Assembly (NCBI GenBank): GCA_945872795.1 | Contig: CAMCAZ010000008.1 | Span: 1-64,000, forward strand | From: Chryseobacterium gleum | Lineage (GTDB): Bacteria > Bacteroidota > Bacteroidia > Flavobacteriales_F > PHOS-HE28 | Length of the DNA: 64,000 nt | Direction of reading: 5' to 3' | In this document: one piece after another, positions 1 through 64,000 of the stretch | Layout: each line of letters starts with the position of its first letter | Position numbering within the stretch: the first letter of the stretch is position 1 | Notes under the pieces: model-generated | Seen by the model: the letters and a program-made list of their open reading frames with translations, nothing else | Told to the model about the DNA's origin: nothing | Databases searched by the model: none | Position numbers and translations under genes: made by a program

Positions 1-1010
1 CTGGAGCAGAGCGTGATGGCACCGTTCGTTCCGGGATCGGGCGGTGTGTTGATGGCGACGGTCACCGTTGCGCTCTCTGAGGGACACGGCGCTACACCGT
101 TGACCGTGTAGGTGTATGCCCCGGCGATCATCGTTGCGGGGTTGAACGAACCGCCTACCACCGCACTGGGTCCGCTCCACGTGCCGCCAGCATCGGGCGT
201 TCCACCGAGCTGCGCGAAGAGCGACACGGCTGCATCGCTGGAGCAGAGCGTGATGGCACCGTTCGTTCCGGGATCGGGCGGTGTGTTGATGGCGACGGTC
301 AGTTGAGCCACATCGTTCGGGCAAGGTGCCACTCCTGGGACGGTGTAGGTGTAGACACCGCTTGTCGCCGTTGCTGGATCAATGCCTCCGCTGATCGCCG
401 TACCGCTGGGGTTGGTCCAAGTGCCGGTCCCATCAGGTGTTCCACCGAGTTGCGTGACCAGCACGATCGGAGCATCCGAAGTACACAACGTCACAGGGTT
501 GTCGTTCCCGGCATCCGCTGGCGTGCTCACCGATATGGAAAGGGTGGCGGTGGCGGGAGGGCATGGTGCCGTACCGGCCACGGAGTAGGTATACACTCCC
601 GGGGCATGGACCGCAGGGTTGAACGTTCCGGCGAAGGCCGCACCTCCCGGAGCCGTCCAGGTACCACCGGCCTGTGGTGATCCACCCAATTGTCCGATGA
701 GCCCGACGGCCCCGCTGTTGCTGCAGAGGCTGAGGCTTGAACTGCTTCCCGCATCAGCGATCGGGGAAACAACGACGGTCACGGTGGAGGTTGCACTGGC
801 TGAACCACAGGCACCTGCCCCGGTGACCGTGTAGGTATAGATGCCGGGTCCGTCCGCACCGGGGACGAAAGTGCCTGAATGGGCGCCACCACTGGGGTTC
901 GTCCACGTTCCTCCAGCGGTCGGTGTGCCCGCCAACTGATTCAACAACGAAGCAGCGGGAGCGTTCGCGCAGATCAGCAGGCTACCATTCGTTCCGGCAT
1001 CCACCGTGTT
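1..1010 (-). repeat. tandem repeats of about 79 residues inside the giant protein gene
   Basis: Successive units share the pattern DxGTNG-x-LCS, a QLGGTPxxGGTW core, and GVYTYTVxGxAPCP. At least four units are visible and the array continues past the edge. The last two units are 237 bp apart and share 64 identical bases (1-64 against 238-301), which indicates recent duplication or gene conversion. Older units further upstream are more diverged. Confidence 0.85.
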
Positions 1011-3176
1011 ATCGATGGTAATGGTCATGCAGTCGGTGCTGGTGCACTCCGGGTGGCCCACCTGATATACGGTGACACAGTACTCGGTCGTCGCACCCAC
1101 GTTGGCGATGGGGTTGGCGATGTTCGGGTTGTTCAACCCCGCCGTTGGTGACCAACTGTACACGAAGTTGCCCCCGGGGCAGTTCGCCACACCGGACCAG
1201 GCCACACCGCTGCCCGGGCCCAGCGGCGAGGCATAGACCACACCACCCGTACCATTGAACAAGGTGAAGGATTGCTCGCCGTTGTAGATCGATCCCGCGG
1301 TGTAGCTCACTGTGATCGGATCACCTGCGCTGACCGGGATGTTCACACTTCCCTGGCCACCGGTCGGTAGGGTCCATGAGCTGGAGACTCCGTTCACCGT
1401 GATCGTCACGCTGGATCCATTGGAACCTATGCCAAACGCGCCGGTCCATCCATCGTCGAATGAATCGAACAGGGTGAGAACGTAGTTGCAGTTGGTGGGA
1501 AAGCCGCCTCCCGTGACACTGGCCCCCAGTTGGACCGGCGTGTTGCAGGTCGATGCATCAGGGCCCGCAGTGACATCCGGTCCCGGAATGATCGTGACCG
1601 TCACGGTCGTATCGTAGGTGCAGCCGAAATTGTCCGTCACGGTATAGAGGTAGTCGTAGTCCCCGACCCCCGGCGGCGTCACACAGATCTGATCGCAATC
1701 GCCACTGGTGCTGCTGATGTTGGGCCCGCTCCAGGAGGTGCTGTCACAACTGTTCCCATAGATCGGGGTGAACTCGATCAATTCATCGTACAGCGATGGG
1801 TCGAAATCGATCTCCCAGTTGCAGATGAAACCATTGTCCGATGCCCATAGGTCGCACACCTGTATGGACCACGTGCCGTTGAGCTGTGAACCGACCAGGC
1901 CAGCAAGTGAATTCAAGCTTTCGTAGGTGCCACTGGGCAGTGTTCCACCCGCGTTGTCAGCCCAGGTGCCGTTCGTTGCCGAGGCGCTCCAACAGTAGTT
2001 CCAGCAGGTCCCTTGGTCATTGGGGGAAAGGTCATCGTCCACCGGTATCCCCAGGAACGTGGCTGCACCGCCTTGTTGGTGAAGGACCACGCTCTGCCCT
2101 GTGGGACTGATGATGCTGATCACCAGGTCACCGATGAATGAATGCTCGATATCCATGCAGATCGTCAGGATCCCATTCGCGTTGGTCAGTGTTTGGCCCG
2201 GTGCGAATTGGGTGAAGGTCAGTTCGGAACTGAAGCAGTCGCCCACATTGTCCGGCAGGAAAACGCCACCGCCGAGGTTCGTTCCGGGCAGTTCGTTCCA
2301 CGTGGTCCCGTTCACCACACCATCCAGGCAAAGGGTCTCGCCGACACAGCCGGTCAATGTTCCGGTGGTGCCCGTGAACGTGGGTTCGGTGCCCACCAAT
2401 ACGGACAGGTCCACCCGGTTGGTGCTCGAACAGCCGTTGTTGTCCACGAGGTAGAGCTGCGCAGTGTATGCCCCGGGTTGCGCGTAAGTGTGTGAGACCA
2501 CGGCCGGCGCATTGTTCTGCACTGCGCCGTCACCGAACTCCCAACGTCTGCTCGCGATGGTGAAGCCCGCTGCCGCGAATGATGCGCTGCTGTTGAACGT
2601 CACACTTTCGCCGGGGCAGATGCGCAACGGGCCGACGGTGCCATGCGTGGCCACTGCGGTGGGCCGCGTGCAGGGCTGATAGCAGGTGATGGCGGCAGCG
2701 AAGACCCCGACACCGATAGTGTTGGACCGGAAGACGATCGTCAAGCAACCCGTAGGATTGCCTGCCGATGCGGACACCACCTGGCCTTGCAGGCCTGTGC
2801 CTGTCCATGAGCCGATGAACGGGGAAGCCGTGGAGTTGCCGTCATAGATCGCCATCAGGTCGATCGGGGCGGCGCCCGCCGTGCTCAGGTTGAAGGTGAT
2901 GAAGTTCAGCGAGATCGCTCCCCCTGGCGCATCCGGGCAGATCGTGTAAGTGTAGTTCTCATTGTTGCCATAGCCACCCGCTCCCTGTCCACCGCTGTCC
3001 AACAGCGCACCCACGCATGTATTGGTGCTTCCATTGAAGATCGGGAACGCCTGTCCACGCGCCGATTGGGTGATGCATGTGAGCACCACGGCAAGCATCC
3101 ATGATGCCGCCATGGCCGCGCGGCACCGCTTCAGGTTACGTTCACGAAGAAGAATGCTCGGGTACGGTCTGACCAT
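1..3176 (-). CDS. giant secreted T9SS-type modular protein, partial (C-terminus off the left edge)
   Basis: An open frame runs on the minus strand from ATG at 3176 to the window edge (about 1058 codons, no stop). A shorter start at 3113 (MAASWML) would also give a good signal peptide ending near ARGQA. Visible modules in order: signal peptide (to about residue 42), a CUB-like N-terminal domain (about 44-165), a PKD domain with WEFGDG, a proprotein-convertase P-like domain (about 260-475), a second PKD-like stretch, a module with the motif DSFDDGWTG (about 555-680), then tandem repeats of about 79 residues to the edge. The same order of modules occurs in the two genes upstream, so it is the third member of a tandem paralogous set. 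By analogy the missing C-terminus should hold a T9SS type B domain. The substrate or binding partner is unknown; adhesin-like surface protein is an inference. Confidence 0.85.
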   Translation of the reverse strand, partial: MVRPYPSILLRERNLKRCRAAMAASWMLAVVLTCITQSARGQAFPIFNGSTNTCVGALLDSGGQGAGGYGNNENYTYTICPDAPGGAISLNFITFNLSTAGAAPIDLMAIYDGNSTASPFIGSWTGTGLQGQVVSASAGNPTGCLTIVFRSNTIGVGVFAAAITCYQPCTRPTAVATHGTVGPLRICPGESVTFNSSASFAAAGFTIASRRWEFGDGAVQNNAPAVVSHTYAQPGAYTAQLYLVDNNGCSSTNRVDLSVLVGTEPTFTGTTGTLTGCVGETLCLDGVVNGTTWNELPGTNLGGGVFLPDNVGDCFSSELTFTQFAPGQTLTNANGILTICMDIEHSFIGDLVISIISPTGQSVVLHQQGGAATFLGIPVDDDLSPNDQGTCWNYCWSASATNGTWADNAGGTLPSGTYESLNSLAGLVGSQLNGTWSIQVCDLWASDNGFICNWEIDFDPSLYDELIEFTPIYGNSCDSTSWSGPNISSTSGDCDQICVTPPGVGDYDYLYTVTDNFGCTYDTTVTVTIIPGPDVTAGPDASTCNTPVQLGASVTGGGFPTNCNYVLTLFDSFDDGWTGAFGIGSNGSSVTITVNGVSSSWTLPTGGQGSVNIPVSAGDPITVSYTAGSIYNGEQSFTLFNGTGGVVYASPLGPGSGVAWSGVANCPGGNFVYSWSPTAGLNNPNIANPIANVGATTEYCVTVYQVGHPECTSTDCMTITIDNTVDAGTNGSLLICANAPAASLLNQLAGTPTAGGTWTNPSGGAHSGTFVPGADGPGIYTYTVTGAGACGSASATSTVTVVVSPIADAGSSSSLSLCSNSGAVGLIGQLGGSPQAGGTWTAPGGAAFAGTFNPAVHAPGVYTYSVAGTAPCPPATATLSISVSTPADAGNDNPVTLCTSDAPIVLVTQLGGTPDGTGTWTNPSGTAISGGIDPATATSGVYTYTVPGVAPCPNDVAQLTVAINTPPDPGTNGAITLCSSDAAVSLFAQLGGTPDAGGTWSGPSAVVGGSFNPATMIAGAYTYTVNGVAPCPSESATVTVAINTPPDPGTNGAITLCS

Positions 3177-3331
3177 TTCCTGACCACCGTGGTATTCGGC
3201 AGTGGAAAAATAGCCGGACGGACGATAGCTGGTTCCGGAAAGAACAGGTTTTGGACGGAACGGGGTTATTGTCCGACCAATTCAGAAGACCCACCATCCA
3301 AGGAACCTTCAGTTAACGCATTCCCAATGCA

Positions 3332-6300
3332 TCAACGCATCAAGTTCACGTGGCCGTAGATGATCCGCTCCTGCTGGGTGATCGCCGAACGCACGCTCAA
3401 GCGATAGTTGTAGATGCCTTGCGGAAGGATGGTGCCACCGAAGCTTCCGTCCCAGGATGCAAAACGGTCGGTGGTGCCGAAGACCTCACCGCCCCAGCGA
3501 TCGAAGATGCGCAGCTCGAATTCATCCGTGGCGATATCGTTGCCGTTCACGTAGAACAGTTCGTTGTGGCCATCGCCGTTCGGTGTGAACGTGTTGGGTA
3601 CGAACACCAGGAAAAGGTCCTCCACGAAGACAATACGGGTGGTGGTATCCGCGCAGCCCAGCTCATTGGTCACCACCAAGGTCACCGGATAATAGCCGCC
3701 GACATCCGTCGGGTAGCTGAAGGTCGGGTTCTGCTCATCGGAGCTGCCCGTTTCGTGGAAGGTCCATTCCCAGCTCACGACGTTCGGTACGGACAGGTCC
3801 TGGAACTCCACCAAGGGCTCCAGGATATTGGGCGGCTGAGGTGACCACGTGAAGTCCGCCACCGGCACCGCGATCACACTGATCATGGAATTGATGACCG
3901 TGTCCGTAGCGCATCCGTTCGGCCAGATCACTTCCACGCCCACATCATATTGTCCAGGGGTTCCGTAGGTGTATGCGAAGGATGTGCTTCCGACGGAGCT
4001 GTAGCCATCGCCGAGGATCCAGGTGATCGATGCGCCACCCGTGGTATCCACGAACGTGAACCGTACGGGCAGGGGAGAGCATCCGATCGTGGTGTCGGCG
4101 CTGTAGGCCATCGGTGGCGTCTGCAGGATGGTGATCGGCACGCAGCGCGTCACGTCAGGGGTTTCGCAGCCATCAGAGAGGGTCACACAAATGGTGGTGT
4201 CGTTGTAAAGCGTCACGGTGGTGAAGGGACTTGCGCCAGGCCCCGTGCCCCAGTCATAGGTCAACGAACCATCGCCACCAGCTCCTCCCAATGCAGCCAA
4301 GGGGATGGGCACTCCTGCGCATTCGGTGACAGGTTCCAAGGCGGGCAGGCTCAATGCGGGGTTCACGAAGACCGTCGTGGAATCCAGCTCCAGGGTGCAG
4401 CCATTGGCATCGGTGGCCAGTACCGTGTAGAGCCGGTTCGTGCTGGGGCTCACCGCATGTGGTCCATTGCCGGACAGTCCCTGATTCCAGGTCAGCGTGA
4501 TGGCTCCGGTACCACCGCTGGCCTGAGCGACCAACTGCGCAGTGCCTGTACGGCAGATCAAGGTGTCGTTCGGCGTGGTGACCCAGACCAATGGTTCGGG
4601 CTCCACGATCGTGGCTGTGATGGTGTCGATGCAGCCATTGCCCAAGGGGCCTTCTGTGATGACCACGGTGTAGGTTCCGACCCCTGTGTTGAACACATCG
4701 CCGTTGGAGGCCTGTACGTTCCGCACATCCTGACCGCTCGCATCCGTCCAGTCATAGTTCCACGGACCGCCCGTTCCGGTGGTCACGATCGTGATGCTTC
4801 CGTCGCTGGCGTTGCACAATGCATCCACTACGGAACTGTCGTTCTGCAGGACGCTGGGTGGCTGCACCATGATCGTATCCGATGTTCCGCACCAAGGCTG
4901 ACCGAAGGTGTGCACCCGGATCACGAACTCCGTGGGCTCCGTGATCTGGGTCAGCGTGGTGGTTCCGTTCGGGTTCACCACACCGGCCGCTGGGGTCCAC
5001 TGATAGACGGGCGGGCCCACACCCGCACCACAGTTCGCCGCGCCCTGCCAGGCCACGCCGCTGGGCGGACCGTTGGGTGATGCGAAGACCACGTTACCGG
5101 AGGGCCCGAACAGGGTGAACGAGTTTTCGTTGTTCCATGTCGTGCCGGCCGTGAACACCAACTGGATCACCTGTCCGGTCTGGACCGTGAAGGTCTGGGT
5201 CACCTCATCGGTCCCCGGTGGTACGGTATACGTGTTCGGCACACCGGCCACGTTCACGGTGATCTGGGCACCGCCGTTCCAGCCATCTCCGAAGCTGTCC
5301 TCCAGCACGAGGGTGTAGGTGCAGGTGGGAGGGGGAGGAGGATTGGCCACGATGGTGGCGAAGAGCGTGGCCGGATCGCTGCAGGCGGCGCCAAGCACCG
5401 CGGTCGCTTCGACAATGGGTGCGGGTGTCACGGTAACGGTGATGGTCGTGTCATAGGAACAGCCGAAATTGTCCGTGACCGTCAAGGTGTAGTCGAAGGC
5501 ACCGGGGTCGTTCATGGTGGCCGTGGCGAAATAGCCGTTGTCGGGGTCCTGCACCACACCCGGACCTGACCAGGAGACCGAATCGGAGGTATTGCCGATG
5601 ACCGGCGTGAACGAGGTCACGTCGGGGTAAAGGCTCGGGTCGAAGTTGATGGACCAGTTGCAGATCACGCCATTGTCAATGAACAACTGATCGATCAACG
5701 TGAAGGTCCATGTACCGTTCAACGGACAGCCCACCAGGTTGCTCAAGGGCTGAACACTGGTGTACGTGCCCGGAGCCAAGGCTGTGCCCTGGGAAACAGG
5801 GATCACGTTGGGGGTGGTTCCGAACTGGGAACATTGCGCCCAGGTGCCGAATGGAGCATTCGGTGCAAAGCAGTAGGTGTAACAGGTGCCCGGCACAGCT
5901 ACGGAACCTGCCGGGTCCGTATCGTTCGCATCCCCCAGGAAAGTGCCTCCGCCACCTTGTTGATGCAGCGCCACGCTCTGTCCGTTCGGGCAGGTCATCA
6001 CCAGCACCATGTCACCCATGAACGAATGTTCCATGTCCACGCAGATGGACTCCAGGTCGTTCACATCGGTCAAGGTCGATCCGATCGGAAAGATGGAATA
6101 GTCCAGGGAACTGGTGAACGGCACACCAACGTTGTCCGGCAAGGGGATGGGTCCGCCAAGGTCGATCACGGGGATCCCCGACCACGTTGTTGGCGTGGTG
6201 ACACCATCGAGTTGAATGGTCGCCCCTTCACATACCGTGAGGTCCTCCATGGTGCCAGCGAAGGACGGAACGGTGCTCACGAAGACCTGGAGGGTGGTCT

Positions 6301-7042
6301 GCTGGGTGTTCACGCAGCCCGCGTCATCGGTGACGGTCAACTGCACCAGGTATTCTCCGGGTTCCGTGTAACTGTGCTCCAACACAGCACCGCTGCCGGT
6401 GCTTCCGTCGGCCAGGTCCCATTCGTAGGATACGATCGTCTGGCCCGCAGAGGCTGTGGACCCGCTGGCGTCAAAGGTCATCGTCTCCCCCGAGCACACC
6501 AGTGCAGGAAGGTCCTCGCCGACCACGATCGCGTCCGGGACGGGAGGATAACAGGGGGTCTGACATTGGATCACTGCCGAGAAGTCTCCTCCTCCCACCT
6601 CGTTGGTGGTGAAGTGCAAGGTGAGACAACCTGTAGGGTTGTCCGGTGAAGCGCTCAGGATCACTCCCTCGAGTTCATTCCCAACGTAGGTGCCGAGCAA
6701 GGGTGCCGACAGGTCATCCCCGTCGAACACTTCCATCTGGTCCACGGATCCTGCTCCGGCCAGGCTGAACTGCGCGATGAGGAAGTTCAAGGTGATCCCC
6801 TGTCCGGGGACGTCGGGGCAGATGGTCAACACGTTGTCCTCGTTGTCACCGTAGGGCGCCAGACCACCACCCGCGTCCAACAACGCACCCGCACAGGTCA
6901 CGATGGAGCCTTGTGTGATGAGGTATTCCTGGGCCTTGAGGGAAGTCCCCAGCGTCAGCAGGACCACTATGGACACGATCCCGGGGATCGCACGGTCAAA
7001 TACCGATCGGAAGGCGTTGCTCAACGTGGCGATCAACATCAC
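3332..7042 (-). CDS. giant T9SS type B substrate with CUB-like, PKD and P-like domains
   Basis: 1236 residues. Residues 1-38 form a signal peptide (hydrophobic run IVSIVVLLTLG, then KAQ). Next come a CUB-like region (40-164), a PKD domain with YEWDLADG (165-255), a P-like domain with CVDMEHSFMGDM and LHQQGGGGTF (256-470), a PKD-like segment ending in VTDNFGCSYDTT, and the DSFGDGWNGG module (about 575-690). Further Ig/PKD-like units follow with CVTLSDGCE-type motifs. The C-terminus (PNTFTPNGDGHNE through LRIFDRWGGEVF) is a gliding-motility-associated, type B T9SS sorting domain. Family knowledge predicts Sec export, then T9SS passage to the surface or medium. The ligand is unknown. The 155 bases between this gene and the next show no terminator with a T-run. 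Confidence 0.9.
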   Translation of the reverse strand: MMLIATLSNAFRSVFDRAIPGIVSIVVLLTLGTSLKAQEYLITQGSIVTCAGALLDAGGGLAPYGDNEDNVLTICPDVPGQGITLNFLIAQFSLAGAGSVDQMEVFDGDDLSAPLLGTYVGNELEGVILSASPDNPTGCLTLHFTTNEVGGGDFSAVIQCQTPCYPPVPDAIVVGEDLPALVCSGETMTFDASGSTASAGQTIVSYEWDLADGSTGSGAVLEHSYTEPGEYLVQLTVTDDAGCVNTQQTTLQVFVSTVPSFAGTMEDLTVCEGATIQLDGVTTPTTWSGIPVIDLGGPIPLPDNVGVPFTSSLDYSIFPIGSTLTDVNDLESICVDMEHSFMGDMVLVMTCPNGQSVALHQQGGGGTFLGDANDTDPAGSVAVPGTCYTYCFAPNAPFGTWAQCSQFGTTPNVIPVSQGTALAPGTYTSVQPLSNLVGCPLNGTWTFTLIDQLFIDNGVICNWSINFDPSLYPDVTSFTPVIGNTSDSVSWSGPGVVQDPDNGYFATATMNDPGAFDYTLTVTDNFGCSYDTTITVTVTPAPIVEATAVLGAACSDPATLFATIVANPPPPPTCTYTLVLEDSFGDGWNGGAQITVNVAGVPNTYTVPPGTDEVTQTFTVQTGQVIQLVFTAGTTWNNENSFTLFGPSGNVVFASPNGPPSGVAWQGAANCGAGVGPPVYQWTPAAGVVNPNGTTTLTQITEPTEFVIRVHTFGQPWCGTSDTIMVQPPSVLQNDSSVVDALCNASDGSITIVTTGTGGPWNYDWTDASGQDVRNVQASNGDVFNTGVGTYTVVITEGPLGNGCIDTITATIVEPEPLVWVTTPNDTLICRTGTAQLVAQASGGTGAITLTWNQGLSGNGPHAVSPSTNRLYTVLATDANGCTLELDSTTVFVNPALSLPALEPVTECAGVPIPLAALGGAGGDGSLTYDWGTGPGASPFTTVTLYNDTTICVTLSDGCETPDVTRCVPITILQTPPMAYSADTTIGCSPLPVRFTFVDTTGGASITWILGDGYSSVGSTSFAYTYGTPGQYDVGVEVIWPNGCATDTVINSMISVIAVPVADFTWSPQPPNILEPLVEFQDLSVPNVVSWEWTFHETGSSDEQNPTFSYPTDVGGYYPVTLVVTNELGCADTTTRIVFVEDLFLVFVPNTFTPNGDGHNELFYVNGNDIATDEFELRIFDRWGGEVFGTTDRFASWDGSFGGTILPQGIYNYRLSVRSAITQQERIIYGHVNLMR

Positions 7043-7155
7043 TGGACTCGTTCAAAAAGGACCCTTGGTCTCTCGTGCAAAACTCGATGCTATTGGAACG
7101 GTGCGGCCATCCAGATGCCGGTAAGGATGGTACTCCCACGCCGGTGGAGGAATGC

Positions 7156-7188
7156 GGAACGCGGCAGGTATCGATCCCGCCGCGTTCC
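7156..7188 (-). terminator. hairpin after the 7213-10890 gene
   Basis: Ten-base perfect stem, GGAACGCGGC (7156-7165) with GCCGCGTTCC (7179-7188), loop 13 nt, 25 bases past the stop of the upstream minus-strand gene. No T-run follows, so termination is less certain than the fold. Confidence 0.5.
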
Positions 7189-7212
7189 ATCGTATGGTCG
7201 TATGTCCCGTCA

Positions 7213-10200
7213 CTACTTGATCAAGGTCACGTGACCAAGCAGTTCCTTGCGGGTCTGTGTTTCCATGGACTCGAAGGTGATCCGATAGGTGTATACGCCC
7301 TGTGGCAAGATCTCTCCTCCGTTCTGGAAACGGCCCTGCCAGTGGGTGTAGGGGTCGGTAGCGGTGTAGACCACCTGCCCCCAACGGTCGAACACCAGCA
7401 TCTCAAAGTCCGTGATGGCATCCATGTTCACGCTCATGCCCCAGGTATCGTTCAGGTCATCCCCATCAGGTGTGAAGGAGTTGGGGATGTAGGGCAGCAG
7501 GACGTCATCAATGATCACCGTATGGCAGATCGTATCCGTGCACTCGTTGAAATTGTAGGCGATCAGGCACACCTCGTAAGTGCCGGGTTCCTTGTTGCTG
7601 AACACGAAGGCCGGGTCCTGGGCCGTGGTGGTCATCAGACCGGCGATGTCCCAGCTGTAGCGGGTGGCATCCGTGCTGGTGTTGATGAAGCGGATGCTCG
7701 GGTTGTTCACGTTGGCCGGAATGGGACCCCAGATGAAGTCCGCCACCACGGGAGGAGGACCGGTCACCGTGATGATGTCAGATCCCAAGCACCCGGCCTG
7801 GTCCTTGATCCAGACCTGATACAGGTCCTCGCAGGCGTCCTCCAGGGTGGAGGATGCAGCCCAGGTGTTTCCATTGTCATAGCTGTACTCAACTGCCTGG
7901 GCATCATATACCAATACCCGGCCGTTGCAGTCGCCGGAACAGACCACCGGTTCGAAGTCCAGCGAATCGATCTCCAACTGGACCGGCTGGCTGATGGTCA
8001 CCGAATTCGAACCGAAGCAGCCGTTATCGTCCGTCACGGTCAGCGCGTAATCGCCAGCGCACAGGTCGATGATGGCATTCGCGCCAGGACCGGAAACGCC
8101 CGTCGACCAATCGTACTGCAGTTGGGTGGCCGTGTTGCCACCGGTCACTGAGGCCTGCACTGTCCCATCGCAATACGTGTAGCAGATCGCATCGGTCGGG
8201 GTGAAGGTGATCAGGAGGGTGTCCGTGAAGGTCATCTGCACACTGTCGATGGTGTTGCAGAAGGCTCCATCGTTCTCGGCCCAGTAGAACCAATGTGTTC
8301 CACCCGATCCGGCGGGCATGGTCACCGTGGTCAACGGAGCGTAGATGTCCCCGAAGACAGCCCCCGCAGGACCGCTCCACTGACCAACGCCGGTGTTGCC
8401 GGGTGTGGCGGTCAGTGGATTCGTCAGGTCGCAGGAGATCAGCGGCTCACCCGCATCGGGCACACCGCAGCAGATCGGGTCGTCCACGGGGATCACGGTG
8501 ATATCCAGTTGCGAAGTGGCCACACACCCGTTCGGGCTCGTCACCGTGTAGGTGTACACCCCACCGGGGTCGGAAAGCGTCACGAACGTGCTGGAGACCA
8601 CCGCGCCCGTTGCATCCGTCCAAACTCCATCATAATCCGGCGTCCCCAACAGGGAGTCCGTCATCAGGAAATCCGGCAGACCTGCACAGAACAGCAGGAT
8701 ATTATCGAGACCGGCATCGATGGACGGGTCAGGACTGACCAACACACTGTCCATCACGGCACACTCCGGGTTTCCGGAAGGATAGGCGCTCAGGTAGTAC
8801 CAGGTAGGCGTAGTCGTGTATACGTTGGTCTCCGGGTCTGTCGGATCATCGAGGCCATCCACCGGGCTCCATTCCCATACCGTGGTGGAGGTGCCTCCCG
8901 TACAGGTCACGATTCCGTTAAAGGCGATGCCGGTGGCTGGGCCGAGGGGCGACTGGTACAGGATAGCACCCAAGTTATTGTACAATGCAAAACTGTGTTC
9001 GTTGTTGAACGCACCCGGATTCCAGGTCAACTGGATGCTTGCCCCTGTGGCCACCGGTATATTGACCAATTGCGGGGACGGTCCCATCATGGTGTAGTTC
9101 GTCGGAACGCCAGCGACCGTGACAGTGAGCGAGGCTCCGTTCCATCCATCGCCCCAGGTGTCCTCCATTTCGATGACATACGTGCAGTCCTCAGGAGGTC
9201 CGTTCGCCACGATCACACCCGCCATGGGCAGCGGATCGCTGCATAGGATGATCGCTGGGCCTGCATCGATCTCCGTCTGCGGAGCAATGGTCACCGTGAT
9301 GGTGGTGTCATACGTACAGCCAAAATTGTCCGTCACGCTCAACGTATAGGCGTAGTCCCCAGCACCTGTAGGCGTCGCAGTGCCATGCAAGGGGTCGTTC
9401 GGGTCCAAGGTCAGGAACGGACCTGTCCAAGCCGCGGAATCGGCGGTCTCGATACCGAGTTCAGGTGTGAACTGGGTGACGTCCGGAATGATGCTCGGGT
9501 CGAAGTTGATGGACCAGGAGCAGATGAACCCATTGTCCGCACCCCACAGATCGGTGCTCTGGTAGGTCCATTCCCCGTTCAAGGGGCAACCGACCAGGTT
9601 GCACAGCGATTGCACAGGCTCATAGGTTCCTGGGTTGAGGGATTGTGCGGGTGGTGTCCCTGCGCTGGTCGTATTGCCCGAACCGGCGTTCGAGTTCGCT
9701 ACCCAAGTGCCATTGGTGGCCGTCTCGCTCCAGCAATAGTTCCAACAGGCTCCGAAGATCGGGTTGGCGTTGCTGTCCCCATCGTTGGGCTCGCCCAGGT
9801 AGGTGCCACCACCACCTTGTTGGTGCAGGATGGTGGTCTGGCCGTTCGGGCAGATGATCTGAAGCACAAGGTCACCCATGAACGTATGCTCCATTTCCAC
9901 GCACACAGAAAGAATGTCATTGCAGTCCGTGATGGTCTGTCCTGGATCGAACTGGGTGAAGGCAAGGCTGGAGGTGAATGGCTGGCCCACATCATCCGGC
10001 AGAAACACGCCCTCTCCGAAATTGGCGTCAGGAAGTCCGGTCCAGGTCACTGGCGTCACGATCCCAGCGAGGTCCACCGTGGCCCCGAGGCAGGTCTCCA
10101 CACTCTCTGCCGTTCCCAGGAAACTGGGCGTTGTGCTGACCAGTACTTGAAGGTCCACCACGTTCGAATTCACACAGTCGTTGTTGTCGACAAGATTCAG

Positions 10201-10890
10201 CTGGACGATATACTCGCCCGGTTCACTGAAGGAATGTGTGGTGGTCGGCGTGCTCGCCGTATTGCCATCATCGAATACCCATTCATAGGAAACGATCTCG
10301 AAAGTACCCGCTGCGTAGGATGCGGAACCATCGAAGCTCACCTCTTCGCCCACACAGACCATGGCCGGAAGCGCTTCGCTCATGCTTGCAACAGCCACGG
10401 GACGATCGCAGGGGGTGAAACAGGTGATGGAAGCCGCAAAATCCCCTGTTCCGTTCCCGTTCGAAATGAACTGTACCGTGAGACAACCGGTCGGATTGAA
10501 CGTGGTCGCGGAAACGACCAGACCCTGCAAGCCAGTTCCAGTATACTCGCCGAGGTAGGTCGCACCCGTGTTATCTCCATCCCAGATCCGGAGCCGGTCC
10601 ACCGGGTTCGGACCCGTGTTGCTCAGGTTGGCGACCAACCAGTTCAACGAGATGCCATCACCCGGGTTATCCGGACAGATCACCACCGTGAAGTTCTCGC
10701 CGTTGCCATATTGACCGTTGGGTCCTCCGCTGTCCTCCAGCACACCGACGCACGTATTGATCGTGCCCGCAGTGATGCTGAACTGCTGCGCCTGCAGTGT
10801 GCCGAACAGCGTGAACGTGGCCGCAAGGGCAACGCACAGCCCGCTGACCAAGCGGTCGGAGGGGTGTCGGAGCAATGTGCTTTTCATCAT
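7213..10890 (-). CDS. giant T9SS type B substrate, paralogue of the 3332-7042 gene
   Basis: 1225 residues from the ATG at 10890. The frame stays open back to 11058, but that extension crosses the terminator of the preceding gene and lacks a signal-like start, whereas MMKSTLLRHPSDRLVSG begins a proper signal peptide ending in LQAQ. The modules match the neighbouring paralogue: CUB-like, PKD with YEWVFDDG, P-like domain with CVEMEHTFMGDLVL, PKD-like, a DTWGDGWNG module, then several Ig/PKD-like repeats and a final PKD with YSWDIAG. The last about 90 residues (PNSFTPDGDDLND, FDRWGQVVY, LLGHVTLIK) form a T9SS type B domain. It is probably exported to the cell surface. It lies directly downstream of the sigma/anti-sigma pair but after a strong terminator, so it is probably transcribed separately. 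Confidence 0.9.
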   Translation of the reverse strand: MMKSTLLRHPSDRLVSGLCVALAATFTLFGTLQAQQFSITAGTINTCVGVLEDSGGPNGQYGNGENFTVVICPDNPGDGISLNWLVANLSNTGPNPVDRLRIWDGDNTGATYLGEYTGTGLQGLVVSATTFNPTGCLTVQFISNGNGTGDFAASITCFTPCDRPVAVASMSEALPAMVCVGEEVSFDGSASYAAGTFEIVSYEWVFDDGNTASTPTTTHSFSEPGEYIVQLNLVDNNDCVNSNVVDLQVLVSTTPSFLGTAESVETCLGATVDLAGIVTPVTWTGLPDANFGEGVFLPDDVGQPFTSSLAFTQFDPGQTITDCNDILSVCVEMEHTFMGDLVLQIICPNGQTTILHQQGGGGTYLGEPNDGDSNANPIFGACWNYCWSETATNGTWVANSNAGSGNTTSAGTPPAQSLNPGTYEPVQSLCNLVGCPLNGEWTYQSTDLWGADNGFICSWSINFDPSIIPDVTQFTPELGIETADSAAWTGPFLTLDPNDPLHGTATPTGAGDYAYTLSVTDNFGCTYDTTITVTIAPQTEIDAGPAIILCSDPLPMAGVIVANGPPEDCTYVIEMEDTWGDGWNGASLTVTVAGVPTNYTMMGPSPQLVNIPVATGASIQLTWNPGAFNNEHSFALYNNLGAILYQSPLGPATGIAFNGIVTCTGGTSTTVWEWSPVDGLDDPTDPETNVYTTTPTWYYLSAYPSGNPECAVMDSVLVSPDPSIDAGLDNILLFCAGLPDFLMTDSLLGTPDYDGVWTDATGAVVSSTFVTLSDPGGVYTYTVTSPNGCVATSQLDITVIPVDDPICCGVPDAGEPLISCDLTNPLTATPGNTGVGQWSGPAGAVFGDIYAPLTTVTMPAGSGGTHWFYWAENDGAFCNTIDSVQMTFTDTLLITFTPTDAICYTYCDGTVQASVTGGNTATQLQYDWSTGVSGPGANAIIDLCAGDYALTVTDDNGCFGSNSVTISQPVQLEIDSLDFEPVVCSGDCNGRVLVYDAQAVEYSYDNGNTWAASSTLEDACEDLYQVWIKDQAGCLGSDIITVTGPPPVVADFIWGPIPANVNNPSIRFINTSTDATRYSWDIAGLMTTTAQDPAFVFSNKEPGTYEVCLIAYNFNECTDTICHTVIIDDVLLPYIPNSFTPDGDDLNDTWGMSVNMDAITDFEMLVFDRWGQVVYTATDPYTHWQGRFQNGGEILPQGVYTYRITFESMETQTRKELLGHVTLIK

Positions 10891-11000
10891 CGGGGAGATG
10901 ATCTGTGGGAGATTGAGAGAAAAGGAACGGAGGCCTCGCACGAGACTTCCATTTTTATGATGGGCAGGCCACCCCAAAGGTTGCCTGAGTACAAAAATAC

Positions 11001-11026
11001 CAAGCCCGGGTCTGACCCCGGGCTTG
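11001..11026 (-). terminator. rho-independent terminator of the sigma/anti-sigma operon
   Basis: Ten-base perfect stem CAAGCCCGGG (11001-11010) / CCCGGGCTTG (11017-11026) with a 6-nt loop. On the minus strand it is followed by GTATTTTTGT, a T-rich tract. It sits 29 bases past the stop of the 11055-12299 gene. Confidence 0.85.
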
Positions 11027-11054
11027 GTGCTGAAGATCACTGTCCACGAAGCGG

Positions 11055-12299
11055 TCAACGGAGCAGTCCGATCGTGCCGTTATAGGTGCCCCCTAGCTTC
11101 TCGCCGTCCTTCATCTCCACCATCCAGACATAATCGCCGGTGGTGCACCAGTCGCCCTTGTTGGCGATACGCCCGTTCCAAGGCCGTTGGGCATCGGTGG
11201 TCTCATAGACCAATTGACCGGTCCGGGGGTCGTGGATGGACAGTTTGAAGCGAACACCCAGGCTACGTAAGGCCTCGGGGATGAAGACATCGTCCACACC
11301 GTCCCCGTTGGGCGAAAAGGTGCTGGTGGCCAATAGGTTATAGCCGGAATCGATGTGGATGGTCCGCTCGGAGCGGTCCGTACAGCCTTTCGTGTTGGTC
11401 ACCGTGAGCACCACCGTGTGATCACCCGCTTTCTTGAAAATATGGTCAGGATGAGCGACCTCGGAAGTTTGGCCATCACCGAAATCCCAATGGTAGGACG
11501 CTGCTCCCTGGCTTCGGTTCTCGAAGTGGACCGAGGGCACGGTATGGTCATATTCCTGCTTCAGGAACTTGAAGGATGCTTCGGGGATCTCATGGATCAC
11601 AATGCGGTCTGCTGCAGGCTTATTTTGAATGGTACCTCCGCCGACAGAGGAGTGGGACAGCATGACCTCGAACGTTCCAGCCTTGGAGAAGACGTGGCTG
11701 GGACGCGACTGATTGGAGAAACTGCCGTCGCCGAAGTTCCACAGGTAAATCCCTTCATCAGGCATATTGTCCACGGCGAAGGTGACCGCAGTACCTGGGC
11801 ATCCTTCAGAAATGCTGGGCCGGATGGTCACTTCCTTGTTCACAGCCTCAGCAATGAACGGTGCACTCGCCACTCCGCTGGAACCAGGAATTTTTGGACC
11901 TTTCCCGTTGGCTGTTTGTGATGCTATGACCCCGGTATGACTGATCAATTCCTCGGTGCCGGCCGTACTGGGTTCCATCGGGGGGACAGTACCAACCGTG
12001 CCGGGAGTCGCCGTGATGACCTCGGCCATCGGGGTCTGGTCCATGGGATCAGACCCTTTCAGGGTGGCACCGCCTTCCATGTTCACGGTGGCGCTCAGCA
12101 GGTAGATGGTCGTTCCCAATGCCACCGTTCCGCCAAGAAGCAGGGCATACAGCCCCAGCGAGGATCTCCAGGGGGCCGGCTGTGCCTTTTCCATGCGGGC
12201 CTCCAACTGGGCCCAGTCGGCCGAATTGAAAGGCACCTCATAAGGATCAAGGGCCTTTTTCAGTGATCGCTCGAACGCATCGTGAGCATTCATTGTCAT
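11055..12299 (-). CDS. putative membrane anti-sigma factor with PKD domains and a T9SS type-B-like C-terminal domain
   Basis: 414 residues (a second ATG two codons in is equally possible). A short polar N-terminus of about 47 residues (SADWAQLEARMEKA) would be cytoplasmic. One membrane segment follows at about 48-70 (LGLYALLLGGTVALGTTIYL), then two PKD domains in the periplasm with LWNFGDGS and YHWDFGDGQ (about 150-318). The C-terminal 95 residues (STFSPNGDGVDD, LSIHDPRTGQLVY, GTIGLLR) match the gliding-motility/T9SS type B domain. The gene starts 14 bases after the ECF sigma gene, in the usual position of an anti-sigma partner. The anti-sigma role rests on position and topology, not on a recognised sigma-binding motif. 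The odd feature is a T9SS-type tail on a protein with an uncleaved membrane anchor. Confidence 0.7.
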   Translation of the reverse strand: MTMNAHDAFERSLKKALDPYEVPFNSADWAQLEARMEKAQPAPWRSSLGLYALLLGGTVALGTTIYLLSATVNMEGGATLKGSDPMDQTPMAEVITATPGTVGTVPPMEPSTAGTEELISHTGVIASQTANGKGPKIPGSSGVASAPFIAEAVNKEVTIRPSISEGCPGTAVTFAVDNMPDEGIYLWNFGDGSFSNQSRPSHVFSKAGTFEVMLSHSSVGGGTIQNKPAADRIVIHEIPEASFKFLKQEYDHTVPSVHFENRSQGAASYHWDFGDGQTSEVAHPDHIFKKAGDHTVVLTVTNTKGCTDRSERTIHIDSGYNLLATSTFSPNGDGVDDVFIPEALRSLGVRFKLSIHDPRTGQLVYETTDAQRPWNGRIANKGDWCTTGDYVWMVEMKDGEKLGGTYNGTIGLLR

Positions 12300-12313
12300 A
12301 GGTCGTTAGTGGG

Positions 12314-12958
12314 TCAATGCCCCTTTGTAAGCAGTTTCTTCAGATTATGTTTCGCCTTGGCGAGATTACTTTTCGAGGTGCCCACGTTGATCCCCAGCAT
12401 CACTGCGATCTCCTTATGGGTCAGTTCCTCGAACACGTACAGGTTGAAGACGGTCCTGTAGGCGGGTGTAAGCTTCTGCATGGCATTGATGACGTCGGCC
12501 GGTTTCACCTCCTGCCAGTCGTCGTCCACCTCATCTGCACGGACATCCTCCGCATCATGGTCACCGAAATCCTCGATGCTCCGTTCCTCCCCAAGGAGCA
12601 GGAACGAGTTCTTCGTGCGGCGGAAATGGTCGATGGCCGTGTTCACGATGATCCGTCGGATCCACCCTTCAAAGCTGCCGGCACGGTTGAACTGGTCCAT
12701 GCTGCCGAAGACCTTGATGAAGCCGTCCTGAAGGATGTCCTTGGCCTGGTCCGCATTCTTGGTGTACCGCATGCACACCGCCATCATCTTGCCGTAGAAC
12801 AGTTCGTAGACCCGCTGCTGGGACCGACGTTCGCCGACCATGCAACCATCGATCAGCCCCCCATGCTGGTCCACGGGCTGGTCACCCTTCACCCAAGCAG
12901 GTGTAAGGCGAAAGCCCTTCCGGTCATCGGAAGCAGGAGGGGGCAAGGCCTCGGTCAT
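12314..12958 (-). CDS. ECF-type RNA polymerase sigma factor
   Basis: 214 residues from the ATG at 12958 (MTEALPPP). The frame is open back to 13027 but the extra residues look random. Region 2 is clear: YELFYGKMMAVCMRYTKN, then DILQDGFIKVF and the -10-recognition segment FEGWIRRIIVNTAIDHFRR. Region 4 is LTPAYRTVFNLYVFEELTHKEIA followed by a helix-turn-helix and LAKAKHNLKKLL. There is an acidic linker (DFGDHDAEDVRADEVDDD). It directs RNA polymerase to a specific promoter set. It forms an operon with the downstream putative anti-sigma gene (14-base gap), and the tandem T9SS substrates that follow are candidate targets, by inference only. Confidence 0.9.
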   Translation of the reverse strand: MTEALPPPASDDRKGFRLTPAWVKGDQPVDQHGGLIDGCMVGERRSQQRVYELFYGKMMAVCMRYTKNADQAKDILQDGFIKVFGSMDQFNRAGSFEGWIRRIIVNTAIDHFRRTKNSFLLLGEERSIEDFGDHDAEDVRADEVDDDWQEVKPADVINAMQKLTPAYRTVFNLYVFEELTHKEIAVMLGINVGTSKSNLAKAKHNLKKLLTKGH

Positions 12959-13059
12959 TGGAGTTGACAAGATAGCCATACGGGGGCAAGACGCGCACAT
13001 GGTCAAAAGGATGCCTCCCCTCCTCATCTTCTTTTCAAGCGGGACTGGGGAGCATCACC

Positions 13060-13089
13060 TTCGGCCTCCTGAACGATGCACTACTTTCG
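13060..13089 (+). promoter_or_regulatory. Bacteroidota-type promoter of mdh
   Basis: TTCG at 13060-13063, an 18-base spacer, and TACTTTCG at 13082-13089, a close match to the -33/-7 consensus TTTG/TAnnTTTG. The start codon is 59 bases further on. Confidence 0.55.
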
Positions 13090-13148
13090 CGCCCGGAACA
13101 TCCATAGGGAGTCCCTTTCTCTTTCACCCATCAATCTGCACCGAACGC

Positions 13149-14093
13149 ATGAAAGTTACTGTGGTAGGGGCCGGCAACGTTGGCGCGACCTGCGCTGATG
13201 CCGTAGCCCGCTGGGAGCTTGCCAATGAAGTGGTCCTGTTGGACATCAAGGAGGGTTTCGCCGAAGGCAAGGCCCTGGATATCTGGCAGACCGCGCCCAT
13301 CAACCTGTTCGATTCGCGCATCACCGGGTCGACCAACGATTATTCGAAGACGGCCGGAAGTGACGTGGTGGTCATCACCAGCGGCCTGCCACGCAAGCCC
13401 GGCATGAGCCGCGACGACCTCATCGCCACGAATGCCGCCATCGTGAAGAGCGTGACCGAGAACGTGGTGAAACATTCGCCGGAGGCCATCATCATCGTGG
13501 TGAGCAACCCGCTGGATGTGATGACCTATTGCTCGTACATCAATAGCAAGCTGCCCAGCCAGCGTGTGTTCGGCATGGCCGGTATCCTGGATACCGCCCG
13601 TTACCGGGCATTCCTCGCCACGGAACTGAACGTGAGCCCCAAGGACATCCAGGCGGTGCTGATGGGTGGCCACGGCGATACCATGGTTCCTTTGCCGCGC
13701 TACACCACCGTTGGTGGCATACCGGTCACCGAACTGATCGCCAAGGACAAGCTGGATGCCATCGTGGACCGTACCAAGAAGGGTGGCGGAGAGATCGTCA
13801 ACCTGCTGGGTACCAGTGCTTGGTACGCCCCAGGTACAGCCGCTGCCCAGATGGTGGAGTCCATCGTACGCGACCAGAAGCGCGTGTTCCCCTGCTGCGT
13901 CTGGCTGCAGGGCGAGTATGGCCTGAAGGACATCTACATGGGTGCTCCAGTGGTGCTGGGCCGCAAAGGTGTGGAGCGCATCATCGAGCTGAAGCTGAAC
14001 GCCGAGGAGATGGAACTGGTGAAGGCCAGTGGCAAGGCTGTGAAAGAGGTCATGGACGTTCTGGATAACATGGGGTCCGGCGTTACGGCCTGA
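13149..14093 (+). CDS. mdh: malate dehydrogenase
   Basis: 314 residues from the ATG at 13149. The frame is open upstream to 12840, but that part overlaps the divergent sigma gene and lacks homology features, while MKVTVVGAGNVG is the canonical start. The enzyme interconverts malate and oxaloacetate with NAD in the TCA cycle. Seen: the dinucleotide-binding loop GAGNVGAT, aspartate of the NAD-specific LLDIKEG strand, the substrate-binding loop GLPRKPGMSR (arginines typical of MDH rather than lactate dehydrogenase), VSNPLDVMTY, and the active-site histidine in GGHGDTMVPL. The length is normal for the LDH-like MDH group. It is transcribed alone between a promoter and a strong terminator. Confidence 0.97.
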   Translation: MKVTVVGAGNVGATCADAVARWELANEVVLLDIKEGFAEGKALDIWQTAPINLFDSRITGSTNDYSKTAGSDVVVITSGLPRKPGMSRDDLIATNAAIVKSVTENVVKHSPEAIIIVVSNPLDVMTYCSYINSKLPSQRVFGMAGILDTARYRAFLATELNVSPKDIQAVLMGGHGDTMVPLPRYTTVGGIPVTELIAKDKLDAIVDRTKKGGGEIVNLLGTSAWYAPGTAAAQMVESIVRDQKRVFPCCVWLQGEYGLKDIYMGAPVVLGRKGVERIIELKLNAEEMELVKASGKAVKEVMDVLDNMGSGVTA

Positions 14094-14112
14094 TCCTCAG
14101 TAATGGGAAAAT

Positions 14113-14144
14113 GAAGAAGGGCGCCTCGAGGGGTGCCCTTCTTC
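14113..14144 (+). terminator. terminator of mdh
   Basis: Stem GAAGAAGGGC (14113-14122) / GCCCTTCTTC (14135-14144), which extends inward through GCC/GGT; 19 bases past the mdh stop. The tail ATTCC is only weakly T-rich. Confidence 0.75.
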
Positions 14145-14160
14145 ATTCCTGAAAGCCTGT

Positions 14161-14350
14161 CTTATGGGTGCCTCGAAGAACCTCGAACGTCCCGAGGCCT
14201 ATTGGGAGGCACGCATGATCAGCGTTCGGCCAGACAACCTGCCTGCCTGGCCGGTAGGCAACGAAATATGGCCGGCCGAGAGCAAGTGCACATGGAAAGC
14301 GCCCCTGCCTCCATCGCCGCCGGAGCGGGGTTCTTCGAGGTACCCTTAAG
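14161..14350. repeat. MITE-like element with 22-base terminal inverted repeats
   Basis: The bases 14161-14182 and the reverse complement of 14329-14350 agree at 20 of 22 positions; the common core is CCTCGAAGAACC. The roughly 145-base interior has no convincing gene and includes short imperfect palindromes (for example around 14239-14259). The right repeat contains the stop codon (14346-14348) of the convergent FG-GAP gene. This accounts for the stretch between mdh and that gene. Confidence 0.65.
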
Positions 14351-16628
14351 GCCTTCCGGTCACGATCAGGCGCTGGGTGAACGACCCGGTCGGTCCCATC
14401 AACCGCACCACGTATACCCCGGTATTCAAGCCGCTGATATCCAGCGTGATGCGTTCACTGGTGATCGCCTGTTGATGAATGACCTGTCCCTGTGTGTTCA
14501 AGAGGGTCACCGTGGTCGGGCCCGCAAGCATCTGGCGAAGGATCAGTTCCACTCCATCCGTGGCAGGGTTGGGGTACAGACTGAACACGGTGGATGCGTT
14601 CGGCGCGTTCACGGCGGAGCCCAGGTCGCTGCGCCAGAAGCTCAGTCCTCCCCGGTAGTTGCCGACGACCATGTCCAGAACGCCATCTCCGGTGTAGTCA
14701 TGCAGGCAGAGTCCGCTGCGGATGCCATCCCGCAGGTCCATGAAGGTGCTGTCCAGCAAGGTCCAGGTACCCTCCAGGTTGCCATCGATGTCCCCATAAT
14801 GGTATAGCCAACCGGACTCCGAACCCAAAAGCAGCTGCCGACCACCCGTAGGCGCGACGAAGAGGTTGGGAACAGAGTAGCCGGTAACATTCCACCATTC
14901 CACTGTGCTTACGCCACCGATGTTCTCATTCGTCAGCGTCCAAGCCGGCGAAGTGGCGGTGCCGGTGTTGCGGTAGTAGTTCAGGTTGCCGTTGCGTTCG
15001 CCGATCAACAGGTCCAACCGTCCATCCTGGTCCAGGTCCGTGAACTGGGGGGTGGCGAACTGCCCCACATCGATGGCTGAACCGGAGGCCTCCAGCACAT
15101 TGGCTTGGAGCAGCGTGAACTGGGCCACGCCGCCAACAGGGCTGTTCTGGTAGGCGTGCAGGCGGCCTTGGAGATCACCGATGTACATGTCCTGGTCGCC
15201 ATCACCATCCACATCGCCGAAGGCCGGGTACATGCTCAGGCCGATCCCGCTGGTGGACAGACCGGCATAGTCATCGGTGACCAGCGTGAATGCGGGGGCC
15301 AGCGCGGTGCCCGTATTGCGGTACAGCGCGAGCTTGCCGATATAGGCGCCGGCCGATGCGAAGTAGCCATGGTTGGCCACCACCAGGTCCATCAGGCCAT
15401 CCCCATCATGGTCAAAGGCAATGGGGAAGGCCCCCTCGCCGTGGTCGATCATCCGGTCCTGGAACACATCCTCCTGCACCCGCTCGAAGATCGGTGCGGC
15501 ATCCGTACCCGCGTTATGGTAGTACCACACACTTTTCGCATTCTCCGAAAGGGAGGTGGCGTTGCCGCTGACCAGCAGGTCACGCTTGCCATCGTTGTCC
15601 ACATCCTCGAAGTAGCCCCCGGGAAATAAGGGAAGTTCGACCGACGTATCATAGCTCGGGAACAGCGTGTCCTCCACCGTCATCAGGGCTTCTTCCACGG
15701 AGCCCCCGTTGTAGAGCCCGACCAGGTTGTTGTAACTGATGTCTCCCAGTAGCACCTCCTTTACACCATCACCGTTCAGGTCCAGCGCCAGAACAGTGCT
15801 GCCCGCATGCGCCCGGTCGTCCTCGGAGGGGTCGGTGGGGCGTTCACCGTTCAGGCCGTTGCCGCCGATCTCGGGGTCGGGGACGTTGAAGTTGCAGGGC
15901 ACATTCAGGGTGACCGAGTTGGTGTTGAAGTTCTCGGCGAAAAAGCCCCAGCATTTGTTCCGCAGTTCGAACTTCAGGCTGTCGCAGGTGCCATAGGTCT
16001 CCACGCTCAGGTTCTTGTGATACTCCAGGTAGGAGCCCAACAGGCTGAAGGTGAGCACGTCCAGGTCCCCATCACCATCCACGTCATCGATCGCAGGCAG
16101 GTCCACTTGGGAGATGAACAGGTTGGCCATCGTTCCAGCTCCGGAAGGCGAGATGTAGTTCGAGTTCACCCGGAAGGTGACCAATTCAAAGGATAGGTCC
16201 TCACCGATGCTGGTGTTCTTGTACACCGAGAACCCGGCCTGGGAATAGGTGTAGATGTCCTCCTTGCCATCGCAGTTGAAGTCACGCAGCAGCACCCAGT
16301 CGTGCAGTTCGGGTAAGGGATGGACGTTCTGGTAAGCGCGGGTCAGGCTGTAGGCCATGGTGCCGGGCTGGCCGTTGTTCAGCAGGGTGGTCACCGTGTT
16401 CCCCGACCGGTCGAAGATGAACAGGTCCTTCAGGCCGTCGCCGTTCAGGTCGATGTCGCTCACCTGGATGAAGTTGGCGCCTCCGGACCATGCCAGATCG
16501 AGCGACTGGCCCGCACGGGTGACCGGCACAGCGCCATCGAAGAACAGGTCCCATTGGGCGTTCGCATCCAGGGCGGCGCAAAGGGCCAGCAGGATCAGGG
16601 GAGAGTGGTTCAGTGCGCGCATGTTCAT
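14346..16628 (-). CDS. secreted FG-GAP/VCBS-repeat protein with T9SS type A tail
   Basis: 760 residues. A signal peptide ends at DANAQ (residue 25). The body contains many FG-GAP/VCBS units with calcium-binding-like acidic loops: DIDLNGDGLKDLFIFD, DVDGDGDLDVLTF, DLNGDGVKEVLLGD, DVDNDGKRDLLVSG, DHDGDGLMDLVVAN, DVDGDGDQDMYIGD, DLDQDGRLDLLIGE. This implies a beta-propeller. The last about 80 residues (SLYPNPATDGVEL to VYVVRLMGPTGSFTQRLIVTG) form a type A T9SS sorting domain. It is probably surface-attached or released, with unknown ligand. The TAA stop lies inside an inverted-repeat element, so the extreme C-terminus may have been changed by an insertion. Confidence 0.9.
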   Translation of the reverse strand: MNMRALNHSPLILLALCAALDANAQWDLFFDGAVPVTRAGQSLDLAWSGGANFIQVSDIDLNGDGLKDLFIFDRSGNTVTTLLNNGQPGTMAYSLTRAYQNVHPLPELHDWVLLRDFNCDGKEDIYTYSQAGFSVYKNTSIGEDLSFELVTFRVNSNYISPSGAGTMANLFISQVDLPAIDDVDGDGDLDVLTFSLLGSYLEYHKNLSVETYGTCDSLKFELRNKCWGFFAENFNTNSVTLNVPCNFNVPDPEIGGNGLNGERPTDPSEDDRAHAGSTVLALDLNGDGVKEVLLGDISYNNLVGLYNGGSVEEALMTVEDTLFPSYDTSVELPLFPGGYFEDVDNDGKRDLLVSGNATSLSENAKSVWYYHNAGTDAAPIFERVQEDVFQDRMIDHGEGAFPIAFDHDGDGLMDLVVANHGYFASAGAYIGKLALYRNTGTALAPAFTLVTDDYAGLSTSGIGLSMYPAFGDVDGDGDQDMYIGDLQGRLHAYQNSPVGGVAQFTLLQANVLEASGSAIDVGQFATPQFTDLDQDGRLDLLIGERNGNLNYYRNTGTATSPAWTLTNENIGGVSTVEWWNVTGYSVPNLFVAPTGGRQLLLGSESGWLYHYGDIDGNLEGTWTLLDSTFMDLRDGIRSGLCLHDYTGDGVLDMVVGNYRGGLSFWRSDLGSAVNAPNASTVFSLYPNPATDGVELILRQMLAGPTTVTLLNTQGQVIHQQAITSERITLDISGLNTGVYVVRLMGPTGSFTQRLIVTGRP

Positions 16629-16680
16629 GAGGTAGGATGCACCAGCGACCGGTTCGACCGGTGATCGTCAGGGACCTGTG

Positions 16681-16688
16681 CAAAGGTA
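16681..16688 (-). promoter_or_regulatory. -7 element for the FG-GAP gene
   Basis: TACCTTTG on the minus strand, 53 bases before the ATG at 16628; an exact fit to TAnnTTTG. No -33 TTTG at the expected distance. Confidence 0.5.
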
Positions 16689-16774
16689 GGCGACGGGTAT
16701 CCCGGTCCGTCGGCCCAAAGAAGGTGTTCGCATACCATTCTTTACCAAGGCCTTCCAGCGAAGGGCAACAACGC

Positions 16775-16782
16775 TATATTTG
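16775..16782 (+). promoter_or_regulatory. -7 element of secDF
   Basis: TATATTTG, the ideal Bacteroidota -7 sequence, 30 bases before the secDF start. The -33 box is not clear. Divergent from the FG-GAP promoter. Confidence 0.65.
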
Positions 16783-16811
16783 CCGCCTCTTTTACGGAAA
16801 ACCCATCGGTC

Positions 16812-19800
16812 ATGCAGAATAGAGGCGCGCTTTGGATCTTTACCATCCTGCTGGCGCTAGCGTGTGTTTATCAGCTTTCCTTCTCCTTCTTCACCTCGGG
16901 TCTCGAGCGCAAAGCGGCTGAAGAGGCCGGCTATAAGGCCGACTCGGTGCTCGCTTTGCCGGGGAACCAAGGGCTTGATCGCGAAGCGCTCAAGCTCGAC
17001 TTTGAGAACAACATTCTGCGCTCCAAGGCTGATGAGAAGGTGTACCCTGTGCTGGGCTACAGCTACAGTGAATGCAAGGAGAAGGAGATCAACCTGGGCC
17101 TTGACCTGAAGGGTGGTATGGCCGTTACGCTGGAGGTGAGCATCCCCGAACTGGTGGTGAACCTGAGCGGTAACAGCAGCGACCCGGCCTTCACCAAGGC
17201 CATTGCCAGCGCTCGCGAACGCCAGAAGAGCAGCAACGCTGATTTCATCACCCTTTTCGGTGAGGAGTATGCCAAGATCCCTGAACGTGGTCCCCTGTCG
17301 GCCATTTTCTATACCCCCGACCGCAAGGACATGTTCGAGCGCGAAGGCAACGACGCAGACTACCTGAAAGCCTTGCGCAAGGAGGCGGAAGCAGCCTTGA
17401 ACAACACGGAGCGCATCCTTCGCACCCGGATAGACAAGTTCGGCGTGGCGCAGCCCAGCATCCAGAAACAGCAGTTCAGCGGTCGCATCCAGATCGAACT
17501 GCCCGGTGTAAAGGATAAGGACCGTGTACGTAAAGTGCTGCAGAGCACCGCCAACCTCGAATTCTGGGAGACCTACGACAACACTGAGATCGGTCCCTTG
17601 CTCGATCAGGCCAACACCCCGCTCAGCGCGATCCTCCACCCGGAACTGGCCGAGGCGAGCACCGATACGGCTGAGCTGACGGCTGCCATGGACACCCTCG
17701 CTGTGCAGGATACCGTGGCCGTACAGGACACCACGCTTGCCGCAGCAACGGACACCGCTGCTGCAGTGGACAGCCTGGCCGATACGGACACCACGGCGAC
17801 CGATCAGGACCTTTCCGAGGAGGAGGCGCGCAAGAAGGCGCCCCTTTCCATGCGTCTCCGTCCGTTGTTCGACCCCCAACGGGGCTGGATGCGCGGGGCC
17901 ATCGTGGGCCAGGCCGATCTGAAGGATACGGCCGAGGTGAACCGCTTGCTCGCCATGGACGTGGTACGTAAGGCGCTGCCCATGGACCTGCGACTGGCCT
18001 GGGCTGCGAAGGCCGAGACCGCCGAGCTGGTGAACGGGTCCACTGCCCAGCTGCTGAACCTCTTTGCACTGAAGTTGCCTCGTGATGGCAAGCCCAAGTT
18101 GGACGGCAGTTCCATCGTGAACGCAGCCCAGGACTTCGATATGAAAGGTGCCGTGGAGGTGACCATGCAGATGGATGCTGAAGGAGCCCAGACCTGGAAG
18201 GTCATGACCGGGGATAACGTCGGTAAGTCCATTGCCATCGTGCTCGACGAACTCGTGTACAGTGCTCCGACCGTCATGTCCGAGATCGCTGGCGGCCGTT
18301 CCAGCATCTCCATGGGCAGTGGTAACCTTAACAACCAGATCCAGGAGGCCGATGACCTCGCCAATATCCTGAAGGCGGGTGCCCTGCCAGCCCCGGCACG
18401 CATCATCGACGAGACCGTAGTGGGTCCATCCCTGGGTGAACAGAACATCGACCGGGGCATGATGTCCTTCGCGGTGGCCCTGATCGGTGTGCTTCTGGTC
18501 ATGGGCCTTTACTATGCAGGAGCAGGCTGGATCGCTGACATCGCCCTCCTGGCGAACGTTTTCTTCCTGCTGGGCACCATGGCATCGATGCAGGCCTCGC
18601 TGACCCTTGCGGGTATTGCCGGTATCGTTCTGACCATCGGAATGGCCGTGGATGCGAACGTGCTGATCAATGAGCGCGTGCGGGACGAGCTCAAGGCTGG
18701 TCGCATGTTGAAGAGCGCCATCGAAAGCGCCTACAGCAACCAAGGGGCGCTCTCTGCCATCATCGATTCGAACGTGACCACGTTCATCACCGCCGTCATC
18801 CTCTATCTGTTCGGTTCTGGTCCCATTCGAGGTTTCGCCACCACCCTCGGGTTGGGTATCCTCACCTCCCTGTTCACCGCTATTTTCATCAGCCGCCTTG
18901 TGATGATCTGGCGCATGGAGCGGAACAAGCCCATCTCCTTCTCCCGCAGCTGGAACATCAACCTCTTCGACGGTGCCAATGTGGACTTCATGGGCAAGAG
19001 GAAATTGTTCTACGGCATCTCCTTCGTGATCATCGGCATCGGCATCGCCTCCATGGTGACCCGTGGATTCAACTGGGGCGTCGACTTCACCGGCGGTCGC
19101 ACGTATGTAGTGGAGTTCCAGCAACCTGTCGATCTTGATCAGGTTAGGGAGACCTTGGAACCCATGGTCACCGATGAAGCTGGTCGACAGTACACCCTTT
19201 CGGTGAAGACCTATGGTGGAGCCCAGCGCCTGAAGATCACCACGAACTACAAGATCGAGGAGTCCGGCGTGGCAATGGATTCCGTGGTTCAAGGCCGCGT
19301 TGCCGAAGGATTGACCAAGGTGGGGGCGTTCAGCTTTGCGGAAGAGACCCGGAAAGTGGATCCCACCATCAGTGACGACATCAAGACAAAGGCCCTGACA
19401 TCCGTGGCCATCGCTTTGGTGTTCATGTTCGTCTATATCGCCATTCGGTTCAGCAACTGGCAATACGGTCTGGGCGCATTGCTATCCTTGTTGCACGATG
19501 TACTTGTCGTCCTTGGTCTGTACTCCCTGCTCTGGGGAGTGGTGGGATTCTCGATGGAGATCGACGAGGCGTTCATTGCCGTTATCCTCACTGTCGTGGG
19601 CTATTCGATCAACGATACGGTGGTGGTGTTCGACAGGATCAGGGAATACACGCGTGACCACAAACGCGACCCCGTGGTCCCCTTGTTCAATCGGGCGATC
19701 AACAGTACGCTGAGCCGGACGTTGAACACGGGTGTTTGCACCCTCCTCGTGCTCGTCATCATCTTCTTCTTCGGCGGTGTCTCCATCAAGGGCTTCGTGT

Positions 19801-19904
19801 TCGGACTGTTCGTGGGTACCCTGGTCGGTACCTATTCCTCGATCTTCGTGGCGTCCGCGGCTGCGGTCGACCTTTTGCTTCGCGGGGCGAAGACAAAGGC
19901 CTGA
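16812..19904 (+). CDS. secDF: protein translocase subunit SecDF (fused)
   Basis: 1030 residues, a natural SecD-SecF fusion that uses the proton gradient to assist late steps of Sec export. The SecD part starts with one membrane helix (LWIFTILLALACVYQLSF), then LGLDLKGGM, the periplasmic P1 domain with RTRIDKFGVAQPSIQ and RIQIELPGV, and membrane motifs GPSLGEQNI and GMAVDANVLINER. The SecF part begins near FNWGVDFTGGRTYVVEF and ends with ILTVVGYSINDTVVVFDRIRE. About residues 279-340 hold a low-complexity stretch rich in alternating D, T and A (AVQDTVAVQDT) that interrupts SecD. It serves the large set of signal-peptide proteins encoded nearby. Confidence 0.96.
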   Translation: MQNRGALWIFTILLALACVYQLSFSFFTSGLERKAAEEAGYKADSVLALPGNQGLDREALKLDFENNILRSKADEKVYPVLGYSYSECKEKEINLGLDLKGGMAVTLEVSIPELVVNLSGNSSDPAFTKAIASARERQKSSNADFITLFGEEYAKIPERGPLSAIFYTPDRKDMFEREGNDADYLKALRKEAEAALNNTERILRTRIDKFGVAQPSIQKQQFSGRIQIELPGVKDKDRVRKVLQSTANLEFWETYDNTEIGPLLDQANTPLSAILHPELAEASTDTAELTAAMDTLAVQDTVAVQDTTLAAATDTAAAVDSLADTDTTATDQDLSEEEARKKAPLSMRLRPLFDPQRGWMRGAIVGQADLKDTAEVNRLLAMDVVRKALPMDLRLAWAAKAETAELVNGSTAQLLNLFALKLPRDGKPKLDGSSIVNAAQDFDMKGAVEVTMQMDAEGAQTWKVMTGDNVGKSIAIVLDELVYSAPTVMSEIAGGRSSISMGSGNLNNQIQEADDLANILKAGALPAPARIIDETVVGPSLGEQNIDRGMMSFAVALIGVLLVMGLYYAGAGWIADIALLANVFFLLGTMASMQASLTLAGIAGIVLTIGMAVDANVLINERVRDELKAGRMLKSAIESAYSNQGALSAIIDSNVTTFITAVILYLFGSGPIRGFATTLGLGILTSLFTAIFISRLVMIWRMERNKPISFSRSWNINLFDGANVDFMGKRKLFYGISFVIIGIGIASMVTRGFNWGVDFTGGRTYVVEFQQPVDLDQVRETLEPMVTDEAGRQYTLSVKTYGGAQRLKITTNYKIEESGVAMDSVVQGRVAEGLTKVGAFSFAEETRKVDPTISDDIKTKALTSVAIALVFMFVYIAIRFSNWQYGLGALLSLLHDVLVVLGLYSLLWGVVGFSMEIDEAFIAVILTVVGYSINDTVVVFDRIREYTRDHKRDPVVPLFNRAINSTLSRTLNTGVCTLLVLVIIFFFGGVSIKGFVFGLFVGTLVGTYSSIFVASAAAVDLLLRGAKTKA

Positions 19905-19922
19905 TAGTCCCTTGACCTCGTT

Positions 19923-19958
19923 GCGGTCCCGTTGTCCGAGGAAGGACTTCGGGACCGC
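19923..19958 (+). terminator. hairpin between secDF and the tatA-like gene
   Basis: Stem GCGGTCCC (19923-19930) / GGGACCGC (19951-19958) with a 20-nt loop, then TTACTTTTAG. It could terminate or attenuate transcription into the next gene 18 bases on. Confidence 0.55.
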
Positions 19959-19975
19959 TTACTTTTAGCCCTGCA

Positions 19976-20260
19976 ATGCAAACGGTGCTCCTGTTCGATA
20001 TCAGTGGTGGGGAACTCATGGTGGTGCTCCTTTTCATCCTGCTTTTCTTCGGAAGCAAGGGCATACCTGACATCGCCCGCACATTGGGACGCACTATGCG
20101 CCAGGTGCGTGACGCCAGCAACGAGGTGCAGCGCGAGATCCAGCGCGGTGCCAATGAGGTGACGCGTGCCGCACAGGAACAGCGACGCACCCTTCTTGAT
20201 GAGAAGGAGGTGACCGTCGACAAAGCGCCAACGGATGAACCCGACGGCGCAGCGCATTGA
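19976..20260 (+). CDS. tatA: TatA/TatB-family twin-arginine translocase protein
   Basis: 94 residues. A short N-terminal membrane helix (ELMVVLLFILLFFGSKGIP) is followed by the hinge FGSKGIPDIARTLGR and a long amphipathic helix rich in R, E and Q. This is the TatA/B/E layout, in which FGxxxIPxxARxLG is diagnostic. It would form the channel-forming or receptor component for folded Tat substrates in the inner membrane. TatA and TatB cannot be separated reliably at this length, and no TatC is visible in the window. It follows secDF at 71 bases. Confidence 0.85.
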   Translation: MQTVLLFDISGGELMVVLLFILLFFGSKGIPDIARTLGRTMRQVRDASNEVQREIQRGANEVTRAAQEQRRTLLDEKEVTVDKAPTDEPDGAAH

Positions 20261-20302
20261 TCGCGCATTGTTGGACCGTACTTCCTTTGCTTTCCGTCGA
20301 CA

Positions 20303-20336
20303 GGTACCGGGGCTAGCTGGGTCGCTGCCCGGTACC
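20303..20336 (+). terminator. hairpin after the tatA-like gene
   Basis: GGTACCGGGGC (20303-20313) pairs with GCCCGGTACC (20327-20336) with one bulged G; 42 bases past the stop. No T-run. Confidence 0.45.
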
Positions 20337-20409
20337 CGTATCCCTTAGGCTGCCGTGGCTGCATGGGGGTACTTCAGCAAGGCTGCGACGATCCCTGACC
20401 GAGTCCCTG

Positions 20410-20434
20410 AACGCCCTCCCGACCGGAGGGCGTT
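20410..20434. terminator. strong GC hairpin
   Basis: Ten-base perfect stem AACGCCCTCC (20410-20419) / GGAGGGCGTT (20425-20434), 5-nt loop. It is 149 bases past the tatA-like stop and 129 bases before glnN, so it is either a terminator or a leader structure. Confidence 0.45.
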
Positions 20435-20533
20435 CGCGTTCCATCCCAGTTCATTTCTACTGTTGGGGTCATTGTGATGGGGGGGGGGTCTCGAATTTTA
20501 TCAACTTTTGAGGATGCACCCCCTTCAGGAACA

Positions 20534-20541
20534 TACCTTCG
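20534..20541 (+). promoter_or_regulatory. -7-like element of glnN
   Basis: TACCTTCG 22 bases before the start codon. A TTTG lies at 20507-20510, a longer spacing (23) than the usual 19. Confidence 0.4.
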
Positions 20542-20563
20542 CGGCCAACAAACCCCTTTTCCC

Positions 20564-22756
20564 ATGTCAAGCCCCCTTATTCGAGCCAAGGCTTTGGAGG
20601 ATGTGCTCCATCGCCGCCCGAATTTCGTTGAACCACCTTCCCAGAAGATCTCCGACTTCTTCGGGGTGAACGTGTTCAATGAGGACGCCATGCGCATGTT
20701 CCTCACTGAGGAGGCCTGGTACGCGGTGCGTCAGGCAGGCCAGCACGGTACGCGGATCGATCGGAAACTGGCCGACCAGGTGGCCAGCGGCATGAAGGAA
20801 TGGGCATCCAGCAAGGGTGCCTCGCATTATACCCATTGGTTCCAGCCGCTCACCGGTCTCAGTGCGGAGAAGCACGATGCCTTCTTCGAGCCCATCGGAG
20901 GCGGTCGCAGCATCGAGCGTTTCGACGGCAGCATGCTGGTGCAACAGGAACCCGATGCCAGCAGCTTCCCCAATGGTGGCATCCGGAACACCTTCGAGGC
21001 CCGGGGCTACACGGCCTGGGATCCCAGCAGCCCGGCGTTCGTTATCGGGCGCACGCTCTGCGTGCCCACCATCTTCATCAGCTACACCGGTGAAGCGCTG
21101 GATTTCAAGATGCCGCTCCTGCGTGCGATCCACGCCGTGGACGAAGCCGCCACGGCGGTGTGCCAGTACTTCGACAAGGACGTGACCAAGGTGATCAGCA
21201 CCCTGGGCTGGGAGCAGGAGTATTTCCTGATCGACAAGGCCCTGTACTTCGCCCGGCCGGACATCATGATGAGCGGTCGTGCACTGTTCGGCCACCTGCC
21301 CGCCAAGGGCCAGCAGATGGAGGACCACTACTTCGGCAGTATCCCCGACCGTGTCAGGGCCTTCATGCGCGACTTCGAGACCGAGGCCCTGATGCTCGGG
21401 ATACCGGTGAAGACGCGCCACAACGAGGTGGCCCCGAACCAGTTCGAGTGCGCGCCGGTGTTCGAGGAGATGAACCTCGCCGTGGACCACAACGTCCTGC
21501 TCATGGACATCATGGACAAGACCGCCCAGAAGCACGACTTCCGCGTGTTGCTCCACGAAAAGCCCTACTCGGGGGTGAACGGCAGCGGAAAGCACAACAA
21601 CTGGAGCCTGGCCACCAACACCGGCCGCAACCTGCTGCGCCCCGCCAAGACGCCGAAGGAGAACCTCCAGTTCCTCACCTTCTTCGTGAACACCATCGCG
21701 GCCATCCACGCGCACGCCGATGTGCTCCGCGCCAGCATCGCCAGCGCGAACAATGACCATCGCCTGGGTGCCAACGAAGCCCCACCCGCCATCATCAGCG
21801 TGTTCATCGGCGAGCACCTGAGCAACCTGCTGGACGGGCTGGAGAAGAACATCAAGGGCGCCATGACCCCCGACCGGAAGACCGAACTGAAGCTGGACAT
21901 CGGTCGCATCCCTTCGGTGATGCTGGACAATACGGACCGCAACCGCACCAGTCCGTTCGCCTTCACGGGCAACAAGTTCGAGTTCCGCGCCGTGGGCAGC
22001 AGTGCCAACTGCGCCGGGCCGATGACCGTGCTCAACACCATTGTCGCGCACCAGCTGCGCCTGTTCAAGAAGCAGGTGGACGCCTTGATCGCCAAAGGCA
22101 CCAAGAAGGACGAGGCCATCCTGCGCGTGATCCGCGACCTGATCGCTACCAGCAAGAGCATCCGCTTTGAAGGCAACGGCTACGGCGAGGAATGGGTGAA
22201 GGAGGCCGCCAAGCGCGGGTTGAGCAACATCAAGGACACGCCCCGCGCACTGGATGTGTGGATGCGTAAGGAGACGGCCAAGCTCTTCACGGACATGGAG
22301 GTGCTGTCGCCGGTGGAGCTGGAGGCCCGGCATGAGATCGAACTGCACAGCTACACGCTGAAGATCCAGATCGAGAGCCGTGTGGCGGGCGATCTCGCGC
22401 AGAACCACATCATCCCCACGGCCATCAACTACCAGAACCGCCTGCTGGAGAACGTCCGCGGTCTGCGGGACGTGCTCCCGGCCGCGCAGGCCAAGAAGGC
22501 GGTGGAGACCCCGGTGAAGCTCATCGAGGAGATCAGCGAGCACCTCTCCAAGATCAAGGAACTGGTGGACTCCATGATCGAGGCGCGCAAGAAGGCCAAC
22601 ATCATTGACCACGCCCGCGAGAAGGCCATCGCCTATTGCGATCACGTGCGCCCTCATCTGGAGAAGATCCGCTACCACGTGGACAAGCTCGAACTGCTGG
22701 TGGACGATGAGCTGTGGCCCCTGCCCAAGATGCGGGAGCTGCTCTTCACCCGCTGA
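20564..22756 (+). CDS. glnN: glutamine synthetase type III
   Basis: 730 residues from the ATG at 20564 (MSSPLIRAKALEDV). An in-frame ATG at 20474 would lie upstream of the promoter element and next to the G-run. The enzyme makes glutamine from glutamate, ammonia and ATP. The length (about 730 against about 450 for type I) and the motifs FFGVNVFNEDAM, TLGWEQEYFLID, KTRHNEVAPNQFECAPVFEE, GVNGSGKHNNWSLAT and NDHRLGANEAPPAI identify the GSIII form typical of Bacteroidota. A helical C-terminal region (about 600-720) is also typical. It is a single-gene unit with its own terminator. Confidence 0.97.
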   Translation: MSSPLIRAKALEDVLHRRPNFVEPPSQKISDFFGVNVFNEDAMRMFLTEEAWYAVRQAGQHGTRIDRKLADQVASGMKEWASSKGASHYTHWFQPLTGLSAEKHDAFFEPIGGGRSIERFDGSMLVQQEPDASSFPNGGIRNTFEARGYTAWDPSSPAFVIGRTLCVPTIFISYTGEALDFKMPLLRAIHAVDEAATAVCQYFDKDVTKVISTLGWEQEYFLIDKALYFARPDIMMSGRALFGHLPAKGQQMEDHYFGSIPDRVRAFMRDFETEALMLGIPVKTRHNEVAPNQFECAPVFEEMNLAVDHNVLLMDIMDKTAQKHDFRVLLHEKPYSGVNGSGKHNNWSLATNTGRNLLRPAKTPKENLQFLTFFVNTIAAIHAHADVLRASIASANNDHRLGANEAPPAIISVFIGEHLSNLLDGLEKNIKGAMTPDRKTELKLDIGRIPSVMLDNTDRNRTSPFAFTGNKFEFRAVGSSANCAGPMTVLNTIVAHQLRLFKKQVDALIAKGTKKDEAILRVIRDLIATSKSIRFEGNGYGEEWVKEAAKRGLSNIKDTPRALDVWMRKETAKLFTDMEVLSPVELEARHEIELHSYTLKIQIESRVAGDLAQNHIIPTAINYQNRLLENVRGLRDVLPAAQAKKAVETPVKLIEEISEHLSKIKELVDSMIEARKKANIIDHAREKAIAYCDHVRPHLEKIRYHVDKLELLVDDELWPLPKMRELLFTR

Positions 22757-22786
22757 TCGGCCCACAGGCTCAGCCACTGACGGAGG

Positions 22787-22807
22787 GGGGAGCCATCGCG
22801 GCTCCCC
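22787..22807 (+). terminator. terminator of glnN
   Basis: GGGGAGCC (22787-22794) / GGCTCCCC (22800-22807), 5-nt loop, followed by ATTCCGCCTTTTTA. Confidence 0.75.
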
Positions 22808-22850
22808 ATTCCGCCTTTTTATCCTTCGTTTCGTCTTTGGGGGATCTGCT

Positions 22851-22858
22851 TATCTTCG
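22851..22858 (+). promoter_or_regulatory. -7 element of the OmpA-family gene
   Basis: TATCTTCG 38 bases before the ATG at 22897, the TAnnTTCG variant also seen before the NSS transporter gene. Confidence 0.5.
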
Positions 22859-22896
22859 CCCGGAACCGGAACACTAGACCCATCCAATCCCACGCG

Positions 22897-24903
22897 ATGA
22901 CCACACGGAAGATCCTGGCCACCCTCTTTGTCAGTTTCCTTTGCACCACGGCAGTTCTGGCGCAGGGGCGTTTGGCCGAGGAGGCGGACCTTGCCTTTGA
23001 CAAGGGCTTCTATTTCAACGCCATCGAGCTCTACAAGAAGGCGTACACCGTAGAGAAGAAGGCAGGGACCAAGGCGGAGCTGATCTACAAGGTGGCCGAG
23101 AGCTACCGCCTGCTCGGCGATCCCCAGCAGGCCCAAGTGTGGTATGAGAAGGCCAACAAGGCCCAGTTGGAGGACCCCACCGGTTACTACTGGATCGGGG
23201 AGATGCTCAAGCAGCAGGGCAAGTACGCCGACGCCATCGTGGCCTACAACAAGTACAAGGAGAAGAGACCCAATGACGTCCGTGCGGCTGCCGGTATTGC
23301 GGCCTGCCAGATGGCCCAGAAGTGGAAGGACGAGCCCACCCGCTACAGCGTGGATCCCGAGGTGCTCTTGAACACGGCCCAGTACGATTTCACGCCCGCC
23401 TTCGCGGACAAGAAGAACGAGACGGTGGTCTTCACCAGCACGCGTCCCGCAGCAACGGGCGCCGAAACGGACCAGATCCTCGGTGAGGCCTTCAGTGACC
23501 TGTTCACCAGCACTCGCGATCGACTGGGCAAATGGAGCGAGCCTGTGAAGCTTCCCATCACCATCAACACCGAGTCGAATGAAGGGGCTCCCATCTTCAA
23601 TGAGAAGAGGTCCATCATGTACTTCACCCGTTGCCCTGTGGAGAAGAAGAAGGTCTTCGGTTGCGACATCTATATCAGCAAAAAGGTGGGAGCGAACTTC
23701 AGTGAGCCGGAGAAGCTGGCCCTGAAACCTTCCGGATCCAAGGAGGACACCCTGACGGTCGGACACCCTTCCCTGTCCGCCGCCGATGACATGATGTTCT
23801 TCTCCTCCAACATGAAGGGCGCAGGCCATGTGGGTGGCAAGGACATCTACTACGTGAAGCTGGATAAGGATGGCATGCCGGTGGGTGCACCGGTGAACCT
23901 CGGTGCGGAGGTCAATACCGGCAAGGATGAGATGTTCCCCTTCCAGCGTGTGGATGGAAGTCTCTACTTCGCCTCCAACGGCCACATGGGCATGGGCGGG
24001 ATGGATATCTTCCGTGCGGAGAAGACCGGCGAGAACACCTGGGGCCAGATCGAGAACATGCGTTCACCCCTGAACAGTGCTTCCGATGATTTCGGGATCA
24101 TGTTCGACGGTGAGAACGAGCGCGGCTTCTTTACCAGCAACCGCCCCGGCGGGAAAGGCCAGGACGACATCTGGCGCTTCTACATGCCCGATATGGTCTT
24201 CGCCCTCCAAGGTGTTGCCTACGACAAGGTCACCGGCCAGCCTCTGTCCGGTGCCAAGATCAGCGTGGTGGGCACCAATGGTGCCAACTTCAGCGCCATC
24301 ACCGATGAGAATGGTGGCTTCGCCTTCGTGGAGAACGGCAAGGACCGCTACATCAAGGAGAACACCAGCTACAGCATCCTGGCAGAGAAGGAGGGCTACC
24401 TGGTGGTGAAGGACCAGATCACCACGGTGGGTCTGGAGGAGAGCACCACCTTCGTGAAGGAGTACTTCCTGCAGCCCTTCATCGATGTGGTCATCAAACT
24501 GCCCGAGGTACAGTACGATCTGGGCAAGTTCGAACTGCGTCCCGAAGGCAAGGATTCTCTGGAGACCTTGTACCAAACGCTGATCGACAACCCGACGATC
24601 ATCATCGAGCTGTCCGCACACACCGATTCGCGCGACTCGGATGCGAAGAACCAGATCCTGTCCCAGAATCGCGCTCAGAGTTGCGTGAACTATCTGGTGA
24701 CCAAGGGCATTGACCCAGCACGTATGGTGCCCAAAGGCTACGGAGAGACCAAGCTGCGTATCTCCGACGCACAGATCAAGGCCATGAAGACCAAGGAGGA
24801 ACAAGAGGCGGCCCACCAGCAGAACCGTCGCACGGAGTTCCGCGTGCTGAGCTACGACTACGTGCCCAAGGAGGGCGCAGCGCCCGCCGCTCCCGCCAAT
24901 TAG
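22897..24903 (+). CDS. PorE-like OmpA-family protein (TPR, beta-propeller, CRD, OmpA)
   Basis: 668 residues from the ATG at 22897 (MTTRKILATLFV). The open frame extends to 22714 but overlaps glnN and lacks a signal peptide. Order of parts: signal peptide to AVLAQ; TPR helices (about 28-130) with AQVWYEKANKAQ; PD40/WD40-like propeller repeats (about 155-440) with VFTSTRP, IMYFTR, MFFSSN, LYFASNG and GFFTSNRPGG; a carboxypeptidase-regulatory-like fold (LSGAKISVVGTNG); and an OmpA C-terminal peptidoglycan-binding domain with ELSAHTDSRDSD and LSQNRAQSCVNYL. This four-part architecture and length match PorE, the periplasmic peptidoglycan-bound component of the T9SS, but related paralogues exist in the phylum. 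No PorP/SprF gene is adjacent. Confidence 0.85.
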   Translation: MTTRKILATLFVSFLCTTAVLAQGRLAEEADLAFDKGFYFNAIELYKKAYTVEKKAGTKAELIYKVAESYRLLGDPQQAQVWYEKANKAQLEDPTGYYWIGEMLKQQGKYADAIVAYNKYKEKRPNDVRAAAGIAACQMAQKWKDEPTRYSVDPEVLLNTAQYDFTPAFADKKNETVVFTSTRPAATGAETDQILGEAFSDLFTSTRDRLGKWSEPVKLPITINTESNEGAPIFNEKRSIMYFTRCPVEKKKVFGCDIYISKKVGANFSEPEKLALKPSGSKEDTLTVGHPSLSAADDMMFFSSNMKGAGHVGGKDIYYVKLDKDGMPVGAPVNLGAEVNTGKDEMFPFQRVDGSLYFASNGHMGMGGMDIFRAEKTGENTWGQIENMRSPLNSASDDFGIMFDGENERGFFTSNRPGGKGQDDIWRFYMPDMVFALQGVAYDKVTGQPLSGAKISVVGTNGANFSAITDENGGFAFVENGKDRYIKENTSYSILAEKEGYLVVKDQITTVGLEESTTFVKEYFLQPFIDVVIKLPEVQYDLGKFELRPEGKDSLETLYQTLIDNPTIIIELSAHTDSRDSDAKNQILSQNRAQSCVNYLVTKGIDPARMVPKGYGETKLRISDAQIKAMKTKEEQEAAHQQNRRTEFRVLSYDYVPKEGAAPAAPAN

Positions 24904-24919
24904 TTCGAACCATGAACAG

Positions 24920-24949
24920 AAGAGCATCCTGAAGCATCGGGATGCTCTT
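24920..24949 (+). terminator. terminator of the OmpA-family gene
   Basis: AAGAGCATCC (24920-24929) / GGATGCTCTT (24940-24949), 10-base perfect stem, followed by CTTCGTT. Confidence 0.75.
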
Positions 24950-24964
24950 CTTCGTTATACGCCC

Positions 24965-26152
24965 ATGAGCTCCGATCGCTACGCCCAACGCGGTGTTTCC
25001 TCCGGCAAGGAGGATGTGCACAAGGCCATTGCCGGCCTGGACAAGGGACTGTTCCCCCGGGCCTTCTGCAAGGTGGTGGCCGATGAACTGACGGGCAGTG
25101 CCGAGCATTGCATCGTGATGCATGCCGATGGGGCGGGCACCAAGTCATCGCTGGCTTACGCTTATTGGAAGGAGACCGGTGACCTCAGCGTGTGGCATGG
25201 GATCGCCCAGGACGCCATCGTGATGAACCTGGATGACCTGCTCTGCGTGGGCGCCGTCCCGAGCGCAGCCGGGGGGAACAACATCCTGCTGAGCAGCACC
25301 ATCGGGCGCAACAAGCGCTTGATCCCGGGCGAGGTGATCTCCGCCTTGATCGACGGGACGGAGCTCTTCCTGGAGAAGATGCGCGACCTCGGGATCGGCA
25401 TCCGCAGCACCGGTGGCGAGACCGCCGATGTGGGCGACCTGGTCCGCACCGTGATCGTGGACAGCACCGTGACCTGCCGGATGAAGCGCAGCGAGGTGAT
25501 CGACAATGCCCGGATACAGGCCGGTGACGTGATCGTGGCCCTGGCGAGCTACGGAAAGGCTTCCTACGAAGAGGCCTACAACGCCGGCATGGGCAGCAAC
25601 GGCCTCACCAGCGCACGGCACGATGTCTTCGCGAGGTCCCTCGCCACCCGATTCCCGGAGACCTTCGACCCCGGAACGCCCACCGAACTCGTTTACAGCG
25701 GCCAGGCGCAGTTGACCGACCCGTTGGAGGGTACGCCGTTGGACTTCGGAAAGGCCGTGCTCTCGCCCACGCGCACCTACGCACCGGTCGTTGCCCAGGT
25801 GCTGGCCGCGATGCGCGCAGATGTACACGGCATGGTGCACTGCAGTGGTGGCGCACAGACCAAGGTGCTGCACTTCGTGGAAAACCTGCGCATCATCAAG
25901 GACGATCTGCTTCCCATTCCCCCCTTGTTCAATGCCATCCAGCGCATGAGCGGCACGGACTGGAAGGAGATGTACAAGGTCTTCAACATGGGCCACCGGC
26001 TCGAGTTCTACGTCCCGGCGGAACGTGCAGCAGAGATCATCGCCATGTCCACCTCCTTCGGCATCGAAGCCAAGGTGATCGGCAGGGTGGAGGCAGCACC
26101 AGCGAAAGAGGTCATACTCACCAGTCCCCACGGCACCTTTATCTATCACTGA
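24965..26152 (+). CDS. purM: phosphoribosylformylglycinamidine cyclo-ligase (AIR synthetase)
   Basis: 395 residues. It catalyses ATP-dependent ring closure of FGAM to AIR, step five of purine synthesis. Seen: N-terminal SDRYAQRGVSSGKEDV, the nucleotide/phosphate loop HADGAGTKSSLA, DLLCVGAVP, the glycine-rich STGGETADVGD and the C-terminal half with MVHCSGGAQTKVLHF and VFNMGHRLEFYV. It is about 50 residues longer than the E. coli enzyme, as in related Bacteroidota proteins. Its start lies 16 bases past the preceding terminator and no clear promoter was seen. Confidence 0.93.
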   Translation: MSSDRYAQRGVSSGKEDVHKAIAGLDKGLFPRAFCKVVADELTGSAEHCIVMHADGAGTKSSLAYAYWKETGDLSVWHGIAQDAIVMNLDDLLCVGAVPSAAGGNNILLSSTIGRNKRLIPGEVISALIDGTELFLEKMRDLGIGIRSTGGETADVGDLVRTVIVDSTVTCRMKRSEVIDNARIQAGDVIVALASYGKASYEEAYNAGMGSNGLTSARHDVFARSLATRFPETFDPGTPTELVYSGQAQLTDPLEGTPLDFGKAVLSPTRTYAPVVAQVLAAMRADVHGMVHCSGGAQTKVLHFVENLRIIKDDLLPIPPLFNAIQRMSGTDWKEMYKVFNMGHRLEFYVPAERAAEIIAMSTSFGIEAKVIGRVEAAPAKEVILTSPHGTFIYH

Positions 26153-26194
26153 CCGAATTCTCTCTGCGCCTTTGCGTCTTTGCGGCCGATTCTC

Positions 26195-27277
26195 ATGAGC
26201 GACCTTCTTTCCAAACTGTCCGCCCTGCACGATCGTCGGGAGGAGATCGGCAAGCAGCTCGCCGACCCCAGTGTGATCGCCGATCAGAAGCGCTTTGTGG
26301 AGCTGAACCGCAGCTACCGCGACCTGGAGCCCATCGACCAGGCCTTCCACCGCTTCCGGCGCATGCACGATGACCTTGCCGGTGCCGAGCAGATGCTCCG
26401 CACGGAAAAGGACCCGGACATGTTGGACATGGCCCGTGCCGAGCGGGATGATATGCGTGCCGCCATCGATGCCATGGACGAGGAGGTGCGCTTGATGCTG
26501 GTGCCCAAGGACCCCAACGACTCCCGCAACTGCACCGTGGAGCTGCGTGCCGGCACCGGCGGGGATGAGGCCAGCCTTTTTGCGGGTGACCTCTATCGCA
26601 TGTACACCCGCTACTGCGAAGGCCGCGGCTGGAAGATCGAAGTGGCGGACGTGAGCGAAGGCACCGTGGGCGGCTACAAGGAAGTGGTCTTCAATGTGAT
26701 CGGCGATGGGGCCTATGGTGTGCTGAAGTTCGAGGCCGGCGTGCACCGGGTGCAACGTGTGCCTTCCACCGAGGCCAGTGGACGGATCCACACCAGCGCC
26801 GCCACCGTGAACGTACTGCCCGAGGCCGAGGAGACCGATGTGGAGCTGAAGGAGAGCGATGTGAAGATGGAGACCGCGCGAAGCGGTGGTGCGGGCGGGC
26901 AGAACGTGAACAAGGTGGAGACCAAGGTGCGCCTCACGCACATCCCCACCGGAATGGTGGTGATGTGCCAGACGGAACGCAGCCAGTTGGGCAACCGCTT
27001 GAAGGCCATGACCATGCTGCGCACCAAGCTCTACGAGGACAAGGTGCGCGAGGTGGAAGCCGCCATTGCCGCCCAGCGCAAGAGCCAGGTGAGCAGCGGC
27101 GACCGCAGTGCCAAGATCCGCACCTACAACTTCCCACAGAGCCGCGTCACCGACCACCGCATCGAATTCACCGTGCATAACCTGCCGCAGGTGCTGAACG
27201 GTGAGCTCCAGGAGGTCATCGACGCCCTGCAGCTGGCCGAACGCACGGAGAAGCTCAAGGCTGAAGCGGGGATCTAG
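26195..27277 (+). CDS. prfA: peptide chain release factor 1
   Basis: 360 residues from the ATG at 26195 (MSDLLSKL), identical in length to E. coli RF1. A start five codons earlier is possible but less typical. It recognises UAG and UAA in the ribosomal A site and triggers peptide release. Seen: stop-codon reading motif PST in [14 protein letters not shown] (RF1 type; RF2 would have SPF), and the catalytic GGQ at residues 234-236. Its leader contains the repetitive stretch CTTTGCGTCTTTGCG (around 26168-26184). Confidence 0.97.
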
Positions 27278-27280
27278 GTT

Positions 27281-27408
27281 GATCAGAAGATCAGAAAATG
27301 AGATGATCAGAAGATCGGCCTCTGCCATGGTCGGTGTGCACTCCCTCGCACCCTCGCGAATCCCGTGCATTCCATTTTCTGATCGTCTGATCGTCTGATC
27401 ATCTGATC
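27281..27408. repeat. two opposed arrays of a GATC-containing octamer
   Basis: Left array (27281-27316): copies of GATCAGAN with GATC at 27281, 27289, 27305 and 27313. Right array (27373-27408): the same octamer inverted, GATC at 27381, 27389, 27397 and 27405, exactly 8 bases apart. The 12-mer GATCAGAAAATG occurs in both arms in opposite orientation. A 56-base unique segment lies between. This fills the gap between prfA and pyrF. Confidence 0.8.
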
Positions 27409-27416
27409 TTTGTCCC

Positions 27417-28241
27417 GTGACGCGCACCGACCTCCTCGCCACCATCCGCCGCAAGAAGAGCCTGCTCTGTGTAGGACTCGATACCGAGGAACACCTGGTC
27501 CCCGAACACTTCCGGGAGGAGAGCCACCCGGTCCGCGCCTTCAACGAGGCCATCGTGGAGGTGACCCACGACCTGGCCGTGGCCTACAAGCTGAACCTGG
27601 CCTTCTACGAAGCGCACGGCGACCAGGGCTGGCTGGACCTGGAGGCCACCATCGCCTACATCCGCAGCAAGGGCGATTGTTTCATCATCGCCGATGCCAA
27701 ACGCGGTGATATCGGCAACACGGCCCGCAAATATGCCGAGGCCTTCTTCGACAAGCTGGACGTGGACGCCGTGACCCTTTCGCCCTATATGGGCCGCGAC
27801 AGTATCACGCCCTTCGTGGGTCGCGCCGGAAAATGGGCCATCGTGCTGGGCGTGACAAGCAACGCCGGTGCCGAGGACTTCCAGTTCCTGCCCGTGAACG
27901 GACGTCCGCTCTTTGAGACCGTCATCGAACGCACCGCCCAATGGGGTGGTCCTGAAGACCTCATGTTCGTGGTGGGGGCCACCCGTCCGGAGATCCTTGC
28001 CCGGGTCAGGGCCTTGGCCCCACGGCACTTTTTCCTCGTGCCAGGCGTCGGTGCGCAAGGAGGAGACCTCCAAGCGGTGATGGATGCGGGTATGACCTCG
28101 GACGGAGGCCTGCTCATCAACAGCAGTCGTGGAGTGCTTTATGCCGGGAAAGGGGAGGACGCCATTCCTGCGGCCCGCGGTGCCGCTCAGGAGCTGCAGC
28201 AGGCCATGGAGAAGGCATTGCGCGGGAAAGGAGTGATCTGA
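27417..28241 (+). CDS. pyrF: orotidine 5'-phosphate decarboxylase
   Basis: 274 residues from a GTG start at 27417 (the family begins close to KKSLLCVGLDTE, and no suitable later start keeps it). It decarboxylates OMP to UMP, the last step of UMP synthesis. Seen: CVGLDTE, catalytic lysine/aspartate region ADAKRGDIGNTA, LSPYMGRDSI and the phosphate-binding end VPGVGAQGGDL. Length and motifs place it in the longer type 2 PyrF group. A -7-like GATCTTTG (27405-27412) lies only 4 bases before the start, so the transcript may be almost leaderless or come from prfA. Confidence 0.95.
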   Translation: MTRTDLLATIRRKKSLLCVGLDTEEHLVPEHFREESHPVRAFNEAIVEVTHDLAVAYKLNLAFYEAHGDQGWLDLEATIAYIRSKGDCFIIADAKRGDIGNTARKYAEAFFDKLDVDAVTLSPYMGRDSITPFVGRAGKWAIVLGVTSNAGAEDFQFLPVNGRPLFETVIERTAQWGGPEDLMFVVGATRPEILARVRALAPRHFFLVPGVGAQGGDLQAVMDAGMTSDGGLLINSSRGVLYAGKGEDAIPAARGAAQELQQAMEKALRGKGVI

Positions 28242-28333
28242 AAAGCTGGTCCCAACTGGATCTCATGGGATCTGGGGAGAAGTGCGGACGGGGACCGACC
28301 TGGCTTCCTGTTGGAATGACCCTGTTGGATGGC

Positions 28334-28342
28334 TATATTATG
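28334..28342 (+). promoter_or_regulatory. -7-like element before the DUF2851 gene
   Basis: TATATTATG, a partial match to TAnnTTTG, 41 bases before the ATG at 28384. TTG sequences lie upstream but without the standard spacing. Confidence 0.35.
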
Positions 28343-28383
28343 CGTCACGAGATCGACGGCAATTCCGTCATCTCCCGACACGC

Positions 28384-29808
28384 ATGAACAGCTCCTTCGC
28401 GATCCCACCCTCAGCCATCGGGACCAATGGTCCATCGACACAGCATATGCGTGTGATCCGGTCAGCAGCACGAACGCCCAATGTGTTGCTCGAACCCGGC
28501 TTTCCCTACGGGGAGGACCTTCTCCAGTTCATCTGGGAACAGCGCTTGTTCGACCAGCACGCCCTGCGCACGGCGGATGGACGCCCGGTGGAGGTGCTGA
28601 GGCCGGGCCGTATCCAGGACGATAGCGGCCCCGATCTCAGCGGTGCCGAGGTCCGCATCGATGGACAGCTCTGGTCAGGCACTGTGGAGGTCCATCTGCG
28701 CAGCAGCGAATGGAACGCCCACGGTCACCAGTACGATCCGGCCTATGAGAACGTGGTGCTCCACGTGGTCTACGAGCACGATGCCGAGGTGTGCACCCAC
28801 AGCGGCCGCCTGTTGCCCACGGTGGAGTTGATGCCGCGGATCAGCAGCGAACGCATCGCTATGCACCAAGCCCTCATGCGCGGACAGGGCTTCGTACCCT
28901 GTGCGCGCCAGCTCTCTGGCATGGACCATGTGCTCACCGGCCCGTGGCTGGAGCGGGTGCTCGTGGAACGTCTGGAGCGCAAGACCGCCTCGGTGGAGCA
29001 GCTGTACGAGCAGCTGGGCCGTGATCCCTCCGCCACGCTCTACCACATGCTGGCGCGCGCCTTCGGCATGCAGGTCAACGCAGAGCCGTTCTCCATGCTG
29101 GCCCATGCCCTGCCCATGCGCATGGTGCAGCGCTACCGGGACGATGCGCTGCGCACCGAGGCCCTGCTCTTCGGGCAGGCCGGCATGTTGCAGGTGGATC
29201 ATGTGGATGACCATCCCCGCCTTCTCCAGCGCGAACATGCCCTGCTCCAACGCATGCACGGGCTGCGCCCCATGCCCCTGGCCGCGTGGAAGTTCGGTCG
29301 CATGCGGCCGTTCAACCTCCCCACGGTACGCATCGCCCAGTTCGCACGCTTGATCGCGCGCTGCGATGGTTCGTTCGCCGACCTGCTGCAGGCCACTCGC
29401 GCCGATGAACTATACGCGCTGCTCGAGGTCTCTGCGGGCGATTACTGGACCACCCATTTCACCTTCGACCATCCGAGCCGTGCCCAGCCCAAGCACCTGG
29501 GACGCATCGCTGCACAGCACCTGATCATCAATGCGCTGGTACCCACCCTCTTCGCACTGGGTCGGTTGCAGGGCCGCCAGGCGCTCTGCGACCGTGCGAT
29601 GGACCTCCTGGAGCAGCTGCCCGCTGAGCGCAACAGCCTGCTGGAAGGCTGGAGCATCCTCGGCCTTAAGGCCGACACCGCCGCCCGTGGCCAGGCCCTG
29701 ATCGAGCTGCGGAGCTCCTATTGCATGCAGAAGCGCTGCATGCAGTGCACCATCGCCCGGCAGTTACTGCGATCACCGCGCATGGACCGGTCCGCTCCCT
29801 TCACTTGA
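28384..29808 (+). CDS. DUF2851 family protein
   Basis: 474 residues from the ATG at 28384. The ATG at 28444 is an alternative, since family similarity begins at about FPYGEDLLQFIWEQRLFD. Seen: LLQFIWEQRLFD, VLRPGRIQDDSGPDLSGAEVRIDG, WSGTVEVHLRSSEWNAHGH, DPAYENVVLHVVYEHD and a C-terminal cysteine cluster in YCMQKRCMQCTIA. These are the hallmarks of DUF2851, a Bacteroidota family with no established function. No signal peptide or membrane segment, so probably cytoplasmic. The D/E/H-rich front region and the terminal cysteines hint at metal binding (inference). Confidence 0.85.
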   Translation: MNSSFAIPPSAIGTNGPSTQHMRVIRSAARTPNVLLEPGFPYGEDLLQFIWEQRLFDQHALRTADGRPVEVLRPGRIQDDSGPDLSGAEVRIDGQLWSGTVEVHLRSSEWNAHGHQYDPAYENVVLHVVYEHDAEVCTHSGRLLPTVELMPRISSERIAMHQALMRGQGFVPCARQLSGMDHVLTGPWLERVLVERLERKTASVEQLYEQLGRDPSATLYHMLARAFGMQVNAEPFSMLAHALPMRMVQRYRDDALRTEALLFGQAGMLQVDHVDDHPRLLQREHALLQRMHGLRPMPLAAWKFGRMRPFNLPTVRIAQFARLIARCDGSFADLLQATRADELYALLEVSAGDYWTTHFTFDHPSRAQPKHLGRIAAQHLIINALVPTLFALGRLQGRQALCDRAMDLLEQLPAERNSLLEGWSILGLKADTAARGQALIELRSSYCMQKRCMQCTIARQLLRSPRMDRSAPFT

Positions 29809-29854
29809 CCTTGCCGGCAGGTTCCGCCTATCTTGGTGCCCTCGTAGAAGGATC

Positions 29855-31075
29855 ATGCGCTTTCCAGGCCTCCTCACCATCGCCATGGTCGTTCCGCTTT
29901 CGGGCTCCCAGGTACTTGCCCAATGTGCGGCGGATGCGGGTCCCTCACGCACGGCCTATGCCGGTTCAACCACGGTACTGGGTGGACCGACAGCGGGGGA
30001 GGGGCAGCCTCCGCTCACCTACGCGTGGGCTCCAGTGAATGGGCTATCGGCCACCAACGTCCCGAACCCCACCCTGCTCGTTCAGTCCCAGCCGATGACC
30101 TACACGCTCACCGTTACCGATGATTTCGGGTGTACGGCGACCTCCTCTGTCACGGTCCAGGTGGCAGCGGCTCCCTACCTGCGTGTCCAATTCGCCAATG
30201 GACGGGAGACCAATTTCGTACTCAATAATGTGGCACGGCTCACTTATGTGGACGGAGACCTCTATGTGGTTCAGCGCAATGGTCAGGTGAATTATTGGAA
30301 CCTCTCCATCATCGACCATTACGAGTACATCATCCCGAACAGCGTGGCACCGCATACGCTGGAAGTGCGGGCCCTGTTGGGTGGTGCATACAACGGCGCC
30401 GTCGGGCTCATGACGGATTCCCTGCGGGTCATGGCGCTGATCCCCGCTGCCGAACCCTACGAAGGATCTGCCGGTGTGCACGAGCCTTCCGCTCAGGTAT
30501 CCCTGGACGTGCTGCAGGTCACAGGTCCTGATGCCATCGTGGATTGGGTCCTGCTCCAGCTTCGGGACGCCATCGCCCCCGACCGTATCCTTTGGTCACG
30601 GTCCTGCCTGATCCAGCGCGACGGTGATATCGTTGCCACGGATGGCACCTCGTCCATTACGGTCCCCTTCATCGGACACCCGGTGCATGTGGCCGTGCTG
30701 CATCGCAATCACCTGGCTGCCATTACGGCCGGGGCGATCGAGCTGGGGCCGGGGCAGAACACCATGGACCTTACGGATCCTTCGGCCTGCCTGCCCGGTT
30801 CCATGGATGTGGTGAACGGCATGGGGGTGATGCCTCCGGGTGATGTGAACGGGGATGGGCGCATCTCATACACCGGGCCATCGAACGACCGTGATGTGGT
30901 CCTTTCCAGGATCGGCGGTGCGGTACCCACGGCAACGGCCACAGGGTATCTCATAGAGGATGTGAACATGGATGGCCGTGTGCGTTATGTGGGCGCGGCC
31001 AACGACCGGGATGTGATCCTGCAGACCATTGGAGGTTCTGTACCCACTGTCGTACGCCAACAGGTGATACCATAG
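29855..31075 (+). CDS. secreted PKD / dockerin-like repeat protein
   Basis: 406 residues. A signal peptide ends at VLAQ (residue 23). Residues 24-107 are PKD-like (YAWAPVNGLS, YTLTVTDDFGCTAT). About 112-155 hold a short module, FANGRETNFVLNNVARLTY, that has counterparts in the next two genes. Near the C-terminus are two acidic repeats, DVNGDGRISYTGPSNDRDVV and DVNMDGRVRYVGAANDRDVI, resembling dockerin/EF-hand calcium sites. There is no T9SS tail. It is the first gene of a three-gene operon: the next start is 3 bases past its stop. A TATCTTGG element lies at 29829-29836. Function unknown; a cell-envelope or secreted structural role is an inference. Confidence 0.8.
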   Translation: MRFPGLLTIAMVVPLSGSQVLAQCAADAGPSRTAYAGSTTVLGGPTAGEGQPPLTYAWAPVNGLSATNVPNPTLLVQSQPMTYTLTVTDDFGCTATSSVTVQVAAAPYLRVQFANGRETNFVLNNVARLTYVDGDLYVVQRNGQVNYWNLSIIDHYEYIIPNSVAPHTLEVRALLGGAYNGAVGLMTDSLRVMALIPAAEPYEGSAGVHEPSAQVSLDVLQVTGPDAIVDWVLLQLRDAIAPDRILWSRSCLIQRDGDIVATDGTSSITVPFIGHPVHVAVLHRNHLAAITAGAIELGPGQNTMDLTDPSACLPGSMDVVNGMGVMPPGDVNGDGRISYTGPSNDRDVVLSRIGGAVPTATATGYLIEDVNMDGRVRYVGAANDRDVILQTIGGSVPTVVRQQVIP

Positions 31076-31078
31076 GCC

Positions 31079-32188
31079 ATGGAACGAAGCAACCTGCTCC
31101 TCTGCGCTCGCTGCATGTTCCTCGCCATGATGAGCGTTTGCATGTACACGCAGGGTATGGCTCAGCCGGGGATACGGGTGCACATGCACGATGGCACCCG
31201 GATGGATGTTCCCTTCGCCGCCATCGATCGCGTGACGCATGGCCAGGACCCGGTGACCGAGCTTCCTGAGCTGCCCGCCATTTCCATCTCCATGACCGCG
31301 CCGCGCCATTTCCGTGTGGCGGCCCCCGCAGCCAACTCCAACGGAAGCCTCGTCTTCGCGCGGGGTATCTGTTGGGCGCGCAACCGCGATCCCGAAGCAC
31401 GCGATAGTGTGCTGCAAACCGCGGTGGACGGTTCGCTGGTGGATACCCTCTTCATCAACGTGGAGAGCACCGGATTCCGGTTCCGCAGTTATGCCATCGG
31501 CAACGGAACGGTGCATTATGGGCCCGTTGCAGTGTTGCAGACACCGGTCTATCCCCCAGGCTCGGGGGTGGTCGATGTGGATGGCAATGCCTATGCCACT
31601 GCGCAGATCGGTGCGCATGAGTGGATGCTCGAGAACCTGCGTGCATTGCGCTATGCCAACGGCGGATCCATCACCCGGATGGACGCTGCGACCGACTGGC
31701 AATATGCCGATGAAGGGGCATGGAGCTACCCGCAATTGGATGCACAGGGTCAGGCTGCGGTGTACGGTCCCCTGTATAACGGGTATGTGATCGATGATGC
31801 GCGTAATGTCTGCCCCACCGGCTGGCATGTGCCCAACGAGGACGATTGGAGGTCCCTGGAGCAGGCTGTAGGGGTGCCCGAGGCCGAACTGGGTAACATC
31901 GGTGTTCGGGGTGATGCGCAGGGCGCAGGTGGTGCACTGAAGGCCGTTCCCTATTGGTCCCCCCCGAACTCGGGCGCCACCAACGCCTCCGGATTTGGTG
32001 CCAGGCCGGGTGGTCTGAGGGCCAGCTTCGACGGGGGCTTCTATGACGATGGCTACAGCGGCTTCTTCTGGGTGGACACGGGGGCAGGGCTGCCGATGGT
32101 GCGGTCTTTGGCCCATGACAACGCTGGTGTGAGCAGGGTTCAGACCAACGTGCGCTCAGGTGCCAGTATCAGGTGTGTAAAGGATTGA
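31079..32188 (+). CDS. FISUMP-domain secreted protein
   Basis: 369 residues. A signal peptide ends at QGMAQ (residue 29), followed by a short HMHDGTRMDVPFAAIDRV module, then a fibronectin-III-like part (GICWARNRDPEARDS ... YGPVAVL). From about residue 163 to the end is one FISUMP domain (Fibrobacter succinogenes major paralogous domain): VDVDGNAYATAQIGAHEWML, ENLRALRYANG, NVCPTGWHVPNEDDW and the final SIRCVKD. FISUMP proteins are surface or secreted in Bacteroidota and Fibrobacterota, biochemical role not established. Three bases after the preceding stop and four before the next start: translationally linked operon. Confidence 0.88.
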   Translation: MERSNLLLCARCMFLAMMSVCMYTQGMAQPGIRVHMHDGTRMDVPFAAIDRVTHGQDPVTELPELPAISISMTAPRHFRVAAPAANSNGSLVFARGICWARNRDPEARDSVLQTAVDGSLVDTLFINVESTGFRFRSYAIGNGTVHYGPVAVLQTPVYPPGSGVVDVDGNAYATAQIGAHEWMLENLRALRYANGGSITRMDAATDWQYADEGAWSYPQLDAQGQAAVYGPLYNGYVIDDARNVCPTGWHVPNEDDWRSLEQAVGVPEAELGNIGVRGDAQGAGGALKAVPYWSPPNSGATNASGFGARPGGLRASFDGGFYDDGYSGFFWVDTGAGLPMVRSLAHDNAGVSRVQTNVRSGASIRCVKD

Positions 32189-32192
32189 TGCC

Positions 32193-34391
32193 ATGACCCA
32201 CGCCAAGCCCACCCTCTCATTCGTGCGTGCACTGGTCGTTCTGGTCGTTGCTGTTCTTTTCATGCAACAAGCCCAAGGCCAGTCCAACGTGATCATCCGT
32301 CGCCCATCGGCGCCCCCGATCGTGGTGCCGGTCGTGGCCGTGGACAGCATCGTTCATGAGCTCAGACCCGGTGATGGTGCCACCCCGCCCGTGCTGTCGC
32401 AACTGGAGGCGGATAACTGCTGCTCCTATGTCTTCGACCTCACCTCCATGCACTTCACCTTTGGTACGGTGCTATCCAACGGAGGCGCGCCGGTGATATC
32501 CACCGGTATCTGCTATTCCCGGCAGCCATCGCCGCAGGTAACGGACAGCTTGCATTACACCTCCACATCCCTGGAGCTCACCGCATTGCCGTTCGGCACC
32601 ACCCTCCATGCCCGTTCCTTCGCTGTGAACAGGGTGGGGGTGGGCTACGGCCCCGAAATGGTCCTCACCACCGCGTCGGACCCCACACCGGTCGTAACCC
32701 TGGACAGCATCCGGCAGGTGACCTCACGCACGGCACGCGTGCATGGTGCGGTCGCTGCCTGGGGCCAGCCTGCTTCCCAGTCCGGCCAGTTCCAGCGGGG
32801 CTTCGAGTTCTCCACGCAGCCCTGGCCTACGGACCCGTCCAATGTCCAGATACTCGTTGTGGCCGGTGTGGATTCCGGACACTATGCGCTGGACCTTTCC
32901 GCGCTGATGCCGGAAACGCGCTACTACGTGCGCGCTTTCGCGCAGAACTCCCTGGAGCGGTCGACCAGTGATACGGCCAGCTTCGTCACCAGGTGCGCCG
33001 ACTTCTTCAACGATGCGCTCGGCTTCGATCAGTGCTGTTTCGAGGAGTTATTCTGCCCCGAGGGCACCAACTGTGTGCCCTGCAGCAACTACGGTTCCCT
33101 TGTTGACATCGACGGGAACGTATACAAGACGGTGTGGATCAACAATGCCCGCTGGATGGCCGAGAACCTCAGGACCACGCGCTACGCCGACGGCACGCCC
33201 ATCAACCACATCACTGACAACGGACAATGGTCCGGTGCATCACAGGGGGGCTGGTGCACGCCGTACAACAGCACGGACCCGTATGTGATCCGAAGTCAGG
33301 GCCGTCTTTACAATTGGTACGCTGCCACCAGCTGGCGCAATCCCTGTCCCAACGGCTGGCACGTGCCCACCGATGACGAATGGAACGGGATGTTGGACTC
33401 GCAGCCCTTCGATGACGATGGCAACAGCGAGGCGGCACGCACCCTGAAGACCGCGGCCCAGGGCTACTGGACCCCCACCGGCAATTCATACTACGATGGG
33501 GTCAATTGGACGGGCTTCTCCGCAATCTCCACTGGTTCCCGCCAGGATAATGGGTCCTTCAGCGGTCAAAACGAATGGGGCTGGTGGTGGACCTCCAGCG
33601 TGGACCAATACAACCTGGCCATCGGGCGCGGCATGGGTTATGGGCAGTTGAACGTGCAGGCGGATAACACGGACAAGACGAAGGGCTTCGCGCTGCGGTG
33701 CATGCAGGACCCTACACCCACGTTCGACCTGTACCAAGTGGGGCCGGGCGTGGATGATGTGGATGGCAACCATTACCCCTCGGTGATCCTCAACAATGGC
33801 CAGGAGTGGATGGCCTCCAACCTGCGCACCACTCATTACCGGGATGGTGCGGTCATTCCCGAGGTCACGCAGAACCAGGGGCAGGGGGGCTGGTGGTACA
33901 ACAACCAGCCGGCCCGCTGTTACTGGCAGAACGACCCTGCGAACGCCGGTCTGGGGGTGATCTACAACGGCGCCGCTGCCCGTGAGCCGAGGGTGTGCCC
34001 GGCCGGTTGGCATGTGCCCACGGACGGTGAATGGCATGCTTTGGCACTGTTCCTTGATCCTGGCGCGGTCAGCGACATTACTGTACCGGTGGAAAGCCCT
34101 TCAGCAGGTGGCAAGCTGAAACGGTTCGGTACGTTGGTCTGGACCTCACCGAACGTGGGTGCGGACAATGCGGCCGGCCTCGATATCCTCCCCAACCCGA
34201 CACGGGATTTTATGACCGGGAACTTCTCCACTTCCTTCGGCAGTGCTGCATGGCTGTGGGCGCGTGACCAGATCGGATCGAGCGTTGCGGATTCGCAATA
34301 TGCGCGGCGCCTGCTTTTCAACAACGCCCACCTGGAGCGTTATCAAGAGGATCCGGCGAACGGGTACATGATCCGGTGCGTCCGCGATTGA
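32193..34391 (+). CDS. secreted protein with two FISUMP domains
   Basis: 732 residues. A signal peptide ends at AQGQ (residue 30), followed by a short RRPSAPPIVVPVVAVDSI module, then two fibronectin-III-like regions (about 75-265; GICYSRQPSPQVTDS and YYVRAFAQNS). FISUMP domain 1 spans about 304-508 (DIDGNVYKTVWINNARWMAE, CPNGWHVPTDDEW, FALRCMQD) and FISUMP domain 2 about 520-732 (DVDGNHYPSVILNNGQEWMA, CPAGWHVPTDGEW, MIRCVRD). The two copies are clearly diverged, so the duplication is old. Last gene of the operon starting at 29855. No T9SS sorting tail is visible. Confidence 0.88.
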   Translation: MTHAKPTLSFVRALVVLVVAVLFMQQAQGQSNVIIRRPSAPPIVVPVVAVDSIVHELRPGDGATPPVLSQLEADNCCSYVFDLTSMHFTFGTVLSNGGAPVISTGICYSRQPSPQVTDSLHYTSTSLELTALPFGTTLHARSFAVNRVGVGYGPEMVLTTASDPTPVVTLDSIRQVTSRTARVHGAVAAWGQPASQSGQFQRGFEFSTQPWPTDPSNVQILVVAGVDSGHYALDLSALMPETRYYVRAFAQNSLERSTSDTASFVTRCADFFNDALGFDQCCFEELFCPEGTNCVPCSNYGSLVDIDGNVYKTVWINNARWMAENLRTTRYADGTPINHITDNGQWSGASQGGWCTPYNSTDPYVIRSQGRLYNWYAATSWRNPCPNGWHVPTDDEWNGMLDSQPFDDDGNSEAARTLKTAAQGYWTPTGNSYYDGVNWTGFSAISTGSRQDNGSFSGQNEWGWWWTSSVDQYNLAIGRGMGYGQLNVQADNTDKTKGFALRCMQDPTPTFDLYQVGPGVDDVDGNHYPSVILNNGQEWMASNLRTTHYRDGAVIPEVTQNQGQGGWWYNNQPARCYWQNDPANAGLGVIYNGAAAREPRVCPAGWHVPTDGEWHALALFLDPGAVSDITVPVESPSAGGKLKRFGTLVWTSPNVGADNAAGLDILPNPTRDFMTGNFSTSFGSAAWLWARDQIGSSVADSQYARRLLFNNAHLERYQEDPANGYMIRCVRD

Positions 34392-34449
34392 GTGGTTCGT
34401 CGTATTGTTCGTAGCTTTCGCTCGTAGCATAGCGAGCGCCATCCGGAAC

Positions 34450-34680
34450 ATGATCGACCGCATCAAGACCCATTTCGAACAGCAGGCCTTCGGCGTTTGT
34501 GAGTGGTGGGCGGGCAAGCTCAACATCAAGGCCGAGCAGGTCCGGCTATCGTTCATCTACCTCAGCTTCATCACGGCCGGTGTGCACTTGGTGGCCTACC
34601 TCGTGATGGCCTTCGTCCTCCAGCACAAGGAGCGCATCAAACAACCGTTCAAGCGCCGCAGTACGGTGTGGGACATCTGA
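34450..34680 (+). CDS. PspC-domain small membrane protein
   Basis: 76 residues from the ATG at 34450 (MIDRIKTHFEQQAF); the frame is open upstream to 34405 but family similarity starts here. The pattern GVCEWWAGKLNIKAEQVRLSFIYLSFITAGVHLVAYLVMAFVL matches PspC: a short cytoplasmic GVC-x-A-LNI-x-VRL segment followed by one membrane helix (in pieces: VRLSFIYLSF, HLVAYLVMAFVL). In proteobacteria PspC participates in envelope-stress signalling; in Bacteroidota stand-alone PspC proteins are common and their role is unclear. It is a single gene between the FISUMP operon and an ion channel. Confidence 0.8.
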   Translation: MIDRIKTHFEQQAFGVCEWWAGKLNIKAEQVRLSFIYLSFITAGVHLVAYLVMAFVLQHKERIKQPFKRRSTVWDI

Positions 34681-34838
34681 GCTGCACCACGGGCCGACTT
34701 CATCCACGGCCAGTGTCTCCCTCGGAGCATTGAAAAGCCGCATGTCGAGCTCATTTCCGTTGTCCGCCTAACGGTGCTCAGGTCCACCATCTGTCGGGCC
34801 GATTACCTTTCGGCCAACCAAAGTGGCCTTCCAACTCC

Positions 34839-35549
34839 ATGATGCAGGGCGCATTCAAGAAGCTGTTCATCGGGCGGGGCCAGCGCTTCGAAGAGGTGAA
34901 GTATTCCACCATCGGCAGGCGATGGGAGAACCTGCGGGCCATTTGGAACAACACCTTTGAGGAGGACGCCGGGCTGGAAAAGATCGTTCGCCTGCTCTTG
35001 GCCGCCAGCCAGTTCCTATTCCCGGGTATGTACATCAAGCATTTGTTCTGGCGCAAAGGCCCCTTGTACCAGGATTTTGCCATTGAACTGTTCATTCTGT
35101 TGAAGACGACCCTTCCGGTGGTGGTGCTCGCCATGGGCTGGGAGCGGCATCCACTGGCCCTGTTCGTGGTGCTTTGGTTCATGATGGAGACCATCATCTA
35201 CATACCGACATTGATCTTCGCCTCCGATAGCTTCTCGTCACCCCGTTCGTACAGGCGATCCAAGCTGCTGATCTTCCTCAATTACCTGGAGGTGGTCTTC
35301 TCCTTTGCGGTCATCCACATGGCCGGGCAGTACATGAACCAACCCCTCACGCTTTGGACGGATGCCGTCTATGTGAGCTTCATGATCACCAGCACCATTG
35401 GTTTCGGTGAATACCACCCCATCACTGGCCTGGGCAAACTGGTGGTATCGCTTCAATCGCTGTTCTACCTCAGCTACATCGCCCTGTTCATCAGCTTCTT
35501 CAACCTCGGCGGCAACAAGGGCTACTTCGAAGGCTTGGGCAGAAAGTGA
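34839..35549 (+). CDS. ion channel with potassium-channel-type selectivity filter
   Basis: 236 residues with about four membrane segments (about 75-100, 103-127, 143-162, 203-225). The loop before the last helix carries TSTIGFGEYHP, a TxGFG version of the potassium-channel filter T-x-G-Y/F-G-D/E. It would therefore conduct potassium or another monovalent cation, probably as a tetramer of two-helix pores preceded by two extra helices. No RCK or nucleotide-binding domain follows. A -7-like TACCTTTCG lies at 34804-34812. Cation selectivity is inferred from the filter only. Confidence 0.82.
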   Translation: MMQGAFKKLFIGRGQRFEEVKYSTIGRRWENLRAIWNNTFEEDAGLEKIVRLLLAASQFLFPGMYIKHLFWRKGPLYQDFAIELFILLKTTLPVVVLAMGWERHPLALFVVLWFMMETIIYIPTLIFASDSFSSPRSYRRSKLLIFLNYLEVVFSFAVIHMAGQYMNQPLTLWTDAVYVSFMITSTIGFGEYHPITGLGKLVVSLQSLFYLSYIALFISFFNLGGNKGYFEGLGRK

Positions 35550-35584
35550 CCGCGATCCCACGGCGTTGTGTTCCTTCGCGGTCG

Positions 35585-36490
35585 ATGAAGATCCTGATCA
35601 CCGGAAGCAACGGGCTGCTGGGCCAGAAACTGGTCGCCGCCCTTCGGAATGACCCCGAAGTGCAGCTGGTCGCCACCAGCCGCGGCGCGGACCGTACGCC
35701 GATCCCCTTGGGGCCGCAGTACCGTTCCATGGACATCACGGTACAGGCTGAGGTGGACGAGGTGTTCGCGACAACTATGCCTGAGGTGGTGATCCATACG
35801 GCGGCCATGACCAATGTGGATGCCTGTGAACTGGACCCCGCCGCCTGCCAATTGCAGAACGTGACGGCCACTGAACACGTGGTGCAGGCCGCCAAACGAC
35901 ACGGCTGCCACTTCATCCACCTCAGCACCGACTTCATCTTCGATGGGATGAACGGTCCCTACGCGGAGGATGACGTACCTGCTCCGCTCAGTGGTTACGG
36001 CCACAGCAAGCTCGATTCCGAGCGCGTGGTGATGGAGGCCGGGCTGGCGAAGTGGGCCATCGCACGCACCATCATCGTGTACGGCATCGCGGAAGGACTG
36101 AGCCGCAGCAACGTGGTACTTTGGGCCAGGAGCGCCCTGGAGAAGGGTCAACCCATCAAGGTGGTGGACGACCAATGGCGCATGCCCACCCTGGCCGAGG
36201 ACCTGGCCGATGGCTGCATCCGAATTGCCAAGCGGGGGGCCACCGGGGTCTATAACCTGAGCGGTCCCGATGGGATGAGCATCCTGGAACTCGTGCAGCG
36301 CGTGGGAGCGTTCTTCCACCTCGATACTTCGGTGGTGACGCCTGTGAAGAGCGATTCCTTGGGCCAGCCGGCGAGACGTCCGCCACGCACCGGGTTCGTG
36401 CTGGACAAGGCCCGCCGTGAACTGGGCTATGCGCCTCACGGCTTCGAGGAAGGACTGGCCGTGCTGCGTGCACAGCTGGGTCCGGCGTAG
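35585..36490 (+). CDS. RmlD-like NAD(P)-dependent sugar-nucleotide reductase
   Basis: 301 residues from the ATG at 35585 (MKILITGSNGLLG); 13 extra in-frame codons upstream overlap the channel gene. It is an extended short-chain dehydrogenase: Rossmann motif GSNGLLGQKL, HTAAMTNVDACE, STDFIFDG and catalytic YGHSK, all characteristic of dTDP-4-dehydrorhamnose reductase and relatives. It lacks linked rmlA, B or C genes, so assignment to rhamnose synthesis is not secure; it may reduce another nucleotide sugar. Length is normal. Confidence 0.85.
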   Translation: MKILITGSNGLLGQKLVAALRNDPEVQLVATSRGADRTPIPLGPQYRSMDITVQAEVDEVFATTMPEVVIHTAAMTNVDACELDPAACQLQNVTATEHVVQAAKRHGCHFIHLSTDFIFDGMNGPYAEDDVPAPLSGYGHSKLDSERVVMEAGLAKWAIARTIIVYGIAEGLSRSNVVLWARSALEKGQPIKVVDDQWRMPTLAEDLADGCIRIAKRGATGVYNLSGPDGMSILELVQRVGAFFHLDTSVVTPVKSDSLGQPARRPPRTGFVLDKARRELGYAPHGFEEGLAVLRAQLGPA

Positions 36491-36576
36491 TGGCTGGAGG
36501 TGGTGGAATTTCGTTCCGAAAGGGGGGAGGTTCTGTGCGCGGCTGTACTTTGATGGGCACCTTTCCCCTAAGCTTC

Positions 36577-36584
36577 TATCTTCG
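36577..36584 (+). promoter_or_regulatory. -7 element of the NSS transporter gene
   Basis: TATCTTCG 20 bases before the start codon. A TTTG at 36549-36552 is 24 bases upstream, longer than the usual spacing. Confidence 0.45.
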
Positions 36585-36604
36585 GCGACCGTTATTCGGA
36601 GCAC

Positions 36605-38281
36605 ATGTCATTGACACAGAATGAATCCTGGGGCACCCGCGTGGGGCTCATCCTCGCCATGGCGGGCAACGCCGTGGGCCTTGGCAACTTTCTGCGCTTC
36701 CCGGTGCAGGCGGTGAACAATGGGGGAGGTGCCTTCATCATCCCCTACCTCATCTGTTTCCTGCTGATGGGCATTCCCCTGCTCTGGATCGAATGGAGCA
36801 TGGGTCGATTCGGGGGGCGTAGCAACAACCACAGCACGCCCTTTATCCTGGATACGATGACCAAACGGGCGTTCTGGAAGTACTTCGGGGTGTTCGGCAT
36901 TTTCACCAACATCGCCGTGGCGGCCTACTACTGCTACATCGAGAGTTGGACCATGAGCTACGTGTACCACAGCATCGTGGGCACCTTCGATGGACTTTCC
37001 CAGACCCAGGTCGCAGCCTTCTTTACATCGTACGTGGACATCGGCCACAGTACCACTGGCATTCCGTACGAAGCCGTGGTGTTCTACATCCTTTGTCTGG
37101 GCCTGAACACCTGGATCCTCTCCCGCGGCCTTGCCGGGGTGGAGAAGGCAGCGAAGATCGGCATGCCCTTGCTGATCCTCTTCGGTGTCTTTCTGGCGCT
37201 GCGAGGACTCACGCTCGGTACGTCCGGTGCCAGTGCGGAAGTGCCTACTGCCAGTGCCTGGGACGGCCTCAACTTTCTGTGGACGCCACAGTTCGACAGC
37301 CTGAGCAACCCCAAGGTCTGGCTCGCGGCAGCTGGACAGATCTTTTTCACGCTGAGCGTGGGCATGGGCACCATCCATTGCTATGCGGCCTACGTGAAGA
37401 GCAAGGACGATATCGCCCTGAACGCCGTGAGCGCGGGCTTCATGAACGAGTTCGTGGAAGTGGTGCTGGGCAGCCTGATCGTGATCCCCATCGCCGCAGG
37501 TTACCTCGGGTTGGACTGGGTGAAGGAGAACGCCGGGTTCGGCATGGCGTTCCAGACGATGCCCTTCCTGTTCGAAAAGTGGGGTCCCGTCCTGAGCGCC
37601 GTGGCCGGTGTGATGTGGTTCGGCCTCCTGTTCTTCGCGGGCATCACCTCCAGCCTGGCCATGGGAACGCCTTGGATGGGCTTCATGCGCGATGAGTTCG
37701 GCTGGGGACGGATCAAGGGTTCCTTGAGTTTTGGGCTCATCGTCCTGGTGCTGGGTCTACCCACCGTGATCTTCTTCCAGGAGGGGGTGTTCGACGAGTA
37801 CGATTACTGGGCCGGCACCGTAGCCCTTGTGGTGTTCGCGCTGGCAGAGACCATCCTGTTCTCCTGGGTCTTCGGCATAGACCGGGGGTGGAAGGAACTG
37901 ATGTCCGGATCGGACCTCAATGTGCCCACGATATACAAGTTCATCATCAAGTACATCACACCATTGCTGCTCCTGCTGGTTTTCCTGGGAGCATTGTTCA
38001 CCCCGTTGGGAAATGAATGGACGGTGGCGTTCCAGAGCTTCTTCAGTGGTGGAGGTTGGCCGTTGGACAACAGCTCGATCATCAAGACGATCGCGAACAC
38101 CGGCTTGCACCAACAGCTGGCCGCTGCGACAGACCCGGCCGAGGTGAACCGACTTCAGGATCGCCTGTTCTACACCAATTTCGCCCGCGTGGTCCTTACC
38201 TTGACCTTCGCCGGTCTGGCACTGTTGGTCTATATCGCCGCACTTCGCCGGATCCGGAACACCTCAACGACCGCCGCATGA
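36605..38281 (+). CDS. sodium-dependent neurotransmitter:sodium symporter (NSS) family transporter
   Basis: 558 residues, about 12 membrane helices. TM1 carries the unwound signature GNAVGLGNFLRFPVQAVNNGGGAFIIPY, which holds sodium and substrate sites in NSS/LeuT proteins (pieces: NAVGLGNFLRFP, NNGGGAFIIPY). TM3 to TM8 show typical ITSSLAMGTPWMGF (TM8) and QIFFTLSVGMGTIHCYAAY (TM6). It would import an amino acid with sodium. The stop codon overlaps the start of a tiny downstream gene resembling MetS, the partner of the methionine transporter MetP, so an amino acid such as methionine or alanine is a plausible substrate. Confidence 0.92.
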   Translation: MSLTQNESWGTRVGLILAMAGNAVGLGNFLRFPVQAVNNGGGAFIIPYLICFLLMGIPLLWIEWSMGRFGGRSNNHSTPFILDTMTKRAFWKYFGVFGIFTNIAVAAYYCYIESWTMSYVYHSIVGTFDGLSQTQVAAFFTSYVDIGHSTTGIPYEAVVFYILCLGLNTWILSRGLAGVEKAAKIGMPLLILFGVFLALRGLTLGTSGASAEVPTASAWDGLNFLWTPQFDSLSNPKVWLAAAGQIFFTLSVGMGTIHCYAAYVKSKDDIALNAVSAGFMNEFVEVVLGSLIVIPIAAGYLGLDWVKENAGFGMAFQTMPFLFEKWGPVLSAVAGVMWFGLLFFAGITSSLAMGTPWMGFMRDEFGWGRIKGSLSFGLIVLVLGLPTVIFFQEGVFDEYDYWAGTVALVVFALAETILFSWVFGIDRGWKELMSGSDLNVPTIYKFIIKYITPLLLLLVFLGALFTPLGNEWTVAFQSFFSGGGWPLDNSSIIKTIANTGLHQQLAAATDPAEVNRLQDRLFYTNFARVVLTLTFAGLALLVYIAALRRIRNTSTTAA

Positions 38282-38415
38282 ACACCTCCGCGCTGATCCT
38301 CATGGTCGTGACACAGGTCTCCGTGATCGGCATCACGGGTTATTTCTTCTACCTCGTGTTCACCACCCCTCCACGTTCCGAACCCGACAGTTTCACCGAG
38401 AACGACCCCTCCTGA
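38278..38415 (+). CDS. MetS-like small subunit of the NSS transporter
   Basis: 45 residues: MNTSALILMVVTQVSVIG starts a single membrane helix (about 4-29) followed by a polar tail ending TENDPS. The ATG overlaps the transporter stop by 4 bases (ATGA), so it is translationally coupled. Tiny single-span partners named MetS are required by some bacterial NSS methionine/alanine transporters. Assignment rests on size, topology and position. Confidence 0.72.
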   Translation: MNTSALILMVVTQVSVIGITGYFFYLVFTTPPRSEPDSFTENDPS

Positions 38416-38440
38416 TCGGTGATGTACTGCAGTGGGCGCC

Positions 38441-39394
38441 ATGAAACGGAGGGGCACACATGGCGGTTGGAAGGAGCAGGTGAAGGACCTGCTGCATCTG
38501 CATCGCAGTGAGCGTCGCGGCACGATCCTGCTGGTGGGGCTCCTGTCCCTGTTCATGGCCTGGGTGATCTACGAGCAATGGCTCCGGGTGCCGCCACCCA
38601 CTGATGTGGAAGCACTTCGTGCCAGGGTGGACAGTTGGATCGCGGCCCGGAGGGATACCACGGTCTCGCTGGACGCCATGCCCGCGCCCTTCCCCTTCGA
38701 CCCCAATCTGCTGGAACGCCAGGAATGGCTCGCCCTGGGCCTGAGCCCGCGACAGGTGGATGGCATCGAGCGCTACCGCTCCAAGGGTGGCCGCTTCCGC
38801 ACCAAGCGCGATCTCGCTCGCATGTACACCATTCCTCCGGAGCAATACCAGCGATTGGAGCCGTTCATCCTGTTGCCTGATAGTGCACCTGCCCGACAGC
38901 AATACGAGCGCAGGGATGCGCCCAAGTATCCACGTTATGAGACGCGGGAGAAGGCATCGCCCAAGGCCGAGCGCTCATGGACGCCCCGTGCATTGGTGGA
39001 GGTGAACACCACCGACACCACGGCGTTGGTCGATCTGCCCGGCATTGGTCCCGCCTTCGCCCGCGGCATCGTGAAGTTCCGCGATCGCCTGGGAGGCTAC
39101 CATCACCTGGACCAACTGGCCGAGGTGTACGTCCTGAAGGATAAGCCCGATGCCGTTGAACGACTGAAGGAACTGTTGATCGTGGACACGCTGATGATCG
39201 TGCGCATACCGATCAATACCTGCACGGTGGAGGCCCTGGCGGCGCATCCCTATGCCGGTTGGAAGATCGCGAAACCACTGATCGCCTACCGCAAACAGCA
39301 CGGGCCGTTCCGGAACGTGGCCGACATTACGGGCTGCGCGGTGGTCGATGAGGCGGTCTTCCGTAAACTTGCGCCCTATCTGACCGTGGAGTGA
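38441..39394 (+). CDS. membrane-anchored helix-hairpin-helix protein
   Basis: 317 residues from the ATG at 38441 (a GTG at 38432 is an alternative). One N-terminal membrane helix (GTILLVGLLSLFMAWVIY) is followed by a region with three helix-hairpin-helix units: LGLSPRQVDGIERYRSKGGRF, VDLPGIGPAFARGIVKFRDRLGGY and HPYAGWKIAKPLIAYRKQHGPF. These resemble the ComEA/DUF655 type, which bind DNA in natural transformation. The layout (anchor then HhH) would suit a DNA-binding role at the membrane, but its spacing differs from classical ComEA and competence is not established. Its stop overlaps the apt start. Confidence 0.78.
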   Translation: MKRRGTHGGWKEQVKDLLHLHRSERRGTILLVGLLSLFMAWVIYEQWLRVPPPTDVEALRARVDSWIAARRDTTVSLDAMPAPFPFDPNLLERQEWLALGLSPRQVDGIERYRSKGGRFRTKRDLARMYTIPPEQYQRLEPFILLPDSAPARQQYERRDAPKYPRYETREKASPKAERSWTPRALVEVNTTDTTALVDLPGIGPAFARGIVKFRDRLGGYHHLDQLAEVYVLKDKPDAVERLKELLIVDTLMIVRIPINTCTVEALAAHPYAGWKIAKPLIAYRKQHGPFRNVADITGCAVVDEAVFRKLAPYLTVE

Positions 39395-39927
39395 ACCATT
39401 CGCTGGAGCAAAGGCTCAAGTACGCCATCCGAGATGTGCCGGATTTTCCCAAGCCGGGCATCCTGTTCCGTGATATCACGCCCGTGCTCGAGGACCCGAA
39501 ACTGTGCCATGCCGTGGTCGATGGTTTCGTCGATGCGCTGCAAGGGAAACAGATCGATGCGATAGCCGGCGTCGAAAGCCGTGGATTCCTCTTCGGCCTG
39601 CCGCTTTCCATGCGATTGGGGGTGCCCTTCATCACCGTGCGCAAGAAGGGTAAGCTGCCTTACCGCACAGTGAGCTATAGCTATGACCTGGAGTATGGCA
39701 GTGCGGCCATCGAGATGCACCAGGATGTACTGCACCCGGGCATGAACGTGCTGGTGCATGACGACCTGCTGGCCACCGGCGGCACCGCCGCGGCCACAGC
39801 TGAACTGATCCACATGCAGGGCGCGCGCGTTGCTGGCTTTGCCTTCCTGATCGAACTATCCTTTTTGGGCGGTGTTGAACGCTTGAAGCCTTATGGCTCC
39901 GACATCACGCGCCTGGCGACCTACTGA
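39391..39927 (+). CDS. apt: adenine phosphoribosyltransferase
   Basis: 178 residues from a GTG start at 39391 that overlaps the upstream TGA by 4 bases. The start is set by the family pattern: [20 protein letters not shown] follows within ten codons. It salvages adenine with PRPP to give AMP. Seen: the substrate loop [12 protein letters not shown], the flexible [20 protein letters not shown] and the PRPP-binding [14 protein letters not shown]. Normal length. Confidence 0.95.
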
Positions 39928-39932
39928 AGAAC

Positions 39933-41078
39933 ATGGAATTCCACACCACCGACAGTCAGACGATGATCGCACAAGCCGTGCGTGACCTGTGCGAACGAGA
40001 GCTGCGTCCCCACATCATGGAGTGGGATGAGGCCCAACACCTGCCCATCGACCTGCTGAAGGACCACTTCGGTCCGGCGGGAATGCTGGGTGTATTGGTG
40101 CCCGAGGAGTACGGTGGTGCCGGCCTCGGCTATTTCGAATACATCACCACCATCGTGGAGGTGGCCAAGATGTGCGGCAGTGTGGGCCTCAGCGTGGCGG
40201 CGCACAACAGCCTGTGCACGGGTCACATCCTGCAGTTCGGCAACGATGAGCAGAAGCGCCGCTGGCTGCCGAAACTGGCCAGTGGTCAGTGGCTGGGCGC
40301 CTGGGCGCTCACCGAACCCAACACCGGCAGTGATGCCATGCGCATGAAGTGCACGGCCCGCAAGGAGGGGAACGAGTGGGTGCTGAACGGTACCAAATGC
40401 TGGATCACCCACGGCAAGAGCAGCGACGTGATGGTGATCATCGCGCGCACCGGTGAGCTTTTGGACAGCAAGGGCATGACCGCATTCGTGGTGGAGCGCG
40501 GAACTGCCGGACTGAAGGCCGGCAAGAAGGAGAACAAATTGGGCATGCGGGCCAGCGAGACCGCCGAGGTGATCCTGGAGGATTGCCGGATCCCCGCTGA
40601 GAACGTATTGGGCCAGGTGGGGGAGGGCTTCCAGCAGGCCATGAAGGTGCTGGACGGTGGCCGCATCAGCATCGCTGCGTTGAGCCTGGGCATCGCCAAG
40701 GGCGCATTCGAGGCCAGTGTGAAGTATGCCAAGGAGCGGGAACAGTTCGGTCAGCCCATCGCCAACTTCCAGGCCATCGCCTTCAAGCTGGCCGACATGG
40801 CCACACGCATCGAGGCCGCCGAGCTCCTCACCCTGCAGGCCGCCGACCTGAAGAACCGCCACAAGAAGATGACCACGGAGAGCGCTATGGCAAAGTATTA
40901 TGCCAGCGAGGTGTGCGTGTGGGCCAGCAATGAGGCGGTCCAGATCTTCGGGGGATATGGCTACACCAAGGATTTCCCCGTGGAGAAGTTCTACCGCGAC
41001 AGCAAGCTCTGCACCATAGGCGAAGGCACCAGCGAGATCCAGAAACTGGTCATCAGCCGCAACGTCCTCAAGGGCTGA
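39933..41078 (+). CDS. acyl-CoA dehydrogenase
   Basis: 381 residues. FAD-dependent oxidation of acyl-CoA to enoyl-CoA in fatty-acid or branched-chain amino-acid breakdown. Seen: N-terminal helical domain, [16 protein letters not shown], the flavin-contact signatures [13 protein letters not shown] and WITHGK, the middle strand [16 protein letters not shown], and the C-terminal [20 protein letters not shown] and [14 protein letters not shown]. In the last motif the glutamate of GEGT aligns with the catalytic base of medium-chain enzymes. Chain-length specificity cannot be read. Starts 5 bases after apt, likely co-transcribed. Confidence 0.92.
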
Positions 41079-41121
41079 TCGAAAGAAAGCTGCCCTGGGT
41101 CCGGAAGTTTCCCACACAGCC

Positions 41122-41152
41122 TTTGGAAATTCCAGACCCCTTGCTATATTTG
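41122..41152 (+). promoter_or_regulatory. consensus Bacteroidota promoter of rpsU
   Basis: TTTG at 41122-41125, exactly 19 bases, then TATATTTG at 41145-41152: a perfect -33/-7 pair. The start codon is 25 bases downstream. Confidence 0.85.
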
Positions 41153-41177
41153 CGCCCCCGAAAGAGAAAACACGACC

Positions 41178-41369
41178 ATGCTGATCATCCCGGTTAAGGA
41201 AGGCGAGAGCATCGACAAGGCGCTCAAGAAGTTCAAGAAGAAGTTCGAGCGCACCCAGACGATGCGTCAGTTGCGCAAGCGCCAGAGCTTCACGAAGCCC
41301 TCGGTGTCCCGCCGCAAGGAGATGATCCGCGCTGCGTACAAACTGAACATGCAGACCGAACAGGAATAA
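41178..41369 (+). CDS. rpsU: 30S ribosomal protein bS21
   Basis: 63 residues: IPVKEGESIDKALKKFKKKF and RKRQSFTKPSVSRRKE are the family signatures. It is a basic small-subunit protein near the 3' end of 16S rRNA and is important in Bacteroidota for hiding the anti-Shine-Dalgarno. In Flavobacterium the rpsU messenger is reported to carry an unusually strong Shine-Dalgarno that serves autoregulation. Here the leader (CCCCCGAAAGAGAAAACACGACC is 23 bases, in brief GAAAGAGAAAACACGACC before ATG) shows no AGGAGG-like sequence. Own promoter and terminator. Confidence 0.97.
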   Translation: MLIIPVKEGESIDKALKKFKKKFERTQTMRQLRKRQSFTKPSVSRRKEMIRAAYKLNMQTEQE

Positions 41370-41390
41370 TCCCGTTCGTTCCACGTTAGG

Positions 41391-41423
41391 AAGGGGAAAG
41401 GTCCACTGCGGACTTTTCCCCTT
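41391..41423 (+). terminator. terminator of rpsU
   Basis: AAGGGGAAAGGTCC (41391-41404) pairs with GGACTTTTCCCCTT (41410-41423) with one G-T pair and a 5-nt loop, followed by CTTTGTTGTTG. It ends just 11 bases before the xerC start. Confidence 0.85.
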
Positions 41424-41434
41424 CTTTGTTGTTG

Positions 41435-42355
41435 ATGCTGGTCGAACGCTTCCTGGAACACCTGGCCTACGAGAAACGCTGCAGCGCCCATACGGTGCTG
41501 GCCTACAAGCGTGACCTGGAGCAGTTCAGCGCCTTTCTGGCGGCCCACGGGGGGCTGGCTCCCGAGCGCGCCTCGGACAAAATGGTGCGCACCTGGATGA
41601 TGCAGTTGATGGAGCAGGGCACCGGAGCGCGTTCCGTGAACAGGAAGCTCAGTGCCTTGCGCGGTTTCTACCGATTTGCCCGCGTCACCGGCACGATCAC
41701 CGTGGAGCCAACGGCCCTGATCGACCCGCCCAAGACCCCCAAGCGACTGCCCGAATTCGTGGAGGAGGTCCGTATGGACAGGCTCTTCGCGGAGCTCACC
41801 TGGCCGGAAGGCTTCAAGGGGCGCACCCATCGCCTGGTGCTGGAACTGCTCTACGGCACCGGCATGCGTTTGGCCGAGTTGATCGGTCTGAGGGTGGGCG
41901 ATGTGGACCTCAGGCGGGCATCGCTGCGGGTGCTGGGCAAGCGGAACAAGGAACGGATCCTGCCTTTGGGGGATCATTTGGTGGCGCTGCTGGCCGAGCA
42001 CCTGACCGAGCGTGCGGTGGTGGCGGGCACCGCGGCCATGTCCGATCAACTGCTTGTGGACGAGCGGGGCGAACCCTTGGCGCGAAGAAGCGTACAACGG
42101 CTGGTGGTGTATTACCTTAGTGGTGTCACCTCCCAACACAAACGATCGCCGCACGTGCTCCGTCATACGTTCGCCACACACATGCTGGAGCACGGCGCCG
42201 ACCTCAATGCGGTGAAGGAATTGCTTGGCCACGCTGGCCTTGCGGCCACCCAGGTGTACACCCACAACACCGTTGAGAAACTCCGAAAAGTCCATGCCCA
42301 GGCACACCCGCGAGGGGGTGGGGGCATATCGTTGAACCCATCAAAAGAACCGTAG
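41435..42355 (+). CDS. xerC: site-specific tyrosine recombinase XerC/D-type
   Basis: 306 residues from the ATG at 41435 (three TTG codons precede it in frame). N-terminal SAM-like DNA-binding domain (FLEHLAYEKRCSAHTVLAYKRDL, in pieces FLEHLAYEK, AHTVLAYKRDL; LSALRGFYRFA) then catalytic domain: first Arg in LLYGTGMRLAELIGL, Lys in GKRNKERILPL, HxxR in SPHVLRHTFATH, His in LLGHAGLAATQ and the tyrosine in VYTHNTVEKL. It resolves chromosome dimers at dif. Bacteroidota usually have one XerC and one XerD; the sequence is called XerC by overall form only. Confidence 0.9.
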   Translation: MLVERFLEHLAYEKRCSAHTVLAYKRDLEQFSAFLAAHGGLAPERASDKMVRTWMMQLMEQGTGARSVNRKLSALRGFYRFARVTGTITVEPTALIDPPKTPKRLPEFVEEVRMDRLFAELTWPEGFKGRTHRLVLELLYGTGMRLAELIGLRVGDVDLRRASLRVLGKRNKERILPLGDHLVALLAEHLTERAVVAGTAAMSDQLLVDERGEPLARRSVQRLVVYYLSGVTSQHKRSPHVLRHTFATHMLEHGADLNAVKELLGHAGLAATQVYTHNTVEKLRKVHAQAHPRGGGGISLNPSKEP

Positions 42356-42359
42356 TACC

Positions 42360-42665
42360 ATGAACCTGAACGTGCATTCGATCCATTTCGACGCTGATGG
42401 CAAGTTGGTCAGCTTCATCCAGGATAAATTGGGCAAGCTCAATCAGTTCCACGATAACATCCTGAGCGGGGAGGTGTTCCTGCGCTTGGAACACGACGGA
42501 GAGAACCGGGAGAACAAGGTGGTGGAGATCCGTCTGGCCGTTCCCGGCCGTGAACATTTCGCCAAGCGCCATGGCAAGAGCTTCGAGGAGGCGGCCATAG
42601 GGGCGGTGGACGCACTGCGCAGTCAGGTGGAACGCACCAAGGAGCGGCTCCGCAAGGCTTCCTGA
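42360..42665 (+). CDS. hpf: short ribosome hibernation-promoting factor
   Basis: 101 residues of the HPF/YfiA (RaiA) fold: MNLNVHSIHFDADGKLVSFI start, LEHDGENRENKVVEIRLAVPG and KSFEEAAIGAVDALRSQVER. It binds the 30S decoding centre in slow growth and inactivates ribosomes. Lacks the C-terminal dimerisation domain of long HPF. Starts 4 bases after xerC, so co-transcribed; strong terminator follows. Confidence 0.92.
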   Translation: MNLNVHSIHFDADGKLVSFIQDKLGKLNQFHDNILSGEVFLRLEHDGENRENKVVEIRLAVPGREHFAKRHGKSFEEAAIGAVDALRSQVERTKERLRKAS

Positions 42666-42709
42666 ACCGTTCCTCAGAGGCTCCGGGACCCGCTTTCCGG
42701 CAAGCCAGG

Positions 42710-42737
42710 CAAGGCCACGAAGAAGTTCGTGGCCTTG
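42710..42737 (+). terminator. terminator of the xerC-hpf unit
   Basis: Perfect 12-base stem CAAGGCCACGAA (42710-42721) / TTCGTGGCCTTG (42726-42737), tetraloop, then TTGTTTGG. The T-rich tail overlaps the -33 box of the tRNA promoter. Confidence 0.88.
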
Positions 42738-42740
42738 TTG

Positions 42741-42771
42741 TTTGGTGGGGATCGGTTTCTTGCTACATTTG
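42741..42771 (+). promoter_or_regulatory. consensus promoter of the tRNA-tuf cluster
   Basis: TTTG (42741-42744), 19 bases, TACATTTG (42764-42771): an exact -33/-7 pair. The first tRNA starts 66 bases further. Confidence 0.85.
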
Positions 42772-42837
42772 CAGCCCCTTTCCGGCCCATCGGGTCGTGG
42801 AGGGTATGAAAACAGCGTTCTTTTTCGTGTTGTACAG

Positions 42838-42910
42838 GCCAATGTAGCTCAGCTGGTAGAGCAGCTGATTTGTAATCAGCCGGTCGGGGGTTCGAGTCCC
42901 TTCATTGGCT
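42838..42910 (+). tRNA. trnT: tRNA-Thr (anticodon TGT)
   Basis: Acceptor GCCAATG (42838-42844) / CATTGGC (42903-42909), D arm GCTCAGCTGGTAGAGC, anticodon arm GCTGA-TTTGTAA-TCAGC, T arm with GGTTCGAGTCC. CCA is encoded at 42911-42913. Confidence 0.96.
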
Positions 42911-42928
42911 CCAATGAGCCGATCAAAA

Positions 42929-43011
42929 GGGGAGATACCCAAGTGGCCAACGGGGGCAGACTGTAAATCTGCTGCTTCACAGCTTCGTAGGTTCGAATCC
43001 TGCTCTCCCCA
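42929..43011 (+). tRNA. trnY: tRNA-Tyr (anticodon GTA)
   Basis: Acceptor GGGGAGA (42929-42935) / TCTCCCC (43004-43010), anticodon arm GCAGA-CTGTAAA-TCTGC, long variable arm as expected for class II tRNA-Tyr, T loop GGTTCGAATCC. CCA encoded at 43012-43014. Confidence 0.96.
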
Positions 43012-43089
43012 CCACTCGTTCGGAGCCCGTTCCCACCGCTTCCAGGTAGGACCGGACCGTGAAGGACGAAGACCCAGGACCGGCACTAT

Positions 43090-43162
43090 GCGGGAGTAGC
43101 TCAGTTGGTAGAGCATCAGCCTTCCAAGCTGAACGTCGCGGGTTCGAGTCTCGTCTCCCGCT
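43090..43162 (+). tRNA. trnG: tRNA-Gly (anticodon TCC)
   Basis: Acceptor GCGGGAG (43090-43096) / CTCCCGC (43155-43161), anticodon arm TCAGC-CTTCCAA-GCTGA, T arm with GGTTCGAGTCT. CCA not encoded. Confidence 0.95.
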
Positions 43163-43243
43163 CTACACCTTCCACCACCAAGCGTTACCCGGTGATGGAA
43201 GTGAACACCGGCCCTTGACCCCAAGGACCGGAGAATTTTAAAA

Positions 43244-43315
<72 letters not shown>

Positions 43316-43414
43316 CCAGTTGCGGAGTATTGGCTAAGCTGCATCCGAGCGATCGGAAAGGCCCTGTACAGCACAGTGAAGGACTGAACAGAACACGAAC
43401 AACAAACGATCGAC

Positions 43415-44602
<1,188 letters not shown>

Positions 44603-44626
44603 GGATCAACATACCAACGGTGGCAG

Positions 44627-44652
44627 GGCCGACCCGGATCTCCGGGTCGGCC
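44627..44652 (+). terminator. hairpin after tuf
   Basis: Near-perfect palindrome, GGCCGACCCGG (44627-44637) against CCGGGTCGGCC (44642-44652), tetraloop ATCT, followed by TTCGCCG. No T-run, so it may attenuate rather than stop transcription into the secE operon. Confidence 0.65.
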
Positions 44653-44688
44653 TTCGCCGCCGAAAAGAGACAAGTTCCAGATACTCCT

Positions 44689-44761
44689 ACGGGTGTAGCT
44701 CAATTGGTAGAGCGAAGGTCTCCAAAACCTTAGGCTGCGGGTTCGATTCCTGCCACCCGTG
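44689..44761 (+). tRNA. trnW: tRNA-Trp (anticodon CCA)
   Basis: Acceptor ACGGGTG (44689-44695) / CACCCGT (44754-44760), anticodon arm AAGGT-CTCCAAA-ACCTT, T loop GGTTCGATTCC, discriminator G. 3' CCA not encoded. Directly precedes secE, as in many bacteria. Confidence 0.96.
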
Positions 44762-44780
44762 CCCAAAGCGAAACAACAAC

Positions 44781-45014
44781 GTGGCAAGCTTCAAGACATA
44801 CCTGGCCGAGAGCTATAACGAGCTCATGCACAAGGTGAGTTGGCCTACCTGGAAGGAACTCCAAGGCAGCGCCATCGTTGTGCTTGTATCCGCACTGCTC
44901 ATCTCGGTGATCATCTTCCTGATGGATTACATCTTCGGGGTGCAGAACATGGGACCGGGCGATACGAATCCTTGGAAGGGGATGCTCGGTTTCATCTATA
45001 AACTCATGAACTGA
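44781..45014 (+). CDS. secE: preprotein translocase subunit SecE
   Basis: 77 residues from a GTG start. Short SecE: an amphipathic helix with the signature ELMHKVSWPTWKELQGSA and one membrane helix (IVVLVSALLISVIIFLMDYIFG). It clamps SecY in the translocon. Starts 19 bases after tRNA-Trp; nusG follows after a single base. Confidence 0.96.
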   Translation: MASFKTYLAESYNELMHKVSWPTWKELQGSAIVVLVSALLISVIIFLMDYIFGVQNMGPGDTNPWKGMLGFIYKLMN

Positions 45015-45015
45015 G

Positions 45016-45567
45016 ATGGCAGCGGGCACCAAGAAGTGGTACGTCATCCGGGCCATCAGCGGCAAGGAGAAGAAGGTGAAGGAGATGGTGGACATGGAGG
45101 TGTCGCGCTCGAACATGGGGACGCACATCTCACAGGTGCTCATTCCCATGGAGAAGTTCTACCAGATCCGCGAGGGCAAGAAGGTGAGCAAGGAGCGCAA
45201 CTTCTTTCCCGGCTACGTGTTGATGGAGGCGGACCTCACCGGTGAGATCGCCCACACCATCAAGAACATGCCCAACGTGATCGGATTCCTCGGTGCGGAG
45301 AAGGGGGGAGACCCTGTTCCCTTGCGCCAGGCTGAAGTGAACCGCATCCTGGGCACCGTCGATGAGCTCGCTGATGCCGAGGCCACGAACCACAACCCCT
45401 ACCATGTGGGAGAAGGGGTGAAGGTGATCGATGGTCCCTTCAACGGGTTCAACGGCGTGATCGAGGAGATCAATGAAGAAAAGAAGAAGCTCAAGGTCAT
45501 GGTGAAGATCTTCGGACGGAAGACCCCCTTGGAACTGAGCTTCATGCAAGTAGAGAAGGAGGTGTAG
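45016..45567 (+). CDS. nusG: transcription termination/antitermination factor NusG
   Basis: 183 residues. NGN domain (KKWYVIRAISGKEKKV, FFPGYVLMEADL) and C-terminal KOW domain (GEGVKVIDGPFNGFNGVIEEI). It binds the RNA polymerase clamp and couples to NusE/S10 or Rho. One base separates it from secE. Confidence 0.97.
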   Translation: MAAGTKKWYVIRAISGKEKKVKEMVDMEVSRSNMGTHISQVLIPMEKFYQIREGKKVSKERNFFPGYVLMEADLTGEIAHTIKNMPNVIGFLGAEKGGDPVPLRQAEVNRILGTVDELADAEATNHNPYHVGEGVKVIDGPFNGFNGVIEEINEEKKKLKVMVKIFGRKTPLELSFMQVEKEV

Positions 45568-45669
45568 GGACAAGACAGGTCCCTGTAGACCGACGACCGA
45601 TAGGAACAACAAGTAAACACGTCCGAGCCGACCGATAGGAAGGCGTGAACAGGACACAAACCAAGAACA

Positions 45670-46107
45670 ATGGCAAAGGAGATCGCAGCGTTGATCAAGC
45701 TGCAAGTAAAAGGAGGCGCGGCCAACCCGTCGCCCCCCATCGGCCCCGCACTGGGTGCCAAGGGCGTGAACATCATGGAGTTCTGCAAGCAGTTCAATGC
45801 TCGCACGCAGGACAAACCGGGCAAAGTGTTGCCCGTGGTGATCACGGTCTACGGCGATAAGTCCTTCGACTTCATCATCAAGACCCCTCCTGCAGCCGTG
45901 CAGATCATCGATGCCGCCAAGATCAAGGGTGGTAGCGGTGTGCCCCACAGCAAGAAGGTGGGCAGCATCACCTGGGATCAGGTCAAGGCGATCGCCGAGG
46001 ACAAGATGCCCGACCTGAACTGCTTCAAATTGGAGAGCGCCATGAGCATGGTGGCCGGTACGGCCCGCAGCATGGGTGTTACCGTGAGCGGAGATAAACC
46101 CTTCTGA
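45670..46107 (+). CDS. rplK: 50S ribosomal protein uL11
   Basis: 145 residues: [30 protein letters not shown] and the C-terminal RNA-binding [11 protein letters not shown] are diagnostic. It forms part of the GTPase-associated centre. First ribosomal gene after a 102-base gap from nusG in which no terminator is seen. Confidence 0.98.
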
Positions 46108-46118
46108 ACCCAGCAGCC

Positions 46119-46814
46119 ATGGCAACCCTGACCAAGAAGCGTAAGACAGCGCTGGCCAAGTTCGACACCACGAAGGTGTACACCTTGGATGAAGCGACGC
46201 AGATCGTAAAGCAAGTGAGCACGACCAAGTTCGACGCCACGGTGGACATCGCCGTTCGTCTGGGCGTGGATCCGCGCAAGAGCACTGAAATGGTGCGTGG
46301 CACCGTGAGCCTGCCCCACGGGACCGGACGCACGGTGAACGTGCTGGTGCTGGCCGACCCCGCCAAGTGCGAGGAGGCCCTCGCCGCCGGTGCCGACATG
46401 GCCGGTCTCGATGACTACATCGAGAAGATCAAAGGCGGTTGGACCAACGTGGATGTGATCATCTGCACGCCTGCCGTGATGGCCAAAGTGGGTGCCCTGG
46501 GCCGTGTGCTCGGTCCCCGCGGCCTGATGCCGAACCCCAAGACCGGTACCGTGACCATGGACGTGGCCAAGGCCACCCGCGAGGTGAAGGCCGGCAAGAT
46601 CGACTTCAAGGTGGACAAGGCCGGAATCATCCACGCGGTGATCGGCAAGGCCTCCTTCGAAGCCGCCAAGTTGAGCGAGAACGCCAACGAGATCCTGCAG
46701 ACCCTGGTGAAGCTGAAGCCCAGCACCGCCAAGGGAGCCTACATCAAGAGCATCAGCATCAGCAGTACCATGAGCCCCGGCGTGCAGGTCGATACCCGCA
46801 CCGTAACGGTCTGA
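46119..46814 (+). CDS. rplA: 50S ribosomal protein uL1
   Basis: 231 residues. L1-stalk protein and, in many bacteria, translational repressor of its own operon. Seen: [47 protein letters not shown] and [11 protein letters not shown]. Eleven bases after rplK. Confidence 0.98.
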
Positions 46815-46829
46815 TAACAGCGCACAACA

Positions 46830-47360
46830 ATGGCAACCCGTAGCGAAAAAGACCAGGCGATCAACGTCCTGGTCGAAGAGATCAAGGCCACCAGCGTGCT
46901 GTACCTGGCCGACACGACGTCCATGGACGCCGAAGCCACCTCCAACCTGCGCAGGGCCTGCAACAAGGCCGGCATCCGCATGAAGGTGGTGAAGAACACC
47001 CTGCTCCAGAAAGCCATGGAGCGTGTGGAAGGCCGCGACTACAGCGGTATCATCCCCACGCTGAAAGGCCAGACGAGCATCCTGTTCGCCGACAAGGGCA
47101 ACGCTCCTGCAAAACTCATCAAGAACTTCCGCAAGAAGGACACCAAGCCTGCGCTGAAGAGCGCATGGATAGATGAGGCCGTGTTCATCGGGGACGACCA
47201 GCTGGTGATGCTGAGCGACCTGAAGGGCAAGGAGGAGCTCATCGGCGATATCATCGCCCTGCTCCAGAGCCCGATGAAGAACGTGATCAGCGGCCTGCAA
47301 GGCAGCGGTGCTCACAAGATCGCCGGCCTGGTGAAGACCCTCCAGGAGAGGGCCGCTTAA
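46830..47360 (+). CDS. rplJ: 50S ribosomal protein uL10
   Basis: 176 residues. Stalk base that anchors L7/L12 dimers. Seen: N-terminal rRNA-binding part with [20 protein letters not shown] and [11 protein letters not shown], and a C-terminal helix for L7/L12 binding. The 15-base gap from rplA leaves no space for the long L10 leader found between these genes in proteobacteria. Confidence 0.97.
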
Positions 47361-47457
47361 AAAGACAACGTCAAGGGCGACGTTCGCGCCGCCCCGACAA
47401 ACGCGTTACGCACTTCCCGATAGCTTCTCTACAACCGAAAGTAACAACCCCCGCAAG

Positions 47458-47835
47458 ATGGCAGACATCAAATCCCTGGGCGATCAGCTCGTAGGCCTCA
47501 CCGTGAAAGAGGTCAATGAACTGGCCCAGTACCTGAAAGACGAGTACAAGATCGAACCCGCAGCAGCCGCAGTGGCCATCGCAGGCCCCGCCGCAGGCGG
47601 TGGTGGCGACGTCGCTGAAGCCAAGACCAGCTTCGACGTGATCCTGAAGGCCGGTGGCCAGAACAAACTGGCTGTGGTAAAGCTGGTGAAGGAACTCACC
47701 GGACTGGGACTGAAGGAGGCGAAAGATCTCGTGGACGGCGCTCCCAAGCCGCTGAAGGAAGGTGTGTCCAAAGAGGACGCCGAGAGCCTGAAGCAGCAAT
47801 TGACGGAAGCCGGCGCTGAAGTTGAGGTCAAGTAA
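47458..47835 (+). CDS. rplL: 50S ribosomal protein bL7/L12
   Basis: 125 residues: N-terminal dimerisation helices ([20 protein letters not shown]), an alanine/glycine hinge and the C-terminal factor-binding domain ([40 protein letters not shown]). Recruits translational GTPases. Ninety-seven bases after rplJ; a large hairpin follows. Confidence 0.98.
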
Positions 47836-47853
47836 GAACCTCACTGCGCCTGC

Positions 47854-47906
47854 ATCACAGCAGCACGGAAAGGCCCCAAGGCGGGCCTTTCCGGCTGTGC
47901 TGTGAT
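47854..47906 (+). terminator. long hairpin between rplL and rpoB
   Basis: Stem of about 23 bases with minor mismatches (47854-47876 against 47884-47906; includes GGAAAGGCCC/GGGCCTTTCC), then CGCTGTATTTTC. Position between rplL and rpoB suggests partial termination (attenuation) that sets the RNA polymerase to ribosome ratio, as in other bacteria. Confidence 0.75.
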
Positions 47907-48016
47907 CGCTGTATTTTCAAGTCACCCCAACGGCACCCCGATCCAGTGCCCGCGGTCATCCCGGACAAGGTGGATCCCTTTCATTAGGTCGTCTTCCGTT
48001 CCCTACATACGCACAC

Positions 48017-51000
48017 ATGGCCCAGGCGAAGACCAGCTCCAAGCGAAGTAAGCGCATCGATTTCGGCTCCAGCGCCCTCTCGATCGACTACCCCGATTTC
48101 CTCGATATCCAGCTGAAGAGCTTCGAGGAGTTCTTCCAGATCGAAACCCTTCCCGAACACCGCGAACAGGAAGGTCTCTTCAAGGTGTTCTCGGAGAACT
48201 TCCCGATCACCGATACCCGCAACCAGTTCGTACTGGAGTTCCTGGACTATTTCATCGATCCGCCGCGGTACAGCATCGATGAATGCATTGAGCGCGGGCT
48301 CACCTACAGCGTTCCGCTGAAGGCCAAACTGAAACTCTACTGCACCGACCCCGAGCACGAGGACTTCGAGACCATCGTGCAGGACGTCTATCTGGGGCAG
48401 ATCCCCTACATGACCCCCAAGGGCTCGTTCGTCGTGAACGGCGCCGAGCGCGTGGTGGTCAGCCAGCTGCACCGCAGCCCGGGCGTGTTCTTCGGCCAGA
48501 GCCGACACGCCAACGGAACCAAGCTGTACAGCGCCCGTGTCATCCCGTTCAAGGGTTCGTGGATCGAGTTCGCCACGGACATCAACGGTGTGATGTACGC
48601 CTACATCGATCGTAAGAAAAAGCTGCCTGTGACCACGCTGCTGCGTGCCATCGGCTTTGAAAGTGACAAGGACATCCTCTCCATCTTCGACCTCGCCGAC
48701 GAGGTGAAGGTGACCAAGGCCAACATGAAGGAGGCCGTGGGACGCAAGCTCGCAGCCCGCGTGCTGAAGACCTGGGTGGAGGATTTCGTGGACGAGGACA
48801 CCGGTGAGGTGGTGAGCATCGAGCGTAACGAGGTGCTCATCGACCGCGAGACCGTGATCGAGGACATGCACGTGGACCAGATCGTGGAGAGCGGTGCGAA
48901 GACGATCATCCTGCACAAGGAGAGCATCAACGCCGCCGACTACGCCCTGATCTACAACACCCTGCAGAAGGACACCTCGAACTCCGAGAAGGAGGCCGTG
49001 GAGGTGATCTACCGCCAGCTGCGGAACGCCGAACCACCCGATCTGGAAACGGCCCGTGGTGTGATCGACAAGCTGTTCTTCAGCGAGCAGCGCTACGACC
49101 TCGGTGAGGTGGGCCGCTACCGCATCAACAAGAAGCTGGGCCTGCAGAGCGAGCTCAGTGTGCGCGTGTTGACGAAGGAGGACATCATCTTCATCATCAA
49201 GTACCTGATCGAACTGGTGAACTCGAAGGCCGATGTGGATGACATCGACCACTTGAGCAACCGTCGCGTCCGCACCGTGGGCGAGCAGTTGCACGCCCAG
49301 TTCGGCGTGGGTCTGGCCCGTATGGCCCGCACCATCCGTGAGCGCATGAACGTGCGTGACAATGAGGTGTTCACGCCCACCGACCTGATCAATGCCAAGA
49401 CCCTGAGCTCGGTGATCAACTCGTTCTTCGGAACGAACCAGTTGAGCCAGTTCATGGACCAGACCAACCCGCTGAGCGAGATCACCCACAAGCGCCGCCT
49501 CTCGGCTCTTGGACCCGGAGGTCTGAGCCGTGAGCGCGCCGGTTTCGAGGTGCGTGACGTGCACTACACCCACTACGGTCGCCTCTGCACCATCGAGACC
49601 CCTGAAGGACCGAACATCGGTCTGATCAGCTCGCTCTGTGTGTACAGCAAGATCAACAGCCTGGGCTTCATTGAGACCCCGTACCGCCCGGTGGCGAACG
49701 GCAAGGTGGATGTGAAGGCCGCGGTGATCTACCTGAGCGCCGAGGAGGAGGACAACAAGATGATCGCCCAGGCGAACGCCGGGATGAACGAGAAGGGCGA
49801 GTTCACCACCAGCCGTGTGAAAGCGCGGATGATGGGCGACTTCCCCGTGGTGGAGCCCAAGGAGCTGCACCTGATGGACGTGGGACCCAACCAGATCGCA
49901 TCCATTGCGGCCTCGCTGATCCCCTTCCTGGAGCACAATGACGCCAACCGTGCCCTGATGGGTTCGAACATGATGCGTCAGGCCGTGCCGCTGCTGCGTC
50001 CCGAGGCGCCGTTCGTGGGCACCGGTCTGGAGGAGCTCGTGGCCCGCGACAGCCGCGTGCTGCTGACCGCCGAGGGCGAAGGAGTGGTGAAGAGCGTGGA
50101 CGCCGACCGCATCGTGATCGAGTACAAGCGTACCGACGAAGAGCGTATCGTCAGCTTCGAGGGCGATGAGAAGGAGTACAAGCTCACCAAGTTCCTGAAG
50201 ACCAACCAGAGCACCTGCATGAACCTGCGCCCCATCGTGCGCAAGGGCGAGAAGGTGACCAAGGGACAGACGCTCTGCGAGGGTTATGCGACCCAGGATG
50301 GCGAGCTCGCCATCGGCCGCAACCTGCAGGTGGCCTTCATGCCTTGGAAGGGGTACAACTTCGAGGATGCCATCGTGATCAGCGAGCGCGTGGCCAGTGA
50401 GGACATCTTCACGTCCATCCACATCGATGAGTACATCATGGAGGTGCGCGACACCAAGCGTGGCCTGGAGGAGCTCACCGCCGACATCCCGAACGTGTCC
50501 GAGGAGGCCACCAAGGACCTGGACGAGAACGGTCTGATCCGCATCGGTGCCGAGATCAAGGAAGGCGACATCCTCATCGGCAAGATCACGCCGAAAGGGG
50601 AGACCGACCCCAGCCCGGAGGAGAAGCTGCTGCGTGCCATCTTCGGCGACAAGGCCGGTGATGTGAAGGATGCTTCATTGAAGGCCCCGCCCAGCATCAA
50701 GGGTGTGGTGATCGACAAGAAGTTGTTCAGCCGTGCCGTGAAGGACAAGAAGGCCAAGACCAACGAGAAGGCCATCCTGGAGCAGATCGACAAGGAGCAG
50801 GACAAGGAGCTGGGTACCCTGAAGAACGAGCTCATCGACAAGATGATGCAGCTCCTCAACGGGCAATCCAGCAACGGCGTCTTCAACAAATACAAGGAGG
50901 AGCAGATCAAGAAGGGCGTGAAGTTCAGCGTCAAGGTGCTGCAAGGCATCGACTTCGTGACCGTCGATCCCACCGAGTGGACCGTTGACAAGAAGACCAA

Positions 51001-51838
51001 TGAACTGGTGCGCCAGCTCATCCACAACTACAACATCCGCCACAGCGACATCAGTGGTGTGTACAAGCGCAAGAAGTTCCAGGTGAGCATCGGCGACGAG
51101 CTCCCCACGGGCATCATCAAACTGGCCAAGGTGTACCTGGCCGCCAAGCGCAAGCTGACGGTGGGCGACAAGATGGCCGGCCGCCACGGAAACAAGGGTA
51201 TCGTGGCCAAGATCGTGCGCGATGCCGACATGCCGTTCATGGAGGACGGTACTCCGGTGGACATCGTTCTGAACCCGCTGGGCGTGCCTTCCCGAATGAA
51301 CCTCGGGCAGATCTACGAGACCGTGCTGGGCTGGGCCGGCAAGAAGCTGGGCCGCAAATACGCCACGCCGATCTTCGATGGTGCGACCCACGACCAGATC
51401 AATGCCGAGACCGACGAAGCGGGCATTCCGCGGAACGGCAAGACCTACCTCTATGATGGCGGTACGGGTGATCGTTTTGACCAACCGGCCACGGTGGGCG
51501 TGATCTACATGATCAAGCTCGCACACATGGTCGACGATAAGATGCACGCCCGTTCCATCGGCCCCTACAGCCTCATCACCCAGCAGCCGCTGGGCGGTAA
51601 GGCCCAGTTCGGTGGCCAGCGTTTCGGTGAAATGGAGGTGTGGGCACTGGAGGCCTTCGGTGCCGCCAACATCCTGCAGGAGATCCTGACCGTGAAGAGC
51701 GATGACGTGATCGGCCGTGCGAAGGCCTACGAGGCCATCGTGAAGGGCGAGCCGCTCCCACAACCAGGCATCCCTGAATCGTTCAACGTGCTGCTCCACG
51801 AATTGCGTGGCCTGGCCCTGAACGTCTCCCTGGAGTGA
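48017..51838 (+). CDS. rpoB: DNA-directed RNA polymerase subunit beta
   Basis: 1273 residues, full length. Seen: N-terminal protrusion/lobe ([21 protein letters not shown]), the rifampicin-site region [39 protein letters not shown] (pieces: [27 protein letters not shown]), the catalytic-domain [31 protein letters not shown] and the C-terminal clamp [20 protein letters not shown]. The H in HKRRLSALG and the S and D of the site are the rifampicin-sensitive types. Separated from rplL by a 181-base region with a hairpin; no consensus promoter was found there. Confidence 0.99.
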
Positions 51839-51888
51839 TCCAAGGGAAGCGCAATTGAACGTCGAACGGAAGCAAGCAACGAGAGCAC

Positions 51889-56184
<4,296 letters not shown>

Positions 56185-56214
56185 GATGAACCCGTCGGTC
56201 CAGGAACAGTGACC

Positions 56215-56244
56215 GAGCGGCAAGTCCATCAGGGCTTGCCGCTC
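56215..56244 (+). terminator. hairpin after rpoC
   Basis: GAGCGGCAAG (56215-56224) / CTTGCCGCTC (56235-56244), 10-base perfect stem with a 10-nt loop. No T-run. It lies in the 94-base gap before the DUF3467 gene. Confidence 0.5.
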
Positions 56245-56278
56245 GCCGCTTATGCCCCGACATCAACCGAACAGTACC

Positions 56279-56599
56279 ATGGCAGACCAGAAAGAACAAC
56301 CCCGACCCAACCAGCTCAACATCGAGATCAGCGAGGAAGTGGCTGATGGCGTGTACAGCAACCTCGCCATCATCACCCACAGCAACTCCGAATTCGTCGT
56401 CGACTTCGTGCGTGTGATGCCCGGTGTGCCCAAGGCCAAGGTGCGCGCACGTATCCTGCTCACGCCACAGCACGCGAAGCGCCTGATGCGCGCGCTGGCT
56501 GACAACATCAGCAAGTTCGAACAGGTGCATGGCCCCATTCGGGAGACCGAGATGCCGGAGATCCCCATGAGCTTCGGCGGACCCACGGCCCAGGCCTGA
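56279..56599 (+). CDS. DUF3467 family protein
   Basis: 106 residues from the ATG at 56279 (MADQKEQPRPNQLN). Matches the small DUF3467 family by LNIEISEEVADGVYSNLAII, NSEFVVDFVRVMPG and LTPQHAKRLMRALADNI. The fold is predicted to be a small beta-rich protein; function not established. Its location directly after rpoC is common in Bacteroidota, suggesting a connection to transcription or simply shared expression. Confidence 0.88.
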   Translation: MADQKEQPRPNQLNIEISEEVADGVYSNLAIITHSNSEFVVDFVRVMPGVPKAKVRARILLTPQHAKRLMRALADNISKFEQVHGPIRETEMPEIPMSFGGPTAQA

Positions 56600-56617
56600 A
56601 CTGTACATCACGCATGA

Positions 56618-56644
56618 CAAAGCCCCGGCAACACCGGGGCTTTG
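56618..56644. terminator. bidirectional terminator between convergent genes
   Basis: Perfect 11-base stem CAAAGCCCCGG (56618-56628) / CCGGGGCTTTG (56634-56644), 5-nt loop. It can end both the DUF3467 transcript and the minus-strand operon arriving from the right. Confidence 0.88.
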
Positions 56645-56669
56645 TCCGTTCTTCGGGTCTTGGTCACGA

Positions 56670-56918
56670 TCAGAGCCGCAGGTGCCGCAGGCGATCGATG
56701 GTGGCCGCATCGGCGCACACCTCCTTCAGTCGGCGCTCCACATGGCGCTCATAGCTTTCCGTGGCATAGCCGTGGTTGATCAGGTGCAGGTCCAGGACGA
56801 GTTCGTCCACCAGTTCCCAAGCATCCCGGTCCACCAGGTGGGCGTTCGGGGATCGTTCCAGTTCACCCTTGACCTGTTCATATCGGTCCAGCAGTTCCAT
56901 GGTGATCGTCGGGGTCAT
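56670..56918 (-). CDS. small protein of unknown function
   Basis: 82 residues from the ATG at 56918 (MTPTITMELLDRYEQVKGEL), which overlaps the stop of the patatin gene by 4 bases; a longer frame would run into that gene. Mostly helical and charged: YEQVKGELERSPNAHLVDRD, ELVDELVLDLHLINHGYA, ESYERHVERRLKEVC. Not recognised. Translational coupling to the patatin gene suggests co-expression; a soluble helical protein is all that can be said. Confidence 0.65.
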   Translation of the reverse strand: MTPTITMELLDRYEQVKGELERSPNAHLVDRDAWELVDELVLDLHLINHGYATESYERHVERRLKEVCADAATIDRLRHLRL

Positions 56919-59200
56919 TCCTGCGCCTTTTGGTTGAAGAGGATGTAGCCGAAGTTGAGGCTCCAGGCCCAGGGTTCCTGCAGGCCATCGAAATAGCTCA
57001 GGTTGAACCACACCGGACCCAGTGGGCTCTGGTAGATCAAGGAACCCGAACCGATGTAGTAGCGTTCTGTGAAGGCGGCTGCGGTCATCCCCTGGTCGTC
57101 CTCGCCGCGTACGATGGGCTCATAGGGCTGGAAGATGTATCCCTCCAGCCGCAGGTCGAACTTGTTTCGGGCCACCGCGATGATGGTGCGCAGGCCGCCG
57201 GCGAGGTACTTCGGCGCCCGGAGTTCCGGTATGAAGTAGGTCCTGCTCTCAGGCGTGGGCTGGAACGCCGGGGAACGGATGATGCTCGCCGTATAGTTCT
57301 GGAACATGGGCATGGTGCTGTACACCCCTTCCAGCATGTAGCCCAATCGCACCGTACCTCGGGGGATGAGATACTGGTCCACGCAGCCGCGCAGCACCAA
57401 CCATTCATGCGCCGAGCGGTATTCCTCCCGCCCATCGGAGCGCGTGGATCCCGGGTCCGTCAGTTCGTCCCCGTTGATGTACCGCAGGCTCACCTGTAGG
57501 GCCTCTCCGGCGTTGGGGTGCTGCTTCCGGTTCAGCGAGTAACGCATAAGCGAGACGCCCACGTTGAACTGCCGGAAATAGGTCACATCCGCAGTGTCCG
57601 AACCCGTGAACTCGGTGGTCTGGTAGTAGCTGTCCTTGGTCTCCGCCAGCTTGGCATCCAGCCGCAGCAAACCCTTGTTGCCGAGGCCCATGCCCACGTT
57701 GGCGCCGCCATACACCTCGTTGATCACCACATAGGAGGGCTTCACCTCATCGAAGAAGGTGCTGAAGCTGCGGAAGTGGTCCCATCGGTGGATGGTGAAG
57801 AGCGGTTCGATGTAGATGGGCTGGTGGGTCGAAAGGTCGGCCCTGATCCGAAGCTGCCCGGCGCTATAGAACTTCCCGAAGTAGGAGTTCGCATCGATGT
57901 GGGCGGAGGAACGGCCGAAGAGGTTGTAACGCAGCGCCACCATCCCGGTGTTGATGGGACGCGAGGAGAACATGCCCCCGAAACGCACCTCCAGGTCCTT
58001 TTCCTGCTTCACATGCAGGTCCAGGTCATAGGTGCCCCGCTCCTTGAAGTACGTGGCCTTGGGGTATACCAGCGCGATGTTCTTGTCCGCATAGAGCCGG
58101 AAATAGGTGGGCTTCAGCTCCTCGGCCGTGAGCGTGCCGCTCTCGTGATGCAGGGTCCTGGAGATGTACAGCGATTGCGCGCGGTTGGCGCCGTGGATGC
58201 GGATGTCGCTGAAGACAAGGGGTGGGAAGGTGGCCCGGAACGCTGCCCTGCGCACCTCCAACTCGCTTTGGGATACGCGGCGTTGCATCTGTGCCTTGAT
58301 CTCCGGCATGCGCGCCATCGTCTCTCGGTAACCTTCCTGGATGGCCTGTGCAGGGTTGGAGAAGTCGAAGAGCGAAGTGGGGGTGCGCGGCTCGATGATC
58401 ACGCCGTTCTCGCAGATCACCGAGAAGTTGGTGGGCTCCTGCATCATGGCCCGCAACTGGCTGAGCAGGTCGTCCTCATCAGGCGGGGTGGAGTTGCTGG
58501 AGACGTTGCTCCCGATGATCACGTCCGGGAAAAAGTCCTCGTACATCACATCGCTCGGGAAGTTGTTGTAGAGCCCACCGTCCATCATCAGGTGACCGTT
58601 CACGCGGATGGGCTTGAAGTAGAACGGATAGCTCATGCTGGCACGCACGGCCTGCGCCAGGTCGCCTTTCCGGAATACCACGGAGCGCTGGGCGGTAATA
58701 TCCGATGCCACACAGCGGTAGGGCACGAACAGACTGTCCATGTCATAGCCTGCTGCGGCCGACGCCGGCGCGAATCCGCGCATCTGCTCGAAATCCAGCA
58801 GTACCGGGCTGCGCAGGTTGGTGGGCAGGGAGGTCTGCAGGGTGGTGTCCAGGTCCAGGCGCACATTGATGAGCGATGCATCAGCGGGGGCCTGTTTGAA
58901 GAAGTAGTTGAACTCGGGCTCCAGACCGCCTTCGGCCATGATGCGGAATTTTTCCGTGCGGAAGAGGGAATCGATCTGCCAGGGGGAAAGCCCGGCAGCG
59001 TAAAGCCCGCCGACCAAGGCGCCCATGCTGCTGCCCGCGATGTAGTCGATGGGGATGCCGTTCTCCTCCAAGGCCTGCATCACCCCGATGTGCGCCATGC
59101 CCGATGCCCCACCGCCGCTCAGTACCAAGCCCACCCGCTGCCCCATCGCCGAAGGCGACAACGCAGTGAAGAACAGGAGGATGAAGACGATGGAACGCAT
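56915..59200 (-). CDS. patatin-like phospholipase with C-terminal outer-membrane barrel
   Basis: 761 residues. A signal peptide ends at AMGQ (residue 20). The patatin domain carries oxyanion loop GGGASG (29-34), nucleophile GSSMG (Ser58) and the dyad aspartate in MMDGGLYNNFPSDV (about 206). From about residue 330 there is a POTRA-like part (FSDIRIHGANRAQSLYI) and then a long beta-rich region with BamA-like alternating pattern (RPINTGMVALRYNLFG, GPVWFNLSYFDG) to the end. This is the layout of PlpD/type Vd-like proteins, although here with no sign of release. It probably hydrolyses phospholipid at the outer membrane (catalytic residues seen, substrate inferred). Confidence 0.88.
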   Translation of the reverse strand: MRSIVFILLFFTALSPSAMGQRVGLVLSGGGASGMAHIGVMQALEENGIPIDYIAGSSMGALVGGLYAAGLSPWQIDSLFRTEKFRIMAEGGLEPEFNYFFKQAPADASLINVRLDLDTTLQTSLPTNLRSPVLLDFEQMRGFAPASAAAGYDMDSLFVPYRCVASDITAQRSVVFRKGDLAQAVRASMSYPFYFKPIRVNGHLMMDGGLYNNFPSDVMYEDFFPDVIIGSNVSSNSTPPDEDDLLSQLRAMMQEPTNFSVICENGVIIEPRTPTSLFDFSNPAQAIQEGYRETMARMPEIKAQMQRRVSQSELEVRRAAFRATFPPLVFSDIRIHGANRAQSLYISRTLHHESGTLTAEELKPTYFRLYADKNIALVYPKATYFKERGTYDLDLHVKQEKDLEVRFGGMFSSRPINTGMVALRYNLFGRSSAHIDANSYFGKFYSAGQLRIRADLSTHQPIYIEPLFTIHRWDHFRSFSTFFDEVKPSYVVINEVYGGANVGMGLGNKGLLRLDAKLAETKDSYYQTTEFTGSDTADVTYFRQFNVGVSLMRYSLNRKQHPNAGEALQVSLRYINGDELTDPGSTRSDGREEYRSAHEWLVLRGCVDQYLIPRGTVRLGYMLEGVYSTMPMFQNYTASIIRSPAFQPTPESRTYFIPELRAPKYLAGGLRTIIAVARNKFDLRLEGYIFQPYEPIVRGEDDQGMTAAAFTERYYIGSGSLIYQSPLGPVWFNLSYFDGLQEPWAWSLNFGYILFNQKAQE

Positions 59201-59252
59201 GGTGGACGAGGTCGAGCAAAAGTAGCGCCGGGTCTTGCGCGGCCCTAACCGT

Positions 59253-60032
59253 TCAACCCTTCAAGATCCCACTGAAGTAGGCCGGTGACCGCAGCAGCCG
59301 GCTGCCGTACCAGCTGAACAGCTCGCCGTCCACGATCCGGACCGGCGTCCCGGGGCAGATCATGTTCAGCTCCTCGATGTGCTTCTCCTTGAACGGATAG
59401 GGCTCGGAGGAGAGCAGGATGATGTCGGGGTCTGATTCGGCCAGCTCCTGGGGCGTGACCTCCGGGTAGCGCGCATCGCCCTCGTCGAACACGTTCTGCA
59501 GGCCACAGCGCATCAGCATGTCGTTGATGAAGGTGCCATGGCCGGCCACCATGAAGGGCTCGCGCCAGATGAGGTAGGCTGCGGTATAGCTCGGGTCCAA
59601 GGGGCGAAGGGTGCTGAAAGCCTGGGAGATCTCCGTTACCAAGGACGCGGCTTTTAAGGGTGAGCCGGTGAGCTCGCCCACGCAAGTGATCATGTCCAGC
59701 GCACCGGGCAGGTCGCGGATATCGCTCATCCACACCGGGAACTCCTTGGCCAGGGCTTCGATGTCCTTCCGCTCGTTCTCCTCCTTGTTGCCGATGATCA
59801 GGTCGGGCTTCAGTGCGCGCACCTTGTCCATGTCCACCTTCTTGGTGCCACCCACGCGGTGCTTGGTCTTGAACCAGGTCTCCGGGTGCACGCAGAACTT
59901 GGTGATGCCGACCACGCGTTCGCCCAGGCCCAGGTCGTAAAGCAGTTCGGTCTGCGAGGGCACGAGGGAGATGATGCGCTGGGGGGCGGCAGGCACGTTG
60001 ATGGTGCGGGCCATTTGGTCGGTGGAGAGCAT
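59253..60032 (-). CDS. helical-backbone metal receptor / cobalamin-type binding protein
   Basis: 259 residues. Pattern PQRIISLVPSQTELLYDLGL, VVGITKFCVHP, VDMDKVRALKPDLIIGNKEEN and the C-terminal SDPDIILLSSEPYPF fits the BtuF/FecB-type clamshell family. There is no signal peptide: the sequence starts MLSTDQMARTINV and is soluble from the outset, so it would act in the cytoplasm or be exported by an unknown route. No ABC permease or ATPase is adjacent. Ligand (cobalamin, metal chelate) cannot be set. This cytoplasmic version is frequent in Bacteroidota. Confidence 0.82.
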   Translation of the reverse strand: MLSTDQMARTINVPAAPQRIISLVPSQTELLYDLGLGERVVGITKFCVHPETWFKTKHRVGGTKKVDMDKVRALKPDLIIGNKEENERKDIEALAKEFPVWMSDIRDLPGALDMITCVGELTGSPLKAASLVTEISQAFSTLRPLDPSYTAAYLIWREPFMVAGHGTFINDMLMRCGLQNVFDEGDARYPEVTPQELAESDPDIILLSSEPYPFKEKHIEELNMICPGTPVRIVDGELFSWYGSRLLRSPAYFSGILKG

Positions 60033-60037
60033 GGTCG

Positions 60038-60751
60038 CTAGTTTTCTTCCGCCTTGAATAGCCTAAGCACGCTGTCCACTTTGAATACAAGGCGGTCGCC
60101 TGTTAGAGCGGCACGCTCGTCACCGTGGGGGATAACAGCTTTCAGCCGTGAACTGAATACACGCATCACCGTGTCGCAGGGATACACTTCGGAAACGATG
60201 GCCTGTTCTCCTGCGAGGTAATAAGCCCATTGGTCGCGTTCTCTGGCAGTAAGCAGATCCATCCATGCAGAAAGGAACTCCTCCGGCCTCTTGAACAGGT
60301 AGGAGGTCCCCATGTTGCCCACGCCTTCCGAATAGTACCCATCGGACCATTTCAGCGTTCGTGAGACAATCCAGAAGTAAAACCAGCGTGTTCGCGAATC
60401 GCATCCGTTCACCATGCTATCCAATAGCATCAGGGCCTCCGCGTCCTTGGAAAGGTCAGGCTTCCCCCCATCCGCAATGAGGCGTGCCATGGGTGGAACA
60501 TTGTGGTCGAGCATGTAGTCGGCGGCAAGATCTTCGGCGGTGACCGGTATGCAGCAGTTCAAAGCGACCTCGGTCAGCAAGGTGTCCGCAGCGGCCACCT
60601 CGCCCTTCGCCGTACCAATCCCGACCGTGTTTTCCGAACTATTATTCTGGGGTTTTTCAACACAGCCCACAAGGAACACAACGAACAACCCCAGCACGAC
60701 CAGGACCGCCACACCGACCCACGTGTTGTCCCGTGAACGCGATTCTAACAT
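60038..60751 (-). CDS. putative lipoprotein of unknown function
   Basis: 237 residues from the ATG at 60751 (MLESRSRDNTWVG). The frame is open to 60844 but that part is not signal-like and reaches the transposase gene. A hydrophobic stretch, VAVLVVLGLFVVFLVGC, ends in a lipobox LVGC at about residue 31. The mature part has CCIPVTAEDLAADYM, two further cysteines (VNGCDS, YPCDTV) and a W-rich middle (RTRWFYFWIVSRTLKW). No family recognised. Probably lipid-anchored in the periplasm. Ends 5 bases before the binding-protein start, so co-transcription is likely. Confidence 0.65.
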   Translation of the reverse strand: MLESRSRDNTWVGVAVLVVLGLFVVFLVGCVEKPQNNSSENTVGIGTAKGEVAAADTLLTEVALNCCIPVTAEDLAADYMLDHNVPPMARLIADGGKPDLSKDAEALMLLDSMVNGCDSRTRWFYFWIVSRTLKWSDGYYSEGVGNMGTSYLFKRPEEFLSAWMDLLTARERDQWAYYLAGEQAIVSEVYPCDTVMRVFSSRLKAVIPHGDERAALTGDRLVFKVDSVLRLFKAEEN

Positions 60752-60840
60752 GAGGCTGTGGTTCGAGCGTACAGCAATGTGCCGAGGATTGGCAACCACC
60801 TCGACCGTGCGACCCATTTGGCCAGTTGGGGGGCGCATGG

Positions 60841-61407
60841 TCATCGCCAGTTCTTCGGGTTTTCAGCGATGTACAGCGCGATACGTCCCCATTCGCCGTT
60901 GTGTTCGCGGATGGCACGTTCGTAGAAGTTTGGCTGCCACAGCGATCTGGCAGGTGTGCCGTTCAACCGATTGACCCGTTTTGTGGTTTCTGATTTGAAT
61001 GCCCCGATGATCGCCGCCAATGAACCGCGTCGCGGTCCATGCGCGATGCGGCGGGATCCGCCCACGGCATCCGTAGATCCGCCCACGGCATCCGTAGTAG
61101 CGACCCACTGGGTCGCCGCTACGGTGCCGTTGTTTGATGTGCCGGTCAGTTCAATGATCGCATGTAAATGGTCCGGCATGATCTGCATTTCATGCAGCTG
61201 CACATGGGGGAAATGGTCCGGAATGGCACGCCAGCATTCATCAACGATACCACCGACAGCGTTCAGGTCCATGCGTGCGGTGGCATCCGTTCCGACGATC
61301 CGTCCGAACACATGCCTGCGCGGTCTTGTACCCAACGTCACGAAATAGGCGCCCTTCGTGTAGTCATGGTCGGGTAGCCGGATGTGTTTGCGGTAACGCA
61401 GGGGCAT
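60841..61407 (-). CDS. REP-associated tyrosine transposase (Y1/HUH family)
   Basis: 188 residues. IS200/RAYT-type Y1 transposase: N-terminal RLPDHDYTKGAYFVTLGT, HUH motif in QIMPDHLHAII and catalytic tyrosine in WQPNFYERAIREHNGEWGRI, ending IAENPKNW. All three features are intact. RAYT proteins act on REP-type hairpins; two similar palindromes lie here, one 40 bases before the start and one inside the gene. The middle (NNGTVAATQWVATTDAVGG, with TDAVGGS duplicated) is encoded by that palindrome and a 21-base direct repeat, and is a likely recent insertion into the reading frame. Confidence 0.9.
   Translation of the reverse strand: MPLRYRKHIRLPDHDYTKGAYFVTLGTRPRRHVFGRIVGTDATARMDLNAVGGIVDECWRAIPDHFPHVQLHEMQIMPDHLHAIIELTGTSNNGTVAATQWVATTDAVGGSTDAVGGSRRIAHGPRRGSLAAIIGAFKSETTKRVNRLNGTPARSLWQPNFYERAIREHNGEWGRIALYIAENPKNWR
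61055..61096. repeat. perfect 21-base tandem duplication in the transposase gene
   Basis: Positions 61055-61075 and 61076-61096 are identical (each begins GATCCGCCCACGG). In frame it duplicates seven residues, TDAVGGS. Confidence 0.92.
61097..61122. repeat. REP-like palindrome inside the transposase gene
   Basis: GTAGC-GACCC, loop ACT, GGGTC-GCC-GCTAC with a 3-base bulge. The core GCGACCC-N3-GGGTCGC is shared with the palindrome at 61447-61480. Confidence 0.75.
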
Positions 61408-61446
61408 GGGGCATCCGTTGTGGCTGCTGACAGGTCAGCGTGGCAT

Positions 61447-61480
61447 TTGCATTGGGCGACCCGGTGGGTCGCAGGTGCAA
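61447..61480. repeat. REP-like palindrome upstream of the transposase gene
   Basis: GCGACCC (61456-61462), loop GGT, GGGTCGC (61466-61472), framed by TTGCA (61447-61451) and TGCAA (61476-61480). It lies between the transposase start and the cbs stop, and may also act as the cbs terminator hairpin. Confidence 0.8.
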
Positions 61481-61482
61481 CG

Positions 61483-62838
61483 TCATTTCAATTTCCCGAT
61501 GATATCCTGCTTCGTCAGGATCCCATACCCGTTCGGCTGTTCCACCAGTACGGCAGGACTGCCGTTCCCCAGCTTGGCGGCCACCTCTTCCAAGGTGGCG
61601 TCCAGGCCGATCACCGGCAGGGCGGGGCCCATCACGGTGCGATTCTTCTGGTGGCGCACTTCGGCATCCTCCAGGATCGCATCGAACAGGCGGGCATCGG
61701 TGATGGTGCCTACGGGCTTCCCGTGCTCCATCACAGGCAATTGGTCGATGTTGTGCTTGCGCATCTTGTCGATGGCGATCAGCACCGGCTCATCGGCCTC
61801 CACACTGAGCAGTTGCAGGTCCTTGCCTTTCAGCAGGTCGCCGGCCGTGGGCTTCTCTTCGACCAGGAAACCGCGCTCGCGCATCCAGTCGTCGTTGAAC
61901 ATCTTGCCCACGTAGCGCGTGCCGTGGTCGTGGAAGATCACCACCACCACTTCGCCTTTCTTGAAGTTGTCCTTCAGCTGCAGCAGGCCGGCCATGGCGC
62001 TGCCCGCGCTGTTGCCCACGAAGATGGCCTCTTCCTTTACGATGCGGCGCGTCATGATGGCGGCATCGCGGTCGGTGACCTTCTCGAAATGGTCGATGAG
62101 GTCCATGTCCACGTTCTTGGGCACGAAGTCCTCGCCGATGCCCTCGGTGATGTAGGGGTAGATCTCGTTCTTGTCGAAGATGCCCGTTTCCTTCAGCTTC
62201 TTGAAGACGGAGCCGTAGGTGTCGATGCCCCAGATCTTCAGGTTCGGGTTCTTTTCCTTCAGGAATTTACCCGTGCCGCTGATGGTGCCGCCGGTGCCCA
62301 CGCCCACGATCAGGTGGTCCACCTTGCCGCCGGTCTGCTCCCAGATCTCGGGGCCCGTGCTTTCGTAGTGCGCCTGCGAGTTGCTGAGGTTGTCGTACTG
62401 GTTCGGCTTCCAGCTGTTGGGCACTTCGCGCTCCAGGCGCGAGGAGACGCTGTAGTAGCTGCGCGGGTCCTCGGGGTCCACGTTGGTGGGGCATACGATC
62501 ACTTCAGCACCGAAAGCGCGCAGGATGTCGACCTTCTCGCGGCTCTGCTTGTCCGTGGTGGTGAAGATGCACTTGTAGCCCTTGATGATGGCGCCGATGG
62601 CCAGGCCCATGCCGGTGTTGCCGCTGGTGCCTTCGATGATGGTGCCTCCGGGTTTCAGGCGACCGTCCTTCTCTGCATCCTCGATCATCTTGATCGCCAT
62701 GCGGTCCTTGATGCTGTTGCCGGGGTTGAAGGTCTCGACCTTGGCCAGTACGGTGGCCTCCACGTCCTTCACCAGACGGTTCAACTTCACCATGGGCGTG
62801 TTGCCGATGGTGCTCAGGATGTTCTCGTGGATCTTCAT
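61483..62838 (-). CDS. cystathionine beta-synthase (PLP enzyme with CBS domains)
   Basis: 451 residues from the ATG at 62838 (MKIHENILSTIGNTPMV). The frame is open to 63006, but the extension runs into the permease gene. Fold-type II PLP domain: NTPMVKLNRL, lysine in FNPGNSIKDRMA, EGTSGNTGMGLA, phosphate loop GVGTGGTISGTGKFLKE. Two CBS motifs occupy about 335-451 (LLSVEADEPVLIAIDKM, LPVMEHGKPVGTITDARL; GLDATLEEVAAKL, GILTKQDIIGKL). It condenses serine (or O-acetylserine) with homocysteine or sulphide. The CBS domains favour cystathionine beta-synthase over cysteine synthase. Confidence 0.92.
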   Translation of the reverse strand: MKIHENILSTIGNTPMVKLNRLVKDVEATVLAKVETFNPGNSIKDRMAIKMIEDAEKDGRLKPGGTIIEGTSGNTGMGLAIGAIIKGYKCIFTTTDKQSREKVDILRAFGAEVIVCPTNVDPEDPRSYYSVSSRLEREVPNSWKPNQYDNLSNSQAHYESTGPEIWEQTGGKVDHLIVGVGTGGTISGTGKFLKEKNPNLKIWGIDTYGSVFKKLKETGIFDKNEIYPYITEGIGEDFVPKNVDMDLIDHFEKVTDRDAAIMTRRIVKEEAIFVGNSAGSAMAGLLQLKDNFKKGEVVVVIFHDHGTRYVGKMFNDDWMRERGFLVEEKPTAGDLLKGKDLQLLSVEADEPVLIAIDKMRKHNIDQLPVMEHGKPVGTITDARLFDAILEDAEVRHQKNRTVMGPALPVIGLDATLEEVAAKLGNGSPAVLVEQPNGYGILTKQDIIGKLK

Positions 62839-62846
62839 TGCGGATG

Positions 62847-62854
62847 CAAAGGTA
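62847..62854 (-). promoter_or_regulatory. -7 element of the cystathionine beta-synthase gene
   Basis: TACCTTTG on the minus strand, only 8 bases before the ATG at 62838. The transcript would start almost at the start codon, giving a leaderless or very short leader; otherwise the gene depends on read-through from the permease gene. Confidence 0.5.
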
Positions 62855-62888
62855 CCCGTGTAAGCCGGAGGGTAGTGGATCTGCCGGG

Positions 62889-64000
62889 TTACGAAAATCG
62901 GATCGCCCTGGCCGGAGCGATCCGCGTGACGAGCATGCTGGGCAGGATGAGGGCTGCGATGCAGATGATGAGCGTGCCGAGGTTGAGCAGCACGATGGGC
63001 CACCATGCCAGGTCCACCGCCACCACATCCACGTAGTAGGTCTCCACGGGCAGCGTCACCAGGCCGAACTGCTGCTGGACCAAGGCCAGAGCGATCCCCA
63101 GCAGATCGCCGAGCACGATGCCCGCCCCCAGGATGTAGGCCCCGTCGATCAGGAAGATCCGGCGGATGGCGCCGTTGCTGCTGCCCAGTGCCTTGAGCAC
63201 ACCGATCATGGTGGTGCGCTCCAGGATGATGATGAGCAGGGCCGAGGTCATATTGATGATGGCTACGATGATCATCAGCAGGATCACCACCACCACGTTC
63301 TTGTCCAACAATTCCAGCCAGGCGAAGATCTCCGGGAAGCGGTCGCGCACGCTCAGGCTGCGGAGGTTCAAGGGCAGGTGGTCGCGGTACACGATGTCGT
63401 CCATGAGCATCAGGTCCTCGAAGCGGTCGATGGTCACTTCGAAACCACCGCAGTATCTGGTATGGCTTCCCCCGCTTCCCCCGCGTTCAATGGACACAGC
63501 ACCCGACGGGAACAGACCGCCGCTGCTCGTTTCATCCTTGGGCATGGTGATGCGGACCCAGGCCGTGTCAGGGATGGTCTTGTCGTGGTCCGACACGATC
63601 AGTGTAATGGTCGTATCGCCCCTCAGTTCCACGCGGTGCGGCCCTTTGCCCTCCAGATCGGTCCCCGGCCAGGTGTAGGTGTAGTAGTGGTCACCACCAT
63701 AGGCCATGCCTTCGATCGCGATGGCGGAGGATCGCATGCTGTCGCTGACCATGATCTCCGCCTTCAAACCCCACTGGGCGAAGCGTTGGATGTGCTGGAT
63801 ATCCGTGTACACCAGCGAATGATCCATCTGTTCGAGACCCGTTTCGTACAGGCCGCAGACCCGGAACTTGCGTGGCCGGATGTCGTCCTTGCCGCGGATC
63901 AGGTACACGGTGATGGTATCGTTCACCCTGATCACCAGGCGTGCAGCCATCCAACGGGAGAGCAGCATGTCGATCGGACGGGTGGGATCTTCGATCGAGG
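62889..64000 (-). CDS. ABC transporter permease of the FtsX/LolE type, partial (N-terminus off the right edge)
   Basis: The frame is open to the window edge (SIEDPTRPIDMLLSRWMA), so the ATG at 63968 is internal. It shows the periplasmic MacB-like core domain (VNDTITVYLIRGKDDIRPRKF, in pieces; VYTDIQHIQRFAQWG) and the C-terminal FtsX domain with three membrane helices: VVVVILLMIIVAIINMTSALL, IFLIDGAYILGAGIVLGDLLG and WPIVLLNLGTLIICIAALILP. The loop TTMIGVLKALGSSNGAIRRIF is the FtsX signature. This is the lipoprotein-release (LolC/E) type, consistent with the motif and arrangement; the cognate ATPase is not in view. cbs follows 50 bases downstream. Confidence 0.88.
   Translation of the reverse strand, partial: SIEDPTRPIDMLLSRWMAARLVIRVNDTITVYLIRGKDDIRPRKFRVCGLYETGLEQMDHSLVYTDIQHIQRFAQWGLKAEIMVSDSMRSSAIAIEGMAYGGDHYYTYTWPGTDLEGKGPHRVELRGDTTITLIVSDHDKTIPDTAWVRITMPKDETSSGGLFPSGAVSIERGGSGGSHTRYCGGFEVTIDRFEDLMLMDDIVYRDHLPLNLRSLSVRDRFPEIFAWLELLDKNVVVVILLMIIVAIINMTSALLIIILERTTMIGVLKALGSSNGAIRRIFLIDGAYILGAGIVLGDLLGIALALVQQQFGLVTLPVETYYVDVVAVDLAWWPIVLLNLGTLIICIAALILPSMLVTRIAPARAIRFS

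Follow-up and report, generated by a model that had tools for sequence, protein, structure and literature searches.

The window analysed here is a stretch of 64,000 nucleotides in which an ECF sigma factor gene and the gene of a membrane protein, hereafter the partner, lie in tandem on the reverse strand, separated by exactly 14 bases (12300-12313). The short sigma protein matched both Sigma70_r2 (5.6e-16) and Sigma70_r4_2 (1.1e-14), as required of an ECF factor. The longest frame of its gene starts at 13027, with candidate starts at 12979 (MAIL..., 221 aa) and 12958. The initial annotation had recognised the gene correctly and begun it at 12958; the start at 12979 is likelier, since in many relatives the matching ATG comes 9-12 nt after the end of a conserved promoter. 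The same annotation had described the sigma gene, the 14-base gap and a protein with a short cytoplasmic part, one membrane helix, two PKD domains and a type-B-like tail, a layout borne out by Pfam and by an AlphaFold2 model. A malate dehydrogenase-like gene (13151-14093, + strand) is divergent from the sigma gene and adjoins it in relatives too; as far as visible, it is functionally unrelated. Near the pair, an FG-GAP repeat protein with a T9SS type A tail is encoded at 14346-16628 (- strand), and no promoter element of the sigma-gene kind was found before this gene. The coordinates of all features are listed in Table 1.

Table 1. Features of the sigma/partner locus and of the adjoining cargo gene, in window coordinates.
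Feature	Position	Strand	Basis or remarks
Predicted autoregulatory ECF-type promoter GGCATCCTTTTGACCATGTGCGCGTCT, -35 GGCATCC, -10 CGTCT	12989..13015	-	Footprint kept in genus; across the class, sigma orthologues are preceded by GGCAACC-N14/15-CGTC
ECF sigma factor gene, 221 aa from ATG at 12979	12314..12979	-	Sigma70_r2/r4 matches; conserved ATG 9-12 nt after promoter in relatives
Partner protein, 414 aa, presumed anti-sigma factor of Dma-like layout	11055..12299	-	Pfam, NCBIfam, orthologue survey, AlphaFold2, N-terminal profile
Cytoplasmic part, residues 1-50, two short helices, near-invariant Trp29, presumed sigma-binding unit	12150..12299	-	Only part common to CHU_C, barrel, PorP and short-tail partners
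Membrane helix, about residues 51-69; charge places the N-terminus inside	12093..12149	-	Sequence, orthologue hydropathy, model
Disordered, poorly conserved tether, residues 70-155	11835..12092	-	pLDDT <50; genus identity 0.14
Two PKD domains, residues ~158-317	11349..11828	-	Pfam; second domain Z 13.4 to solved PKD 6aem
CHU_C / type-B-like C-terminal domain, residues 321-414, without cargo RW pair	11058..11339	-	Pfam; column comparison with cargo tails; models
Intrinsic terminator ending the two-gene unit	10999..11028	-	12-pair stem and T run; also in most relatives of the clade
Promoter-like element GGCAACC-N16-CATCA before cargo gene, variant -10	10958..10985	-	Near-same position in loci L022, L023, L024; related element in L131
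Giant PKD/CHU_C cargo gene, start approximate	about 7213..10888	-	Syntenic in genus, separate transcription unit

In the partner protein, Pfam detected PKD_4 in two stretches (2.8e-26) and CHU_C at 41.6 bits against a cut-off of 27, while the stricter type B model of NCBI, TIGR04131, scored 29.1 bits, below its cut-off of 35. The first 50 residues contain six basic ones, and a low-complexity stretch follows the hydrophobic segment at 51-69. Since this is the first hydrophobic stretch and lies behind a charged 50-residue segment, neither sequence nor model gave a Sec signal peptide, and the membrane helix is likely to be an uncleaved anchor. The AlphaFold2 model, built with eleven orthologous sequences, placed helices at residues 8-17 and 28-37 with low confidence and the membrane helix at 51-67. 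Residues 44-154 had pLDDT values below 50 and were followed by two PKD sandwiches and a C-terminal sheet domain, all three confident. Within the genus, the cytoplasmic unit and the PKD domains are about equally conserved (mean pairwise identity 0.62 and 0.61-0.62), the tail somewhat less (0.53) and the tether far less (0.14). The difference between tail and tether indicates that the tail, unlike the tether, is under selection. Foldseek and VIA-align searches with the model returned PKD folds and generic Ig-like matches and none specific for the tail, an absence that is not informative; according to PMC12618676, no type B structure had been solved.

A search with the N-terminal 166 residues of the partner found the protein in 22 of 23 genomes of the genus, the own genome included, and weakly in three other families. 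The matches in the genus had a sigma orthologue, about 65-77% identical, directly upstream. When the search was seeded with the sigma factor instead, relatives were detected in 252 of 296 genomes of the class at E 1e-25. For 60 genomes, a single locus each was then selected, and the gene next after the sigma gene was examined. The sigma gene and a partner gene were adjacent in nearly all of these loci, including many from other families. That the two genes stay paired in all but one of the 23 genus genomes, and in many families besides, shows that the layout is not due to chance. The search of related genomes proposed in the initial annotation thus recovered the same layout, with CHU-type partners in about twelve families. 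A second pair lies on contig 56 of the own genome (sigma gene 3950-4603, partner gene 2932-3972, both on the - strand). Its partner has two tandem N-terminal units, a membrane helix and a degenerate CHU_C tail (27.1 bits), and the pair is preceded by a promoter-like element, GGCAACC...GCATCA, like that before the giant cargo gene of the window.

Four partner types were distinguished in the class, each with a membrane helix, which is followed by PKD domains and a CHU_C-like tail, by a short tail (240-320 aa in total), by a generic beta-barrel or by a PorP/SprF barrel. Among 63 partners scanned with Pfam, the far end matched CHU_C in 33, OMP_b-brl_2 in 6 and PorP_SprF in 3; the PorP_SprF matches in the partners of family f11 scored 46-71 bits (cut-off 22.3). 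A profile made from the N-termini of CHU-type partners found most of the short-tail, PorP and barrel partners, with E values of 1e-13 to 1e-6 in the clear cases and 0.023 for the best of 263 control frames, and missed a few short-tail and barrel partners that are among the most distant. Trp29 is the sole internal position conserved in at least 90% of the 63 partners. The N-terminal unit is repeated two to eight times in the PorP type, in some barrel partners and in the second partner of the own genome. In family f11, three single frames (L185:3074-4969, L191:3201-4967, L199:3214-4968) behind an ECF sigma gene encode four to five tandem N-terminal units, a membrane helix and a PorP/SprF barrel. 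A barrel-type partner (L210:3017-5035) carries about eight tandem units, and it may be that several sigma molecules are held per anchor.

A quick tree of the sigma factors required 6 changes of partner type, compared with 26.5 for shuffled labels; PorP-type partners fell into one clade (support 99) and the CHU type needed two changes. So few changes point to a far end that was swapped a few times behind one sigma/N-terminus pair, and the N-terminal unit is presumably what the sigma factor touches. An outer-membrane module is entirely absent from the short-tail sister lineages, and the system can therefore do without it. It is conceivable that the partner is an anchored structural protein that shares an operon with the sigma gene by happenstance, given that no anti-sigma model of Pfam or NCBIfam matched its N-terminus. 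We consider this very improbable, as sigma and partner genes are adjacent in nearly all loci and the N-terminal unit is common to all four end types, among them barrel proteins of Dma layout with reported anti-sigma action. The partner is very probably an anti-sigma factor.

The C-terminal domain was compared, column by column, with the tails of exported type B cargo (65 distinct anchored tails and 102 cargo tails). The anchored tails keep F (0.97), P (0.98), the NGDG segment, WxG (0.98/1.00), YxW and G (0.98), and all tails that have a letter at the near-final R/K position conserve it (1.00). Thus F-S/T-P-N-G-D-G, WxG, YxW, G and the terminal R/K stand at cargo-like levels across about twelve families. 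The RW pair of cargo (R 0.81, W 0.83) is replaced in anchored tails by mixed residues, and W is not among the three commonest letters there. The strict pattern [DNS]R[WYF]G occurred in 23 of 23 cargo tails of the own genome, in 53 of 81 other cargo tails and in 0 of 78 anchored tails. A terminal domain structurally unlike type B domains would have spoken against the initial reading; the predicted strand order was equal in the anchored tail and in the neighbouring cargo tail, for which the model was only moderately confident. No PorP/SprF-like gene was found beside the pair, where the flanking frames are cargo and malate dehydrogenase-like. Such a gene beside type B cargo is common but not obligatory.

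PorP/SprF-like proteins are bound by type B domains (PMC9143113), whose secretion depends on them (PMC12618676). Each of five conserved motifs in the SprB tail of F. johnsoniae is described as needed for secretion (PMC12618676), and the RW pair may belong to one of them. The near-complete set of type-B positions minus the RW pair suggests that anchored tails bind without being exported. Equally, a tail without the RW pair could have ceased to bind T9SS parts. The PorP/SprF barrel that ends the sister partners is the strongest sign from these comparisons, and it suggests that the meaning of the tail is still T9SS-related. Alternatively, the periplasmic part might be cut from its anchor and exported by the T9SS as real cargo, so that export or its failure controls the remaining stub and the sigma factor. 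The complete type-B-like fold, the conserved C-terminal residues and the cargo-like PKD domains would fit this possibility, which we nevertheless hold to be quite unlikely: the protein has no signal peptide, its tails lack the RW pair, and all five type B motifs tested in F. johnsoniae, which may include that pair, were needed for secretion.

In the genus, the sigma gene is preceded by GGCATCC-N15-CGTCT (17 distinct sequences), by GGCAACC-N15-CGTCT or, in some genomes, by both. In the clade with the upstream element form, the second element lies inside the reading frame, and part of its conservation could therefore be at the protein level. Across the class, most loci carry (A/G)GCAACC-N14/15-CGT(C/T) at a distance of about 120-142 nt upstream of one fixed codon; of the 59 loci scanned, 36 had the strict form and most others close variants. 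By position, conservation and box type, the element is probably an ECF-type autoregulatory promoter. Autoregulation of this kind is usual for ECF sigma genes, although not obligatory. In 24 genomes of the genus, the strict GGCATCC-type pattern gave 33 matches and the reversed pattern 2. The wider pattern GGCNWCC-N14-GCGTCW gave about 60 matches against 61 for its reversed control, which is no overall enrichment. Many single matches are therefore due to chance, and we limit our claim to recurring sites.

Such a site was found before the T9SS-associated porV2-porU2 operon, which encodes porV-like and C25 proteins: GGCCACC or a one-letter variant, N15 and CGTC, usually 8-16 nt before the start, in at least 19 of 22 relatives. 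We had first taken this operon, which in the own genome is locus L339, for porV-porU; NCBIfam identified it as porV2-porU2 (NF052325, 491.8 bits; NF052324, 611.9 bits). GGCCACC differs from the -35 box of the sigma gene itself at one position. Because three T9SS loci were inspected and the -35 box was relaxed by one letter, the match rests mainly on conservation and exact spacing. No element was found before the gldK operon, with its porP, or before the true porU, and T9SS core genes were dropped as targets. Further recurring sites in the genus precede secreted proteins with T9SS type A tails and proteins with SprB repeats. Although other ECF sigma factors could read the same promoters, we infer that the sigma factor of the window is the one that would read those of porV2-porU2 and of the cargo genes. 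A conserved 63-residue protein of no known family (MSRSYKIALILKSRSSLPVY...) lies right behind the element in L281 (contig 17 of the own genome, site 6151-6178, - strand), L306, L313 and L316, with a small membrane protein (about 40 residues) encoded next. A DUF5684-type membrane protein was observed behind GGCAACC-N15-CGTC sites in four genomes (L390, L394, L397 and L402; the family was assigned from the L390 protein).

The giant CHU_C cargo gene, which follows the pair in at least seven relatives, had been named as a natural target of the sigma factor in the initial annotation. This claim did not hold in the form given: a strong terminator (stretch z -3.3), kept in most relatives of the same clade, separates the cargo gene from the partner gene, so that they are not one operon, and read-through from the pair into the cargo gene was rejected. 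In the window and in several relatives the terminator is followed by a variant element, GGCAACC...GCATCA, which resembles the element before the pair on contig 56.

The explanation that we favour as a whole, with moderate confidence, is an ECF sigma factor held by a membrane-spanning anti-sigma factor, a variation on the Dma layout, whose tail docks on the T9SS or on a shuttle, and whose sigma factor is released to its targets. The first ~45 residues of the partner would hold the sigma factor at the inner membrane, and the disordered tether of ~85 residues would let the periplasmic PKD-PKD-CTD end reach toward the outer membrane. There, a PorP/SprF-type shuttle or the T9SS probably serves as the docking site of the C-terminal domain, which would report the presence or occupancy of that site; the domain's loss of the RW pair of exported cargo makes docking without export probable. 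If docking changed, or if the tether were pulled, the sigma factor would be let go, probably through proteolysis. Once free, it would drive transcription of the pair itself, of porV2-porU2 and of some T9SS cargo genes. We think it somewhat more probable that the outer end contacts the T9SS or its shuttles than that it does not. The putative logic that blocked export releases the sigma factor is doubtful.

The main competing explanation is a general envelope-stress pair of the Dma/Reo kind, in which PKD and CHU_C domains form a folded periplasmic sensor of damage, a ligand or crowding, and the likeness to T9SS cargo reflects ancestry without contact. For Dma1/2 and EcfO-Reo, the reported links are to vesiculation or outer-membrane stress and not to the T9SS (PMC13088901, PMC13114119), and both the loss of the RW pair in anchored tails and the short-tail lineages, which work without an outer module, would agree with such a pair. 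Cargo-like levels of type-B positions across about twelve families, the PorP/SprF barrel in the same slot of a sister family and the related promoters before porV2-porU2 are less easily explained in this way, and we regard a general envelope-stress pair as unlikely, though the most serious of the alternatives. The core of the initial annotation, an anchored anti-sigma factor whose cargo-like tail reads the state of the T9SS, was strengthened by the recurrence of the tail in about twelve families, by the PorP/SprF barrel in its place and by the related promoter before porV2-porU2 and several cargo genes; it needed correction in that the tail, which lacks the RW pair, departs from that of ordinary cargo.

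How Bacteroidota sense the load or failure of their T9SS is largely an open question; in P. gingivalis, the activator of PorY is undetermined (PMC7712824). The fact that the partner ends in an export tag and that of a sister lineage in the receptor of this tag suggests that through this pair the cell may monitor its own export machinery. A presumed anti-sigma factor ending in a type B domain in many families, and in its receptor in another, is a concrete candidate for a T9SS sensor. It brings with it a predicted docking partner and predicted target promoters that are testable in culturable relatives. More tentatively, surveillance of the T9SS could be class-wide: one orthologous pair would have as its sensor end either a non-exportable type B domain or its PorP/SprF receptor, both sides of the contact having been used in evolution to report occupancy.

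Our searches of the open-licence literature turned up no anti-sigma factor that carries a T9SS tail or a PorP barrel; several known systems are related in part. PorA and PorXY-SigP of Porphyromonas gingivalis share with the pair that a CTD-bearing protein feeds an ECF sigma factor controlling T9SS genes; unlike the partner, PorA is a secreted surface protein that acts via a two-component system and is not an anti-sigma factor. In Flavobacterium psychrophilum, an ECF promoter class (SM6) holds porU, gldN, a PG0189 homologue and one sigma/anti-sigma pair (PMC9723704). It resembles the promoters described here in its CGT-type -10 box and in combining T9SS genes with such a pair, a likeness of promoter and gene content; its genes differ in part from those found here. 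Type B cargo (TIGR04131/CHU_C; SprB, PG1035) resembles the partner in having PKD domains and a CHU_C domain, most of whose conserved positions the partner keeps, whereas the partner has no signal peptide, is anchored in the inner membrane, has lost the RW pair and scores below the TIGR04131 cut-off.

The closest likeness is to the Dma proteins (Dma1 and Dma2, with the ECF21 sigma factors Das1 and Das2) and to EcfO-Reo. In B. thetaiotaomicron, Dma proteins consist of an anti-sigma domain, a membrane helix, a disordered tether and a C-terminal outer-membrane barrel, in this order, and are encoded beside ECF21 sigma genes; the effect of deleting Dma2 requires its sigma factor (PMC13088901). Reo of Phocaeicola is described as spanning all compartments (PMC13114119). 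Shared with our pair are an N-terminal anti-sigma unit, presumed in the partner, the single membrane helix, the long disordered tether, an outer module, the neighbouring ECF sigma gene and the restriction to Bacteroidota. The sigma-binding domain of Dma is likened to the N-terminal unit of the partner by its described layout, and this unit is common to barrel partners of related sigma factors. In contrast to Dma, the outer module of the partner is PKD-PKD-CHU_C and not a C-terminal beta-barrel, and where Dma is linked to nigD or PUL genes, T9SS-associated genes are among the predicted targets here. By this analogy the partner appears to be a Dma-like variant and not a Dma, which would widen the Dma idea from barrel-anchored anti-sigma factors to those that bear a secretion signal.
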